Part shown: positions 1-64,000 of the stretch, piece by piece | How the letters are laid out: every line of letters begins with the position of its first letter | Numbering within the stretch: the first letter of the stretch is position 1 | DNA from: Clostridiales bacterium | GTDB taxonomy: Bacteria > Bacillota > Clostridia > Christensenellales > Pumilibacteraceae | Length of the DNA: 64,000 nucleotides | NCBI GenBank assembly: GCA_022511445.1 | Contig: JAFLVE010000010.1 | Location: forward strand, 201,387 to 265,386 | Reading direction: 5' to 3' | Program-made: the position numbers and the translations under genes | Notes under the pieces: model-generated | What the model saw: the letters and a program-made list of their open reading frames with translations, nothing else | Databases searched by the model: none | Told to the model about the DNA's origin: nothing

Positions 1-789
1 GCCGAGATCCTTTCCGAACAGCCCGCCTTTAACGTAAAAATAAAACCCGCCGAAAAACCCGATTGCGCCCAAAAGAATCGGCAGTAAAACAAGTCCGCTC
101 ATGGACGAGCCGCGCCGTTTCTTGCTCTCGTTAAACTCGTACAGACTGCCGCTTACAACGATTTCGTAATGGTATTTGACACCGCTCTTACTAAGCGGCG
201 CCTGTCTCGGCCGGTATGCTTTGTCCGCTTGGTTGGGCGCTTCCATATCGAGATAGTTGCTATTGTATTTTTCGACGGCGGCGTAATATTTTTGACTGGC
301 GGATTCGTCGTACTCTTCCTGCAAGCGGCGCTGATTTTCGAAGTCCTCGGGTGTGGAATAATACTCCGTCCTGCGTCGAAGTTCGAACACAACGTTCTTA
401 AACCCTTCCTCTTTAAGCCGTTTCGCTATATAGCCGTTTAGAAGGGTCCTTTCCGACTCCCTGCCGCTATGGATTTTCTCCTTTTGTTCGTAGTATTCTT
501 GCGTAACTTCATCAGTAAATGAAAACTCTTCGCTTGTGCCGGACAGCTCCGCCTTGATTTTTGCGATATACTTATCGTACAGCTTAATCCACTCCTCGGG
601 CGGATTACCTTTGGCGACGTCGGATTTAAGCTCGTCAAAACGCGCCGCCGCCTCTCTTTCTTCCGCGCCGGCTTCCTGCTTTTCTGTTTCGGCGGGCTTT
701 TGTTGCGGCTTGGCGCTTCTTTTTAACGCCTTTTCTCTGTTTTCTTTTTCCTTGCGCTTTTGTTCTATCAATTCGTCTCGTAACGCCAT
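1..789 (-). CDS. hypothetical protein, Lys/Glu-rich with a C-terminal transmembrane segment; partial, runs off the window start
   Basis: Minus-strand frame open from ATG at 789 to position 1 (no TTA/CTA/TCA in + frame 1); begins MALRDELIEQKRKEKENREKALKRSAKPQQ, TM near the end (SGLVLLPILLGAIGFFGGFYFYV). Absent from the supplied track because it has no stop in the window. Confidence 0.75.
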   Translation of the reverse strand, partial: MALRDELIEQKRKEKENREKALKRSAKPQQKPAETEKQEAGAEEREAAARFDELKSDVAKGNPPEEWIKLYDKYIAKIKAELSGTSEEFSFTDEVTQEYYEQKEKIHSGRESERTLLNGYIAKRLKEEGFKNVVFELRRRTEYYSTPEDFENQRRLQEEYDESASQKYYAAVEKYNSNYLDMEAPNQADKAYRPRQAPLSKSGVKYHYEIVVSGSLYEFNESKKRRGSSMSGLVLLPILLGAIGFFGGFYFYVKGGLFGKDLG

Positions 790-827
790 AGTTTTTGCCC
801 TATCCTATATATAAACTCGATAAAAAT

Positions 828-871
828 AAAACCGTCTTATCCGTAGTTTCGCTGCGGCATAAGGCGGTTTT
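828..871. terminator. hairpin between gpmI and the upstream-coordinate gene
   Basis: AAAACCGTCTTAT ... ATAAGGCGGTTTT inverted repeat flanked by A/T runs. Confidence 0.6.
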
Positions 872-876
872 CGATG

Positions 877-2391
877 TTATTTTTCGATTATGCTCTCGCC
901 GGTCATTTCGGCGGGCTTGTCTACTCCCATAATGTCGAGCAGAGTGGGTGCGACGTCGCAGAGCGCTTTCCCCTGCTTTAGCTTTTTGCCTATATACTTG
1001 TCGCCCGCCACGATAAGCGGAACGAGATTGGTCGTGTGCGAGGTGCACGGCGCGCCGCCCTCGAACTGCATAACCTCGGCGTTGCCGTGGTCTGCGGTAA
1101 CGATTGCCGTGCCGCCCGAACGCCACACCGCTTCGACCACCGTCTTAAGGCAGTTGTCCACCGCCTCGACCGCCTTGACCGCCGCGTGAAGCACGCCGGT
1201 ATGCCCGACCATGTCGCAGTTTGCAAAGTTAAGTATAAGTACGTCTTTTCCGCTGTTAATCTGTTCCACCGCCTTGCTCGCCACTTCGTAAGCGCTCATT
1301 TCGGGCTGAAGGTCGTAGGTGGCTACCTTGGGACTGGGAACGAGCACGCGCTCCTCGCCCTCGTTGGCTTTTTCCACACCGCCGTTAAAGAAGAAGGTAA
1401 CGTGCGCGTATTTTTCCGTTTCGGCAACGCGCGCCTGGGTAAGTCCGAGCGTCGAGAGGTATTCTCCGAGCGTGTTGTCGAGATGGCGCGGCGGGAATGC
1501 CGTTTCTATATTTTCGAGCGTGACGTCGTACTGCGTCATTCCGACGTAACAAACCTTTTTATACCCGCCCATTCTGTCGAACTTGTCAAAGCTCGGCGAA
1601 GTGATTGCGCGGGAAATCTGGCGCGCACGGTCGGCGCGGAAGTTGTAGAATATTACCGAATCACCCGTTTTGACTCCCGGGTAGTCGCCGATAACGACCG
1701 GCTCGATAAACTCGTCGTACGTGCCCGCCGCATAGCTCGAAGCGATTGCGCTGTCCGCCGTCGAGTAGTGCTTGCTCTGAGCCGCGAATACCGCGTTGTA
1801 GCCGCGCGCGACGCGCTCCCAGCGGTTGTCGCGGTCCATATAATAATATCTGCCGCACACCGTGGCGATTTTGCCTACGCCTATCTCGTCGATCTTTTCC
1901 TGAAGCTCGCGCACAAAGCCCCTGCCCGAATCGGGCGGAACGTCCCTGCCGTCCATAAGGCAGTGTACGTACACGGTATTTACGCCGTTCTGTTTGGCAA
2001 GCTTTAACAGCGCGTAAAGGTGGGTGTTCATGCTGTGAACGCCGCCGTTGCTCAAGAGTCCCACGAGGTGAAGGGCGGAATCGTTTGCCTTTACGTTTTC
2101 AATCGCCTTGTTAAACGCCTCGTTGTTAAAGAACGTGCCGTTTTTTATAGCGTCGTCGATAGTGGTTATGTCCTGATACACGACGCGACCGGCGCCGAGG
2201 TTAAGGTGACCGACCTCGCTGTTACCCATCTGTCCCTCGGGAAGTCCTACCGCATAACCGGAGGCGTTTATCAGAGTGTGAGGGTATTTAGCCATAAGCG
2301 AGTCGATAAACGGGGTGTTCGCTTTTTTTACGGCGTTACCGTATTCGTCGGCGTTGTAGCCGAATCCGTCGAGTATGATCAGTGCATTCAT
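877..2391 (-). CDS. gpmI: 2,3-bisphosphoglycerate-independent phosphoglycerate mutase
   Basis: ALIILDGFGYN..., GQMGNSEVGHLNLGAGRVVYQD, TADHGNAEVM motifs. Confidence 0.95.
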   Translation of the reverse strand: MNALIILDGFGYNADEYGNAVKKANTPFIDSLMAKYPHTLINASGYAVGLPEGQMGNSEVGHLNLGAGRVVYQDITTIDDAIKNGTFFNNEAFNKAIENVKANDSALHLVGLLSNGGVHSMNTHLYALLKLAKQNGVNTVYVHCLMDGRDVPPDSGRGFVRELQEKIDEIGVGKIATVCGRYYYMDRDNRWERVARGYNAVFAAQSKHYSTADSAIASSYAAGTYDEFIEPVVIGDYPGVKTGDSVIFYNFRADRARQISRAITSPSFDKFDRMGGYKKVCYVGMTQYDVTLENIETAFPPRHLDNTLGEYLSTLGLTQARVAETEKYAHVTFFFNGGVEKANEGEERVLVPSPKVATYDLQPEMSAYEVASKAVEQINSGKDVLILNFANCDMVGHTGVLHAAVKAVEAVDNCLKTVVEAVWRSGGTAIVTADHGNAEVMQFEGGAPCTSHTTNLVPLIVAGDKYIGKKLKQGKALCDVAPTLLDIMGVDKPAEMTGESIIEK

Positions 2392-2433
2392 GGTTAATTC
2401 TCCGAATAATTTTCTTTTGGGCGTATCGAGCTG

Positions 2434-3186
2434 TTATTTTGCTGTGTTGACGATAATCGCAAAGTCGTCGGGCTTGAGGCTCGCGCCGCCGATAAGACCG
2501 CCGTCTATCTCGTTTTGCGCCATAAGCCCCGCAACGTTCTTTGCGTTCATGCTCCCGCCGTACTGGATGCGCATGCCGTCCGCTATTTTTGCGCCGTAAA
2601 GCGATTTTACGACCGAACGGATATAGCCTATTGTCTCGTTGGCCTGCTCGTCGGTTGCCGTCCTTCCCGTGCCGATTGCCCAAACCGGCTCGTACGCGAT
2701 GACGACCTTTGCGGCGGCCTCTGCGGAAATGCCGCTAAACGCACCCTCGACCTGGGTTTTGTTAACGAGCTCGGTCTTACCGCCCTCGCGCTCGTCGAGC
2801 GTTTCGCCCACGCAGACTATCGGCTTTAAGCCGTTTTTAAGCGCCTGAACAAGTCGCATGTTTACCGACTTGTCGGTCTCGCCAAAGTACTGACGGCGCT
2901 CGCTGTGCCCGATAATAACATATTCGGCGCCCGCCTCTTTTAGCATAGCCGCGCTGATTTCGCCCGTAAAAGCGCCGTTATCCGCCCAAGCGACGTTCTG
3001 CGCGCCAACCTTGATATTTGTCTTTTTGCAAAGCTCGGACATGGTCGCGATATCGGTAAAGGGCACGCAAAGCACCACGTCGCACGTTGCGCTCTTTACC
3101 TGCGGAGCGAGCGACGACACAAACTCGGCGCACTCCGACGCGGTTTTGTTCATCTTCCAGTTGCCTGCAATAATAGGTTTTCTCAT
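2434..3186 (-). CDS. tpiA: triosephosphate isomerase
   Basis: RKPIIAGNWKMNKT, IIGHSERRQYFGE, VIAYEPVWAIGTG motifs. Confidence 0.97.
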   Translation of the reverse strand: MRKPIIAGNWKMNKTASECAEFVSSLAPQVKSATCDVVLCVPFTDIATMSELCKKTNIKVGAQNVAWADNGAFTGEISAAMLKEAGAEYVIIGHSERRQYFGETDKSVNMRLVQALKNGLKPIVCVGETLDEREGGKTELVNKTQVEGAFSGISAEAAAKVVIAYEPVWAIGTGRTATDEQANETIGYIRSVVKSLYGAKIADGMRIQYGGSMNAKNVAGLMAQNEIDGGLIGGASLKPDDFAIIVNTAK

Positions 3187-3240
3187 GATACTCTCCTTTA
3201 TTCCCTTCGCCGTCGCCTGTCTAAAGCGTGGCGGTTTTAC

Positions 3241-3879
3241 TTACTTTGCTTTTTTGCCGTCGCACTCGAGCTTTGCATATATGCCGAGCGCCGCCGCGAC
3301 GGACGCGTTAAGCGAATTTATCTTGCCGCGCATTGGGAGGGACAGCACGCCGTCGCACAGCTCGCGCGTCAGCCTCGATACGCCCTTACCCTCCGCTCCG
3401 ACCACGAGCGCCGTCGCGCCCGAGATGTCCTCGGAGTAGATGTCGTGCCCGTCCATGTCGAGCGCATACACCCATACGCCGCGCTTTTTAATCTCGCGTA
3501 TTGCGTCGTTTATATTGACTGCGCGGACTACCTTTACGTATTCCGCCGCGCCCTCCGCCACTTTTATGACGGTGTCGTTTACGGGCGTTTGCCTGTTTTT
3601 GCCGATTACCACGCCGTGAACGCCGCCGCACTCGCACGAGCGAAGTATGCTTCCGAAGTTGTGCGGGTCCTCTATTCCGTCGAGGATAACTATAAACGGC
3701 GGAACGGATTGTGCGTTTGCGCGCTCGAATATATCGTCAAGCTCCGCATACTCGAAGTCTACCGCGTAACCGATACAGCCCTGGTGACGAGCGCCTTCCG
3801 CCGAACGGTCGAGCGTTTTCTTGTCGCAAAGCCTTACGTTAACGCCCGATTTTTTCGCACGGTCGAGAATTTCCGTCAC
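3241..3879 (-). CDS. rlmB: 23S rRNA 2'-O-methyltransferase, RlmB/TrmH (SPOUT) family; true N-terminus probably extends to about 3978
   Basis: VILDGIEDPHNFGSILRSCECGG, VVGAEGKGVSRLTRELCD, LSLPMRGKINSLNASVAAAL. Upstream in frame encodes KIFGKNAVLERLKSGG, a typical RlmB N-terminus, without ATG/GTG/TTG. Confidence 0.85.
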   Translation of the reverse strand: MTEILDRAKKSGVNVRLCDKKTLDRSAEGARHQGCIGYAVDFEYAELDDIFERANAQSVPPFIVILDGIEDPHNFGSILRSCECGGVHGVVIGKNRQTPVNDTVIKVAEGAAEYVKVVRAVNINDAIREIKKRGVWVYALDMDGHDIYSEDISGATALVVGAEGKGVSRLTRELCDGVLSLPMRGKINSLNASVAAALGIYAKLECDGKKAK

Positions 3880-3974
3880 TCTGTCGTCGTGCGCGCCGCC
3901 GGACAGCAGCTCTATCTTATTAAAGCCGCCGCCGCTTTTAAGCCGTTCGAGAACGGCGTTTTTGCCGAAGATTT

Positions 3975-4715
3975 TTATTTTTTAGCGTCCTTTGCTTTTT
4001 TTAAAAGCTCGTTGCGTTTAGATACAACTTCCTTTGCTTTGCCGCACGACTTGGTCTTTTCGGGGCACGCGCCGCGAAGGCACGCGGGACCGCTGTCCTT
4101 AAAGAGATTGGGAGCGACCTTAAGCGCTTCCTCAAACATGAGCCACGCCACGCTCCGTATTTCCCACTGTGCGCGGTTGCAGCAGCGAAGCTCGAAAAAG
4201 TGCATAAGCTCGCGCGCGTTCATGGTTACCACCATTTTTGTCTCGCACGCATTGGGGAGAATGAAACGCGCGTCCTCGTTGGACTTTTCGCCCCTGCCGA
4301 GCGCCGCCTGCCAGTCGCGGTACCAGTCCATAATCGTGTCCATCTGACCCTTAAACCTGGCGACCGCCGCCCCGCCGAGCTCCTCGATTGCGGGGGGAAT
4401 TACGTAATTGAACGAATCCTCGGAAACATAGCGCTGTGAGCGCACCGAGAACGACGCTATTCTGTGCCGCGTGATTTGCGCGAGCAAGCTTCTCGACACA
4501 CCCTCGATTGTAAAAGTAAACGACGCATGCTCGATAGGCGAAAGGTGCCCCATCTCGATAAGCTTACTTATAAACTTAGAGTTGTCCTTAGCGAGAATGT
4601 TGTCGGTAAGCTCGGGCAGCTCCGAATCGGAATAGCACAGCTTTGCCGCGAGCGCGACCGTCGCCTCGGGATCGGTGGTGTAGCGTATAAGCGTTACTTT
4701 GGGTGTGACTTTCAT
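3975..4715 (-). CDS. thyX: FAD-dependent thymidylate synthase
   Basis: RHRIASFSVRSQRY matches the ThyX RHRx7S motif. Confidence 0.93.
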   Translation of the reverse strand: MKVTPKVTLIRYTTDPEATVALAAKLCYSDSELPELTDNILAKDNSKFISKLIEMGHLSPIEHASFTFTIEGVSRSLLAQITRHRIASFSVRSQRYVSEDSFNYVIPPAIEELGGAAVARFKGQMDTIMDWYRDWQAALGRGEKSNEDARFILPNACETKMVVTMNARELMHFFELRCCNRAQWEIRSVAWLMFEEALKVAPNLFKDSGPACLRGACPEKTKSCGKAKEVVSKRNELLKKAKDAKK

Positions 4716-5131
4716 TATTGTTCGTCCTCTTTCCTTTGTTGGGTTTCGTCGAAAACTTTAATTGCGAGAGATAATAGCTCGTCCCGCCGCGCGCCGTTTC
4801 CTGTAAGCTCGTGGTAACCGATAACCGACTCGAACGCCGTCGCCTTGTGGTAATCGGCGGGCGACGCCGCTTTTGCGCGGGAATGAAGGTGCGCGTTTTT
4901 TGCGCGCCGCGCTATTTCGAGCTCGGCGTCGGTAAACACGTTCCGCTCTATCAGCGCGTCGAAAACCGCCGCCTGAGCCTTGGCGTTAACGTACTTGCTC
5001 GTTTTTTGGTGAAGAGTATACTGCCCGTATCCGCACTCCACCGTTTTGCATCGTATATACAATGTATGTACCGCGTCTCCGACAAAGGCAAGCGCCGTCG
5101 GTGCAAGCATGTCCGCCTCGTGTTTTTCCAC
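4715..5131 (-). CDS. mrnC: Mini-ribonuclease 3
   Basis: LAFVGDAVHTLYIR; adjacency to thyX and rlmB. Confidence 0.88.
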   Translation of the reverse strand: MEKHEADMLAPTALAFVGDAVHTLYIRCKTVECGYGQYTLHQKTSKYVNAKAQAAVFDALIERNVFTDAELEIARRAKNAHLHSRAKAASPADYHKATAFESVIGYHELTGNGARRDELLSLAIKVFDETQQRKEDEQ

Positions 5132-5195
5132 ACTTTAATTATACCCCCCGAAAAAACATAAGTCAAGGAATTAAAGGCGCAACCGCCCAATTGAA

Positions 5196-5222
5196 TAAAA
5201 AAAGACGGCATAGCCGCCCTTA
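5196..5222 (-). terminator. terminator downstream of the NrdG-like gene
   Basis: AGGGCGGC-TAT-GCCGTCTT then T-run on the minus strand. Confidence 0.55.
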
Positions 5223-5264
5223 CTTATTCACTATTCACTATAACTTTTTCACTCGCCGAAGGCG

Positions 5265-5969
5265 CTACTCTCCTCTAATCTCAACCTTTTTTACAAACTT
5301 ACTCGCTATGTCCTTAAAGCGTTTCATCTGCCCCTCGGTGGGCTTACTCAGCGTTTTGGACGGAACGGTGTCGCGCATTGTAAAATACTGCAAAAAGTAT
5401 TTTTCCGCGCCGAATATAAGCCGCGCCGCGCCCTCTATGCTGTTGTCGTCGAAAAGCTCCGCCGCAACGGTCGTGCGGAACTCGTAGTCTACGCCGGAGT
5501 TCATTATAATTCCAATCGACTTTTCTATCCTCGTTATATCGAAGCCGCTTTCGGGAAGCCCGATGCTCTCGGGATAGCGTGACGGCGAATTTTTAATATC
5601 CATCGCCATGTAGTCGAGGAGGTTTTTTTCGAGCAGTTCCGCAAGCCTTTCGGGATTGTAGCCGTTGGTGTCCAGCTTAATTTTATACCCGAGCGCTTTT
5701 ATATCGGCTATAAACCTGCCGAGGTCGGAGTATATCGTCGGCTCGCCGCCCGTTATGCACACGCCCTCGAGCACGCCCACGCGCCTATTTAAAAACGAAA
5801 AAATCTCTTTCTCGTCGTAAAAATCGACGGATGGAGACAGCAGCTCGCTGTTATGGCAGTACGGACAGCGGAAATTGCACCCGGGCACGAACAGCGTGCA
5901 TGCGGTGTGTTCGGGGTAGTCGAGAAGCGTCAGCTTTTGCAATCCGCTTATTTTTATGTAGTTGTCCAT
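5265..5969 (-). CDS. nrdG: radical SAM protein, anaerobic ribonucleoside-triphosphate reductase activating protein (NrdG-like)
   Basis: MDNYIKISGLQKLTLLDYPEHTACTLFVPGCNFRCPYCHN with CxxxCxxC and GGEPT. Confidence 0.82.
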   Translation of the reverse strand: MDNYIKISGLQKLTLLDYPEHTACTLFVPGCNFRCPYCHNSELLSPSVDFYDEKEIFSFLNRRVGVLEGVCITGGEPTIYSDLGRFIADIKALGYKIKLDTNGYNPERLAELLEKNLLDYMAMDIKNSPSRYPESIGLPESGFDITRIEKSIGIIMNSGVDYEFRTTVAAELFDDNSIEGAARLIFGAEKYFLQYFTMRDTVPSKTLSKPTEGQMKRFKDIASKFVKKVEIRGE

Positions 5970-6049
5970 ATTCCGCCTCCGCAGAGATTTCACGGTCATT
6001 ATACACGCGGGGCGGCGCTTTTGTCAATCGGTGGGCGGGGCTTAACGGC

Positions 6050-7039
6050 TTATCCCTCACGCTTTAACAGCCGCGAGAGCTTGAGCCTTTTAAAAAAGGA
6101 AAAGTCCATTCCCACAAGCGCGTACTCGGCAAGCTTATCCGCCGCGCAAAAGCCTTGCTCGTGTTCGAAAAAATGCGCGCCCGAAAAAAGCGGAAGCTTG
6201 TGCGTGGGCTGTATTTTTTTGATTGTAAAGCCATCTTGCTCCTCGACATCCGTTTTAATCGGCGCATACGCCGCCGCGTCGCCCGCCGTCGGCGGCAGAA
6301 CGCACTCGAAGCTTTCCGCAAGCGCGGCGTAGTTTTTTTGCGCGCGCGACACCGTCGCCTCGAGCGAATCGAAAAGCTCGAGGTTTAGCGCGGCGATATA
6401 ATTGCTCATACCGTAGTCGTAGTTTTCCCCGTCCGAATACCTAAGCCGCGAAAACTCCTCCGCCCGCCCGAGATCGTCGCCGCACACGAGCGCCGCGCCG
6501 CTACCCGGAATCCTCTTGTTAAGCCCGACCACGCCGAGCTCGCAGTTAGCCCCGCACGGCGTGCCTTTGTAACTTCCGCCGAGTGCGTCGCACGCAATCT
6601 CGATTGCGGGAACGCCGAAGCTTGCAAGGAGCGGCAAAAGCGTATCGTAATCCGCGACCGCACCGAACGCGTTGTCGATAATGGCTACGCGCGGCATTTT
6701 TTCCTGCACGCGGCACCACACGAGCGCGGTCTCGAGCGCCGAAACCGACGTGCACCTGTTTATCGGGTCGCTGTCTATAAACACCGGCACCGCGCCAATA
6801 TTCAGCGCCGACCTTATATAAGAATAGTACGTGTACGACGGCACGAGCACATAGTCGCCGCTTGCTACGCCGCAGAGTCTTAGCGCGGTGTGAAGCGCGG
6901 CGTCCGTCGAGCACAGCGGAAGCGTAGCGCGCCCGAAGTGCGCGGTAAGCCTTTCCCCGAGCCGCCCCGCAAAGTCGTCGCCCGACAGCGCATTGCACAG
7001 CGCGCCCGCCGCTCCGCCGTATCTATCAAATAGCACCAT
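6050..7039 (-). CDS. DegT/DnrJ/EryC1/StrS-type PLP aminotransferase
   Basis: VLVPSYTYYSYIRSALNIGAVPVFIDSDP, IACDALGGSYKGTPCG, VVGLNKRIPGSGAALV (putative PLP Lys). Confidence 0.75.
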   Translation of the reverse strand: MVLFDRYGGAAGALCNALSGDDFAGRLGERLTAHFGRATLPLCSTDAALHTALRLCGVASGDYVLVPSYTYYSYIRSALNIGAVPVFIDSDPINRCTSVSALETALVWCRVQEKMPRVAIIDNAFGAVADYDTLLPLLASFGVPAIEIACDALGGSYKGTPCGANCELGVVGLNKRIPGSGAALVCGDDLGRAEEFSRLRYSDGENYDYGMSNYIAALNLELFDSLEATVSRAQKNYAALAESFECVLPPTAGDAAAYAPIKTDVEEQDGFTIKKIQPTHKLPLFSGAHFFEHEQGFCAADKLAEYALVGMDFSFFKRLKLSRLLKREG

Positions 7040-7198
7040 ACGCTTAGTATGCGCCGTAAAAGTTAAGAATAGTAAAAATGCCTAAAATCCACCCGACTTT
7101 CTGTAACAAGGATGAGCTCCTTCGGCAAAGCCTCAGGATGACAAGAAATCAGTATGGTGAAAATTTGTTTACGGTCCCCGCTTTACGGTGGTTCGCCC

Positions 7199-7310
7199 AA
7201 GGCCCCCTGTGCAAGGGGCGCGACGCGTTTAACAAACAGCGCAGTACGCTGTTTGTAGCCAAAGCGACCAATCTGTTGCGGTAGGCTGTCGAGCATGGCG
7301 AGGCTGAGGG
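7199..7310 (+). repeat. structured intergenic repeat, long form (copy R1)
   Basis: CCCCTGTGCAAGGGGCGCGAC...ACAAACAGCGCAGTACGCTGTTTGTAGCCAAAGCGA...GGCTGTCGAGCATGGCGAGGCTGAGGG, matches copies at 23.8, 41.1 and 52.1 kb. Confidence 0.75.
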
Positions 7311-7338
7311 CCCGTCTCTCTTATCTAAAGTATAAGAA

Positions 7339-7370
7339 AACCCCCTCTATCGTCTCCGAAAGCGGGGGTT
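7339..7370 (-). terminator. terminator of the ribosomal protein operon
   Basis: AACCCCC...GGGGGTT stem followed (minus strand) by TTTTCTTAT, just downstream of rplQ. Confidence 0.75.
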
Positions 7371-7389
7371 GTGTTTGATTATTTAATTA

Positions 7390-7899
7390 TTACACCAACT
7401 CGACGAGGGCTTCCTCTGCGCCGTCGCCACGGCGAGGGCCGAGCTTTAATACACGGGTATAGCCACCCTGCTGATTGGTGTCGTGGTTGCGCTGGGAATA
7501 CTTAATCGCATACACGTTGAAGATTTTCTCGACAAGCGGATGCTGAATATCCTTAGTGCGCTCACGGAATGCCGGCGCGGTCTCGTCGGCCTTTCTTACT
7601 TCGGGCGGATCGTACACAACGGCCATAATCTTACGGCGCGCGGCGAGACGCTTTTCGCCGTCGAGAATGGTCTCGACTTCGATGGGCTTGCCCTTTTTGT
7701 CAACGCCCGACTTAACTGTCTTTTTAACGTCGAGCACCGTATCCACGGCGAGCTGAATGAGCCCGTCGGCAATGCGCTGAACTTCCTTAGCGCGTGCGTA
7801 GGTTGTCGTTATCTTGCCGTTCCACAGAAGAGCGGTCACCTGACTTCTGAGCAGTGCTTTACGCTGATCGGTGGGGAGGGAAAGTTTTCTCTGTTCCAT
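7390..7899 (-). CDS. rplQ: 50S ribosomal protein L17
   Basis: KLSLPTDQRKALLRSQVTALLWNGKITTTYARAKEVQRIAD. Confidence 0.95.
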   Translation of the reverse strand: MEQRKLSLPTDQRKALLRSQVTALLWNGKITTTYARAKEVQRIADGLIQLAVDTVLDVKKTVKSGVDKKGKPIEVETILDGEKRLAARRKIMAVVYDPPEVRKADETAPAFRERTKDIQHPLVEKIFNVYAIKYSQRNHDTNQQGGYTRVLKLGPRRGDGAEEALVELV

Positions 7900-7917
7900 T
7901 TCGAATTAGTCTCCTTA

Positions 7918-8871
7918 TTAGTCTTCCGACGCCTTGAGGTCGAGCCCGAAAGTGCGAAGCTTTGCGATAACCTCGTCGAGCGATTTTCTGCCGAGGTTGC
8001 GTACCTTGAGCATGTCCTCCTCGGTCTTGCGCGTAAGGTCGGCAACGGTATGGATGCCGGCGCGCTTTAAGCAGTTGTAGCTTCTTACCGAAAGGTCCAT
8101 GTCCTCGATGTTCATTTCGAGCACTTTCTGCTGACGGTCCTCCGAGCGCGAAACGAGTATGTCCATACCCGAAATCGTATCGGACAGCGCAACAAAGAGC
8201 TTAACGTGGTCTTCGAGCGCCTTAGCCGCAAGGGACAGAACGTCCTTAGCGGACAGCGAGCCGTCGGTCTTTACGTTTATCGTAAGTTTGTCGAAGTCCA
8301 TGGACTGACCGACGCGGGTCGGGTCTACGGAATACGACGCGAACTTGACGGGGGTGAAAATTGCGTCGATGGGGATATAGCCGATAGGACGGTTGGGGTC
8401 CTTAAGGTTGTCCGCAACGACGTAGCCTCTGCCCTTGCCTACGAACAGCGTCATGTCGAGCTTGGCGCCGGCGTCGAGCGTGCACAGATAAAGGTCGGGG
8501 TTGAGAATATCGATTTCGGGGTCCACGTCGATATCCGCGGCGGTTACTATGCCTGCGGCGCTCTTGGTGAGGTGGAGCTCCTTAACGAGCGTTTTGTCAG
8601 TATAGTTGGCTTTAAGGTTGAGCGACTTGAGGTTAAGAATAATCTCGGTCACGTCCTCCTTAACGCCTTTTATTGTCGAAAACTCATGGTCGACGCCCTC
8701 GATCATAATACCTATGACCGCCGCGCCGGGGAGATTGGAGAGCAACACGCGACGCAGAGCGTTTCCGAGTGTGTGGCCGTAGCCGCGCTCAAGCGGCTCG
8801 ATAACGAATTTTCCGGTGCGGTAGCTGTCCGTCTCTTCCAGAGTAATTTTCGGCATTTCGATTTCCATCAT
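7918..8871 (-). CDS. rpoA: DNA-directed RNA polymerase subunit alpha
   Basis: FVIEPLERGYGHTLGNALRRVLLSNLPGAAV; alpha-CTD with VRSYNCLKRAGIHTVADL. Confidence 0.97.
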   Translation of the reverse strand: MMEIEMPKITLEETDSYRTGKFVIEPLERGYGHTLGNALRRVLLSNLPGAAVIGIMIEGVDHEFSTIKGVKEDVTEIILNLKSLNLKANYTDKTLVKELHLTKSAAGIVTAADIDVDPEIDILNPDLYLCTLDAGAKLDMTLFVGKGRGYVVADNLKDPNRPIGYIPIDAIFTPVKFASYSVDPTRVGQSMDFDKLTINVKTDGSLSAKDVLSLAAKALEDHVKLFVALSDTISGMDILVSRSEDRQQKVLEMNIEDMDLSVRSYNCLKRAGIHTVADLTRKTEEDMLKVRNLGRKSLDEVIAKLRTFGLDLKASED

Positions 8872-8888
8872 AGGGCGTAATCTCCTTA

Positions 8889-9509
8889 TTATTTAGAGTA
8901 CAACTCAACGATGAGCTGTTCGTTGATATTAAGATCGATATCTTCGCGCTTGGGATTGTCGACAATCTTTCCGACAAATGTTTCGGTGTCGAACGTGAGC
9001 CACTTGGGCATAACTATCTTCGCGCCGCGAAGCTCCTTAAAGAGCGCGTTGTCACGGCTCGTTTCCCTAACGGAAATCTCGTCGCCGAGCTTGACCTCGT
9101 ACGAGGGAATGTCGACGCGCTTGCCGTTTACGAGAATGTGACCGTGGTTGACAATCTGGCGCGACATCTTTCTCGAAGCGCCGATGCCCATGCGGTAAAC
9201 TACGTTGTCGAGACGCTTTTCGAGCATGGCGAGCATGTTCTCGCCGGTAACGCCCTTGCTTGCTTCCGCGCGCTCGTAGTAGTGATGGAACTGCTTTTCG
9301 AGCACGCCGTAAGCGCGCTTAACCTTTTGCTTTTCGCGGAGCTGGGTGTTGTACTCGCTGTTTTTACGGCGCATGTTGGCGTGCGGTCCCGGAGGAACGG
9401 GGCGGCGCTCCATAGCGCACTTTTTGGATGTGCAGCGCTCGCCCTTAAGGAACAGCTTTTGTCCTTCCCTGCGGCACTGCCTGCAATCTGCACAAATATT
9501 TCTTGCCAT
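8889..9509 (-). CDS. rpsD: 30S ribosomal protein S4 (Cys-containing N-terminus)
   Basis: MARNICADCRQCRREGQKLFLKGERC; S4 domain. Confidence 0.95.
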   Translation of the reverse strand: MARNICADCRQCRREGQKLFLKGERCTSKKCAMERRPVPPGPHANMRRKNSEYNTQLREKQKVKRAYGVLEKQFHHYYERAEASKGVTGENMLAMLEKRLDNVVYRMGIGASRKMSRQIVNHGHILVNGKRVDIPSYEVKLGDEISVRETSRDNALFKELRGAKIVMPKWLTFDTETFVGKIVDNPKREDIDLNINEQLIVELYSK

Positions 9510-9528
9510 TGTCCTTGACCTCTCTTAA

Positions 9529-9918
9529 TTATACACGACGACGTTTGGGAGGGCGGCAACCGTTATGCGGGATAGGCGACACGTCGCTTATCTCCGTTAC
9601 CTGAAGCCCCACTACTTCCATAGCGCGGATAGCGGATTCTCTGCCGGAGCCGGGGCCCTTGACAAATACCTTTACCGAGCGCAGACCGTGGTCCATTGCG
9701 CGGCGAGCCGCTTCCTCCGCCGCCATTTGTGCGGCGTACGGCGTGGATTTTCTCGAGCCGCGGAATTTGAGTGCGCCCGCCGAGCACGCCGCAATGGCGT
9801 TGCCCTGCTCGTCCGTCACGGTAACAATCGTGTTGTTGAACGAGGCGTGGATATGAACGCAGCCCTTGTCGATATTTTTGGTAATCTTCTTTCTCGAAGA
9901 ACTTTTCTTGACAGCCAT
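9529..9918 (-). CDS. rpsK: 30S ribosomal protein S11
   Basis: [46 protein letters not shown]. Confidence 0.97.
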
Positions 9919-9920
9919 TA

Positions 9921-10298
9921 TTACCTCTTCTCCTTCTTCTTACGCGACACGGTGCGCTTCGGACCCTTGCGGGTGCGAGCGTTCTGCTTAGTGTTCTGTC
10001 CGCGAACGGGCAGATTTTTACGGTGTCTTACGCCGCGGTAGCAGCCGATGTCCTTAAGACGCTTGATGTTGAGCTCGACCTCGCGATGAAGATCGCCTTC
10101 CACCTTGATGTTTTTGTCGATATAGGTACGAAGAGCGTTCTCCTGTTCGGCAGTGAGGTCTTTTACGCGAATGTCGGGGTTTACGCCCGTCGCTTTCAGA
10201 ATTTTATCCGCCGTGGGACGACCGATGCCGAAAATGTAAGTAAGGGCAATCTCGATTCGTTTTTCCTTGGGCAGATCGATACCTGCAATTCTTGCCAC
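9921..10298 (-). CDS. rpsM: 30S ribosomal protein S13
   Basis: [51 protein letters not shown]. Confidence 0.97.
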
Positions 10299-10427
10299 TT
10301 TTTTGACTCCTTAAATGATTTTTGTTGTTGGGTTTAGAGTTTATTTTCTCGCCGCGGCTAAGGCGTGTGGAATGTCGCGCCTATACCCGCTGCGTTATTT
10401 TTAACCTTGTTGCCCGGTACGAACAAA

Positions 10428-10544
10428 TTAACCCTGTCTCTGCTTGTGGTTGGGGTTCTTGCTGCAAATGACCATTACCTTGCCGTGACGGCGGATGACC
10501 TTGCATTTGTCGCACATGGGTTTTACCGAAGATCTGACTTTCAT
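10428..10544 (-). CDS. rpmJ: 50S ribosomal protein L36
   Basis: [38 protein letters not shown] read by eye; below the track's size cut-off. Confidence 0.97.
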
Positions 10545-10597
10545 GATTGTACTCCTTAATTTAAGGTTGTTGTTGTTTGGGTTTTTCGGAACGGGAG

Positions 10598-10819
10598 CTA
10601 ATTTTTGCTCCTGAATGTAATTATGCCTTTAGTAATGTCGTACGGCGATATTGCTACCTTGACGCGGTCTCCGAGCAATACTTTTATATAGTTGACTCGC
10701 ATTTTGCCCGCTATCGTGCAAAGCACTATCGCCCCGTTATCGAGCTTGACCTTGAACTTGGTGCCCGGAAGGCATTCTTCCACAACGCCTTCGGTTTCGA
10801 TATTGTCACTTCTCGGCAT
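10598..10819 (-). CDS. infA: translation initiation factor IF-1
   Basis: [25 protein letters not shown]...[17 protein letters not shown]. Confidence 0.97.
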
Positions 10820-11075
10820 ACATCCTCCTTTCCGAAATGAATTTTTTAATGCGCTTTCTCAGCGCAGCGTTTGTCGGGTGTTCCTCGCCGCTTTCCGCGA
10901 CAACCCGTAAATGCTTTTTTCGTTTGAGCTTCGGCTTTTCCACCGTGCGGCCCTTGCCGTCCGCAATCAGTACGAAGTCCGCGCTCATTTCTGCGATAAC
11001 GACAAAATATTTGCCCTCGTCGTGACCCGATAGGGATACGACCATATCGCCGATTTTAGGCTCGCTGTGGTGCAT
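10806..11075 (-). CDS. KOW-domain RNA-binding protein (L14e-like)
   Basis: [21 protein letters not shown]; position between map and infA as often seen in Clostridia. Confidence 0.8.
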
Positions 11076-11084
11076 GTTACCACC

Positions 11085-11825
11085 TCACAATGTGAGTATC
11101 TCGGGTTCGCCGTCCGTTACGATAATCGTGTTTTCGTAATGCGCGGCGTTGCTCCCGTCGGCGGTTTTTACCGTCCACTTGTCGCGGTCGATATACACCT
11201 TCCAGGTGCCGCGCGTTATCATCGGCTCAACCGCTATGCACAGCCCGTTCTTTAATTCGGGACCTGTTCCGCGCCTGCCGAAGTTGGGAACGTCGGGCGG
11301 CTCGTGCATGTTGTGACCTATGCCGTGCCCGGTCAGCGCCCTTACTACGCCGTAACCGTGAATCGTGCAATACATCTCGACGGCGCTTGAAATGTCGCCG
11401 ATCCTATTGCCCGCTTTTGCGTACTCCATTGCCGCAAAAAACGATTTTTCCGCGGCGTCTATAAGCTTTAAATCCGCCTCGGCGCACTTGCCGACGGCAA
11501 ACGTCCTTGCGGCGTCGCCCTGATATCCTTTTAAAAGTGCGGTTATGTCTACAGACACTATGTCGCCCTCTTTTACGAGTGTCAGCGACGGTATGCCGTG
11601 AACAACGACGTCGTTCACGGAAATACAGCTTGCATTGGGATAGCCCTGAAACCCTTTCGACGACGGGGTTGCGCCCATCTTCCGTATCGTCTCTTCGACG
11701 ACCGAATCTATCTCGAGGGTGGTGACGCCCGGTCTTATAAAGTTCTGCGCCGCGTCGAGCGCCTCCTTGACGACACGGCTTGCATTACGCATGCCAACCC
11801 TGTCGGCTTCGGTTTTGACTATCAT
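11085..11825 (-). CDS. map: type I methionyl aminopeptidase
   Basis: NDVVVHGIP, VSVDITALLKGYQGDAARTF, GHGIGHNMHEPP motifs. Confidence 0.96.
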   Translation of the reverse strand: MIVKTEADRVGMRNASRVVKEALDAAQNFIRPGVTTLEIDSVVEETIRKMGATPSSKGFQGYPNASCISVNDVVVHGIPSLTLVKEGDIVSVDITALLKGYQGDAARTFAVGKCAEADLKLIDAAEKSFFAAMEYAKAGNRIGDISSAVEMYCTIHGYGVVRALTGHGIGHNMHEPPDVPNFGRRGTGPELKNGLCIAVEPMITRGTWKVYIDRDKWTVKTADGSNAAHYENTIIVTDGEPEILTL

Positions 11826-12439
11826 TTAAGAACTGCCTCTATCTCGGCGTACACCTCGTCGATCGACTTCATTCCGTCAACCGTTTTAAGCACGCCTTGC
11901 TTTTTGTAGTAGTCGATGAGCGGAGCCGTTTTCTCTGCATACACCTTGAGTCTGTCCTCGACTACCTCGCGCTTGTCGTCGTCGCGAATAATGAGCTCCG
12001 CGCCGCACTCCGTGCATTTCCCGTCGGGGACCTTGTCTACGCTCGTCGTAAACCCGCACTTGGGGCAAACCCTGCGGCTTGCCATGCGGTCGGCTATCTT
12101 GTTAATGTCTGTCTCGAGATACAGCGCCACATCGACCTTGACCGACTTAGCGAGCACTTCCGCCTGAGCGAGGTTCCTCGGAAAGCCGTCGAGCAAAAAT
12201 CCGTTCTTGCAATCCTTTTCCGCTATCCTGTTTTCGAGAAGAGCTATCACGAGGTCGTCGGGAACGAACTTGCCTGCGTCCATGTACGACTTGGCTTTCT
12301 TTCCGAGCTCGGTGCCGTCCGCAATGTTCTTGCGAAGCAAATCGCCCGTCGATACGTGCGGAATATTCATATTCTTGCAGATTATCGCCGATTGCGTGCC
12401 CTTGCCCGATCCCGGCGCGCCCATTATAACAATGTTCAT
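11822..12439 (-). CDS. adk: adenylate kinase, zinc-finger lid
   Basis: MNIVIMGAPGSGKGTQ, DGFPRNLAQA, lid CPKCG...CTECG. Confidence 0.96.
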   Translation of the reverse strand: MNIVIMGAPGSGKGTQSAIICKNMNIPHVSTGDLLRKNIADGTELGKKAKSYMDAGKFVPDDLVIALLENRIAEKDCKNGFLLDGFPRNLAQAEVLAKSVKVDVALYLETDINKIADRMASRRVCPKCGFTTSVDKVPDGKCTECGAELIIRDDDKREVVEDRLKVYAEKTAPLIDYYKKQGVLKTVDGMKSIDEVYAEIEAVLK

Positions 12440-12463
12440 TTTTTCTCCTTTTCCCCTACTTCT

Positions 12464-12620
12464 TTTGGAAAAGAAGTAGGCAAGAAAACCTTAATGGATG
12501 AGCTTGCGCTGTTTGTTGTTGTCTTGCTTTTGTTAAGCTTCCCTCGCCTATCCGTCAAAGAAGTAGGCAAGAAAACTTTGGTTGGGTGCTTGTGCTGTTT
12601 GTTTTTTTTCTTTTGCTTGC
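12464..12620. repeat. direct repeat in the adk-secY spacer
   Basis: AAGAAGTAGGCAAGAAAAC-TT...GCTT/GTGCTGTTTGTT...CTTTTG occurs twice about 88 bp apart. Confidence 0.65.
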
Positions 12621-12670
12621 CACCGAGCCAAACGTAGCGCGCATCACGCGATGTATACGCACCCGGTTGG

Positions 12671-13993
12671 TTATTTTAAGAAGCCCTTGTACTGTTTCAT
12701 CATAAGCTGGCTTTGCAGCTGCTTGTTAAGCTCGAGTGCGACCGAAACTACGATTAGCATACCTGTTGCCGAAAACGCGTTTACGAGCGTTGCGTCTTGG
12801 AGCACTGCCGCGAAGATAACCGACGGGACGAGCGCTATAAACGCAAGGAATATCGCACCGAAAAGCGTAAGACGCTTGCTTATTCTGCTTAAATACTCGG
12901 TGGTCGGCTTGCCGGGGCGAACGCTCTTTATAACGCCGCCGTACTGCTGAATGTTTCTCGAAATGTCCTCGGGATTAAACTCAATCTGCGCGTAGAAGTA
13001 CGAGAAGAAGAGAATTAAGAGAGCGACGAGAACGGAGTATATCGGCGTACCTGCGCCAAGCCACTTGTTCCACCACTGGGAGAAGTCGGACGCGTTGTTT
13101 ATCATCTGCGCTATCATTTGCGGGAAGGTGATAAGCGCCGTAGCGAAGATTATCGGGAGAACGCCGCTTGCATTAAGCTTGACGGGGATATACGTGCTTT
13201 GACCGCCGTACATCTTTCTGCCCTTTATCTGCTTGGCGTACTGGACCTGGACTCTTCTTTCCGCGGTATCGACAAACACGATAAGCATGAATATCGCGAT
13301 AACGAGGAGGAGGAAGCCGACAAGCTCCCAAGGCGCCGTCTCGCTGCCGCCGAACCATTCCTGGAACTTGGCGATAATGGCAAGACCCGCGGACGAGATA
13401 ATACCTACGAATATGAGAAGGCTTATACCGTTGCCGATGCCGTAGTCGGTGATGCGCTCGCCCAACCACATGGTGAGCATTGCGCCCGTCACCATAAGCA
13501 CCGCGATAAAGAAGCCGATTGCGCCGTCGTTGGTGAGCGGTCCGAACACGTCGGTGTAGAACGCGCCCGCACGGTAGAACGAGACGGAAATTGCTATCGA
13601 CTGTGCAATCGCAAGCACCAAGGTGATAATACGGGTTATAAGGGTTATTTTCTTTTTACCCTCGTCGCCCTGCTTGGAATATTCCTGAAGCTTGGGGATA
13701 GCGACGGTTAGAAGCTGGAGTATAATGGAAGCGTTAATGTACGGCGTAACGCCTATCGCAAACAGCGCGCCGTTTTTAAGTGCGTTACCGGTAACGCCGC
13801 TGAGCAGTCCCAACAGACCGTTTTCCGAGAACACGCCGCCCTCCGAGGTAAACGCGGCGTCGAGCGCGCCGAAGTTCAGTCCCGGAATGGGTATCCAGCA
13901 ACCAAGCCTATAAATAAAGAGGAGTCCGATCGTGATTAGTATCTTGGTACGGACCTCTTTATTCTTAAATGCGTTTTTAAGAGTCTCAAACAT
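12671..13993 (-). CDS. secY: preprotein translocase subunit SecY
   Basis: Multi-[47 protein letters not shown]. Confidence 0.96.
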
Positions 13994-14438
13994 TGGCGTC
14001 GGCCTCTGCCTTTCCGCCCGCCTTTTCGATCTTTTCCTTGGCGGATTCGGTGTACTTAGCCGCTTTTACGGTAAGCTTTTTGGTGAGTTCGCCGTCGCCC
14101 AAAATCTTGAGGCCGTACGGCTCAACCTTTTTGACTACGCCCGCTTCGACCAAGAGCTTAAGGTCGACTACGGTGCCGTCGTCAAATACGTTAAGGTCGG
14201 ACACGTTGATAACCGTGAATACCTTTTTGAACTTGTTGTTAAAGCCGCGTTTGGGGAGCCTGCGCATAAGCGTAATCTGGCCGCCTTCAAAGCCCGGTCT
14301 TACACCGCCGCCGCTTCGTGCCCACTGACCTTTATGTCCTTTGCCGGATGTCTTGCCAAGCCCCGAGCCAATGCCGCGGCCAAGCCTTTTTGCCTTTGTG
14401 CGCGCGCCGTCGGCGGGCATAAGAGCATGCATCTTCAT
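13986..14438 (-). CDS. rplO: 50S ribosomal protein L15
   Basis: [37 protein letters not shown]. Confidence 0.96.
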
Positions 14439-14487
14439 AAACTAAATCCTCCTGTTTTTTCGTCTCCGCAGTGTGCGGAAAACGGAG

Positions 14488-14661
14488 TTACGCTTCTTCT
14501 ACGGTGACCAAATGCTTAACCGTAAAAACCATACCGCGCGTTGCCGGATTGTCGGGAAGCGTTACCGTCTGACGAATCTTTTTGAGCCCGAGCGCCTCTA
14601 CGGTGCGCTGCTGTTTAACAAGCCTGCCCGCCGTGCTCTTTACGAGCGTTATGCGGAGCAT
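14488..14661 (-). CDS. rpmD: 50S ribosomal protein L30
   Basis: [33 protein letters not shown]; internal ATG with AGGAAG SD preferred to the longer track ORF. Confidence 0.9.
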
Positions 14662-14706
14662 CTTCTGCTCTTCCTTTTTTTCTTTCTTAGCCATGTGTCA
14701 CCTCGA

Positions 14707-15231
14707 TTAGCCGAGTATTTCCTCGACGGTCTTGCCGCGGAGTGCGGCGACCTGGTCGAGCGTGCGGAGGCTGGTAAGCGCGTTCATCGTCGCCTTTACG
14801 ACGTTGATCGGGTTACGGGAGCCGTAGCACTTGGTTGTGATGTTGTTAATTCCGCAGAGCTCGAGCACCGCACGAACGCTACCGCCGGCTATAACGCCTC
14901 GACCTTCGGGTGCGGGACGGAGAAGAACGGAGCTGCAGGAATACTTGCCGAGCGCCTCGTGCGGAATGGAAGTTCCGTTAAGCGAGATGACCTGCATATT
15001 GCGGCGCGCCGCCTGCTCTGCCTTTTTGATAGCCTCGGGAACCTCGGTGGCCTTGCCCATGCCGATACCGACCTTGCCCTTGCCGTCACCCGCAACGACG
15101 AGTGCGGCGAAGCTGCTGTTTCTGCCGCCCTTAACGACCTTGCAGACGCGGCGCGTAGTAACGAGCTTGGTCTTGATTCCGTCGTCGACGGTGTCTTTTT
15201 CTCTTTTCTTTTTGAAGTCTTCGCGTGCCAT
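14707..15231 (-). CDS. rpsE: 30S ribosomal protein S5
   Basis: RRVCKVVKGGRNSSFAALVVAGDGKGKVGIGMGKA. Confidence 0.96.
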   Translation of the reverse strand: MAREDFKKKREKDTVDDGIKTKLVTTRRVCKVVKGGRNSSFAALVVAGDGKGKVGIGMGKATEVPEAIKKAEQAARRNMQVISLNGTSIPHEALGKYSCSSVLLRPAPEGRGVIAGGSVRAVLELCGINNITTKCYGSRNPINVVKATMNALTSLRTLDQVAALRGKTVEEILG

Positions 15232-15240
15232 GATCCACCT

Positions 15241-15603
15241 CTAAAATTGGAGTCCCGCAGCTCGTGCCGCGTCGGCGAGGGCCTTAACCCTGCCGGTGTA
15301 AAGGTATCCGCCGCGGTCGAAGACCACTTCCTTTATACCCTTTTTAAGCGCTAACTCTGCGATTTGCTTTCCGACAACCGCCGCCTGTTCCGTCTTTGTC
15401 TTGCCCTTGCCGTCAAAGCCCTTTGCTTTGGTGCCGGCGGAAACGAGGGTGACGCCCTTTACGTCGTCGATTACCTGAACGTAGACGTTGCTCGTGGAGC
15501 GGTAAACCGACAGTCTCGGACGCTCCGCCGTGCCCTTAAGGTAATGACGGAGACGCGCGTGGCGCTTCATACGAATCTTGTTTTTATCAATCTTCTTAAT
15601 CAT
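15241..15603 (-). CDS. rplR: 50S ribosomal protein L18
   Basis: [47 protein letters not shown]. Confidence 0.96.
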
Positions 15604-15614
15604 GTGCTGCTCTC

Positions 15615-16160
15615 CTACTTCTTGCCTGCGGTCTTAGCCTCTTTGCGGAGGACGACCTCGTCGCTGTAATGCAGCCCGTAGCCGTGGTACGGCTCGACGG
15701 GGCGCTTGGACTTGATTTGTGCGGCAACCTGACCGACGAACGCCTTGTTGATTCCGCTGACTACTATCTGGAGCGGATCGGGGCACGTAACGGTGATGCC
15801 TTCGGGCACCGTATATTCTACCGGCTTGCTGTATCCGATGTTCATAACAAGCTTGTTGCCCGTAACAGCGCATTTGTAACCGACGCCGGCGACGATGAGA
15901 GTCTTTTTGAACGGCTCCGTTACGCCCTTTACCATGTCGGCTATAAGCTGACGGTACAGTCCGTGATACGCGCGAGTCTGCTTAAGTTCGTTTTTGCGCT
16001 CGACGTGAACGACGCTTCCGTCAACCTTAACGTCGATATCGGGGCAGACGATTTCCTGTGTGAGCTCGCCGAGCTTGCCTTTAACCGTAACCACGTGGCC
16101 GTCAAAACTGACCGTGACGCCCGCGGGCAGGTCGATTTGTTTTTTTCCTATACGAGACAT
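15615..16160 (-). CDS. rplF: 50S ribosomal protein L6
   Basis: [37 protein letters not shown]. Confidence 0.96.
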
Positions 16161-16169
16161 ACCGCCCTC

Positions 16170-16565
16170 CTACCAAACGTAGGCGAGAACTTCCCCGCCC
16201 ACCTTCAGCTGTCTTGCCTTCTTGTCGGTCATTACACCGCGCGAGGTAGAGATTATTGCAATGCCGTACCCGCCGAGGACCTTGGGAAGATCCTCGCAGC
16301 CGCAGTAAACGCGGAGACCGGGTTTACTGATGCGCTTCAAGCTTGTAATGGCATTCTTGTTGCCGGCATACTTGAGCACGACCTTGATGTTGCTGTGACC
16401 GTTTTCTTCGACAACCTCACCCGAAGTGACGAAGCCTTCCTCGACGAGAATGTCGACAATGGACTTTTTCATCTTGGACGCAGGTATCGATACGGTTTCG
16501 TGACGCGCCGTAACGGCGTTGCGAATTCTTGTGAGCAAATCCGCGATAGGATCTGTTGTAACCAT
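16170..16565 (-). CDS. rpsH: 30S ribosomal protein S8
   Basis: [54 protein letters not shown]. Confidence 0.96.
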
Positions 16566-16579
16566 AACTTATACCCTCC

Positions 16580-16765
16580 TTACCAACTCGACTTCTTTAC
16601 GCCGGGGATTTCGCCCTTGTACGCAAGATTGCGGAAGCAAATTCTGCATATACCGTACTTTCTTAATACGGAATGCGGTCTGCCGCAGATACTGCAACGC
16701 GTGTAAGCGCGCGTCGTGTACTTGGGCACCCTTTGCTGTTTGTTTATCATCGCTTTTTTAGCCAT
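16580..16765 (-). CDS. rpsN: 30S ribosomal protein S14, zinc-binding type Z
   Basis: [38 protein letters not shown]. Confidence 0.96.
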
Positions 16766-16815
16766 GTTTTTTACTCCTGTTAATCCTTGATTGATGAACG
16801 GACCGCCGAAAGCTG

Positions 16816-17439
16816 TCAGTTCTTGAACGGCATGCCGAGCTTTGTCAAAAGGAGTTTTGCCTCCTCGTCCGTCTCGGCGGTCGTGACGATGTCCACGTCA
16901 AAGCCGCGGATCTTTTCTATAAGCTCGTACGAGATTTCGGGGAATATCGTCTGGTCCTTAATGCCGACGGCGTAGTTGCCTCTGCCGTCGAAGGATTTGC
17001 CCGATATGCCGCGGAAGTCGCGGACGCGCGGGAGAGCTACGGACACGAGCCTGTCGATAAACTCGTAAGCGTTTTCGCCGCGAAGCGTAACCTTAATCGC
17101 TATCGACTGTCCTTCACGAAGCTTAAAGTTACTGACCGACTTTTTCGCTTTTACGAGGATGCTCTTTTGTCCCGCAATGGCTTCAAGCTCCGCTTGAGCG
17201 AGCTGGATGCTCTTGCTGTTGTCTTTAATATCGCCGAGGCGCATGTTGAGAACAACTTTTTCGATCTTGGGGACCTGATTGATGTTCTTGTAGCCGCGCT
17301 CCGCCATGAGCTGGGGCACGATCTCCTCGCGATAACGACGGCGGAGACGGTAACGCTCCGGATTCGTCGATTTGACCGGTCTGCCGCTGGGCGCGGCGGT
17401 CTCGGTCGCCTTTTTGGTTTTGGTCGATTTGTCTGCCAT
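16816..17439 (-). CDS. rplE: 50S ribosomal protein L5 with an N-terminal extension of about 25 aa
   Basis: [31 protein letters not shown] preceded by [29 protein letters not shown]. Confidence 0.95.
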
Positions 17440-17452
17440 TACCGATTACTCC

Positions 17453-17911
17453 TTATTCTGTTTTACCGTCGTCACTTTCTGCGACGGGAACTTTTTTCGT
17501 CGACTTCTTGGGCTTTTCGGACTTTTCGGGCGCTTCCGCCTTTTCGTCCTTAGCCTTTTTGTCAGACTTTTTCTTGGTCTTATCCGCCTTTACCGCCGGC
17601 TCCAAGCTCGCGCCGCACTTAGCGCACACGCGCGCGTTTTTGCCGTTTATCTCTTGATGACGGACTCTTACGCTCTTGCCGCACGCGGGGCAGATTATCT
17701 GCACGTTGCTCACGTCGATAGGAGCTTCGACCTGTACCTTTGCCGACTGCTCGCTCGCGGAACGCGCCTTGCGGTGATGCGTAGCCTTATTGACACCCTC
17801 GACGAGAACCTTTCCGGTCTTGGGATCGGTTGCCAAAACTTTTCCGGTTTTGCCCTTGTCTTTGCCGGTCAAAACCTTTACATTGTCGCCCTTTCTCACA
17901 TTAAGATTCAT
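17453..17911 (-). CDS. rplX: 50S ribosomal protein L24 with a charged C-terminal extension
   Basis: VRKGDNVKVLTGKDKGKTGKVL; CPACGK...CAKCG; tail VKADKTKKKSDKKAKDEKAEAPEKSEKPKKSTKK. Confidence 0.93.
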   Translation of the reverse strand: MNLNVRKGDNVKVLTGKDKGKTGKVLATDPKTGKVLVEGVNKATHHRKARSASEQSAKVQVEAPIDVSNVQIICPACGKSVRVRHQEINGKNARVCAKCGASLEPAVKADKTKKKSDKKAKDEKAEAPEKSEKPKKSTKKVPVAESDDGKTE

Positions 17912-17926
17912 TTTGTCTTATCTCCG

Positions 17927-18295
17927 TTAGATTACTTCGGGTGCCAAAGATATGATCTTTGTAAAGTCGCGGTCGCGAAGCTCGCGCGCAATCGGTCCGA
18001 AAATACGGGTGCCGCGCGGCTGCTTCTGGTTGTCTATAATAACGGCGGCATTGTCGTCGAAACGGATATGCGATCCGTCGGGACGGCCTACGCCTTGATG
18101 CGTGCGGACAATAACAGCCTTGACGACGTCGCCCTTTTTGACGGTGCCGCCCGGCTGCGCGGATTTGACCGACGCCGTGATGATGTCGCCGATATTCCCG
18201 CTCTTACGGAGCGAGCCGCCCATTACCTGTATGCACATAATCTCTTTTGCGCCGGTGTTGTCGGCAACCTTGAGATACGATTGAGCCTGTATCAT
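17927..18295 (-). CDS. rplN: 50S ribosomal protein L14
   Basis: [28 protein letters not shown]. Confidence 0.97.
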
Positions 18296-18397
18296 GATTT
18301 ACTCCTGTTTGGGCGGAGCTACTCGCCGCCCCGATTCGTGATTGTGGTGTCCTGTTTTATGCCTAATCAGGCAGTGCGCTTTTGCACACAAGGAACG

Positions 18398-18658
18398 TTA
18401 TTTAGCCTTTTCCACAATGCGGTTTACTCGCCAGCACTTATCCTTGCTGATAGGTCGGGTCTCGATAATCTCCACCCTGTCGCCGATACCGCACTCGTTG
18501 TTTTCGTCGTGTGCCTTATAGCGCTTTCTGCGCGTGACCGTCTTTTTGTAAAGCGGGTGCTTGTACTTTTCGACGATCGACACGACGACCGTTTTGTCCA
18601 TCTTATCGGATACGACAAGTCCTTCGCGGACCTTTCTGTCGTTACGAACCTCTTCCAT
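18398..18658 (-). CDS. rpsQ: 30S ribosomal protein S17
   Basis: [42 protein letters not shown]. Confidence 0.96.
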
Positions 18659-18864
18659 TACTTGACCTCCTTGTTCGCGCGGAGCTCACGCTCTCTCATA
18701 ACCGTTTTAACGCGCGCGATGTCGCGGCGAACATTCTGAATCTGCAAGGGGTTGCTTAACTGGCCCGTTGCGTGCGAGAATCTGAGGTTGAACAGCTCCG
18801 CCTTGAGCGACGCAAGCTTTTCGACGAGATCCGCGTCTGTTAATTCATGAACTTTCTCTTTCAT
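18658..18864 (-). CDS. rpmC: 50S ribosomal protein L29
   Basis: [49 protein letters not shown]. Confidence 0.96.
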
Positions 18865-19337
18865 TATTCGCCCTCCTTAACTTCTACGGTCGGTGCGGGC
18901 GCTTCCTTTTCCGCCTGCGCCGCCTCGAGCTCTGCGCGCGAGACTATCTTGCAACGGACGGGAAGCTTGTACGACGCGAGCCTTAACGCTTCGCGCGCAA
19001 TCGGTTCCGCAACGCCCGCCATCTCAAACATTATGGTGCCGGGCTTTACTACCGCCGCCCAGTACTCGGGTGCGCCCTTACCGGAACCCATTCGGGTGTC
19101 GGCGGGTTTTTTGGAGTACGGCTTGTGCGGGAAAATGCAAATCCAAACCTGACCGCCGCGCTTTGTGTAACGAGTCATCGCAACACGCGCCGCCTCTATC
19201 TGGTTGGAGGTTATCCTGCCCGGGTCCTGGCTGACAATCGCGTATTCGCCGTAAGCGAAGGTGTTGCCGCGGGTCGCCTTGCCCTTCATTCTGCCGCGCT
19301 GAACTCTGCGGTGTTTTACTTTATTGGGAGCTAACAT
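18864..19337 (-). CDS. rplP: 50S ribosomal protein L16
   Basis: [51 protein letters not shown]. Confidence 0.96.
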
Positions 19338-20011
19338 TATTCGCCCTCCTTATCGGCGGCCGCCGCGGGGACCGTGGTCTTACCGAGGACGTCGCCTTTG
19401 TAAATCCATACTTTTACGCCGAGCACGCCGAACGTAGTCTTTGCGATGCAGAAGCCGTAGTCGATATCGGCGCGGAGCGTTTGCAGAGGAATACTTCCCT
19501 CTTGATAGTGCTCGGCACGAGCGATTTCCGCTCCGTCGAGACGTCCGCCTACCTGCACCTTAACGCCCTTGGCGCCCGCATGCATAGCCTTGCTCATCGC
19601 CTGCTTCATGGTGCGGCGGAAGAACGCGCGCTTTTCGAGCTGTGCCGCAATGCTTTCCGCAAGAAGCTTGGCGTTGAGGTCGGGGTGCTTGACCTCGTTG
19701 ATGTTGACGTAAATCTTCTTTCCGCCGGTGAGCTTTTCGAGATGCTTTCTGAGCTCGTCCACGCCCGCATGCTTCTGACCGATAATCTTGCCGGGGAACT
19801 GCGTGTGAATGTAGACAAGTACCTTGCCCTGCGGACGCTCGATAACAACCTTGCTTATTCCGCACGACTTGTATTTCTGCTCGATAAACTCGCGGATTTT
19901 ATGATCTTCGAGTACGAATGCGGCAAACTCCTTTTTGCTCGCAAACCACTGCGAATTCCACTTTTCAATGACGCCGACGCGCAAACCGTGGGGATTGACT
20001 TTCTGACCCAT
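19337..20011 (-). CDS. rpsC: 30S ribosomal protein S3
   Basis: [29 protein letters not shown]. Confidence 0.97.
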
Positions 20012-20013
20012 GA

Positions 20014-20406
20014 TTACTGCTCCTCCTTGGTGTCGAGTATGACGGTAATGTGGCTGGTGCGCTTTAAGATGTGATGCGCCCTGCCCTTGCTTACCGGCTG
20101 GTAACGCTTAAGCGTCGGACCCTGATCCGCATAGGCTTCCGCAACGTAAAGATCGGATATGGATAAATCCTGATTGTGCTCTGCGTTTGCCGCCGCGGAG
20201 TTAAGAACCTTAAATACGGCTTCGCTCGCCGCCTTGGGCGTAGCTTGGAGTATCGCCATCGCCTCGTTAACCGACTTGCCGCGAATAAGCGCAAGTACGA
20301 TACGCACTTTGTCGGGTGCGATACGGACGTGTTTGGCGGTCGCATGAGGGCGCTTTTCGCGCAGCTCTTTGACTCTTTCCGTTTTTAACTTCATTCTTGT
20401 AGCCAT
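20014..20406 (-). CDS. rplV: 50S ribosomal protein L22
   Basis: [40 protein letters not shown]. Confidence 0.96.
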
Positions 20407-20415
20407 AGCTTCTCC

Positions 20416-20694
20416 TTATTTGCCCTTCGTCGTCTTTTCGCCGGCGTGGCCGAGGAATGTTCTCGTAGGAGCAAACTCGCCCAGCTTGTGTCCGACCATG
20501 TCGGTAGTCACGTACACGGGGATAAACTTTTTGCCGTTATGCACCGCAAAAGTAAGCCCGACGAACTGCGGGAATATGGTGGACGCGCGCGACCAGGTTT
20601 TAATGGGTCGCTTGTCCGCCGTTTCTGCCATCGCCTCCGCCTTTTTCATCAGCTTGGCGTCAACATAGTATCCTTTTTTTGTCGATCTTGACAT
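20416..20694 (-). CDS. rpsS: 30S ribosomal protein S19
   Basis: [51 protein letters not shown]. Confidence 0.97.
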
Positions 20695-20707
20695 ATCTTA
20701 AAGCTCC

Positions 20708-21535
20708 TTAATTTATGCGCTTGACAATGAACTTGTCGGACGCCTTGTGCTTTGCTCTTGTCTTCTTACCGAGCGCCGGCTTGCCCCAAGGGGATACCGG
20801 GGTCGGTCTGCCTATCGGGCTCTTGCCTTCGCCGCCGCCGTGAGGGTGATCGCAAGGGTTCATAACCACGCCGCGGACGGTCGGCTTAACGCCCATGTGG
20901 CGCTTTCTGCCCGCTTTGCCGAGCGACACAAGCTCGTGGTCGAGGTTTCCGACCTGGCCTATCGTCGCTTTGCAGGACTGAAGCACCATACGCATTTCGC
21001 CGGAGGGAAGCCTAAGCGTCGCATACTTGCCTTCCTTAGCCATAAGCTGTGCCGCGGCGCCCGCCGTCCTCGCTATCTGACCGCCCCTGCCGGGGAGCAT
21101 CTCGATGTTGTGAACAAGCGTACCTACGGGAATGGAGGAAAGCGGAAGCGCGTTGCCCGCCTTGATGTCCGCGTCCGGTCCCGAAATTACGGTGTCGCCC
21201 TTTTGGAGCCCGAGCGGAGCGAGGATGTACCTCTTTTCGCCGTCGGCGTAGTTGAGAAGAGCGATAAACGCGGTGCGGTTGGGATCGTATTCTACCGTGG
21301 CGACCTTAGCGGGGATTCCGTCCTTGTTGCGGCGGAAATCGATTACGCGGTACTTTTGACGGTTGCCGCCGCCGATGTGGCGAACGGTTATCTTGCCCGA
21401 AAAGTTTCTGCCGCCCGACTTTTTCTGCTCTTTTAAGAGCGGCTTGTACGGCTTGTCGCCTGTCAATTCGCTCGCGGCAATCGTGGTTTTGAACCGCGTG
21501 CCGGGCGTTATCGGTTTATATCTTTTAATAGCCAT
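20708..21535 (-). CDS. rplB: 50S ribosomal protein L2
   Basis: [58 protein letters not shown]. Confidence 0.97.
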
Positions 21536-21544
21536 GATTACTCC

Positions 21545-21835
21545 TTAGGACAGCGTCTCGAAGAACGGAATCGCCTTCGAAGCTTCGGTGAGGGTCACGT
21601 ACGCCTTTTTGCGCTTTGCCGTATAGCCCTGAGTCCTGCCTTGCCTTTTGAGCTTGCCGCGAACGTTTACTACGTTGACCGTTTCGACCTCTACGCCGAA
21701 CTGCTGTTCGACGGCCGCTTTAATCTGCTTCTTGCCGGCGCGGACGTCGACGTAAAACGCGTAGCGCTTAGCGGCTATGCCGTCGCTCGATTTTTCGGTC
21801 AGCACGGGGCTGATGATGATATCTTCCGCTAACAT
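21545..21835 (-). CDS. rplW: 50S ribosomal protein L23
   Basis: MLAEDIIISPVLTEKSSDGIAAKRYAFYVDVRAGKKQIKAAVEQ; internal ATG chosen over the longer track ORF. Confidence 0.94.
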   Translation of the reverse strand: MLAEDIIISPVLTEKSSDGIAAKRYAFYVDVRAGKKQIKAAVEQQFGVEVETVNVVNVRGKLKRQGRTQGYTAKRKKAYVTLTEASKAIPFFETLS

Positions 21836-22476
21836 TATTGTGCCGCGACCTCCTTTGCCGTGTATTTTGCTTCGAGCGCCTTTATGGCGTCGACGGTTGT
21901 GAGCATTACCGCGTTGGCAACCACGTCGTATACGCCCAGCGTTTCGCACGCCGCGGTGCGTATACTCTGAATGTTGCCCGATGCGCGGAGCGCGTTGCCG
22001 TTACCCTCGGGAAGAACCAAAAGCACTCTGCTCTCTATCTTGAGCGCCTTGAGCACCGCAGCCATCTGCTTGGTCTTGGGCTCGATGTCGAGCTTGTCGA
22101 GAACTATAAGGTTTCCGTCGGACAGCTTCGCGGAGAGCGCGCTCGTTATCGCGTTGATCTTGACGAGCTTGTTAACCTTTTGACGGAACGAGCGGGGCTT
22201 GGGCGCAAATACTACGCCGCCGCCTTTCCACTGCGGTGCGCGAATGGAGCCTTGCCTCGCGTTACCCGTGCCCTTTTGGCGCCACGGCTTTTTGCCGCCG
22301 CCTCTTACCTCGGTGCGGGTGAGCGTGCTCTTCGTGCCCTGTCTTGCGTTTGCCATTTGGGCAACCACAACCTGGTGAATGAGCGGCTCGTTATATTCTA
22401 CTCCGAAGACGCTTTCGTCGAGGTCCATCGTTCCGGCCTCGGTGCCGTCCTGCTTATATATTTTAATAGTAGGCAT
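21835..22476 (-). CDS. rplD: 50S ribosomal protein L4
   Basis: RQGTKSTLTRTEVRGGGKKPWRQKGTGNARQGSIRAPQWKGGGVVFAPKPR. Confidence 0.97.
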   Translation of the reverse strand: MPTIKIYKQDGTEAGTMDLDESVFGVEYNEPLIHQVVVAQMANARQGTKSTLTRTEVRGGGKKPWRQKGTGNARQGSIRAPQWKGGGVVFAPKPRSFRQKVNKLVKINAITSALSAKLSDGNLIVLDKLDIEPKTKQMAAVLKALKIESRVLLVLPEGNGNALRASGNIQSIRTAACETLGVYDVVANAVMLTTVDAIKALEAKYTAKEVAAQ

Positions 22477-22493
22477 TTTTCTCTCCTTCTCGA

Positions 22494-23123
22494 TTACTTC
22501 ACGGTCTCGCGGACTGTAACGAGCCCGCCCTTGGGACCGGGGACGGCGCCGCGAATGAGAAGTACATTGCGCGCCTTGTCGACTTTGACAACCTTGAGGT
22601 TAAGAATCGTGACCTTCTCGTGTCCGTACTGTCCGGGCATCTTGAGGTTTTTGATCCTGCGCGAAGGGTTGGAGTTCGCGCCCGTAGAACCGACCTCCCT
22701 GTGAACGGGGCCGGTACCGTGCGTCATTTTGAGACGGTGGTGGTTCCAGCGCTTGATAACGCCGCTGAAGCCTCTGCCTTTTGTCGTGCCCGAAACGTCG
22801 ACCATGTCGCCCGCCTCGAACATCGTGCAGTCGAGAACTTTGCCGACCTCGAGCGAGTCTGCGTCGTCGTAACGGAATTCGCGGAGATAACGGCAAGGCT
22901 TAAGCTTGGTCTTTTTGTAAAGACCCGCCTCCGGCTTGTTGAGTTTGCCCTCTTTAATCTCCTCGAAAGCACATACAGCCGCACTGTAACCGTTCTTTTC
23001 GACAGTGCGCTTATCTACTACGGTCATGGGACCGCAAAGCACGACGGTAACGGGAACGGAAATATCGTTCTCGTCGAAAATGCGCGTCATGCCCAATTTT
23101 TTGCCCATCATAGCCTTTTTCAT
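22494..23123 (-). CDS. rplC: 50S ribosomal protein L3
   Basis: MKKAMMGKKLGMTRIFDENDISVPVTVV; internal ATG chosen. Confidence 0.95.
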   Translation of the reverse strand: MKKAMMGKKLGMTRIFDENDISVPVTVVLCGPMTVVDKRTVEKNGYSAAVCAFEEIKEGKLNKPEAGLYKKTKLKPCRYLREFRYDDADSLEVGKVLDCTMFEAGDMVDVSGTTKGRGFSGVIKRWNHHRLKMTHGTGPVHREVGSTGANSNPSRRIKNLKMPGQYGHEKVTILNLKVVKVDKARNVLLIRGAVPGPKGGLVTVRETVK

Positions 23124-23142
23124 GGTATGCTCCTTTCGCGTT

Positions 23143-23451
23143 TTACAGCTTAATCTTAATGTCGACGCCGGCGGGCAGATCAAGCTTCATAAGCGAGTCT
23201 ACCGTCTTGGCGCCCGGACTGTAAATATCGATAAGACGAGAGTAAGTACGAATTTCGAACTGCTCCCTCGAATCTTTGTGTTTATGAACAGAACGCAAAA
23301 TAGTCACCACTTCCTTCTTTGTGGGCAGAGGAATGGGACCGCAAACCTTGGAACCGGTCTGCTTTGCGGCGTCGACAATCCTTTGAGCGGACGAATCGAC
23401 AAGCTCATGGTCGTAAGCTCTAAGCTTAATGCTGATTTTTTGACTGGCCAT
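23143..23451 (-). CDS. rpsJ: 30S ribosomal protein S10
   Basis: [64 protein letters not shown]. Confidence 0.97.
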
Positions 23452-23774
23452 AGTCTTCTCCTTGTTGCCTGCTGTGAGGCTTTCACGCGCTCGGGTGTGC
23501 CGCGTTGTCTTTTACTCGCGAAGACGGCGTCCTCGCGATTTTGGACAAAAAAACAGCCACAGAGCGTTGTAGCTAAATTATTTTACACCACGGTAAGGGC
23601 ATTGTCAAACGATTTTACGCCCTTTTTCAATATTTTTTAATAAATTTTTATATCGTTTCACGCACTCGGGCGTGCCGCGGACTATATATTGTGTACGAGC
23701 CCGATTTTAGGCACAAGAGGGGTGTTGCGACGGGGTGGATTGGTTTGGGCTTAGTCGCTCCCCCCCCTGCCGCC

Positions 23775-23935
23775 CCACATCATTTCGACCGGAGCCGCAG
23801 CCCCTCAGTCACTCGTGCCCCGTGACAGACCCTGGGCGCAATTACAAATTGCGCCTCGCTTTGGCTAAAAACAGTCCGCCGGACTGTTTTCTTGAGCTCT
23901 GTCGCGCCCCTTACACAGGGGAGCCTAAGGCTTAG
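23775..23935 (-). repeat. structured intergenic repeat, long form (copy R2, inverted)
   Basis: Reverse complement gives GGCTCCCCTGTGTAAGGGGCGCGACAGAGCTCAAGAAAACAGTCCGGCGGACTGTTTTTAGCCAAAGCGAGGCGCAATTTGTAATTGCGCCCAGGGTCTGTCACGGGGCACGAGTGACTGAGGGG, near-identical to 41.1 kb. Confidence 0.85.
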
Positions 23936-24011
23936 CCGCACTCTCTTTTTGTTATTCTGAGGCTCTGCCGAAGAATCTCAACTTTAACGCCGCGACGGCG
24001 GACAAACAAAA

Positions 24012-24036
24012 AAGACCTCGCTTTACGCAAGGTCTT
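24012..24036 (-). terminator. terminator downstream of the LRR gene
   Basis: AAGACCT...AGGTCTT followed on the minus strand by TTTTTTG. Confidence 0.65.
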
Positions 24037-24059
24037 GATTTGTTCGACTGATTTTTTTC

Positions 24060-25655
24060 TTACGGTTTCGGCCAGACGGTAGGAACGCCCTCTACCATAT
24101 GCCAGTATAGGTTGCGATCGTCGGGATTGTCCTCGTAGGGGTTATCCTTGCTGTAATAATAAATTTTTTCGGTGAATATATTTGCCTTCTCTAATTCATC
24201 CCATTGAGCTTTTGTCCCCATGTAGAAAACCGTACCCCAAATGTCGTAAACGGTAGTTAGGCTGGCGGGAAGAACGAAGATTGCATCCGATTGTCTCGAA
24301 GAGTAATTATAGTATGTAACCGAGGTAAGCTTTGGACAAGCCGAGAAAGCGCTGTATTGCAGTTCAGTTACATCACCTAAGATTACGGCGGTGAGGCTGT
24401 CGCAATCGTAGAAAGCTTGGCTGCCGACAACTCGGACTGATTTCCCCAAATCGACAGTCGTCAATTTATCACAATTCGTAAATGCGTAGTCGCCTATTGT
24501 GCGTACTTTTGTAAAGGTAAGACTTGTAAATCCCGCATTTTCAAATGCGTGTTCCCCAATAGTAGTAAGAGACGGCGCAAATGTGAAGCTTTCGAGACTT
24601 ACACAGTTTTTAAAGGCGGACCAACCTATCGTTTTGACGTTATTGCAAAAAACTTCCTTTAGCTTTGCACAGCCGCTGAAAGCACTTTCACCTATTTCGA
24701 CAGCGCTTGTGGCAAAGGTTTCAAGACTCATACAACCCGAAAAAGCAGAATTCTCAATAACACTTACCGGCGCAACAACCTTTTCGAGGTTGGGACAGTC
24801 TTCAAAGGCATTTTGCCCGATTTTGTAAATCGACCCCGGCAAAAGAATCTCTTTACAAGGCGCGTCGGCAAAAGCCCGCTCTCCGATTTCCACGACTCGC
24901 AATCCGTTTATATTATTGGGAATGACAAGGGTTTCGTCCGTAATATTTTGTGTGGTGACGGCAATATAACCCACCTCGCCGCTACCCCCGTAGCCTGAAT
25001 ATCCTTGTTGATAAACAACCCCGTCTTTAACGATTTCCAAATCCCTATCGTATTTCAGGCCGACAACCAGCCCGACAGACATCACGGACATAGCGGCAGC
25101 CGAGACAATAGCAATCAGCATAGATATTTTACTCTTTTTTGAATGCGCCGCGCCTTCCCCTTCCGTATAATCGGCACAGTGACGTTTAAAGCCTATATAC
25201 AAAAATCCGACGACAACGGAATAAACCCAGTTAAGCGGAACAATAAACTGATGATGAACGATTGCGATAATCATATCCACAAGAGCAACAACCGCATACG
25301 ACAGCGATAAAATCAGTCCGCCAAAGTTCAGTTTTTTGTAAACGGCTACCTGATTGTCGTCGTTTTTAACAAACGCAGATAAGCAGATTAAAACCGAGAC
25401 TAACCCGAATACGAGCACAGGCCAGCCGACTATTACCATGCAAATCATATAATCTTTTTCCAAGAAGGCTGTATGATTGATATCCATAAGCATATTGAAT
25501 ATGCCTATATCCACTTTGCCGGGAACGACGTCCTGCCACCAAGTCGTACTGCCTATACCGTAGAACAGCGGCAAAAATACGGAAACCGCCGTGATTAGCG
25601 AGATAATTATCGTGTACACGAATAATTTTCTCTTTTCGTTGTTTGTATTTTCCAT
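24060..25655 (-). CDS. polytopic membrane protein with C-terminal BspA-like (LRR_5-type) leucine-rich repeats
   Basis: About five N-terminal TM segments, then repeats of the form IGERAFxxxxxLxxVxLxxSVxxIGxxAFxxC. Confidence 0.8.
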   Translation of the reverse strand: MENTNNEKRKLFVYTIIISLITAVSVFLPLFYGIGSTTWWQDVVPGKVDIGIFNMLMDINHTAFLEKDYMICMVIVGWPVLVFGLVSVLICLSAFVKNDDNQVAVYKKLNFGGLILSLSYAVVALVDMIIAIVHHQFIVPLNWVYSVVVGFLYIGFKRHCADYTEGEGAAHSKKSKISMLIAIVSAAAMSVMSVGLVVGLKYDRDLEIVKDGVVYQQGYSGYGGSGEVGYIAVTTQNITDETLVIPNNINGLRVVEIGERAFADAPCKEILLPGSIYKIGQNAFEDCPNLEKVVAPVSVIENSAFSGCMSLETFATSAVEIGESAFSGCAKLKEVFCNNVKTIGWSAFKNCVSLESFTFAPSLTTIGEHAFENAGFTSLTFTKVRTIGDYAFTNCDKLTTVDLGKSVRVVGSQAFYDCDSLTAVILGDVTELQYSAFSACPKLTSVTYYNYSSRQSDAIFVLPASLTTVYDIWGTVFYMGTKAQWDELEKANIFTEKIYYYSKDNPYEDNPDDRNLYWHMVEGVPTVWPKP

Positions 25656-25926
25656 AAAACCCTCCGATAAATAGACTATATATAATACAATTTAAAACTA
25701 CAAAAGTGGACATTATTTTTAAAAAAATTTAACGCACGAAAATTGTTATAATTATGTGGGGAGTCCTCGCTATGTTCGAAATGAGAAAAAGGCGCTTTCG
25801 CTCACGACTTCGTTTTTCATTCTCCATAAGTCAACGCCGTTTTCATTCCTTAATCCCGCCGCAGACGGCGAAAAGATTTGCTTTTTTCCCATATATATAT
25901 TATAATGATAGAAACGGAGGCCAAAA

Positions 25927-27288
25927 ATGGAATTGACTTATAAAAGAAAGAACGTGTTTGCGGAAGCCGACGACGCCGAGTTAAAGCGGATATTCGACTA
26001 CTGCGAAGAGTACAAAAAATACCTCGATTGCGCAAAGACCGAGCGCGAAGCGGTAACTTATGCAATCTCGCTTATCGAAAAGCACGGATACAAGCCGTAC
26101 ACGCTCGGCGACAAGATTAATAAAGGCGACAAGCTGTATCTTAACAACCGCGGCAAGGGGCTTTTTATCCTGCGCGCGGGCAAAAAGGATATAGCCAAGC
26201 ACGGCGTTCGCATACTCGTGGCGCATACCGACAGCCCGAGACTCGACCTTAAGCAGGTGCCGCTTTACGAAAAGTCGGACGCCGCGTACTTTAAGACCCA
26301 CTACTACGGCGGAATAAAAAAGTACCATTGGCTGACCATTCCGCTCGCGCTCCACGGCGTTATCGCGCTCAAGTCGGGCAAGACCGTCGATATTAAAATC
26401 GGCGAGGATGACGCCGATCCCGTATTTTATATAACCGACCTTCTCCCCCACCTCTCGCAGGAGATAAACAGCAAGTCCATAGGCGACGGGTTCAAGGCGG
26501 AAAATCTTAATATCGTCGTGGGCGGAATCCCCGTAGGCAAGGACGCCGACGCGGTTAAAGCGGGCGTACTTAAAATCCTAAACGACAAGTACGGCGTGAC
26601 GGAAGAGGATTTCCTCTCCGCCGAGATAGAGGCGGTGCCCGCGGTCAAGGCGCGTGACGTCGGCTTCGACCGCGCGTTCCTCGCGGCATACGGTCACGAT
26701 GACAGCGTTTGCGCCTATCCCGAGATAACGGCGACCCTCGAAGCAAAGACCGACGAGACGGTGCTCACCATTCTCGCCGACAAAGAGGAAATCGGCTCGG
26801 AGGGCAACACCGGCATGCAATGCGTGCTTATAACCGATATATTAAACGAAATAGCCAAGGCGTACGGCGCCAATCCCGCCGTCGTCCGCGCCGCGTCGCG
26901 CTGCATCTCGGCAGACGTAACCGCCGCGTACGATCCCGACTACGCCTCGGCGTTCGAGGAGAACAACGTCGGACAGATAAGCCACGGCGTGTGCATGAAT
27001 AAATTCACCGGCGCGCGCGGCAAGTCCGGCTCCAACGACGCTTCCGCCGAATATATCGCCTCGCTCCGCGCCGCATTCGAAAAGGACGGCGTGGTGTGGC
27101 AGACCGGCGAGCTCGGCAGGGTCGACCTCGGCGGCGGCGGCACGGTCGCTAAGTACATTGCGAACATAAATATCGACACGGTTGATATGGGCGTACCCGT
27201 GCTTTCCATGCACGCTCCCTACGAGCTTGTCAGTAAAGCGGACGTCTACTCCGCCCACAAAGCGTTCTGCGCGTTTATAAAAAATTAA
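25927..27288 (+). CDS. M18 family aminopeptidase
   Basis: ILVAHTDSPRLDLKQVPLY, DKEEIGSEGNTGMQ, VLSMHAPYELVSKADVYSAHKAF. Confidence 0.92.
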   Translation: MELTYKRKNVFAEADDAELKRIFDYCEEYKKYLDCAKTEREAVTYAISLIEKHGYKPYTLGDKINKGDKLYLNNRGKGLFILRAGKKDIAKHGVRILVAHTDSPRLDLKQVPLYEKSDAAYFKTHYYGGIKKYHWLTIPLALHGVIALKSGKTVDIKIGEDDADPVFYITDLLPHLSQEINSKSIGDGFKAENLNIVVGGIPVGKDADAVKAGVLKILNDKYGVTEEDFLSAEIEAVPAVKARDVGFDRAFLAAYGHDDSVCAYPEITATLEAKTDETVLTILADKEEIGSEGNTGMQCVLITDILNEIAKAYGANPAVVRAASRCISADVTAAYDPDYASAFEENNVGQISHGVCMNKFTGARGKSGSNDASAEYIASLRAAFEKDGVVWQTGELGRVDLGGGGTVAKYIANINIDTVDMGVPVLSMHAPYELVSKADVYSAHKAFCAFIKN

Positions 27289-27327
27289 TTCTGCCGCACG
27301 AAGCGAAGCAAACGAATAATCGTAAAA

Positions 27328-27359
27328 GAAAAGAACTTCCGTAAAGGAAGTTCTTTTTT
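27328..27359 (+). terminator. terminator after the M18 aminopeptidase
   Basis: AAAGAACTTCC-GTAAA-GGAAGTTCTTTTTT. Confidence 0.8.
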
Positions 27360-27372
27360 GTGTGATTTTTCC

Positions 27373-28887
27373 CTATTCCGCTTTTACTTCCGAGCTCTCG
27401 GTTACCAAAGCGGGTTTTACACCCTTTCCCGTAATATCGCTAAGCGACATTGCTCTGTCGTGAATGGTCGGGCGCCAGGTAAGCTTGGGCGTGAGTATTC
27501 CGATTGCGAGCGCGACGGCGACGAGCAAATTGTACCAAGGGTAAAGAATAATCATCGTCAGAGCGCGGTACCACTTGGTATAGTTGACGCGCTTGTTTTC
27601 GACAATAAGCAGAACTATGTTTTGAAGTGTGATAAGCCCGATAACGTAGACGATTATCTGATACCCGATACTCCACAGAATATAGAACCAGCCGGTGTGA
27701 TTGCCTGTCAAATTCCAAATGAACTTTTCCACCGTGTCTATATTGTCCGCCATGACGTACAATCCGTCTTTAAGCATGGACACGGGTCCTATGCCGTAAA
27801 GCGCGTTTATCTCGAAGATATTTGTCGTGCCGAACGCGTTCATGCACGACGCGGGGTCGACCGCCATAAACGCGAGCACGCCCTTGAAAATGTAATATGC
27901 GGGAAACCAGAACGTGGCAAGCAGGGCGACGAACGGATACAGCAGATACAGGAACATATCTATATACGCAAGCCAAAACCGCGTAAAAAACCTAAACAGC
28001 ATTTTCGGTCCGTACCGCCACAAAAGCAGAAAAACGCCTTTGCCGAGGCGGGTTTGCCTAACGAGCGAATACTTGAGCCCGTGCGGCTGTTCGTCGAAAA
28101 ACTCCGCTTTGGGCACGTAGTGCACGCGGTGCTTTTTGTCGATTAGCTGAAGCGTATACTCGAAGTCCTCGACGAGGTTAAACGCGTTCCAGCCGCCCAT
28201 GTCAGCGGCTATCTCGCGGCGAATGAAAAATCCCGTGCCCGCAAGCGGAACTGTGGAATGAAGCCTTGTTCTGCCGTGACCGTTAGCTCTGCAATCGCGC
28301 AAAAAAGTCATTCCGTTGGAGCCGGCAATGCAGTTGTCGTCGTAGTTTTTGGAGTTGCGGTAGCCTGTCCCTACCTTGACGCCTGCGTCGAAAGCCTTGT
28401 TCATCTCTTTGACAAAATCGACGTTCATAAGGTTGTCGGCGTCCATAACCATTATTCCCTCGTACTCGGGGTGGTTGTCGAGAATCTCTCTGAACGCGAG
28501 CTGAAGCGCGTACCCCTTGCGCCCGTGCTTGGGATCGGGGTCGTTAAGCTCCAAAACGTAGTCCGCGCCCGCCTTTCGTGCGACCTCCGCCGTGTCGTCC
28601 TTGCAGTTATGCGCGACGACGAGAATGTCGAGTAGCTCGCGCGGATAGTTTTGCGCGCGAATGGAATCGATAAGGTGTCCTATGACGTTTCGCTCGTTGC
28701 GCGCGCACGTCACGACGATAAACCTATGGTTGACCCGCGCCTCGGGATATTTCTTTTGCGGGATAATCATAAGCACCCAATATATCATGGGCAGCGCCAT
28801 ACACGCACCGGCAATGGTGACGACAACCCAGTTGATATTATCGAGCACTTTGACAAGCACCGCGGGTATTACTGATAAAAGTTGCAT
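27373..28887 (-). CDS. family 2 glycosyltransferase, membrane-associated
   Basis: RFIVVTCARNERNVIGHLIDSIRAQNYPRELLDILVVAHNC, MVMDADN, C-terminal TM segments; start MQLLSVIPAVL. Confidence 0.85.
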   Translation of the reverse strand: MQLLSVIPAVLVKVLDNINWVVVTIAGACMALPMIYWVLMIIPQKKYPEARVNHRFIVVTCARNERNVIGHLIDSIRAQNYPRELLDILVVAHNCKDDTAEVARKAGADYVLELNDPDPKHGRKGYALQLAFREILDNHPEYEGIMVMDADNLMNVDFVKEMNKAFDAGVKVGTGYRNSKNYDDNCIAGSNGMTFLRDCRANGHGRTRLHSTVPLAGTGFFIRREIAADMGGWNAFNLVEDFEYTLQLIDKKHRVHYVPKAEFFDEQPHGLKYSLVRQTRLGKGVFLLLWRYGPKMLFRFFTRFWLAYIDMFLYLLYPFVALLATFWFPAYYIFKGVLAFMAVDPASCMNAFGTTNIFEINALYGIGPVSMLKDGLYVMADNIDTVEKFIWNLTGNHTGWFYILWSIGYQIIVYVIGLITLQNIVLLIVENKRVNYTKWYRALTMIILYPWYNLLVAVALAIGILTPKLTWRPTIHDRAMSLSDITGKGVKPALVTESSEVKAE

Positions 28888-29014
28888 ACTTCTTCCCTTT
28901 TTCGGCGATTTGTTGCAATAAGTACAGTATATACCCCGCCGCACCATAAGTCAATAATTTTTTTCCGTCAAAGCGCGCAAACGGTCGCCAATGAGGATTG
29001 CGCTTATCCTCTCG

Positions 29015-29647
29015 TTAAAAGCCTACGCCGAGCACGCCTGTCACGCAAATCTCTATACCTATTATAATAAGAATGATACCGCCGAGAATGACCGCCTTGT
29101 AGCCGAGCTTGTCGCCGAATTTTTGTCCGATAAACACGGCGATCATGCACAGCGCGAAGGTTATTGCCGAAATAATCGCCGCCGCAATCATCGCCTCGTA
29201 AATCTCGTAGTCGGATATGGACAGTCCCACGCTTAAAGCGTCGATAGACGTTGCAAGCGCCTGCACAAGAAGCGTTTTTACGCCGAGCTTGGGTTTAACC
29301 GCTTCCGCCTCGGCATTTTCTGCCCCGCCGCCCTCGATTGCGCTTTCGTCCGCCTTTTTTCGCCGTTCCTTAATTCCGTCGCGAATCATCTTGCCGCCGA
29401 GAAACAGTAGCAGCACGAGCGCTATCCAGGGGATATACGGACCGATCTTGTCGATAAGCGCATGACCCGCGAAATACCCCGCGATTGGCATTGCCGCCTG
29501 AAAAATCGCATACGTCGCCGCCATGAGTATTTTTTTGCCGATTGACATTTTCGGCTCGTTCAGGCCGTTGGACATGGACACGGCGGACGCGTCCATAGCA
29601 AGTCCTGCGCCGAGCCCTATGTTTTGAAGGAAAAATCCTGCCGTCAT
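29015..29647 (-). CDS. mntP: MntP-type manganese efflux pump
   Basis: GAGLAMDASAVSMSNGL, ATSIDALSVGLS, six TM segments. Confidence 0.85.
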   Translation of the reverse strand: MTAGFFLQNIGLGAGLAMDASAVSMSNGLNEPKMSIGKKILMAATYAIFQAAMPIAGYFAGHALIDKIGPYIPWIALVLLLFLGGKMIRDGIKERRKKADESAIEGGGAENAEAEAVKPKLGVKTLLVQALATSIDALSVGLSISDYEIYEAMIAAAIISAITFALCMIAVFIGQKFGDKLGYKAVILGGIILIIIGIEICVTGVLGVGF

Positions 29648-29658
29648 ATCCTCTTCCT

Positions 29659-30384
29659 CTATTTACTCGCAGATTTAAATTTACTTTCAATATATAAAAT
29701 GAGGTCGGAAAAAGTTCCATGTCGGCACGTAGAAATATCCGCACCGTCCGGATTTAACAGACATTCGGGCAACAGGAAGGTGTCGATTCCCGCCTTTTGC
29801 GCGGTAACGATATCCTCGCGGAAGTCGTTGCCCACCATAAGGCAGTTTTCGGGCTTTGTGCCGAGAATGTTCAGTATTTCGGTGTAGTATAGCGGATTGG
29901 GCTTGCAGTAATGAAACTGCTCGAATGCGGTGATTAAACAAAAATCGTCTTTGGATAACCCCGTCCAATCAAGCCGCTTTAACTGCGCGGTCATGGGGAA
30001 AACGGGATTTGTCGCAAGCACCGTTTTTATTCCCAAGCCGTTTATATGCCGCACCGCGTCCGCCGCGCCCGTAATCTCTCCGCTCGTCGAGCGCAGGCCG
30101 TCGAAAATGTTTTCGTAGAAATAATCGAAATGCGCCCTGTCCTCGTCGAGCTTGTCCGGAAAGCAAGATTTATAGTAATCCCAAAAAACATCGAAGTTTG
30201 TGCGCTTGCCGTCGCCCGACACCATGGCGCCGGTGCCTTTTAATATTACCTCGGCAAGTCTTTTGGGCTCGTGACCGTATTTATACATATGCTCGCCGAT
30301 TGCGCCGAGGTATGCTTTTACAAAAACGAGCGGGTCCAAGTTGTGAAGCGTGCCGTCAAGATCGAATAAAACGTATTCTAACAT
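29659..30384 (-). CDS. HAD-superfamily hydrolase
   Basis: YVLFDLDGTLHNLD; GIKTVLATNPVFP; NCLMVGNDFREDI. Confidence 0.88.
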   Translation of the reverse strand: MLEYVLFDLDGTLHNLDPLVFVKAYLGAIGEHMYKYGHEPKRLAEVILKGTGAMVSGDGKRTNFDVFWDYYKSCFPDKLDEDRAHFDYFYENIFDGLRSTSGEITGAADAVRHINGLGIKTVLATNPVFPMTAQLKRLDWTGLSKDDFCLITAFEQFHYCKPNPLYYTEILNILGTKPENCLMVGNDFREDIVTAQKAGIDTFLLPECLLNPDGADISTCRHGTFSDLILYIESKFKSASK

Positions 30385-30397
30385 TTTGTCTTTTCCT

Positions 30398-31741
30398 TTA
30401 CTTATCCTTTTTATTACTATCCTTTTTGTGCTTGGCTTTCCATTCCTTAATCTGCTTGAGTCGTTCCTTAAACCGAGTTTCGAGCCCCTCCTCGGTCGGG
30501 CGGTAGTATTCCCTGCCGATTAAGTCGTCGGGCAGGCATTGCATTGTCGTAAGCTTGTCCGCCGTATCGTGCGCGTACTCGTAACCCTTGCCGTAGTTAA
30601 GCTCCTTCATAAGCCTTGTCGGCGCGTTTCTTATTACGAGCGGCACCGGCTCGGCAAGCCGAGTGAGCGCGTCGGACTTGGCGGAGTTGTACGCGATGTC
30701 CATGGCGTTGGACTTGGGCGCGAGCGACATGTATATAACCGCCTGCGTAAGGTGAACGGCGCACTCGGGCATTCCTATAAAATGGCAGGCGTGGTACGCC
30801 GCGACGGATATTTCTATCGCGCGCGGATCGGCAAGCCCTACGTCCTCGCTTGCAAACCGTGTTACCCGCCGCGCAATGTACAGCGGGTCCTCGCCCGCTT
30901 CCAGCATTCGCGCCAACCAGTAGACCGCCGCGTCGGGGTCGGAGTTTCGCATAGATTTATGCAACGCGGAGATAAGATTGTAATGCTCCTCGCCGCCCTT
31001 GTCGTAGAGCAGCGATTTTTTGGAAGTGCAGTTTTCCACAGTCTCTTTGGTGACGGTTATGCCGTCCTCGGAAATGTCGCCGTTAAGGACGACCATTTCG
31101 AGCGTGGAAAGCGCGCTTCTCGCGTCGCCGTTTGCAAAGGTCGCAATCGCCTCGACAAGCTCGGGGTCGATTTTCACCCTTTCGTCGCCGAAACCGCGTT
31201 TATCGGTCAAAGCGCGGTTTAAAAGCACGACAAGGTCCTCGGTCGAAAGCGACTGAAGCACAAACACCTTGCAGCGAGATAAAAGCGCGCCGTTAACCTC
31301 GAACGACGGGTTTTCGGTCGTCGCGCCGATAAGAATAATGCTGCCCTTTTCCACAAACGGCAAAAACGCGTCCTGCTGCGCCTTGTTAAAGCGGTGAATC
31401 TCGTCGACGAAAAGAATGGTGCGCTCGCCGAAACGGCGGTTGTTTTCCGCCTCCGCCATTACCTGCTTGATTTCCTTGATTCCGCTCGTTACCGCCGAAA
31501 AGTCGATAAACTTCGATTTCGTGGTGTGCGCGATTATGCGCGCAAGCGTGGTTTTGCCCACGCCGGGCGGACCCCAGAAAATCATGGAGCCGATATTGTC
31601 GCCCTCTATCAGTTTTCGCAAAATCTTGCCCGGACCGATTAAATGCTTTTGTCCGCAAAACTCGTCGAGGCTTTTCGGTCTGAGCCTTGCCGCGAGCGGT
31701 TGGGAATATTCACTTTCGAAAAACGTCGGTTGGTTTTCCAT
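30398..31741 (-). CDS. rarA: replication-associated recombination protein A (AAA+ ATPase)
   Basis: [58 protein letters not shown]. Confidence 0.93.
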
Positions 31742-31883
31742 TTTTATTCGAGCGGCTCCAAAAGATAAAGTTTTTTGCCTTAGCGTCATTATACCACTCG
31801 CGGCCCGATAAATCAAGAATACAGCCGCCATATCGCGATTTTTGATTTTTTCAATACCTTCTCGACAAAAAACGCACAAAAAA

Positions 31884-31920
31884 ACGACCTTGTGTTACCT
31901 AAAGCAATACGGTCGTCTTT
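31884..31920. terminator. terminator-like hairpin
   Basis: ACGACC...GGTCGT with T/A runs on both sides. Confidence 0.55.
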
Positions 31921-31931
31921 TTTTCATTTAT

Positions 31932-32801
31932 TTAGTGATCGTCGTTAGTTAGGTACATCAGATACAAAACCAGCGTGGTTACCAAAACGAAGGTCATTAT
32001 GCCCGCGACCGGAATTATCAAAAACGCCCACGGCAGAACGGAAAAGGATAAAACCGTAAAAATAATTAGGCTTATCTGCCCTTGCGCAAACATCCATACC
32101 CCGTCCAAAAAGCTTGCAAACGCATTATCGAGATTGAAATTCGGCTCGAGGTTGGCGAGTATGTTTATCGAAAGGGCGCCCACCGCGGCGACAATCGTCG
32201 AGACGCGCAGCCACAATATTCCGTATAAATCTTTGTTCGTATCGCCCAACAGCGCTTTGTATTCCGGCTGACCCGAGATATAAAAGAACAGCACGATAAG
32301 CCCCGCCATGCCGAGCACGCCTATTATCCAAAACAGCACCCTTAACCCAGTCGTCATATTTATCGGCGCTTTGTTGGCAACGAGAATAAAAATCGACGGA
32401 ATAAGAACGAGTATCATATACCCGTAAAGCCGCGAAAACGCCTGCGCCGATTCTTCGGTAAACGAGTCCGATTGGCTAAACAGCCCAGATATTATATCGG
32501 TAGTAAGGGAGAGCACGCAAATAACCGCGGCGGCGGCGTAAAGGAGCGCAATGATTACAGCAACGGGAATACTTACGGGGTCGTTCGGCTCACCTCTTAC
32601 CGCCCTTGCTTTGGAGCTTTTGGGTTTTTCCGTGTTTTCGGGCTTAGCGTCTTTTTTCTCCGCCGACGGCGAAAAAGCTTTCGTAAGATTATTCGAATCG
32701 TCCTTGAGCGGCGAGTCGATAGTCTCGGCGTTCTTACCGAAATTAAATTTGTTGTCTTTATAATTAAAAGAGTTGTTTTCTTCCATATTGTTCTCCGACA
32801 A
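31932..32801 (-). CDS. hypothetical multi-TM membrane protein
   Basis: Hydrophilic N-terminus then about six hydrophobic segments. Confidence 0.6.
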   Translation of the reverse strand: MSENNMEENNSFNYKDNKFNFGKNAETIDSPLKDDSNNLTKAFSPSAEKKDAKPENTEKPKSSKARAVRGEPNDPVSIPVAVIIALLYAAAAVICVLSLTTDIISGLFSQSDSFTEESAQAFSRLYGYMILVLIPSIFILVANKAPINMTTGLRVLFWIIGVLGMAGLIVLFFYISGQPEYKALLGDTNKDLYGILWLRVSTIVAAVGALSINILANLEPNFNLDNAFASFLDGVWMFAQGQISLIIFTVLSFSVLPWAFLIIPVAGIMTFVLVTTLVLYLMYLTNDDH

Positions 32802-32901
32802 TACTATAAGGATGGGATTGCAAAAACGCGAACTTTAATTCTAAACTTAAGACGAAGCCACGCCTTGCTTTTCCCCTTTTCACACAAAGCGTGTAAAAGG
32901 G

Positions 32902-33807
32902 TTAATCATTTCCGCTTTGCGGCGGATCGTCGGCGGCTACTGTATGCTCCGCGGCAGGCTCTGCGGCGGTCGAAGCGTTTTCGGTAGCGGCGGCTGTCGC
33001 CGTAAGATCGACGGGTCTGAATCTTTTAAATAGCGGGATTTCGTTAAGCTCCGCCATGCGCCCGAAAAACGTCTTATTGTTGGGTTTTAGGTTTTCGGTA
33101 AGCTTGGCAGTGATCGCTACGTAAATAATGTACGAAGTGACCGAGCCGAGGTTTGTTTCGAGCAGTGAGTTTACGACGAGGGTCATAAGTTTATCCGAGA
33201 ACGATCCGACTATCTCCGCGCTCCTTATTCCTCCGACCAGAAGCATAAACTCCCAGCCGAACTGCACCGCAACGCCCGTAAAGAACAGCCACCCGAGCGG
33301 CAGATGTTTTTTCTTGTCCTTAACCACTATATTAAATACGATTGCGGCGGCAAACCAGGTAAACAGTATGAGCGCCATGTAACCGTGATAAGCGCCCGTT
33401 TCGCGCCAAATGTGGACTACCGGGCTGTTTTGTCCGAAGGTTTCGGCAAGCATCGGGCAGCAGAACCACCAAAGAACAATGAGCGCCGTCCAGGCAAATT
33501 TATGCTTGTCGCGGGAATACCACAACCAAATCCATACGAAGTTGGTAAAGCCGTAGCTCATGGACATCCACCACAGCACCGCAGCCATGTCGCCGCCCTC
33601 TATGTGTCTCGAGCCGGTTGCGAGATGAAAAATGCCGTAGTCGACGACAAAGTACAACAGCCCTCCGAACACGCCGAATATTGCCGTCAGATACTTTTTG
33701 CGTACTATCAAAAACACGAGTAGCGCGACAAGAAAGGCGGAATCGAGATACATGTAAACATAGTTAAACATTCTTTCCGCAATGACGCCTTCCGCACTTA
33801 AAAACAC
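32902..33807 (-). CDS. hypothetical multi-TM membrane protein
   Basis: Multiple TM segments (SAFLVALLVFLIV, IFGVFGGLLYFVVDYGIFHLAT) and a low-complexity Ala/Glu C-terminus. Confidence 0.6.
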   Translation of the reverse strand: MFLSAEGVIAERMFNYVYMYLDSAFLVALLVFLIVRKKYLTAIFGVFGGLLYFVVDYGIFHLATGSRHIEGGDMAAVLWWMSMSYGFTNFVWIWLWYSRDKHKFAWTALIVLWWFCCPMLAETFGQNSPVVHIWRETGAYHGYMALILFTWFAAAIVFNIVVKDKKKHLPLGWLFFTGVAVQFGWEFMLLVGGIRSAEIVGSFSDKLMTLVVNSLLETNLGSVTSYIIYVAITAKLTENLKPNNKTFFGRMAELNEIPLFKRFRPVDLTATAAATENASTAAEPAAEHTVAADDPPQSGND

Positions 33808-33843
33808 TTTTTCTTCCTCCTTGGTTTTGTTTTTGCCTTTTTG

Positions 33844-36609
33844 CTAATATTCTATCCGACTTCCCGTCGTGTCGGTTGCGGCGATAACCTCCACGCGCGA
33901 CGGCATTCTGTCAATTAGCGCTTCGGCGTGCGTAATCACGCCTACAAGACAATCGCGGGAGAGCGATTCGAGCGCGCCGTACACCGTATCGATAAGCTCG
34001 TCGTCGAGAGTTCCGAAACCCTCGTCGAGGAAAAAGAACGCGTTGTTTCCCCTGCCCACCGCGCGCGCAATCGCTATTGCGACGCACAGCGAAGTTAAAA
34101 ACAGCTCGCCGCCCGACAGAGTGTCCGTCTTGCGCGGCTTGCCGTCGTTAAGAAAATCGGAAATCGTAAAGCCGCTTTCCGCGTCGTAGTACATAGTGTA
34201 CTTGCCGTGCGAAAGCTCGCCGAGGATATCGCTCGCTATCGCGGTAAACTGCTCGATATACTCGGTGGCTACGTAATTGAGCATCGATTTGCCCTTTGTC
34301 ATCTCCGCTATCGTGGCGTAGCGGTCGGCGCGCTTATTGTACTCCGCCTTAACCGTCTCGTACTCTTTTAGCTTTTCGGCAATATCGGACAAAGCTCCGA
34401 GCTTAACCTCCAGCGCGGCGATATTCGATTTTTGCTCGGACTGTTTTTCTATAAGCGCTTTCCACCTGTCGGTTTGCGCGTTGTAATATTCCTCGTCGAA
34501 TTCGGGCATATCCACGGGGCAAGCCTTTTGCGCCTCTTCGAGTCCTTTTTTGAGCGTTTCCACCGACGAGAGCGCCGCGTTTTGCGATTTGGTAAGCTCG
34601 CCGTGTTTCTTTTCCTCGTCCGCAGTCTTTTTCTCGAGCGCGTCGCACTCCTCGCGAACGTCCTTTATTATCCCCTCGGTTTTGCCGAGGCTGTCGCCCA
34701 ATTTGGCTTTAAGCGCCTCTATCCTTTTGTTTATCTCGTCGAGCGTGTTTTGCGCCGCTTCGCACTCCGCGCTTACCGCGGCAAAGTTCGGCTCCGCCGC
34801 AGTCAGCTTCTCGTCGAGCGCTTTGTATTTATCGGCGGCGGATTTGGCTTTTCCCATAGCCGCTGACATTTCCGCATACACTTCCGGCTCGACGTCCGTT
34901 TTCTCCGCTTTTTCGGATAATTCCTTTATTTTTTCCTCGACCGCGTTTTTATCCTTGTCCGCACGGTCGTAATCGCCCTTTACGCCGTCGAGAATTTTCG
35001 CCGTGTCGTTAAGCTCTGCGGTCAGCCTTTTCACCTTTTCGACCGCCGCCGCGTGAACAAGCTTGCACGCTTCCACGTCGCCCGCATTCTCGCCGCCGTG
35101 ACCCTCGTAAACGCCGCCGCACACGGGGCACTTGTCGCCCGAGTGAAGCTCGGCACGGACCGCCGCCGCGTGGGAATGAAGGGTCGCCTCGTCGAGCGCC
35201 TTTTTTGCGGCGGACTCTTCCTTTTCCGCGCTATCTTTTTTAGATTCGAGCTCGGTAACTTCGGAAGCGAATTTTTCTATTTTTTTGAGTGAAATCTCGC
35301 GCTCGCGGTTTAGCTCCGCGGCTTTGTTTTCTGCTTCCTTAACTTCGCCGATTATCCCGTCAAATGCCGTTTTTTCGTCTTTTAAAGCGTGAATTATCTC
35401 AAAAACGGCATTTATTCGCATTTTTTCGTTTTCGACGCCCAGCTCGGCGACTGCATTTTTCGCCGCCGCGGACGGATTTTTAAGCGTGCCCACCGCCGCG
35501 ATAAATTGTTTTGCCGCGCCGTCGAATTCGTTATAACATTCTTTTATACTTTGTTTTATTTGTTCGATTTTCTCCGCCGCGGTTTCCTTTGCATTAAGCT
35601 TATCGGAAAGCGCCGCGCTCTTTTGCCCGCGCTCCTTTTCCGCCGCGGCGTGCTCCTTGTCGATTGCGTTAAGCTCGGACAGCGCAATAAGCTTTTCCCT
35701 TAGCGCCTTTAGCTTGTCCGCGGCCTCCCTGTCTCGTTTTTCCTCGAAGTCGTTTAGCGCACTCGTCGCGCCATCGAGTAACAGCTTTGCTTCCTCGAGC
35801 CGCTCCGCCTGCTGTTTTACCGCCTTGGACTTTTCGATTGCGGAGATATATATATCGCGCGCCTTGCTCAGTCCGTCGAGCTCTGCGCGAACGCCGTCTA
35901 TTTCCTTTGTCGTATTGGTAAGCGCAGTGCGCTCAGCGGCGAGATCGCTTTTTACCTTTTTTATATCGCCGTCCGCGCTGTCCTTGTATGCGCCCATTGC
36001 CGCTTCCGCCTTTTCCGCTTCCGCTCTTGCTTCCTTTTCCTTTTCTTTCGCGCGCTTATACACCTCCCCGAAGCGCATAAGCGAAAATATCTTTCCCACC
36101 GTCTCCGATTGTTTTGCGGGCGACTTTTTAAGAAATTCGGCGTACTCGCCCTGTTCGAGCAGGTACACGTTTTTAAATTCGCCCATGTCGATACCTATTA
36201 CCGAATCGACAAGCGCGGCGACCTCGTCGCCCGTTGTGGCTACGGGGGTGCCGTCCTTGTACAAAACGACTTCAGTGCCGCTGTACAGGCGCTTGTCCGT
36301 TTTTTTGCCGTAGCTGTCCTTTTCGAACTTGCATTTTATGGTGCGGTCTATCCTGTAAACCACTCCGCGCTCCTCGAATTCGAAGGACACGGAGGCGGTC
36401 ATTCTCGAAAGATTGACTATGTCCGCAATATTGCCGCGACCGCTTTTTCCGTACAACGCAAAGAGTATCGAATCGAATATAGTCGTTTTCCCCGCGCCGG
36501 TTTTACCGCAGATGCAGAACAGATTGGTGCGCCCCACCGCCTCGAAGTCGAGCGTTTGCGGCGAGTCGAACGAGTTTATTCCTTCTATAACAAGTTTAAT
36601 CGGCCTCAC
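33844..36609 (-). CDS. sbcC: exonuclease SbcC (Rad50-like SMC ATPase)
   Basis: CGKTGAGKTTIFDSILFALYG, zinc hook DKCPVCGGVY, LSGGELFLTSLCVAIAIA, FFLDEGFGTLD. Confidence 0.93.
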   Translation of the reverse strand: MRPIKLVIEGINSFDSPQTLDFEAVGRTNLFCICGKTGAGKTTIFDSILFALYGKSGRGNIADIVNLSRMTASVSFEFEERGVVYRIDRTIKCKFEKDSYGKKTDKRLYSGTEVVLYKDGTPVATTGDEVAALVDSVIGIDMGEFKNVYLLEQGEYAEFLKKSPAKQSETVGKIFSLMRFGEVYKRAKEKEKEARAEAEKAEAAMGAYKDSADGDIKKVKSDLAAERTALTNTTKEIDGVRAELDGLSKARDIYISAIEKSKAVKQQAERLEEAKLLLDGATSALNDFEEKRDREAADKLKALREKLIALSELNAIDKEHAAAEKERGQKSAALSDKLNAKETAAEKIEQIKQSIKECYNEFDGAAKQFIAAVGTLKNPSAAAKNAVAELGVENEKMRINAVFEIIHALKDEKTAFDGIIGEVKEAENKAAELNREREISLKKIEKFASEVTELESKKDSAEKEESAAKKALDEATLHSHAAAVRAELHSGDKCPVCGGVYEGHGGENAGDVEACKLVHAAAVEKVKRLTAELNDTAKILDGVKGDYDRADKDKNAVEEKIKELSEKAEKTDVEPEVYAEMSAAMGKAKSAADKYKALDEKLTAAEPNFAAVSAECEAAQNTLDEINKRIEALKAKLGDSLGKTEGIIKDVREECDALEKKTADEEKKHGELTKSQNAALSSVETLKKGLEEAQKACPVDMPEFDEEYYNAQTDRWKALIEKQSEQKSNIAALEVKLGALSDIAEKLKEYETVKAEYNKRADRYATIAEMTKGKSMLNYVATEYIEQFTAIASDILGELSHGKYTMYYDAESGFTISDFLNDGKPRKTDTLSGGELFLTSLCVAIAIARAVGRGNNAFFFLDEGFGTLDDELIDTVYGALESLSRDCLVGVITHAEALIDRMPSRVEVIAATDTTGSRIEY

Positions 36610-37804
36610 TTTTCAGCTCCTCCATCAGTTCGACAAACGCCGCCTTAAGCTCCGCGGTCGGGTCGGCGCCGTACCGCGCCTTGTAGTACATATCGAAAAT
36701 CTCGCCGTCGGATAGGTGCGCGCGGTTTTCCTTTTTAAGCTTTTCGTGCGACGAAGCTTTGATTACAAGGTCGTTAAACGCGGGGTGATCCTTTATTTCG
36801 AGAGTCTGTTCCTTGCCGAGCGGCTCGCCGCCGTAGCGGATTCTGACGTAATCCTTTTTGTAGAAGTCCAGCTTTTGCATGCACTCGTCGAAGTTGTCCG
36901 CGTCCGTTTCGGTAAGCTTTCTGCCGCAGGAAAGCGGGACGGGCGATACTTGACCCGTCTTTGTGTCTATGAGCGTTACCGACTTATCGCGCGTTTCGTC
37001 GTACGCATACTGAAGGGGCGCGCCCGGATACACGGCAAGCGGCTTTTTTGTTACGGTATAGCGCTTATGCACATGCCCGAGCGCCACATAATCGGCTTTT
37101 TCGGGCAGAACGGAAAAAGGCAGTGCGAGAAGTCCGCCCAGCGTTTCCCCCTCCGATTTAGTCAAAAACAGGTGCGTGCATAAAATATTGTAGTTATCGT
37201 CGAAAAACGCGCACGCTTTATTTATAGTGTCCTTTACCCGTTCGGGGTACAGAACGTTGTAGTCTATTTCCTCAAACCACCGCGACAGCCGCGCTTCCGA
37301 CGGATACGGTACGAGCGCGATATTAACCCTTTCGCCCTCTTTTTCCACCGTTATCCCGCCGAATCTGCCGTAAACCTTGCACCGCTGTTTTTGCAGATAG
37401 TCCGCAGCGGAAGCGACGTCGAGAAGAGAAGCGGGCGGAACGGGCTCGGAATACGTTTTTTCGCCCAGCTCGCTGTAATCGATTTCTCCTGCGAGCACTA
37501 TGCCCTGGAGCATTGCAAGAGGCTTGGCGGCGCACAAACGTTTTTCGTCGTCGTGGTTTCCCGCAAGAGCTACGACCGCTCTGCCGCGCTCGGAAAAGGT
37601 GTTAAGCGCACAGTAAAAGACGCGCTCCGCCTCGGCTGCGGGGACAGACGCGTCAAAAATATCGCCGGCGATAAGTATTACGTCCACTTCGCGCTCGTCG
37701 GCTATTTTCGCTATTTCCCTAATCGCCTGTTCCTGCTCCTCCAGTCTCGACACCCTGCCGAGCTTTTTGCCGAGATGCAGATCTGCGGTATGTAGAATTA
37801 TCAT
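36596..37804 (-). CDS. sbcD: exonuclease subunit SbcD
   Basis: MIILHTADLHLGKKLG, LIAGDIFDASVP, LAGNHDDEKRL. Confidence 0.93.
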   Translation of the reverse strand: MIILHTADLHLGKKLGRVSRLEEQEQAIREIAKIADEREVDVILIAGDIFDASVPAAEAERVFYCALNTFSERGRAVVALAGNHDDEKRLCAAKPLAMLQGIVLAGEIDYSELGEKTYSEPVPPASLLDVASAADYLQKQRCKVYGRFGGITVEKEGERVNIALVPYPSEARLSRWFEEIDYNVLYPERVKDTINKACAFFDDNYNILCTHLFLTKSEGETLGGLLALPFSVLPEKADYVALGHVHKRYTVTKKPLAVYPGAPLQYAYDETRDKSVTLIDTKTGQVSPVPLSCGRKLTETDADNFDECMQKLDFYKKDYVRIRYGGEPLGKEQTLEIKDHPAFNDLVIKASSHEKLKKENRAHLSDGEIFDMYYKARYGADPTAELKAAFVELMEELKSEAD

Positions 37805-37935
37805 GCGGCTTCGCTCCCCTCGAAAAACTTGTTCCTTTTTTCTTTCGCTATGTCCGATTAAACTATTGATTATTTCTTTCTTTTTTGCTATTATATTACA
37901 ACCTGCTTCGATTTTCAAGCAAAAAGGGGTATATA

Positions 37936-39348
37936 ATGTTTAAACTCTCGTCGGAAGCGAGTTTAGACGGATCTATCACCGTCGAAAACAAATTTATTGT
38001 CGAATACCTGCCGTATGCGGACGGCGATTACGTAAAGGTCTATCTTTACGGGCTTTCGCTTGCCGGCAGAAAAAGCGATTCCGACGACACTGTCGATAGG
38101 CTTTGCCGCAGACTCGACCTCGACCGCGCGACCGTCGACGCCGCTATAGATTATTGGTGCGAGGCGGGGCTTATGTCGAGACTGGGCGACGATATTACAT
38201 ATCTCTCCCTACGTACCGCTCGCGCAAAAATCAAAAAATACGACGTCGACCTTTACCGCGAGTTTAACAGACAGGCGCAGCTCTACATCTCGGCACGGCA
38301 GATTGCTCCTAACGAGTTTAACGAATATTACGCGTTAATGGAAAAGCTTAAAATCGAATGGCAGGCAATGACCCTCGTCGTCAAATACTGCGTCGACCTT
38401 AAGGGTGACAATGTTTCGTCGAGCTATATTCTCGCCGTGGCGCGAGGTCTTGCCCAGGACGGTTACCGCACCTACGACGAGGTGGAATCCCGTCTCGAGG
38501 AGTACGGCGTTTATTATAACGAGCTTAAACAGCTTCTTTCTGTTTTGGGCGGAAAAAAACCCGACCACGAAGCGTTCGAGCTTTATAAAAAATGGCTGAA
38601 AACGTATAAATTCAGTCGTGACACTATTCTCCATGCCGCTTCTTACGTAAAAAAGGGCGGGATTGCCGTTCTCGACGCAAAGCTGACTTCTTACACGGAG
38701 CTTGGGCTCACTACGCCTACCGCAATCGATTCCTACGAAGCCGACCGCGCCGAAATGTACAAGTTTGCCCGCGCGGTAAATAAAGAGCTCGGCGTTTACT
38801 ACGAAAACAGCGATCCCGAGATTAACAGCTTTTTGCGGCCGTGGCTCGACCTCGGCTTTGAAAAAAAGGCGATTATCGCGCTTGCAAAGCATTGCTTTAT
38901 GCTCGGGCTTAAAACCCTGCCCGACCTCGACGCCGTCGTAAGGACTTACCTTGCCGAAAACATTCTCACCGCAAAGGGCGTTGAAGAAAAGCTCAATAAA
39001 GAAAAACGCCACGATTCCGCGATAGAGGATATTATGAAAACGATCGGACTTAGCGGCGCAGTAAAGGCGGCGTACCGCGCGTTCTATCAAAACTGGTCGG
39101 GCGTTTGGGGTTTTTCGGACGAGGTTATTTCGTATGCGGCGACGCTTTCGGTCGGCAAAACCTTTGCGTATATAAACGGCGTACTTGCCGCCTGGAAAAA
39201 CTGCGGTGTAAAATCCGTCGACGAGGCAAAGGCGGCGGGAGCAAAAACCGAAGCTAACAATTCCGACGGCGGCAACGTTACCGAACGCATTTCCGCCGAT
39301 ACTCTCAATTCTCTGTTTACGCAAATTTCTGGAGACGATAATGAATAG
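37936..39348 (+). CDS. DnaD-domain primosomal/replication protein
   Basis: N-terminal winged-helix-like region and DnaD-like repeats (AIALAKHCFMLGLKTLPDLDAVVRTYLAENI); followed by a DnaC/DnaI-like ATPase. Confidence 0.7.
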   Translation: MFKLSSEASLDGSITVENKFIVEYLPYADGDYVKVYLYGLSLAGRKSDSDDTVDRLCRRLDLDRATVDAAIDYWCEAGLMSRLGDDITYLSLRTARAKIKKYDVDLYREFNRQAQLYISARQIAPNEFNEYYALMEKLKIEWQAMTLVVKYCVDLKGDNVSSSYILAVARGLAQDGYRTYDEVESRLEEYGVYYNELKQLLSVLGGKKPDHEAFELYKKWLKTYKFSRDTILHAASYVKKGGIAVLDAKLTSYTELGLTTPTAIDSYEADRAEMYKFARAVNKELGVYYENSDPEINSFLRPWLDLGFEKKAIIALAKHCFMLGLKTLPDLDAVVRTYLAENILTAKGVEEKLNKEKRHDSAIEDIMKTIGLSGAVKAAYRAFYQNWSGVWGFSDEVISYAATLSVGKTFAYINGVLAAWKNCGVKSVDEAKAAGAKTEANNSDGGNVTERISADTLNSLFTQISGDDNE

Positions 39349-40225
39349 TTACGACAAAGCAGTTCGCGAGATTGTAAATCGCAGAAGAGAAGATCTCGAC
39401 GCGGCGACTATTTTGTGGAACGACGCGCTCCGCGCCGACGAACGCTTACGCGCCGCGTTTTCCGATTATCAGGCGGAAATGATAAAAAACGCTATGGGCG
39501 AGCCCGATACTCTAAAAAAATCGCAGGAAAAGCTCGTTTCGGAAATTGCTCGACTCGGTATAGATAAATCCGTTTTCAGCCCTCCGCCCCATTGCAAGGC
39601 TTGTAACGACACAGGCTACGTTAAAGGTAAATATTGTAAGTGCGTTATCCGCGAAGCAATAAAAAAAGATAAAAATAATCTCACTTTACCTATTATCGAC
39701 TTCGCTAAATATTCAAAAACCGCCCCGTCCGCCATAAAAAAACTTTACGCCGAAGCGAAGAAGTTTATCGATTCTTACCCGAACGGGGAAAAGGTTTTCT
39801 TTAATATTATCGGCAATCCGGGTACGGGAAAATCTATTCTCGCCGCGGCGATTGCCTCGTCCTTTATCTCCAAAGGCGCTTCCGCCGTTACAGTCACCGC
39901 CTTCGATTTTGTAAGGCGCGCACTCGACTACCACACTCAATTTAAGATTGACGATTATATCGACAGGTTTACTCCCATGCTCGACTGCGAGCTTCTCGTT
40001 ATCGACGATCTTGGAAAAGAGAGCATGTTTAAAAACGTTACTCTCGAATATCTGTATGCCGTTATCGACGCCAGATGGCGCGCAAAAAAATACACGGTTA
40101 TTACTTCAAATCTTACGCCCGACGGTATTATTTCCCGCTACGGCGAGGCAATCACCTCTCGACTCTTAGACAAGAGCGTCGCGCTCAACTTTACAGTTTT
40201 CGCCAAAAACAGCCGAATTTCTTGA
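39341..40225 (+). CDS. DnaC/DnaI-like helicase-loader ATPase
   Basis: HCKACNDTGYVKGKYCKC, NIIGNPGTGKSILAAAIASSF, ELLVIDDLGKE. Confidence 0.85.
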   Translation: MNSYDKAVREIVNRRREDLDAATILWNDALRADERLRAAFSDYQAEMIKNAMGEPDTLKKSQEKLVSEIARLGIDKSVFSPPPHCKACNDTGYVKGKYCKCVIREAIKKDKNNLTLPIIDFAKYSKTAPSAIKKLYAEAKKFIDSYPNGEKVFFNIIGNPGTGKSILAAAIASSFISKGASAVTVTAFDFVRRALDYHTQFKIDDYIDRFTPMLDCELLVIDDLGKESMFKNVTLEYLYAVIDARWRAKKYTVITSNLTPDGIISRYGEAITSRLLDKSVALNFTVFAKNSRIS

Positions 40226-40271
40226 TTTTTGTTTTCTATAATCAAAAAAACCGCTAATTTTCGAGATTTTT

Positions 40272-40832
40272 ATGATTGATAATCTTCAGGTAGAAGATAT
40301 AGATGCGCTAATAAAACACGGTCAGGTTTGCACAGGTAAATTTTGGCGAAACGTTTTTATCGGATTTTATATTGCGGCAAGTTTGTTTTTTGTCGTTGTT
40401 ATCGGGTTTTTAATCGGCGTCCCTTTAACCCTTGGCGAGTTTACTTCCGACCTCATAATCACGATTATATGTTTAAGCGGCGGCGGGCTTTTTGTTTTCT
40501 TAGTTACTACCCTTGTTCTCTTACATTGCCGATCGATTGTGAAAAAAGCGGAACTCTTTCTTAAGGATGCCGTTCTGCTCGAGGCCGATACAAAATCCTT
40601 GAAAAACTATTTTAATCGCCGCAACGTTCTCCATAATAATTCGGCAATAGAAGTGTCCTTTATTTATAACGACGTCAAGCTGTGTCGTCGTAGCGAATAC
40701 AAGGGCGCAACAATCTACCTATCCGTTTTTAATAAATACGTTGACAAGTCAATTCATATTGCTTATTCTCCCGCTTACGATGAAGTAATGTTTATAAAGC
40801 CCGAAAGCATAAAAAAGCTTAAAATCGAATAA
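40272..40832 (+). CDS. hypothetical protein with two N-terminal TM segments
   Basis: FIGFYIAASLFFVVVIGFLIGVPL and IITIICLSGGGLFVFLVTTLVLLH. Confidence 0.55.
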   Translation: MIDNLQVEDIDALIKHGQVCTGKFWRNVFIGFYIAASLFFVVVIGFLIGVPLTLGEFTSDLIITIICLSGGGLFVFLVTTLVLLHCRSIVKKAELFLKDAVLLEADTKSLKNYFNRRNVLHNNSAIEVSFIYNDVKLCRRSEYKGATIYLSVFNKYVDKSIHIAYSPAYDEVMFIKPESIKKLKIE

Positions 40833-40865
40833 GCGTTTTTATCATTTTTGGATTTTGCTGTTTTT

Positions 40866-40887
40866 CCCCGCTACTGCGGGGTTTTTT
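40866..40887 (+). terminator. terminator
   Basis: CCCCGC-TACT-GCGGGG-TTTTTT. Confidence 0.85.
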
Positions 40888-41027
40888 GTTCTTTACCGAT
40901 ATTGTAGTTGTTACTTTATCTTAACTGCAATTTAACTAATTCTTGTCAAAGATTATTCTATGTTTTATACGCAAACACAACCCGCCGCATGGTGGTAACT
41001 GTTAGTCAATTAATCAATTGTGCGGCT

Positions 41028-41370
41028 TTGTCTTAGGCTCCCCTGTGTAAGGGCAGCTCCGCCGTTAAGCGATGGGAGGTTGTACGCTCCGTCCGCAACC
41101 TTCTTCGGTCGAAGTGATGTGCGTCGCGTAAAAAGCCTCCCCTGTGCAAGGGGCGCGACAGAGCTCAAGAAAACAGTCCGGTGGACTGGTTTTAGCCAAA
41201 GCGAGGCGCAATTTGTAATTGCGTCCGGGGTCTGTCACGAGGCACGAGTGACTGAGGGGTTATACACACCGCTCCGCAAATTTTTCGATCGAAATGGTCG
41301 TCGCGAAAACGGCTCCCCTGTGTAAGGGGGCTCCGCCGTTAGGCGGTGAGGGGATGTAGGCTTCGGACGA
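41028..41370 (+). repeat. composite structured intergenic repeat (short form, long form R3, short form in series)
   Basis: Three GGCTCCCCTGTG(T/C)AAGGG(G)-type hairpins; long form 41134-41258 nearly matches the 23.8-kb inverted copy. Confidence 0.85.
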
Positions 41371-41639
41371 AATGATGAGTTGGGAGGAAGTATTTTCGGT
41401 AATTCTTAATTCAAGCGCTATTACGTTTTCGCGCCGCTCATCACCCCGAGCTTGTCGGGGAATCTAGGCGCCCCCTACATAGTCGCAAAGCTAATAATTT
41501 TTTTCGTCGGCTATCTCGTTCTTCCCATTTTCTTTGCACTCCCCTTTTCGTCAGGCTTGTAATCACTTCTGTACAATTTAACATTAAATTCCTGTCCGCT
41601 GCGCGTACCGCCGATTTTTTATTTTTTATCGCACCTTAA

Positions 41640-41725
41640 AAATTCCTGATTTGCTAAACCGTCGGTTTGTTTATACGGTAGGGTATACGCAAAAACTTGT
41701 CCTTGTTGTTTTTTCTGTCTCACAG
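41640..41725 (-). repeat. bipartite element copy 1
   Basis: CTAAACCGTCGGTTTGT at 41654-41670 and CTGTCTCAC at 41715-41723. Confidence 0.75.
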
Positions 41726-41944
41726 CGCGACTTTTTTTCGGCGCCTATACTTCATTTATTCGCCCCCCCCCCGATTATAATCCGCTTCTGCATATTCGAT
41801 ATTCTCTTGTCTATACTTTTTTTATCCGTAGTATTTTCATTGCGTTTTTCCTGTTGCTTTCCCTTTTCGATGTTTTCGTGCGAAACGACAGAAAATCGGT
41901 CGTTTTTTCTTGACTCGATTTTTCAGCGCCGCTGTGCTTATTTT

Positions 41945-42033
41945 AAAAAATCCGTATTTACTAAACCGACGGTTTAGTTACACGGTGGGGTATACGCTAT
42001 TATTCCTCTTGCATGTATTTTTCTGTCTCACGC
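41945..42033 (-). repeat. bipartite element copy 2
   Basis: CTAAACCGACGGTTTAG at 41961-41977 and CTGTCTCAC at 42023-42031. Confidence 0.8.
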
Positions 42034-42213
42034 CGCCCGTATTTTTGGGTAGTTTTTAGTTCCAATCTTATTATACCCTTTCCTCGATTCGTTTTTTGTT
42101 GCACTATAACTATCTCGGCTATTACTGCAAAGAAAATCGAGTTTATTTACTAAGCCCGCAATCTGTTTAACTTCGTTTTTCTCGATCCGATTTTTACCCG
42201 CAATTTCTCTCAT
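42028..42213 (-). CDS. putative 61-aa basic small protein between element copies 2 and 3
   Basis: ATG at 42213 with AAAGGAG SD; MREIAGKNRIEKNEVKQIAGLVNKLDFLCSNSRDSYSATKNESRKGYNKIGTKNYPKIRAA; TGA stop lies in the GTGAGACAG motif. Confidence 0.35.
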   Translation of the reverse strand: MREIAGKNRIEKNEVKQIAGLVNKLDFLCSNSRDSYSATKNESRKGYNKIGTKNYPKIRAA

Positions 42214-42263
42214 AATACGCGCTCCTTTTACTTCGCTCAAATTTTACTCGCTCTGCGTAAATT

Positions 42264-42352
42264 TAAAAAATTCCTGATTTACTAAACCGTCAGTTTAGCT
42301 ATACGGTAGGGTATCCGGATATATTACTCCTACATGTATTTTTCTGTATCAG
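42264..42352 (-). repeat. bipartite element copy 3
   Basis: CTAAACCGTCAGTTTAG at 42282-42298 and CTGTATCAG at 42344-42352. Confidence 0.75.
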
Positions 42353-42376
42353 AACGCCGTTTTTTGGCAAGCAAAA

Positions 42377-42396
42377 ACGCACCTTTCGGTGCGCCT
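42377..42396 (-). terminator. terminator
   Basis: GCGCACCGAAAGGTGCGT then TTTTGC on the minus strand. Confidence 0.7.
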
Positions 42397-42412
42397 GCCT
42401 ATTTGTTTAGTA

Positions 42413-42673
42413 TTATTCAAGTTTGTTATGTTCGCTGTCGGGATCGTCGTGCATAGCGTCGGTAACGTTCGAGCTCTCTTTTGTACTCTCGCTGTTTTCG
42501 CCGCTTTCGGTTAAACCGCCCTCATCCTTTTCCTTCTTTTTCTTTTCGAGGTGTTTGGATATAAGTAGGTATGCGGCGAGGAGTCCCACGATTAGCAACA
42601 GGAATAGCACTCCGACTATATAATACACCGGGCTGTCCGGATTATTGAACGCGTCAGACGAAATATATATCAT
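42413..42673 (-). CDS. hypothetical single-TM protein with a charged C-terminal tail
   Basis: VYYIVGVLFLLLIVGLLAAYLLI then KHLEKKKKEKDEGG. Confidence 0.6.
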   Translation of the reverse strand: MIYISSDAFNNPDSPVYYIVGVLFLLLIVGLLAAYLLISKHLEKKKKEKDEGGLTESGENSESTKESSNVTDAMHDDPDSEHNKLE

Positions 42674-42746
42674 TTGTTCTCCTTTTTTGCGGGGGATTTC
42701 TCCCGATTATTATTATTTTTCTGCGTCAGACCGTCAGGGCGGTCTT

Positions 42747-43247
42747 TTATCTGCTGTTGTAGCTGTTGATTTCCCTTTCGGCGGCGCGGTTTAGGTCGCG
42801 TTCCTTTTTAACCTGCTTCTTTTCGTAATTCTTTTTGCCTCTTGCAAGGGCTATTTCCACTTTGACAAACCGTCCTTTAAGGTACATTTTGACCGGCACG
42901 ATGGTGTAACCCTTTTCCGCCGCCTTGCCGCAAAGCCTTTCGATTTGAGTTTTGTGCAGCAAAAGCCTCCTCGACCGCGTCGGGTCGGGAGGAAAGGCGC
43001 CCACCTTTGCGTACGGTGTAATATGGCAGTTTTTAAGCTCGAGATTGCCGTTTTCGACGTGACAAAAGCTGTCGCGCATGGACACGTCACCCTTTTTGAC
43101 AGACTTGACCTCCGAGCCCTCGAGCGCGATACCCGCTTCGAACGTCTCTTCAAAGTAATAATCGAATACCGCCTTTTTGTTGACCGCTACCACTTTGTTC
43201 TCGACTTTTTTTACTTTATTATTCTTTCTTTCCGTTTTGCTCTTCAT
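42747..43247 (-). CDS. smpB: SsrA-binding protein
   Basis: KKAVFDYYFEETFEAGIALEGSEVKSVKKGDVSMRDSFC. Confidence 0.95.
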   Translation of the reverse strand: MKSKTERKNNKVKKVENKVVAVNKKAVFDYYFEETFEAGIALEGSEVKSVKKGDVSMRDSFCHVENGNLELKNCHITPYAKVGAFPPDPTRSRRLLLHKTQIERLCGKAAEKGYTIVPVKMYLKGRFVKVEIALARGKKNYEKKQVKKERDLNRAAEREINSYNSR

Positions 43248-43253
43248 ATATAC

Positions 43254-44585
43254 CTACTTTCCCACGCAAAACCGTTCGAAAACAGAGGAAATAACCTTTT
43301 CGTCCGCCGCCTCGCCGAAAAGCTCCGTTATCGCCGAATACCCTTCGTAAAGCGCCGCGGCGACAAGCTCCAGCCCGTCTGCCTTTTTACTCTCCGCTTT
43401 TGCCGAGTTCACCGCGTCAAGGCACCGTCTTACGCAATCGAACTGCCTGTGATTGCAGATTCCGCTAACCTCTTTCGGGCAAAGATCGTAAATTCTCTCC
43501 TTTAGCGCCGTTATATTTATTTTGTACTTGGCGCTGACCTTAAGCTTTCCGTCCTCGGTCGCCGTTTGATAGTCCGTATCGGCGTCCTTCACCCCGTCGC
43601 TTTTATTGAGGACTGTTATAATCGGCTTGCCGAAATCTGGTATAATGTCCGTTTTGACGCTCTCAGTCACAAAAATTACCGCGTCCGCTTCTTTTGCCGC
43701 CGTTTTTGTGCGCTCGATTCCTATTTTTTCCACCTCATCGTGTGTGGAATCGTTTAATCCGGCTGTATCCGTAACCGTGAACTTGCGGTGTTTATATACG
43801 TAACTGCCGTCAATCGTGTCTCGAGTCGTGCCGGCAACGTCGGTCACTATCGCTCTGTCCTCGCCGAGTAGAGCGTTAAGCAGCGTGGATTTTCCCACGT
43901 TCGGCTTACCGACAAGTGCAACCTTAAATCCGTCCTTTATGATTTTTCCGCCCGCATACCCTTTTATCTCGGTTTCGAGCCGAGCCGTTATTTCATCAAG
44001 CGCACCGTAAACGTCGCCGAGCAACCTCTCGTCCGTTTCGCCGTCTTCCAATTCGTCGCTGTAATGAATTACCGCCTCGATTGTGCTTAGTGCCCTGTTA
44101 AGAAATAGTTCGACGTCTTTTAAGCTGTTTATTCCGTTATACCGAGCGTTTCCGTAGTTAAGCTGTTCGGGCGTTTCGGCGTCTATTATGTCGGCAAGGG
44201 CCTCGCACTCCGTAAGATCGAGCTTTCCGCTTTTAAACGCGCGTTCGGTAAACTCTCCGCGCTCAGCCGCTCTCGCTCCGCCGCCGATAAGCGCTTTTAT
44301 TATCGAATCTATTATAAGAGTATTCCCGTGCGGATACAACTCGACTATATCTTCTCCCGTGTACGTTTTCGGCGCTTTGAAGTACGCCGCCATCAAATTT
44401 TCGGTAAAGTCACCCGAAGTGAACACGTTGTACTTGATTTTTCCCGCCTTCAGCTTGTTCTTTAGAAACCTTTCCGCCAAGGCTTTACTGTCTTTTCCGC
44501 TCATTCTGATAACGGCAATCGCCGATTTACCGTACGGCGTCGCCAAAGCAACAATTATTCCGTTTTTTGAACATGCGGTGTTCAT
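43254..44585 (-). CDS. mnmE: tRNA modification GTPase MnmE
   Basis: [36 protein letters not shown]-terminal FERFCVGK. Confidence 0.96.
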
Positions 44586-44589
44586 AAAT

Positions 44590-44893
44590 TTTCTACCTTT
44601 TGTATATATATCGCCCGATTTTTGGTTTTACGGAAACTTTTTTCTTAAAAAGCTACTTTACTTTTTTCCTTATCAAATATGTAATGTTTATACCTTTCGG
44701 TTATTTACAATTGTTTGAACACGGTTTATATACTTTACGCACATGGATAATTTTATAACTATTTTTACCTTTTGTGCTTTTAGTTGCGGTAAACTACCGT
44801 ATTTTGTTGTCCTCGCCTGTTATACACATTTATACACCGTCTATTATATATTGCTTTTATCATATAAAATATATAATATAACACAATAAGAAG
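44590..44893. other. AT-rich spacer with DnaA-box-like sites; possible origin-associated region
   Basis: TTATACACA (44820-44828, matches TTATNCACA), TTATACACC (44830-44838), TTATTTACA (44701-44709), next to an AT-only-like run at 44840-44885. Confidence 0.3.
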
Positions 44894-45544
44894 CTATTTT
44901 GCGTATACCAGTATCCTTCTTTTTATATCCGTCTCCGGAAGAACGTAGTCTAATTGCTTAATTAGCTTTGTTTCAGTTTTTTGCATAGTTTGTGATTTTG
45001 CCGGGTTGTCGTTTTGAGTTCGGTATAAAATAACCAAACCGCCTTTTTTTGCAAGCGGCGCGCACAGAGTAAGAGCCTTGTCGACGTCGGCGAGTGCGCG
45101 GGCGCAAACGGTGTTGTAAGATTTGTGAAGCTTGACGAGTTCCTCGGACCGCGCGTATTCCGCTTTTACGTTTTTCATGCCGAGCTCGGTTATGCAGCGT
45201 TGAATGAGAAGCAGTTTTTTTCCTACACTGTCCAGTCCCGTTATGTTAAGTTCGGTCGTGAGGGCGAGAGGTAAAGTGGGAAAACCACCGCCGCATCCCA
45301 CGTCGCAAACCGTACCTTTGAATAGATCGTACGGATAAATGCTGTCGAGGTAGTGCTTAATGTAAATGTCGTCGATCGTTTTAAGCGCCGAGATGTTTAC
45401 TACGGAATTAACCTGAAAGTATAAATCCGTAATTTTGTCGAAGTCGTCTATCAGTTCGGGTTTTCTTACTTTATCGGTCAAGAAGTTAAGTAGGATTTTT
45501 CGGCCGCGCGACGATTCTATTTGGTTTTTGAGCTGTTCGTCCAT
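44894..45544 (-). CDS. rsmG: 16S rRNA (guanine527-N7)-methyltransferase
   Basis: VCDVGCGGGFPTLPLAL, LDSVGKKLLLIQRC, VCARALADVDKAL. Confidence 0.92.
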   Translation of the reverse strand: MDEQLKNQIESSRGRKILLNFLTDKVRKPELIDDFDKITDLYFQVNSVVNISALKTIDDIYIKHYLDSIYPYDLFKGTVCDVGCGGGFPTLPLALTTELNITGLDSVGKKLLLIQRCITELGMKNVKAEYARSEELVKLHKSYNTVCARALADVDKALTLCAPLAKKGGLVILYRTQNDNPAKSQTMQKTETKLIKQLDYVLPETDIKRRILVYAK

Positions 45545-45552
45545 CTTTCACC

Positions 45553-46320
45553 TTAGGTTGACTCGTAGTTGTTAAACATAAATCTCAGAATTCTTTCCGC
45601 GGCGCTGCCTTGATCTATTATTTTAATGACTTTTCCTATTATTTTGTTTTTCGGCCGCGTTCCGTAATTTCGTGAGTCGCTCGAGTAGTTTCTGTTGTCA
45701 CCGAGAAAAAAGATTTCTTCTTTGGGAACGGTAGTGCAGTTTTTAGCTATTTCGGTCTGTAATGCCGCCTTGTCCGAGTCGGAGTAAGCCTCGTTCATAT
45801 CGATTTCGGTTATTCTCTGTTCGGATTTGTAGGTTATTACCGATATTTTTTTGCGTAGTGAGGAATCGGGATCTTCCACCCACTTCATTTTTTCTAAGAT
45901 GTACGGCTCGTTCATCAGCTTGAACTTCGATTGTCCGACTTCGCATATATACATATCCACATATTGTCCGTATTGGCTTTTTACAAACAGAATTTTGTCG
46001 CCTTCGAGCCCAATTACGCGTTTTATGAGGATATGTGCCTCTTCCTCTTTGTCGTCATCGTCGTCGGTCGGAACGTCTATCGTTATTATGTCGCCGCGGT
46101 TGAGCGTGTAGTACCGCCTCTGAAGTAGCACGCACTGTCCCGATTCGATTGTGTTAAGCATGCTGTTACCCTTAATGGGCGAAAAGGAATACATGTAATA
46201 GAAAAAGACGAGTCCCGAAAATAATAAAACAAACCCCAAAAGTACGATATCAAACACAATCGGGGTTTTGTTTTTTTGTCTATCGAGGAGAGCGTCGCCG
46301 TCTTCTATTCCTACGTTCAT
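45553..46320 (-). CDS. lepB: type I signal peptidase
   Basis: GNSMLNTIESGQCVLL (Ser), ILIKRVIGLEGD (Lys), FFLGDNRNYSSDSRNYG. Confidence 0.88.
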   Translation of the reverse strand: MNVGIEDGDALLDRQKNKTPIVFDIVLLGFVLLFSGLVFFYYMYSFSPIKGNSMLNTIESGQCVLLQRRYYTLNRGDIITIDVPTDDDDDKEEEAHILIKRVIGLEGDKILFVKSQYGQYVDMYICEVGQSKFKLMNEPYILEKMKWVEDPDSSLRKKISVITYKSEQRITEIDMNEAYSDSDKAALQTEIAKNCTTVPKEEIFFLGDNRNYSSDSRNYGTRPKNKIIGKVIKIIDQGSAAERILRFMFNNYEST

Positions 46321-46321
46321 G

Positions 46322-47974
46322 CTACACCCACAGCATGGAGCTTATTATAAATTCTTTTTCCGAAGTAAATTTAATAAATACCGCTTTGGAGAAGTTTTGC
46401 AAAATACTGCCGTTAACGCTCTTGAAATCGGTATTGGAAAGTGTAAATTTATGCCAGTCGTTGGAGTTTGTTATTGTAACGTTTGTTTTATATGTTTCTT
46501 TTCCGTCGCTTAAAACAATCGTTACAGCCTGCGGTTCGCCGCATGCGATAATTTGTAGGAGCGAGTCGTTATTTGCCGTATAAAGCAAATCTCCCAGCTT
46601 AAACGATATAAGCGTTTTGGAATCGCTCGAAACTCCCTGTATTTCGTACGGTCCCGTCTTAATTGATATGTTTCCGCCGTCCGAGCTTGTCCAAACGTCT
46701 TTGCCCGAATTTCCGTCGAAAATAAGCTTTTGCTTGAGCATCGGCGACGCCGTTATGTTCAGCGATTTGGGAACGACCGTTATCATGGCGCTCGAGGACA
46801 CGACGCCGTTTTTGTCGGTCAGATTGACGAAAGCGTACGTAGGCCGCGTGTCTTGGATAACGCTTACCCTTGCCATGTACTCCCCTCCGCCGAGGCTTAT
46901 AAGTGGAACGCCAGTCCAGTTTCTGTACCTGGAATCGTCTATACCGTATGCCGCAAACAGCTCAACCTTGCCGCCGTCGCCGGAATTGTCCGCTTTTTCG
47001 TTAGAAACGATATTAAAATATAACGAATTTTCGGAGTTGGTTGCCTTTACTTGCGGTCTCGGAACGTCAACGTTGCCTTTGGCGCTATCGTGGAAATACG
47101 TCGAAACCTGATCGTATGTCGCTTTTATTCCGCTTTTAAATGAGCGCTCGCATATTCTTAAGCATTTAAGCGAGGCCGTGAGCGTCGCAAGCTCGGACAT
47201 GTCGTCAAACGAACGATCCTCGTCGTTGGTCGAGACGCACATAAGCAGAGGAACTTTTGTCGCGGCTGCGTACGAATGGTTGTCGAGCGCGGCGCGGTAG
47301 TTGATTAATGGATTGCCGGTACCGCTCACCTTGGGCAGTACGTTTAGCGACGTGGCGGCGGCTTTAAGCCCGTCGTCGAACGCGCACATTTTATATACGG
47401 TGCTTCCGCCCAATCCAATGCCCCAGGCGAATATATTCTTTTCGGCGTACTTATCCTTAAGAAGCTTTACGGCGCGTCTTGCCATACACGCCCAGGCAAA
47501 CCAACGGCTGTTTAGCGTGTCGTCGGGCGCCACAAACTCTGTCGCCCCGATGCAGTTGCACTCTTCGAGCGATTTGGGATATATCGTATAGCGCGAGTCG
47601 TCCTTGTTTTTTCCGCTGTAATCGAGCACCGCAACGGTAAAGCCGCGCTCGTACAATTTAAGTGCAGGCTCCTCGTTCCCGTCGGTATCGGGCAAAAATA
47701 GGACAATTCCGTCCGATTTTTCATTTTCGTATATCTTGAGATAGGTACGAACCTTGCCGTCTAAGGTAGTATACCCGTCGAAATAGTACTCGCGTACTTT
47801 CTTTCCGTCTATTTGTTTTTCCGACAGCGCGTAAGGATTGAGCGGTAATGCCGTAACCTCATAATCCTTCCATAAGCTGTTAATTCCCGTAATTTCCAAG
47901 CTGACGCCCCTGTTTACCGAATTTTCCCAATTATATACCTTATTTTTGTATTTGTCAAGCATTGCATAACCCAT
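46322..47974 (-). CDS. alpha/beta-hydrolase-fold protein with an apparently substituted nucleophile elbow
   Basis: FAWGIGLGGSTVYKMCAFD at the GxSxG position; C-terminal beta-rich region. Confidence 0.6.
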   Translation of the reverse strand: MGYAMLDKYKNKVYNWENSVNRGVSLEITGINSLWKDYEVTALPLNPYALSEKQIDGKKVREYYFDGYTTLDGKVRTYLKIYENEKSDGIVLFLPDTDGNEEPALKLYERGFTVAVLDYSGKNKDDSRYTIYPKSLEECNCIGATEFVAPDDTLNSRWFAWACMARRAVKLLKDKYAEKNIFAWGIGLGGSTVYKMCAFDDGLKAAATSLNVLPKVSGTGNPLINYRAALDNHSYAAATKVPLLMCVSTNDEDRSFDDMSELATLTASLKCLRICERSFKSGIKATYDQVSTYFHDSAKGNVDVPRPQVKATNSENSLYFNIVSNEKADNSGDGGKVELFAAYGIDDSRYRNWTGVPLISLGGGEYMARVSVIQDTRPTYAFVNLTDKNGVVSSSAMITVVPKSLNITASPMLKQKLIFDGNSGKDVWTSSDGGNISIKTGPYEIQGVSSDSKTLISFKLGDLLYTANNDSLLQIIACGEPQAVTIVLSDGKETYKTNVTITNSNDWHKFTLSNTDFKSVNGSILQNFSKAVFIKFTSEKEFIISSMLWV

Positions 47975-48047
47975 TGAATTTTAACCGTTTTTCGGCGAAT
48001 TATATCACCGGAGTTCGGTTTTTTGCTTTAGCGCAGTATTTTTTTAC

Positions 48048-48076
48048 TTGACAACGTCTTTGCGCTTCTGTATAAT
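48048..48076 (+). promoter_or_regulatory. consensus sigma-A promoter for parB
   Basis: TTGACA-N17-TATAAT. Confidence 0.85.
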
Positions 48077-48138
48077 AACTTTATCTTAACTTCTGTTGCG
48101 CTCCGACGCGCAAACGGTTTTTATAACGGAGGATAATT

Positions 48139-49026
48139 ATGTCGGCTGTAAGAAAAGGTGGATTGGGTAAAGGGCTCGGCGCTCTTCTCAGCGATATCGA
48201 AAACGAATCGTCCTACGGAGCGAGCGGCGACGGCGCGGTAAACGAGCTTGCTGTTTCGGATATAGATCCCAATATAGATCAGCCTCGAAAGGAGTTTGAC
48301 GACGACGCGCTTTCCGCCCTCATTGAGAGTATTAAAACGCACGGCGTAATTACCCCGCTTGTCGTTACACCCAAGCCGGACGGCAGATATTTGATTATCG
48401 CCGGAGAACGCCGCTACCGCGCCGCGAAAGCTGCCGGACTTACTACTGTGCCTGTATGTGTACGCGACTGCACCCCCGTTCAAATAGACGAGCTCTCTTT
48501 GATAGAAAACATTCAGCGCGAGGACCTCAACCCTATGGAAGTAGCGCAGGCGATTAAAAAGCTTATGGACGACTACGGTTATACGCAGGAGCGCGCCGCA
48601 GAACGTATCGGTAAGGCTCGCCCCACCGTCGCCAACCTTTTAAGGCTTTTGGAGCTTGACGAGTCCGTACAAAAGCTTGTTTCCTCCGGCAGACTTTCCG
48701 CAGGACACGCGCGTTGCCTTGTCGTTATATCCGATTCCGCCAAACAGCTTGAGCTTGCCGAAAAGGGCTGCGACGACAAAATGAGCGTGCGCGAGTTTGA
48801 AAAGCTTGTTAAAAACACCAAAAATCCCCAAAAACAGAAGCCCGCTCCGCAAATAGGGCTTGAGCTAAAGGACATGATTGTCCGCATGCAGCGCACCTTC
48901 GGAACTAAGGTCAGCTTGCTCGGCAACGACAATAAAGGTCGCATTTTTATCGATTATTACAACCCCGACGACCTCGCCCGCATAGAAAGCATGCTCTCCT
49001 TCCTTGAAAACAACTACAACAAATAA
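48139..49026 (+). CDS. parB: ParB/Spo0J-family chromosome partitioning protein
   Basis: KGGLGKGLGALLSD, RYLIIAGERRYRAAKAAGL, LIENIQREDLNPMEVAQAI. Confidence 0.95.
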   Translation: MSAVRKGGLGKGLGALLSDIENESSYGASGDGAVNELAVSDIDPNIDQPRKEFDDDALSALIESIKTHGVITPLVVTPKPDGRYLIIAGERRYRAAKAAGLTTVPVCVRDCTPVQIDELSLIENIQREDLNPMEVAQAIKKLMDDYGYTQERAAERIGKARPTVANLLRLLELDESVQKLVSSGRLSAGHARCLVVISDSAKQLELAEKGCDDKMSVREFEKLVKNTKNPQKQKPAPQIGLELKDMIVRMQRTFGTKVSLLGNDNKGRIFIDYYNPDDLARIESMLSFLENNYNK

Positions 49027-49028
49027 AT

Positions 49029-49044
49029 TGTTCCACATGGAACA
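49029..49044. promoter_or_regulatory. parS-like site 1
   Basis: TGTTCCACATGGAACA vs consensus TGTTNCACGTGNAACA (one centre substitution). Confidence 0.75.
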
Positions 49045-49075
49045 TTTCTAATATCAATATACCGTGTAAATATCA

Positions 49076-49112
49076 AAGAGGCTCGCCCAATAACGTGGAT
49101 GAGCCTCTATTT
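49076..49112 (+). terminator. terminator after parB
   Basis: AGAGGCTC...GAGCCTCT followed by ATTTTT. Confidence 0.75.
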
Positions 49113-49148
49113 TTGCCTTAATTCGAGCGGCGCACAGCAGAATTAAAT

Positions 49149-49164
49149 TGTTCCACATGAAACA
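49149..49164. promoter_or_regulatory. parS-like site 2
   Basis: TGTTCCACATGAAACA. Confidence 0.7.
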
Positions 49165-49251
49165 TTTTGCAGTTTACATATGCACAAGTATTCCTATGAA
49201 TAGCTGTAAACCGTAACAAATGCTCATAGCGCAAAGGTAAAAGATATAAAA

Positions 49252-50511
49252 TTACTTCTTTCGCCCTATGTCTATATTGTCCTCTTTGCGGTTGCGGAGC
49301 GCTTTTACGGGATGCTCGGAAACGGTATAGCGGTAGTCCTCGCCGAACTCGGAAATATAAGAGTCAATCACCTTATGGCTTGCGACGGAAGACGGGTTTT
49401 TGTTAACCGCGTTGTTATATCTGAAATACTCGTAATTGTCGGGCACGTTTGTAATATCGGTGTACTCTTCCAAAACAGCGGTGTTTGTAATGGTATTTTT
49501 AAGAATGTTGCGGATATAGTTTTTGTTCTTTTCGTAGTTGTCGTTAAATGTTAAGAGCTTGGGGAATTCTCCGTCGGGGATAACCTGAGCCCACTCTTTC
49601 TTCTCGTACTTTTGGAGAAGCTCTACGGCGTAGTGCAAGTGTGACAGCTCCTGCTCGAAATGGTCGGTCCAAATCTTTTTAGCGACGTCGTTTGTTTCCT
49701 CGGTCATTGCGGAGTAGTAAAGATAACACTCGGCGTACTCGTGCATGAGCAAGCATTCGAGCGGGGTTGTCGTCGCGTCCATAAGCGACTCGTATTGGGT
49801 AACGTGCTGTTCCTCGATCATTCCTACTTCGAGGAAGAGCTTTCTTCCTATATCGGACGACGGATAGAAAGTGCCGAGATTCATATAAAAGTTCATTGTT
49901 TGCTGTTCGGCGGCTGTGATTATCATTGTGTTAAGCTTGGTGGAAAGAGGCGAGCTTGGCGGGATTGCGCGACGAACGTCGTCAAACGGATGACGGTGTT
50001 CGGCAATCGTCGGTCTGCCCGGCATAATCTCGGTGTAGGAGCCGACGAGCTTTTCGCCCGCAACACCCTGCTCCATTTCGAGAAGATCGCTGAAGCGGTA
50101 CAGGTGGTCGAAGTCCTCGAGGAGAGCAAAGTCGAGGGCGGCCTTGACGTACTTATTCTTTTCGTTCTGGGCGAGAATGGCGGTAAGGTCGACGGCAAGC
50201 TGCTCGTAGGAGATAGTTGTTTCGAGCATAGACTCGTCTTTAGGCTTAAAGAACGAAATGCGTTTTTGTTGTTGCTGTTCCATTCGGCGTAGAAGTCCGA
50301 CGTCGCGCCGCAGGTCGTTGTTGGTTGTGTTTCGAACGAGATTATGCATAAACCAACATTGCTCAAACTCGGTGCCGTTAAGGAGAATGGTACGGACCTT
50401 TGTATAAGCGTCCGTGTCGTGTTTGTGGTAAGCGGTCGGGTAAAGCTTCTTCCAATCGGAAGTACACCTTTCGATAGAGTACGATTTTTCTTTGAACGGA
50501 TTCATGTTCAC
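49252..50511 (-). CDS. large ferritin-like-fold (putative diiron) protein
   Basis: Helices with ALLEDFDH, GMIEEQH, HEYAECY and HFEQELSHLH spaced like a four-helix metal-binding bundle. Confidence 0.55.
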   Translation of the reverse strand: MNMNPFKEKSYSIERCTSDWKKLYPTAYHKHDTDAYTKVRTILLNGTEFEQCWFMHNLVRNTTNNDLRRDVGLLRRMEQQQQKRISFFKPKDESMLETTISYEQLAVDLTAILAQNEKNKYVKAALDFALLEDFDHLYRFSDLLEMEQGVAGEKLVGSYTEIMPGRPTIAEHRHPFDDVRRAIPPSSPLSTKLNTMIITAAEQQTMNFYMNLGTFYPSSDIGRKLFLEVGMIEEQHVTQYESLMDATTTPLECLLMHEYAECYLYYSAMTEETNDVAKKIWTDHFEQELSHLHYAVELLQKYEKKEWAQVIPDGEFPKLLTFNDNYEKNKNYIRNILKNTITNTAVLEEYTDITNVPDNYEYFRYNNAVNKNPSSVASHKVIDSYISEFGEDYRYTVSEHPVKALRNRKEDNIDIGRKK

Positions 50512-50679
50512 CTCCGTAACAGATTATTTCCAAGACGAAATAAATTAAACATCCAACCGCAACGAATAAAGTTATAAAACAATAATATTATATTATAATA
50601 GTTATTTAAGAATAACGAATAAAAAACATGGAGGATTGGAGCGGCTGAAAACATTTTTTTGGGGGAAAAGTGAGACGTT

Positions 50680-50749
50680 GTGAGACAGAATTTTTTTGAA
50701 ATCGCAAAATTTTTCGGGCGCCCGACGTCACGCTAAACCGACGGTTTAG
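50680..50749 (+). repeat. bipartite element copy 4 (opposite orientation to copies 1-3)
   Basis: GTGAGACAG at 50680-50688 and CTAAACCGACGGTTTAG at 50733-50749. Confidence 0.75.
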
Positions 50750-50980
50750 AAAATCAAGATTTGAGCCACCCAAACGCAGAATGAACGAAGGGGTTGCGGC
50801 GCGGCGTGAAACAGAATATTATGTAAAACCGCATAAAAACGAGAGGAAAAAAATACAAAGGGGTATAGAGGGAAATAAATAAGCAAAAGCTATAATCAAC
50901 AAACACAAAGCCGATTTTGAAAGCGATAACGAAGTAGCAAAAATGAGGCGGAGGTTTGAATAAAGAGGGAGGTGAAAAAA

Positions 50981-51082
50981 ATGGTTAAGAATACCAAGAC
51001 GTCCAAGTCCGGCAACAGCCCTAAGCAGACTGCAAGCGGAACGAAGTCGAAGAAGACTACTACCACTAAAAATTGCAAATAA
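50981..51082 (+). CDS. 33-aa Lys/Thr/Ser-rich basic microprotein
   Basis: ATG preceded by GGAGGTGA (50968-50975); MVKNTKTSKSGNSPKQTASGTKSKKTTTTKNCK; followed by a terminator. Too short for the track. Confidence 0.7.
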   Translation: MVKNTKTSKSGNSPKQTASGTKSKKTTTTKNCK

Positions 51083-51093
51083 CCTACATTAAA

Positions 51094-51134
51094 AAATACC
51101 CGAGGAATCCAATAGGAAAGCTCGGGTATTTTAG
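51094..51134 (+). terminator. terminator of the microprotein gene
   Basis: AAATACCCGAG...CTCGGGTATTT. Confidence 0.75.
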
Positions 51135-51201
51135 TTGCAAAAGAAAAATAAAAGGTTTAGAATATGCAGAAAAATAAAAATAATAGGATCGGGGAAGAAA
51201 A

Positions 51202-51918
51202 ATGGGTAGGACGGTCGAGAAACACGACAGCGATATTGACATAGTAAATGCAATTCTAAACGTATTATATAACGGCCGGAGAGAAGAGCTTGCCGAAAGA
51301 CTACTGAAAAGATTCGGATCTTTTCACGGAATTTTCCGTGCGTCTCGGGAGGATTTGCTAAAAGTAAAGGGCATGACCGAAACGTCGGCGGCGTTCTTTT
51401 CCGCCGCAGTCCCCGAATTTAGGCGAGCGCTAAGGGGTGCGATTAAGGATATAAAGCCGACGAGCGAGTTTGATTTGGTGTACCTGGCAATCGCGCTGGA
51501 CTCCGAAACCGCCGAAAAACATAGATTATTTATATACACGGACACCAACGACAAAATTATAAAATGCGAAAAAGTGACGACGGAAAGCGTTAAAAAGACG
51601 GTCGGAACGGCATGCGGAATAAACGCCGCAAAAATAGCAATAGTGGAGTACGGCAGAAGGGAAAGGAAAAGCCCGCCGGGACTTCCCGCGCTTAAATACA
51701 TAACCGAAATCGTAAAACCGCTTAACGCTGTCGGAATAGAGTTTATAGACTATATTGACTACATAGGACATAAATTCAGTAGCCTGCGCAGGGTGTTTGG
51801 CGGGGAAACGGGATATAAGGAAATCAAAGACGCAAGCAAGGAAAAATACGAAAAGCAAGCGGATTTGCTCGAAAAAACGGAAAAACTCGTCTCGGAACGC
51901 GAAACTGAAAGAAAATAA
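51202..51918 (+). CDS. RadC-family (JAB/MPN) protein lacking the canonical metal motif
   Basis: HhH-like N-terminus (LLKRFGSFHGIFRASREDLLKVKGM), RadC-like core and ending (FIDYIDYIGHKFSSLRR) but EYGRRERKSPPG where HNHPSG is expected. Confidence 0.75.
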   Translation: MGRTVEKHDSDIDIVNAILNVLYNGRREELAERLLKRFGSFHGIFRASREDLLKVKGMTETSAAFFSAAVPEFRRALRGAIKDIKPTSEFDLVYLAIALDSETAEKHRLFIYTDTNDKIIKCEKVTTESVKKTVGTACGINAAKIAIVEYGRRERKSPPGLPALKYITEIVKPLNAVGIEFIDYIDYIGHKFSSLRRVFGGETGYKEIKDASKEKYEKQADLLEKTEKLVSERETERK

Positions 51919-52104
51919 GGCGATTGCGATAGTAGCGATTAACCCCTTTCGACGGATCACACCTCGCCGCTACTTTCCTCCGCGAGCGTTAATATAAATG
52001 TCCTGTGGACATTTTTTAGTGAGCGCCGAGCTAGGGATCGAGCGGTGCTCAAGCGTAGGCGAGAGAAACGCTTTGCGTGAAAAGCGGACGGCAAGTGCGG
52101 CTTC

Positions 52105-52380
52105 GCCTTAGGCTCCCATGTGTAAGGGGTGCGACGCGTAAAGCAAAGACTGTCTGTAGCTAAAACGACCAAGCTGTACTTGCGACACGGAGCTGTCACG
52201 AGGCACGAGTGACGGAGGGGCTGTAAGCTACGCGCTAACGCGTTTCGGTTAAAATGATGATCGGGGCGAAATTAATTTCGGCAATGCTTTGATTAAACGT
52301 TAATGCTTATATAACATTACCCCGAGCGTTTTATGCCCACACGAGGTGTGCGGTCGATCCGCCGCAAGATAGAAACCGCT
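52105..52380 (+). repeat. composite structured intergenic repeat (copy R4 plus downstream modules)
   Basis: GGCTCCCATGTGTAAGGGGTGCGAC...TAGCTAAAACGA...CTGTCACGAGGCACGAGTGAC..., then GCTACGCGCTAACGCGTTTCGGTTAAAATGATG... shared with 53.3 kb. Confidence 0.8.
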
Positions 52381-52481
52381 TTTCATTCATCGTAAGCTGT
52401 CCTTTGTAGGCGTTAGCAAAAAAGTCACGCTTGATTTGACTTGCGTGAAATAATCTACATTGTAAAACCTAATAAAAACGG

Positions 52482-52510
52482 TTGCAAAAAAACGAAGTAA
52501 AGGCTACAAT
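52482..52510 (+). promoter_or_regulatory. probable sigma-A promoter of ferritin
   Basis: TTGCAA-N17-TACAAT. Confidence 0.65.
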
Positions 52511-52536
52511 AGGTAAAAAAACACGGAGGTGTAAAA

Positions 52537-53055
52537 ATGCTTAACGAAAAAATTGCAAAGCTCGTAAACGAGCAGGTAAACAAGGAGCTGTACTCGGCGT
52601 ATCTGTATTTGGATTTTGCTGGTTACTACGAGGACGCCGGGCTCGACGGCTTTGCTCACTGGTACCAGATTCAAGCCAAAGAGGAGCTCGACCACGGAAT
52701 GATGATGCGCAGATACTTAATCGACAACGGACTGTCGGTTAAGCTCGACGCGATTGCAAAACCCGACAAAAAGTTTTCGGACGTCGTCGCGCCGCTCAAA
52801 GCGGGACTCGAGCACGAAAAATACGTCACGAGCCTTATCAACAATATTTACTCGGAAGCGTTCGCGCTCAAAGATTTTAAGACGATGCAGTTCCTCGATT
52901 GGTTTATAAAGGAGCAGGGCGAGGAGGAAAAGAACGCCGAAGAATTACTCAAGAAAATGGAAGTGTTCGGCGGAGATTCAAAAGGACTTTACGCATTGAA
53001 CAAAGATCTCGCCGCTCGCACTTACACCCCGTCCAAAACGGGACCCGAAATGTAA
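52537..53055 (+). CDS. ftnA: ferritin
   Basis: LVNEQVNKELYSAYLYLDFAGYYEDAGLDGFAHWYQIQAKEELDHGMMM. Confidence 0.93.
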   Translation: MLNEKIAKLVNEQVNKELYSAYLYLDFAGYYEDAGLDGFAHWYQIQAKEELDHGMMMRRYLIDNGLSVKLDAIAKPDKKFSDVVAPLKAGLEHEKYVTSLINNIYSEAFALKDFKTMQFLDWFIKEQGEEEKNAEELLKKMEVFGGDSKGLYALNKDLAARTYTPSKTGPEM

Positions 53056-53081
53056 AAACACTCAAAAAAACCCCATTTTTT

Positions 53082-53113
53082 ACGCGTCGAGACCGCCTCG
53101 GCGCGTATTTTTT
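53082..53113 (+). terminator. ferritin terminator
   Basis: ACGCGTCGAG-ACCGC-CTCGGCGCGT-ATTTTTT. Confidence 0.75.
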
Positions 53114-53311
53114 GCAAAAAATCGGTAATTTCGATTTTGCCGCTGAATTCGACAAATAAAAAAAGCGAGTTTTTTTGCAATCAAAAAAAGCACAAAAAAC
53201 GCAAATTTCTACAATAAAAAAATAAAAATGCGAGCTATGTTTTTAATAATAAATACAGCTTGTTTCCGGTAAAAAAGTGCGACCTCGTCCGGATTTCTCC
53301 GCTACGCGCTA

Positions 53312-53485
53312 ACGCGCTTCGGTCGAAATGATGATTGGGGTGAAATTAATTTCGGCGATGCTTTGATTATGCGTTAACGCTTACATCGGTATAAAGGCTC
53401 CCCTGTGTAAGGGGAGTTGTCACGAGGCGCGAGTGACTGAGGGGCTGTAAGCTATGCGCCGCAAATTTTTCGGTCGAAATGATGT
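53312..53485 (+). repeat. composite structured intergenic repeat downstream of ferritin
   Basis: GCTACGCGCTAACGCGCTTCGGTCGAAATGATGATTGGGGTGAAATTAATTTCGGCGATGCTTTGATTA plus GGCTCCCCTGTGTAAGGGGAGTTGTCACGAGGCGCGAGTGACTGAGGGGCTGTAAGCT. Confidence 0.85.
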
Positions 53486-53599
53486 GCGGGGCAAAAAAAC
53501 GCGGGAATGAACCTCGATTTTACGGAATAAGAAAGCGGGAGACGAAAAAATTTGTTGCTTCAAAAAAGCATAAAACTATATTAAAATTTAAAAACAGTA

Positions 53600-53628
53600 T
53601 TGACAAGAAATCGGCGCAGGTGTAAAAT
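53600..53628 (+). promoter_or_regulatory. probable sigma-A promoter of the Ig-like lipoprotein
   Basis: TTGACA-N17-TAAAAT. Confidence 0.7.
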
Positions 53629-53685
53629 GATAAGTGACACAGGAAAAAGCGGAAAGCGTTTCCTATATTTACATGGAGGTAAAAG

Positions 53686-55554
53686 ATGAAGAAAAGACAC
53701 GTAGCTTTGGCAGTAGGCCTTGCTATCACTATGGGCGCATGCGGCATGGGACTTGCGGCTTGCGACACAACCGAAACTCCCGCCGGCCCCAGCCCGTTCG
53801 AGGATGACGCCAAGTTCGAAGCGGTACCCGTTACCGAAACGACGCACTTCCTCGCAGGTAACTTTGCCGTATACGGCGATCAGTGGAGTCCCGCAGGCGA
53901 TAAGCCGGTTAACGAAGAGCTTCGCTTTAAGCAGCACGCCGAAAAGGAAAATCTCTACAAGATAAGCATTGCTTTGTACGAGAAGGACGAGTTTAAGATT
54001 CGCTACGAAGGCGTAGGCTGGGGATCAGGCACCCACAAGGGCAGCATTCCCGCCGACTACCTCGTCGCCTCGCAGAAAGACAACCCGGACGGCGATATTA
54101 TCGGCGACGGCGGCTTGGGCGGCAAAAACTTCTCGGTCAAAAAAGACGGTACATACGAGATTTGGCTGACGATGAACGCCGACCAGGACATGCCCGTATC
54201 CGTTCAATACGTTCGCAAGGGCGACGCGCCCAAGCTTTCGATAGGCGTTTCGAGCGTTACGCTCGACACGGCGAAGGCGCTTCTCGAAGTCGGCGCGACG
54301 AAGAAGCTTAAGGCAACAGTACTTCCCGACAACGCCGACGATGACAAAAAGGTAGTAACCTGGTCGTCGAGCGACGAGGAGGTCGCGACGGTAGAGCAAG
54401 ACGGAACCGTAACGGCGGTTAAGAAAGGCACCGCTACCATTACCGCTACCGCAGACGGAAAGAGCGCGCAATGCGAAATCACCGTTTTGAACCCCGGCGA
54501 GGGCATTCCCGTCGAGACGATTATGCTCAAGGGCGAAAACGGCGCGGTACTCACCAAAAAATCGGGTATGCACGCCGGCGAATCCTTCACGGTAGAAGCG
54601 ACTATCGCACCGGCGGAGGCGACCATTAAAGAAGTAACCTGGTCGGTAGTGCTTAAAGAAGAGGGAACTCCGGCGACCGGCGTTACCGTTACGCCCGACG
54701 CGGAAAATGCCAATAAAGTAACCGTTAAGTGCGTTAAACCGGGCGACTACCTCGTTAAGGCTACCGCCGACGAAGTAACCTCGGAAATCGAGGTTAACGT
54801 CGTAACCGACTTCTATTTTATCGGCACTTCCGCCAACCCCGGCTTGCCCGGCTGGAGTACGCAAAATGACATTAATAATATTCCCGAGGCGCTTCGTTTT
54901 GTCGAAACCGCAGGCGTTTACAAAGCGACCGGCGTAAATCTCTATGAAGGCGACAATATCAAAGTTGCTATGCTTGCTTTAGAATGGGACGGCGCTTTAG
55001 GATTCTCGGATTTGGCGGAAGCAACGGAAACAGTTAACCTTGCAACGCAGGTTGGCGACGCTCATGACAGCAACAACATTGCAGTTTTGGCAAGCGGCAA
55101 ATATGACGTTACTGTTTCCCTTGTAGAAGATTCTTACAAAGTCTCGTTTGTGCGCACGGGTGATGCAGAAGAGGCCGCTTGGGAATACGATGTCTATGCA
55201 AAAGGCGGTTGGGGTGCCGGCGATTGGGGTGCTGCCGATTTCATAAAAGTTGGCACCGCTACGCTTAGCAAAGACAACTTAACAATTACAGCTGACATTA
55301 CAATAACGCTTACTGACGAAACGCCGGTAGAGTTTGGCTTCCAGCTTTCTCCGAAGGGACAGACGAGCGATAAGGGTTGGGGCGGCTCTTCGTTAACAAC
55401 CGATTTCAGCAATGTTGAAGGAAAGGTTGAAGCGAGTGGCGGAAACTACAAATGCCTTGCTTCGGGCACGTATAATATCACTGTAACCGTTAACGAAAAC
55501 GGTCAGTTTGTAAGCATTACGTTTAACAGCTACACCGCACCTGCGGCAGAGTAA
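53686..55554 (+). CDS. secreted lipoprotein with Big_2-type Ig-like domains and repeated carbohydrate-module-like segments
   Basis: Signal peptide with lipobox LAAC; VLPDNADDDKKVVTWSSSDEEVATVEQDGTVTAVKKGTATITATADGK (Big_2). Confidence 0.8.
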   Translation: MKKRHVALAVGLAITMGACGMGLAACDTTETPAGPSPFEDDAKFEAVPVTETTHFLAGNFAVYGDQWSPAGDKPVNEELRFKQHAEKENLYKISIALYEKDEFKIRYEGVGWGSGTHKGSIPADYLVASQKDNPDGDIIGDGGLGGKNFSVKKDGTYEIWLTMNADQDMPVSVQYVRKGDAPKLSIGVSSVTLDTAKALLEVGATKKLKATVLPDNADDDKKVVTWSSSDEEVATVEQDGTVTAVKKGTATITATADGKSAQCEITVLNPGEGIPVETIMLKGENGAVLTKKSGMHAGESFTVEATIAPAEATIKEVTWSVVLKEEGTPATGVTVTPDAENANKVTVKCVKPGDYLVKATADEVTSEIEVNVVTDFYFIGTSANPGLPGWSTQNDINNIPEALRFVETAGVYKATGVNLYEGDNIKVAMLALEWDGALGFSDLAEATETVNLATQVGDAHDSNNIAVLASGKYDVTVSLVEDSYKVSFVRTGDAEEAAWEYDVYAKGGWGAGDWGAADFIKVGTATLSKDNLTITADITITLTDETPVEFGFQLSPKGQTSDKGWGGSSLTTDFSNVEGKVEASGGNYKCLASGTYNITVTVNENGQFVSITFNSYTAPAAE

Positions 55555-55592
55555 TTTTACCCGATTAACAAATTAACCAAAAACAGACTTTT

Positions 55593-55628
55593 TGCCCGAC
55601 GGACTCCGTCGGGCTTTGTCGTTTTTGG
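55593..55628 (+). terminator. terminator
   Basis: GCCCGACGG-ACT-CCGTCGGGC-TTTGTCGTTTTT. Confidence 0.8.
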
Positions 55629-55671
55629 GATAAATGCGGCTTCTCTTAAATAAAACGTAACCGCATATACC

Positions 55672-55975
55672 ACATCATTCCGAGCTTGTCGAGGAATCGA
55701 TCCACCGCAAAGCGGTAACCTCAAACAAATAATACGGCTTCGCTTTAGGCTCCCCTGTGTAAGGGGAGCTCCGCCGTTAGGCGGTGAGGGGCTGTAAGCT
55801 CCGCTCGCTATTCATTTGTGCAGTCGAAACGATGCGGGTATGCGGTAGTAATTGCGGCTACGCTTAAATTAAACGTAAATGTTTTTCCGCATCCCCCCAA
55901 GCGTTTTCCGGCTAGGCAATCCGCCGCAAAGCTATAACTATTAACCGTTTTCGACGGCTCGTACCGTGCCGCGAC
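55672..55975 (+). repeat. composite structured intergenic repeat
   Basis: CATTCCGAGCTTGTCGAGGAATCGATCCACCGCAAAGCGG; GGCTCCCCTGTGTAAGGGGAGCTCCGCCGTTAGGCGGTGAGGGGCTGTAAGCT. Confidence 0.8.
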
Positions 55976-56150
55976 TTTATAAAGCAACATATAATTAATC
56001 GACAGCGTCGACAGTTTGGCAAACATTCGGTTTGTCGGCGTAATGGGGTTGCAATTATTCGGAATGTTTGGTATAATAGTAATCGGGAGAAAATCCTTTA
56101 GTCCGCTCAAAGTGCGGGGAGCAATTAAAATAAACTCAAACGAGGTAAAT

Positions 56151-57920
56151 ATGAAAAGATCGGAAATCGAAGAAAAATACAAGTGGCATTTAACCGACCT
56201 TGTGGAAAGCGACGAGGCGTTCGAAAAAGCCTTTGTCGAGGTGCTGTCGCTTCTTGACGGATTCAAGCAGTACGAGGGCAAGCTCGGCGAGAAGGAAAGC
56301 GCGCTTGCCTGTCTTAAGCTCGGCACAAAGGTGGACAGTCTTGTAGAAACGCTGTACGTGTACGCGCACATGCGTATGCACGGCGACATGTCGGAGAGCG
56401 TTGCCGTGGGGTTTGCAAACCGCACCGAGGCGCTCGCCGCAAAGGTGATGACCGCCGAGTCGTTTATTTCGAGCGAGCTTGGCGGGCTGAGCGAGAAAAC
56501 TATCGACGAATACATCGCCGACCCCGAATTTTCCGATTATTCGTTCTCTCTTTCTGAGATAAAACGCCAAAAGGCGCACATTCTGTCCGAAAAGGAGGAG
56601 CGGCTTCTTGCAATGAGCGCCGAGGCGCTGTCCGCAACCGACAACATTTCGAGCATGCTTATGAATGCCGATCTTAAATTCAAGCCGGTTAAAAAGGACG
56701 GGAAAAAGGTCGAGCTTACCAACGAGACCTACGGGGCGCTTGTTTCCGACGAGGACAGAAAGGTAAGAAAGGCGGCGTTTAACAATCTTTACGACGGTTA
56801 TATAGCGCATATCAACACACTTACCGCTTCCTATGCGGGCAACGTCAAGTCGGACAACTTCCACGCGCTTGCTCGCGGCTACGGCAACTGCCTCGAAATG
56901 GCGATGGACAGCGAGGGCGTTCCTACCGCGGTTTACGAAAACCTTATAAGCGCGGTCGAGCGCAATCTCGAGCCGCTCCACAGATATATCGCGCTCCGCA
57001 AAAAAATGCTCGGGCTTAAGGAGCTGCACATGTACGATTTGCACGTTCCCGTCGTCGAGAACGCGCAAATGAAGCTTCCGTACGAGGAGGCGTGCGACAT
57101 AGTCAAAAAGGCGCTCGCGCCCATGGGCAAGGAGTACGTCGGGCTTCTCGATAAAGCAATGACGGAAGGGTGGATAGACGTTATGCCCAATGACGGCAAG
57201 CGCGGCGGCGCGTACAGCTGGGGCGCGTACGGAACACACCCGTACGTTCTGCTTAACTACACGCCGACGACAAGCGACATCTTTACCATAGCGCACGAGC
57301 TGGGACACTGCCTGCACACCCACTATTCCAATTCGGCACAGCCGTTTGACAAGGCGGGATACAGAATTTTCGTCGCCGAGGTCGCCTCCACCTGCAACGA
57401 GACCCTGCTCGAAAAATATCTCATGGACACGGTCAAGGACAAGAACATTCAAAGATACTTATTAAGTTACAGGCTCGACAGATTCAGAACGACGCTGTTC
57501 CGCCAGGCAATGTTTGCCGAATTCGAGTACGAAGCGCACAAAATGGACCTCGAGGGTAAGCCGCTCACCGTCGACTCGCTTAACGGTCTGTACTTCGACC
57601 TTAACAAAAAATACTACGGTCCGTCCGTCGTGTCGGACGACAAGATAGCGTACGAATGGTCGAGGATTCCGCACTTTTACAACGCGTTCTACGTGTATAA
57701 ATACTCGACCGGCATAACCGCCGCAACAAGCATTGCGCACAACATTCTTACGCGCGGCGACTACGTAGATATCTATAAAAACAAGTTCCTCTGCGCGGGC
57801 GGAAGCAAAAAACCGTACGAAATCCTTTGCGACGCCGAGGTCGACCTTGCAACGGATAAGCCGTACGACGACGCGTTTGCGTTCTTCGCGGAGGCGCTCG
57901 ATAAGCTCGAGAGCATTTAA
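56151..57920 (+). CDS. pepF: oligoendopeptidase F (M3B)
   Basis: IAHELGHCLHTHYSN (HEXXH), MKRSEIEEKYKWHLTDLVESDEAFE. Confidence 0.94.
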   Translation: MKRSEIEEKYKWHLTDLVESDEAFEKAFVEVLSLLDGFKQYEGKLGEKESALACLKLGTKVDSLVETLYVYAHMRMHGDMSESVAVGFANRTEALAAKVMTAESFISSELGGLSEKTIDEYIADPEFSDYSFSLSEIKRQKAHILSEKEERLLAMSAEALSATDNISSMLMNADLKFKPVKKDGKKVELTNETYGALVSDEDRKVRKAAFNNLYDGYIAHINTLTASYAGNVKSDNFHALARGYGNCLEMAMDSEGVPTAVYENLISAVERNLEPLHRYIALRKKMLGLKELHMYDLHVPVVENAQMKLPYEEACDIVKKALAPMGKEYVGLLDKAMTEGWIDVMPNDGKRGGAYSWGAYGTHPYVLLNYTPTTSDIFTIAHELGHCLHTHYSNSAQPFDKAGYRIFVAEVASTCNETLLEKYLMDTVKDKNIQRYLLSYRLDRFRTTLFRQAMFAEFEYEAHKMDLEGKPLTVDSLNGLYFDLNKKYYGPSVVSDDKIAYEWSRIPHFYNAFYVYKYSTGITAATSIAHNILTRGDYVDIYKNKFLCAGGSKKPYEILCDAEVDLATDKPYDDAFAFFAEALDKLESI

Positions 57921-57925
57921 CGACC

Positions 57926-58852
57926 GTGAGTATAAATAAAAACTTCCTCAAAACAATTAAAAAGACAGCGCTTGTCGCGGCGGTCATGCTTGTTTGCGTT
58001 ATGCTTACCGGCTGCGGCGCGAGCCTTACGGTTTACGACTACACCGAGAACGGGCGGCGGGTCAACGAGTACGAGCTGAATATAGAAGCAAAGCTCGTCG
58101 AAAACATGGAGCGCTCGGCAATAACCGATTCGAACGGCAAAAAATACACCGTACCCGACTACTTCTACTCGCTGTTTAATAGGATAGGCTACTCGCTCGA
58201 GGACGCGAGCATGACAAGCGAAGGATACTACGCGCGGTTTAAAAAAACGTTTGCGGAGGGTACGACGCCAGAGCTTTTCGCGGTGGGGAGCACGGTGGAA
58301 TATTCGCTCGACTACAAGAGCAATCCGTTTACAAGGCGGTACAGCAGAGTGTCCGAAAACCCGTTTAACGGCGTTCGCGCCGCGTACGACGAGGTCCGAC
58401 CCGGGCAGTCGGGACAGATAATCCAACAGCTTAAAAACGGAATAGTCGCCGTCAACGAGTACGGCGAGACGGAAGTGCTTTTCCCGTCGGTGACGGACGC
58501 CTTCCCGTATCTCAACGGGATAGATACGGACGGACTTCTGTTAAATTACGCAACGGTGGGATCGTCGAGAATGGACTCGTCGGGGCGCAAGATAGAGGGC
58601 GATTCGAAAAACGCATTGTACGTGTTTTCGCGGTACTTCGACAACACCGACACAACGATAGAATTCGAATTTAACAGACCCGTGCCGTACGGCTGGTATC
58701 TTGTCGCGCTCGCCGCGGGCGGAATAGTTGTCGCAGTTTTTGTGCTAGTCACGCGCGAAAAAAAGCAAAAACCCACGCTTCTCGACAGATTTCCGTACAA
58801 CCCCGAGGAGTATCGGGACTACGAATCGCACTTGCCGACCAAGATAAGATAA
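57926..58852 (+). CDS. hypothetical lipoprotein/membrane protein with a C-terminal TM; GTG start
   Basis: LVAAVMLVCVMLTGCGAS lipobox-like; WYLVALAAGGIVVAVFVLV near the C-terminus. Confidence 0.6.
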   Translation: MSINKNFLKTIKKTALVAAVMLVCVMLTGCGASLTVYDYTENGRRVNEYELNIEAKLVENMERSAITDSNGKKYTVPDYFYSLFNRIGYSLEDASMTSEGYYARFKKTFAEGTTPELFAVGSTVEYSLDYKSNPFTRRYSRVSENPFNGVRAAYDEVRPGQSGQIIQQLKNGIVAVNEYGETEVLFPSVTDAFPYLNGIDTDGLLLNYATVGSSRMDSSGRKIEGDSKNALYVFSRYFDNTDTTIEFEFNRPVPYGWYLVALAAGGIVVAVFVLVTREKKQKPTLLDRFPYNPEEYRDYESHLPTKIR

Positions 58853-58872
58853 AATAAGATAGGGAGCAAAAT

Positions 58873-60438
58873 ATGCCTGTAAAAGACGAAAGAGAAGAAA
58901 AAATAAAAAAGCATCCTAACGTTATCGCCAAGGAAACGCCCAACAGCTACGAGGCGGAAACCGCGGTGCTCGGCGGCATGCTTATAGACGCGAACACGGC
59001 GGTAAAATACCTGCCTCAGCTCGACGAGGACGATTTCTACACGCCCGGGCATAAGTATCTTTTTAACGCCATGATCGAGGTTTTTGCGGCGTCGCAGCCC
59101 GTCGACTTCGTAACGGTTACGAACAAGCTTGACGACAACGGAACGCTCGCAAAGGCGGGCGGCGTGGAATACATATCGGGGCTTGTAAACGCTATCCCGT
59201 CGGTTGCGAACGTCGAGCACTACTTTACCATTCTGAAAAAGCACGCAAAGCTTCGCGCCATGATTAAAATTGCGCAAAAAATGGCGGATGCCGCGTACGC
59301 ACTCGACCCCGAGGATAAGGCTCTGCCGCTTGCCGAAGCCGAACTGTTCGCGCTCGCCGAGCAGGGCAGGGGCGGCGCACGGCTCGAACTGATTAACAGC
59401 GCGCTCGAGGAAGCGCTTCAGGATTTGAAAAACCGTCAGCTCAATCCCGACGCGTTCAGGGGTGTGCCGAGCGGCTTCAAGTACCTCGACACCATACTCG
59501 GCGGCGGTTTCCAAAAGAGCGACCTCATAATTCTCGCCGCGCGCCCCGGTCAGGGTAAAACGAGCTTTGCAATGAACTGCGCCGTCAACGCCGCGCTTGC
59601 AAGCCGCCCCGACACAAGAAAGCCGTACACGGTAGCCGTGTTCGAGCTGGAAATGGGTAAATTACAGCTCGCAAAAAGAATGCTGTGCTCGGTCGGCGGA
59701 TTTAGTATGAGCGACGCAAACCGCGCGGCTATAAAGAACGACGGGTGGGCGAAGCTGTTTTCCGCGCAAAAACGCTTTGCGGACACAAAGCTTTTCGTCC
59801 TCGAATCGGGCAATGTCACCCCGCCCGAAATATTGAGCATGTGCCGCGCGCTCAAACAAACGCACGGGCTCGATTTTATAATGATCGACTATTTGCAGCT
59901 TATGAAGAGCGGCGTAAAAACGGATAACTACGTTCGCGAGATTGCAGAAATTACCCGTTCGCTCAAGCTCGCCGCAAAAGAGCTTAACGTGCCCATTCTG
60001 TTGCTTTCACAGATGTCGCGCGACATAGAAAAGCGCAAGGGCGACCCTGTCCCGCAGTTAAGCGACCTTCGCGATTCGGGCGCTATCGAGCAGGACGCGG
60101 ATATTGTTCTGTTCCTCGACCGCTCGGCAAAAAAAGACGATACCTCGGCGGACGACGCAGATACGCCGTCGGGCGGGAATATAGTGTATCTTAATATCGC
60201 CAAGCACCGTAACGGCGAAACCGGCTCGGTCAAGCTCGTGTGGGATCCTGCGACGGTCACATTCCGCTGCGTAGACAAAAACCCGAACGGCATGCAAGCC
60301 CCCGCGGGAAGAGGCGGTAACGCATACTTCGACGTCGGCGAAAAGTACGCCCCGGACGAAAGTCAGGCACCCGCTCCCGCCGGCGGAGACGAGTACGACA
60401 CTTCGGACGAATATATCGACGAGGATATAGGGCTTTAG
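58873..60438 (+). CDS. dnaB: replicative DNA helicase
   Basis: SYEAETAVLGGMLID, LIILAARPGQGKTSFAMNCA, LLLSQMSRDIEKR, LSDLRDSGAIEQDADIVLFLDR. Confidence 0.96.
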   Translation: MPVKDEREEKIKKHPNVIAKETPNSYEAETAVLGGMLIDANTAVKYLPQLDEDDFYTPGHKYLFNAMIEVFAASQPVDFVTVTNKLDDNGTLAKAGGVEYISGLVNAIPSVANVEHYFTILKKHAKLRAMIKIAQKMADAAYALDPEDKALPLAEAELFALAEQGRGGARLELINSALEEALQDLKNRQLNPDAFRGVPSGFKYLDTILGGGFQKSDLIILAARPGQGKTSFAMNCAVNAALASRPDTRKPYTVAVFELEMGKLQLAKRMLCSVGGFSMSDANRAAIKNDGWAKLFSAQKRFADTKLFVLESGNVTPPEILSMCRALKQTHGLDFIMIDYLQLMKSGVKTDNYVREIAEITRSLKLAAKELNVPILLLSQMSRDIEKRKGDPVPQLSDLRDSGAIEQDADIVLFLDRSAKKDDTSADDADTPSGGNIVYLNIAKHRNGETGSVKLVWDPATVTFRCVDKNPNGMQAPAGRGGNAYFDVGEKYAPDESQAPAPAGGDEYDTSDEYIDEDIGL

Positions 60439-60619
60439 AAAATAGCTTAACAAAAAGCCCGATACCGATAGCCTAAAAGCGAACAACAAGATCGTAAAAG
60501 TCGGCTGTTTCCGACAGGGCTAATAAATTCTGTTCGCAAAGGAGAGCAACGCGTTTGCTCTCTTTTTGTTTTTGCGTTTTTCCTGCGGAGACGATAAAAA
60601 TAAAACTGCCGCAAAAAGA

Positions 60620-60648
60620 TTGACATGTTAAACTCAATAATGTATAAT
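60620..60648 (+). promoter_or_regulatory. perfect consensus sigma-A promoter upstream of tRNA-Thr
   Basis: TTGACA-N17-TATAAT. Confidence 0.85.
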
Positions 60649-60758
60649 GACTACTGCGTGGGGTTACGCGAGTTCCTATCGGCTTAGTTGCAGGATTCCA
60701 AAGCATAACTCATTTTTGAAGAACGCCTCACGGCAAAAAAGACAAATAAAAAATATAT

Positions 60759-60807
60759 GCTGTTATGGCTCAGTCGGACCACCATCTTCGGTAGGTTCGC
60801 AACAAGC
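60759..60807 (+). pseudogene. degenerate, internally deleted tRNA-Thr-like copy
   Basis: GCTGTTATGGCTCAGTCGG identical to the tRNA 5' end, then ACCACCATCTTCGGTAGGTTCGCAACAAGC; A-rich leader also duplicated (period about 72 bp). Confidence 0.65.
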
Positions 60808-60830
60808 GAAAAAAGACAAAAAAAATACAT

Positions 60831-60906
60831 GCTGTTATGGCTCAGTCGGTAGAGCACCACCTTGGTAAGGTGGAGGTCCCGGGTTCGAATCCCGGTAACA
60901 GCTCCA
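60831..60906 (+). tRNA. tRNA-Thr(GGT), CCA encoded
   Basis: GCTGTTA...TAACAGC acceptor; CCACC-TTGGTAA-GGTGG anticodon arm; CCGGG-TTCGAAT-CCCGG T-arm; CCA end. Confidence 0.95.
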
Positions 60907-60943
60907 CAAAAAAGGCACCTCTTGCGGGTGCCTTTTTTGTGGA
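60907..60943 (+). terminator. terminator after tRNA-Thr
   Basis: AAAAAAGGCACC-TCTTGCG-GGTGCCTTTTTT. Confidence 0.85.
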
Positions 60944-61171
60944 GCTGATGACGATTCGAGCGCGCCAAGGAAGTGATTGTAAACACAGAACACGATAAAG
61001 AACAGTCGAGTATATATACATCGATAATTAATTATCTGTTTTGCTTTGAAAAAAGTAGTGATGGCTAACCCTTCGTCGGAAATAACTAACTAATAGTTTT
61101 GAAATTATTCGGGTGTAACCTCAAACAAATACGTGCAGATTACACACGACATAAATCCAAGCTGCGCTTGG

Positions 61172-62437
61172 TTATCTTATTTCCACTAGCATTTTAATTG
61201 TTTTTTCGAGCGGGAGGAGGTGTGCGGGCACGGCGTACAAGCGCGCTATTGTTCGGTACGCCTGTTCCTGGGTTTTTCCGTCGAGTATGCGGTCGGCGTA
61301 GTAGCGTATGTAATCGGCAAAGTCGTCATTGTCCGAGCCGCGCTCGAGCGAAAACAGGATATGGAAGAAGGTGTTCAGGTAGAAATCGGAATTGATATTC
61401 GACAAAAACACGTCGGAAACTTCCTTATGCGCGGAAGTCGGCGGCTTGATATCGAGCGGCTCGCCGATAGGGATAGTGCCGTAGTCGAGCGTGCGCATCC
61501 AGCTTAACAGGCTGATTAAAAGCCCGCTGTAATTGTTATTGCCAGTGCCGACGGGCGCCGAATGGCGGAGCGACGACTCAATCAGTTCTTTCATTCCCAC
61601 GCCGGACATTTCCTCGACGTAGGTCGAGCCTTTAAGGAGGTAGTAAACGATCGCCTCGGAGTAGTCCGTAATGGAAATGTCTATTCCGAGTTTCGCGCGC
61701 AGGACCGCCGAGTACACGTCGTTCAGCCCGAGCGTAAGCATACTCTCGAGCGCCGCTTCCTGATTTTCGACGGAATTGCCGTTCAGCCTGTCGAATATAA
61801 GGTTTAGCTGGTGGTCTACGCTCGAAAGCTCTTCGTGAATGGAGTTTAACAGCTCTTTCATGAACGCGTCGGCGGGCGAGTAGCGAATGTTCTTATAAAT
61901 CAGCTTGTGCTCGATTTCCGACCAGAACGTATTAACGAGCGACTTTATTTGCAGCTCGAACTTGTACACCTCGCCGGCGTAGGTGACCGCGCCGTCTATT
62001 CGGTAGATATCGAATCCGTTTTTCTGGCGTTCGGGCTGCGGCGTGTCGAGCTTGAGCCTGACCGCCTTTTTGCCGGTCGGGGAAAAGAATCCTTCGCCGA
62101 CGTCCAGGCAGAACACCTCGCGTATCTTGTCGTACAAATACCGCTCGTCGCGGAAAAACCTGCACTCGAGCCGCACGCCGATTATATCGTGCATTTCGAA
62201 CACAATGCGGTCGGCGGGGTGGTCCTTGTACAGCGAGTTGCGCAGGATTTTTTCTTTAAGGCTGTCGCGCGACTTGATTCTTGAGGTAATTGCGACCGTC
62301 GCGTCGAGCACGCCGAACGTGGTTTGAAGATACTCGGTCAGTCTGTCCGCGGCGTGCGAAAACCCGACCGAATGTTCGTCGAGCACGTTGCAAGCGGTGT
62401 CTATATAATCGAATACGCTTATCTTTTCCATTTTCAC
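61172..62437 (-). CDS. RelA/SpoT nucleotidyltransferase-domain protein (SAS-like) with a long C-terminal extension
   Basis: ITSRIKSRDSLKEKILR, DIIGVRLECRFFRDERYLYDKIREVF, FELQIKSLVNTFWSEIEHKLIYK. Confidence 0.75.
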   Translation of the reverse strand: MKMEKISVFDYIDTACNVLDEHSVGFSHAADRLTEYLQTTFGVLDATVAITSRIKSRDSLKEKILRNSLYKDHPADRIVFEMHDIIGVRLECRFFRDERYLYDKIREVFCLDVGEGFFSPTGKKAVRLKLDTPQPERQKNGFDIYRIDGAVTYAGEVYKFELQIKSLVNTFWSEIEHKLIYKNIRYSPADAFMKELLNSIHEELSSVDHQLNLIFDRLNGNSVENQEAALESMLTLGLNDVYSAVLRAKLGIDISITDYSEAIVYYLLKGSTYVEEMSGVGMKELIESSLRHSAPVGTGNNNYSGLLISLLSWMRTLDYGTIPIGEPLDIKPPTSAHKEVSDVFLSNINSDFYLNTFFHILFSLERGSDNDDFADYIRYYADRILDGKTQEQAYRTIARLYAVPAHLLPLEKTIKMLVEIR

Positions 62438-62485
62438 CCGTAAAAGTTTGGATATTGAATATAAATCGGCATAAAGCCGAACGAA

Positions 62486-63999
62486 TTAACGGTTGGGTTT
62501 GTCCTTTTTAAGCATGGTTTTCAGCCCGCGGAAAAAATGCCCGTTTGCCATTTGAACAAGCCCGAGCGCCAATTGTGGCATCACCGCGCCGCCCGACATT
62601 GACGCGACGGACGAAAGCGGAGTGTACAAAGCGTTATTTACAAACGCCTCGTAATCCACAGAGCCCTTTTTGCCTGCGGACTTAGCCATGCGTTTTACCG
62701 TGCTTGCCATTATTCTGCCGACAAGGCAGCCTTTTACGTCGTTCACGCAACTGTCAAGCGTATGCTCGCCCTTAACGGGCCGCGGGGTTTCGGGCGGAAC
62801 GGGCGCGCCGTAAAGCACGGCGAAATCCTCGTCCGTCAGCTTGGCGCGAACGGGCACCTTGTACGCTTCGGGATAGGCGATACGAGACGTAAAGTCGCCG
62901 TCTATCTTGACCGACATTTCCTTTTTGATATCTGCGGCGGACGCCCCGACGAGTATTCTGTACTCGCCGTCGCACAGCGAGAACGCGTGTTTTTCCTCGT
63001 TCCAGAACTCGAACGCAGATTTATCCAGCTTAATCTCGACGACGACGGTGGACTTGCCTTCGATAAACACTTTTTTATAGCCTTCGAGCTGCTTTTCGGG
63101 CCGAAGCACGCGCCCCGTTCTGTCGCTGACGTAGACCTGTACGGTTTCGTACGCGTCGCGCACGGAATTGTTTGTAAGGGTAACCTCGACGTTAAACTCG
63201 TTATTCCCGAGCCGCTTAATATGCAGCTCGTCGTAGGAAATATCCGAAAACGACAGTCCGTGCCCGAACGGGAAGAGAACGCGCCGACTAATCGCGTCGT
63301 AATACTTGTAGCCAACGAACAGGCTTTCGCGGTACACCGTGCGGAGCCCGCCGAAATCTTCGCCGAGCTCGGCGTCGTCGACGGGGAATGTTTCCGCCAG
63401 CCTGCCGCGCGGATTGACCCTGCCGAAAATAATATCGGTTGCGGCAAGCGCGCCGACCTGACCGCAAAGCCCCTGATACAGTATCGCTTTTACGCGCTTT
63501 GTCCAGGGCATTTTAACGGGTCCCGCGCCCGTAAGCACGACAACCACGCGGTGCCCCGCGCCCGAGAGCGCGTTTATAAGCTCGTCTTGCGCGGCGGGGA
63601 GGTCGAGCGAGAATCGGTCTATCCCTTCGGCAGGTGCGGGCTGACCGACGTATACTATCACCGCGTCCGCGCCCTTTGCCGCCGACATAACCTCGTCAAA
63701 GAGCTTGCGGTTTTCCTTTTCGTTGTCGGAATAGCCGCGGCAGTACGAAACCTCGATACCGCGTTCGGCAAGCGCGTCAAGCGGCGACACCGCCTTAAAC
63801 GGCGTTACGTGCGAGCTTCCTCCGCCCTGAATGGGCGCGGCCTCGGCGAGTTCGCCGACGACGGTAATCTTCATATTTTTGGTGAGCGGCAAAAAGCCGT
63901 TGTCGTTTCTTAACAGAACGATACTGTCCACCGCCGCGGCGTAGCACAGCTTGTCGTGCGCGTCGGCGTCAAAATCGCCGCAAGGCTCGAGATACACGT
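62486..63999 (-). CDS. glycoside hydrolase family 3 (beta-glucosidase-like), 5' end outside the window
   Basis: SIVLLRNDNGFLPL, GEDFGGLRTVYRESLFVGYKYYD, VLFPFGHGLSFSDISY, Fn3-like C-terminal domain. Confidence 0.85.
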   Translation of the reverse strand, partial: VYLEPCGDFDADAHDKLCYAAAVDSIVLLRNDNGFLPLTKNMKITVVGELAEAAPIQGGGSSHVTPFKAVSPLDALAERGIEVSYCRGYSDNEKENRKLFDEVMSAAKGADAVIVYVGQPAPAEGIDRFSLDLPAAQDELINALSGAGHRVVVVLTGAGPVKMPWTKRVKAILYQGLCGQVGALAATDIIFGRVNPRGRLAETFPVDDAELGEDFGGLRTVYRESLFVGYKYYDAISRRVLFPFGHGLSFSDISYDELHIKRLGNNEFNVEVTLTNNSVRDAYETVQVYVSDRTGRVLRPEKQLEGYKKVFIEGKSTVVVEIKLDKSAFEFWNEEKHAFSLCDGEYRILVGASAADIKKEMSVKIDGDFTSRIAYPEAYKVPVRAKLTDEDFAVLYGAPVPPETPRPVKGEHTLDSCVNDVKGCLVGRIMASTVKRMAKSAGKKGSVDYEAFVNNALYTPLSSVASMSGGAVMPQLALGLVQMANGHFFRGLKTMLKKDKPNR

Positions 64000-64000
64000 T

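Follow-up and report, generated by a model that had tools for sequence, protein, structure and literature searches.

The window, that is, the entire 64-kb stretch of DNA analyzed here, comes from a genome of the genus Anaerocaecibacter (family Pumilibacteraceae), which was identified via A. muris. It contains a segment that carries the likely replication origin, parB and a cluster of parS sites and is bordered on both sides by copies of a ~90-bp element. These copies are the repeats noticed in the original prediction, which missed that they flank oriC and parS.

The first housekeeping gene within the segment is smpB (42747..43247, minus strand; Pfam SmpB), followed by mnmE (43254..44585, minus), rsmG (44894..45544, minus), the signal peptidase gene lepB (45553..46320, minus), a gene for a conserved 550-aa protein (46322..47974, minus) that appears hydrolase-like by eye and has no family match, parB (48139..49026, plus) and, as the last gene, orf419 (49252..50511, minus). 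The same genes occupy the 9 to 13 kb between the borders in 19 genomes. The orf419 product is ferritin-like by eye, has no match among Pfam or NCBIfam families and is ~80% identical across the genus, a level of conservation above that of mnmE. The small membrane-anchored protein (by eye) encoded by orf86 (42413..42673, minus) is inside or outside the inverted part of the locus depending on the species. No parA was seen beside parB (48139-49026), and the ParB protein encoded in the window scored 213 bits against the Noc model, with a cut-off of 315; in G017 (L045:6624-7412), parB is reversed relative to its neighbors, unlike in the other 18 genomes.

The origin was located using relaxed DnaA boxes and GC skew; no clusters of the canonical TTATCCACA were detected in the window, and the dnaA surroundings and the larger contigs had none either. 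The gap between mnmE and rsmG (44586..44893) is, on sequence evidence, likely to be oriC because it is AT-rich, contains DnaA-box-like sites in conserved positions and has an AT-rich, trio-like 3' end. Across the genus, this gap is ~310-370 bp long, with a GC content of 23-35%, and both its length and the positions of the DnaA boxes are maintained; the cumulative GC-skew minimum lies inside the segment in 19 of the 19 genomes. Given that the gap has the features of oriC, the element itself was rejected as a candidate origin. The dnaA gene is found on contigs other than those with the oriC-like region in this genus, and the DNA-binding domain of its product looks conserved; by eye, dnaA adjoins an rsmI-like methyltransferase gene (L077, L126-L144).

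Two parS sites, TGTTCCACATGGAACA (49029..49044) and TGTTCCACATGAAACA (49149..49164), are present in the window. In a genome-wide search, every genome had its exact parS sequences confined to the segment, and with up to one mismatch allowed, there were 51 sites inside the segment compared to none in 578 kb of flanks. At the exact sites in G000 and G018, the center is CATG rather than CGTG. On the smpB side, the element copies lie at 2-5 kb from oriC, and on the opposite side at 6-9 kb. Neither oriC nor parS is centered between the borders, which counts against the border role proposed below. Similarly to parS, the element contains palindromic, origin-proximal sites, but its sequence is unrelated (CTAAACCGNCGGTTTAG, not TGTTNCACGTGNAACA-like), it is bipartite and asymmetric, and its place is at the borders, not next to parB, whereas the true, canonical parS are inside the segment.

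Anatomy and distribution of the element

Copy 1 (41639..41730, plus strand; palindrome 41654-41670, tail CTGTCTCAC from 41715), copy 2 (41946..42037, plus; palindrome 41961-41977, tail CTGTCTCAC from 42023) and copy 3 (42267..42358, plus; palindrome 42282-42298), in which CTGTATCAG replaces CTGTCTCAC, lie at one border, and the inverted copy 4 (50673..50764, minus; palindrome 50733-50749, tail 50680-50688) lies at the far border. The original prediction of four palindromes, starting at 41654, 41961, 42282 and 50733, each with a partner motif 61-62 nt away, holds throughout, with start-to-start distances of 61, 62, 62 and 61 nt in copies 1 to 4, respectively. The placement of copy 4 on the opposite strand is corroborated by its conserved 5' flank, and the divergence of its interior is evident from the 44-nt alignments (13-19 identical positions to copies 1-3, compared to 31-33 within copies 1-3). 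The window contains exactly four palindromes at no more than 3 mismatches (2, 0, 1 and 0 mismatches in copies 1 to 4) against 0.42 expected, and none of 100 shuffled sequences reached four; exact CTGTCTCAC occurs at three sites (41715, 42023 and, on the minus strand, 50680), each at a copy of the element.

Copies from related genomes define the ~90-bp bipartite unit as AAAATCTTGATTTACTAAACCGNCGGTTTAGTnnnACGGTAGGGTATnCGAAAA, followed by a pyrimidine-rich middle and then the tail TTCnGTCTgAgAaCGCC. The predicted bipartite unit is thus real but was drawn too short, as the conserved region begins ~15 nt before the palindrome, on its 5' side, and continues for ~15 nt past the start of the tail. The 17-bp palindrome is near-perfect, with a one-base center; its arms are near-invariant and the rest of the element is variable, CTAAACC and GTTT being invariant, and the center base free, in 58 copies. 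An alignment of 52 copies from 18 genomes is almost gap-free, in agreement with the original proposal that both ends are constrained at a fixed spacing. Because the unit is asymmetric, each copy has a direction.

The palindrome can form a 7-bp hairpin, and a processed RNA was among the roles considered originally. However, there was no compensatory change in any of the 7 pairs across 52 sequences (covariation term of +0.08), folding was no better than that of shuffled sequences (z of -0.3 to -1.4, DNA parameters), and the elements had no Rfam match; that the element encodes a small structured RNA is therefore highly improbable.

The tails are more similar within genomes than between genomes (0.533 compared to 0.439), and when all variable columns are considered, none of 2000 permutations reached the observed within-genome likeness. 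The pattern suits a shared, evolving, trans-acting binding protein; gene conversion or phylogeny could be another source of the similarity. A palindrome is typical of the sites of dimeric regulators, and in many aligned copies, GGGTAT following GTTTAG resembles a sigma-B-type promoter, so the copies could be operators of a transcription factor that acts on the neighboring genes. Yet, copies 1-3 in the window lie between convergent gene ends, the adjoining genes differ between species and between the two sides, with no fixed place upstream of a conserved gene, and Pfam detects no adjacent regulator. Furthermore, GGGTAT is lost in both copies of G001, both copies of G003 and copy 4 of the window, and the 10-nt spacing between GTTTAG and GGGTAT is short for sigma-B. 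Thus, the operator array envisaged at first appears improbable.

The element is carried by 19 of the 20 Anaerocaecibacter genomes searched; the only genome that lacks it, G009, is a 76%-complete assembly in which a search with the orf419 protein was also empty. About 60 full-length copies were identified, all at one place, with one to three copies per side of the origin segment, and every strong genome-wide match to the element model falls at the segment borders in the 19 of 19 genomes that have the segment; the cultured species A. muris (G016) has four copies. In the search for further copies, proposed in the original prediction, none were found elsewhere in the 1.86-Mb genome at no more than 2 mismatches, and the element is present across the congeneric genomes. 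Beyond the genus, the sequence model had no matches in 54 genomes from 17 other genera of the family, under stricter filters that can lose weak matches; a search for the exact core pattern among 84,980 GTDB species retrieved only contigs already known from this genus, and the element was absent from the viral contigs searched. Other genera of the family retain much of the gene order (smpB-mnmE-rsmG and, in part, lepB and the 550-aa protein gene) without the element, and the mnmE locus in eight sister-genus genomes contained no analogous inverted elements, only unrelated or dispersed-looking repeats. Because the element is confined to one place rather than present at several unrelated sites, a transposable element or MITE was rejected as its identity. 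With respect to the ends of a small mobile element, as initially suggested, the copies never occur elsewhere and the DNA between them is the origin segment with its housekeeping genes, but opposing copies do bound a segment that inverts.

Orientation of the copies and inversion of the segment

Every copy points into the segment, as determined from the 5' flank and the inner motif. The copies are related by descent, so their orientations are not independent trials, and the inward orientation is also preserved by descent combined with inversion between copies, and hence is not independent proof of a directional function. The fixed orientation relative to oriC on both arms is what would be expected of a polar, Ter/Tus-like replication-fork barrier near the origin. 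We regard such a barrier as quite improbable because a constitutive block to outgoing forks 2-9 kb from oriC would be harmful, so that the barrier would have to be conditional.

The outer flanks show that the segment occurs in both orientations in different species. In G007, G016 and G002, the segment is enclosed by block A, which comprises the window genes at 7.5-23 kb, and block B, which holds dnaB/dnaC-like genes; in G002, it is reversed compared to G007 and G016, with the flanking blocks retained. In G010, block A is beside orf419. The flip in G002 carried orf86 along, whereas that in G006 and G010 left orf86 with the flank (between two element copies in G010), indicating that different element-bearing gaps were used. 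In G001 and G003, orf86 is outside the segment, beside orf419, unlike in G012. In a tree built from a concatenation of six proteins, G002 is sister to G016 (support of 0.90), and the G006/G010 and G001/G003 clades are each supported at 1.0. Together, the gene order and the tree indicate at least three inversions of the segment, the placement of the third of these depending on orf86 alone. This comparison was performed at the species level, with one assembly per species. The breakpoints fall in the element-bearing intergenic gaps, with different nested copies used; their resolution is that of an intergenic gap rather than a base or the element itself because the intergenic DNA is too diverged for base-level mapping.

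Other repeats are also present near the borders. A family of GGCTCCCCTGTGTAAGGGG-type repeats, possibly dispersed intergenic repeats, lies just outside both borders in the window (41020-41400 and 52095-52225), and A. muris has inverted copies of a ~200-bp intergenic repeat outside both borders (L044:3271-3474 and 15722-16762). The latter was rejected as a general mediator of the inversions because it is dispersed genome-wide (about 63 matches) and because, in the self-comparison of G002, the element is the only inverted repeat.

In invertible systems of the Hin/Fim and shufflon types, inverted repeats bound the flipping segment, and nested copies give alternative flips. The origin segment is similar in both respects: opposing element copies are always inverted, both orientations are found, and the recurrent inversion is bounded by element-bearing gaps that involve different nested pairs. 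The segment could accordingly be viewed as a phase-variable cassette that is inverted by a dedicated recombinase acting on the element as a site-specific recombination site. This is unlikely, for several reasons. No dedicated recombinase, nearby or universal, was recognized for the segment. Just one tyrosine recombinase is shared by all 7 genomes examined; it resembles a single housekeeping Xer-type enzyme and is the sole tyrosine recombinase of G017. The serine recombinases differ in both number and length. The near-perfect 17-bp palindrome with its one-base center does not resemble an asymmetric core for strand exchange. In several assemblies, both borders are read through in a single orientation, and the inversions on the species-level tree are few. 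Unlike in the Hin/Fim and shufflon systems, the flips are slow and at the level of species, and the flipping segment is the origin itself. The common tyrosine recombinase is ~362-377 aa long in G001, G002, G007, G010, G015, G016 and G017, and a single-Xer system is possible. The inversions may have arisen through this housekeeping Xer-type enzyme or by exchange that RecA mediates via the 70-90 bp of homology.

Origin-symmetric inversions are common in bacteria and are sometimes mediated by repeats at the breakpoints (PMC9584773). The inversions described here are likewise located around oriC, as the inverted segment spans both the GC-skew minimum and the oriC-like gap, but they flip an oriC-parS segment of 9-13 kb whose borders carry a dedicated, conserved repeat, whereas the survey required inversions of at least 50 kb. 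Since origin-centered inversions, some with breakpoint repeats, are the commonest bacterial rearrangement (PMC9584773), the element copies might be functionless relics of an ancestral inverted duplication and the inversions ordinary origin-symmetric ones. This appears very unlikely given that the genus is divergent and the flanking intergenic DNA unalignable between most of its species, while the palindrome arms are near-invariant in 58 copies.

A putative border of the origin domain

The explanation we favor, to which we assign about an even chance, is that the element is a directional, protein-bound site bordering the segment with oriC, parB and parS, and that opposing copies provide the crossover points for rare inversions. 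The palindrome (17-19 bp) is probably bound by a dimeric protein that would make further contacts with ACGGTAGGGTAT and, at a distance of ~60 bp, with the tail. Each border of the segment with oriC, parB and the parS cluster would then be marked by one to three inward-facing copies. The most likely role of the element would be that of a border of the origin and centromere domain, for example, by limiting or capturing ParB, SMC or replication forks that leave this domain. Being the recurrent inverted repeats on either side of the origin, opposing copies would in addition provide the sites of crossover in rare inversions of the entire segment; such inversions would be tolerated, as they barely alter the distance and direction of genes relative to oriC.

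A more specific version would make the element a bacterial convergent boundary, in which paired inward-facing sites, through a putative protein, bracket the zone of ParB and SMC loading and halt or anchor the spread of ParB, or extrusion by SMC, out of the origin; by analogy, the paired copies would resemble convergent CTCF sites around a loop. We consider this version doubtful.

Among chromosomal protein-binding motifs, Noc, RacA, matS, KOPS and Ter sites have a regional or directional bias, and are short and mostly present in many copies. The orientation of KOPS is also described in PMC2680272. The element differs from all of these motifs in being ~90 bp long, confined to one genus and present in 2-4 copies per genome, which occur only at the borders on either side of the origin segment. 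No comparable element was described in the part of the literature that was searched, and the pattern suggests that the borders of the origin region are marked in a way not described before.

The segment is an example of an origin region that inverts repeatedly without being lost. The element also offers a defined site at which to address the existence of directional borders for ParB, SMC or replication in bacteria, a question that is testable in the cultured A. muris given its four copies. The genus-wide presence of inward-facing copies confined to the oriC-parS borders points to a protein that delimits a bacterial origin domain.
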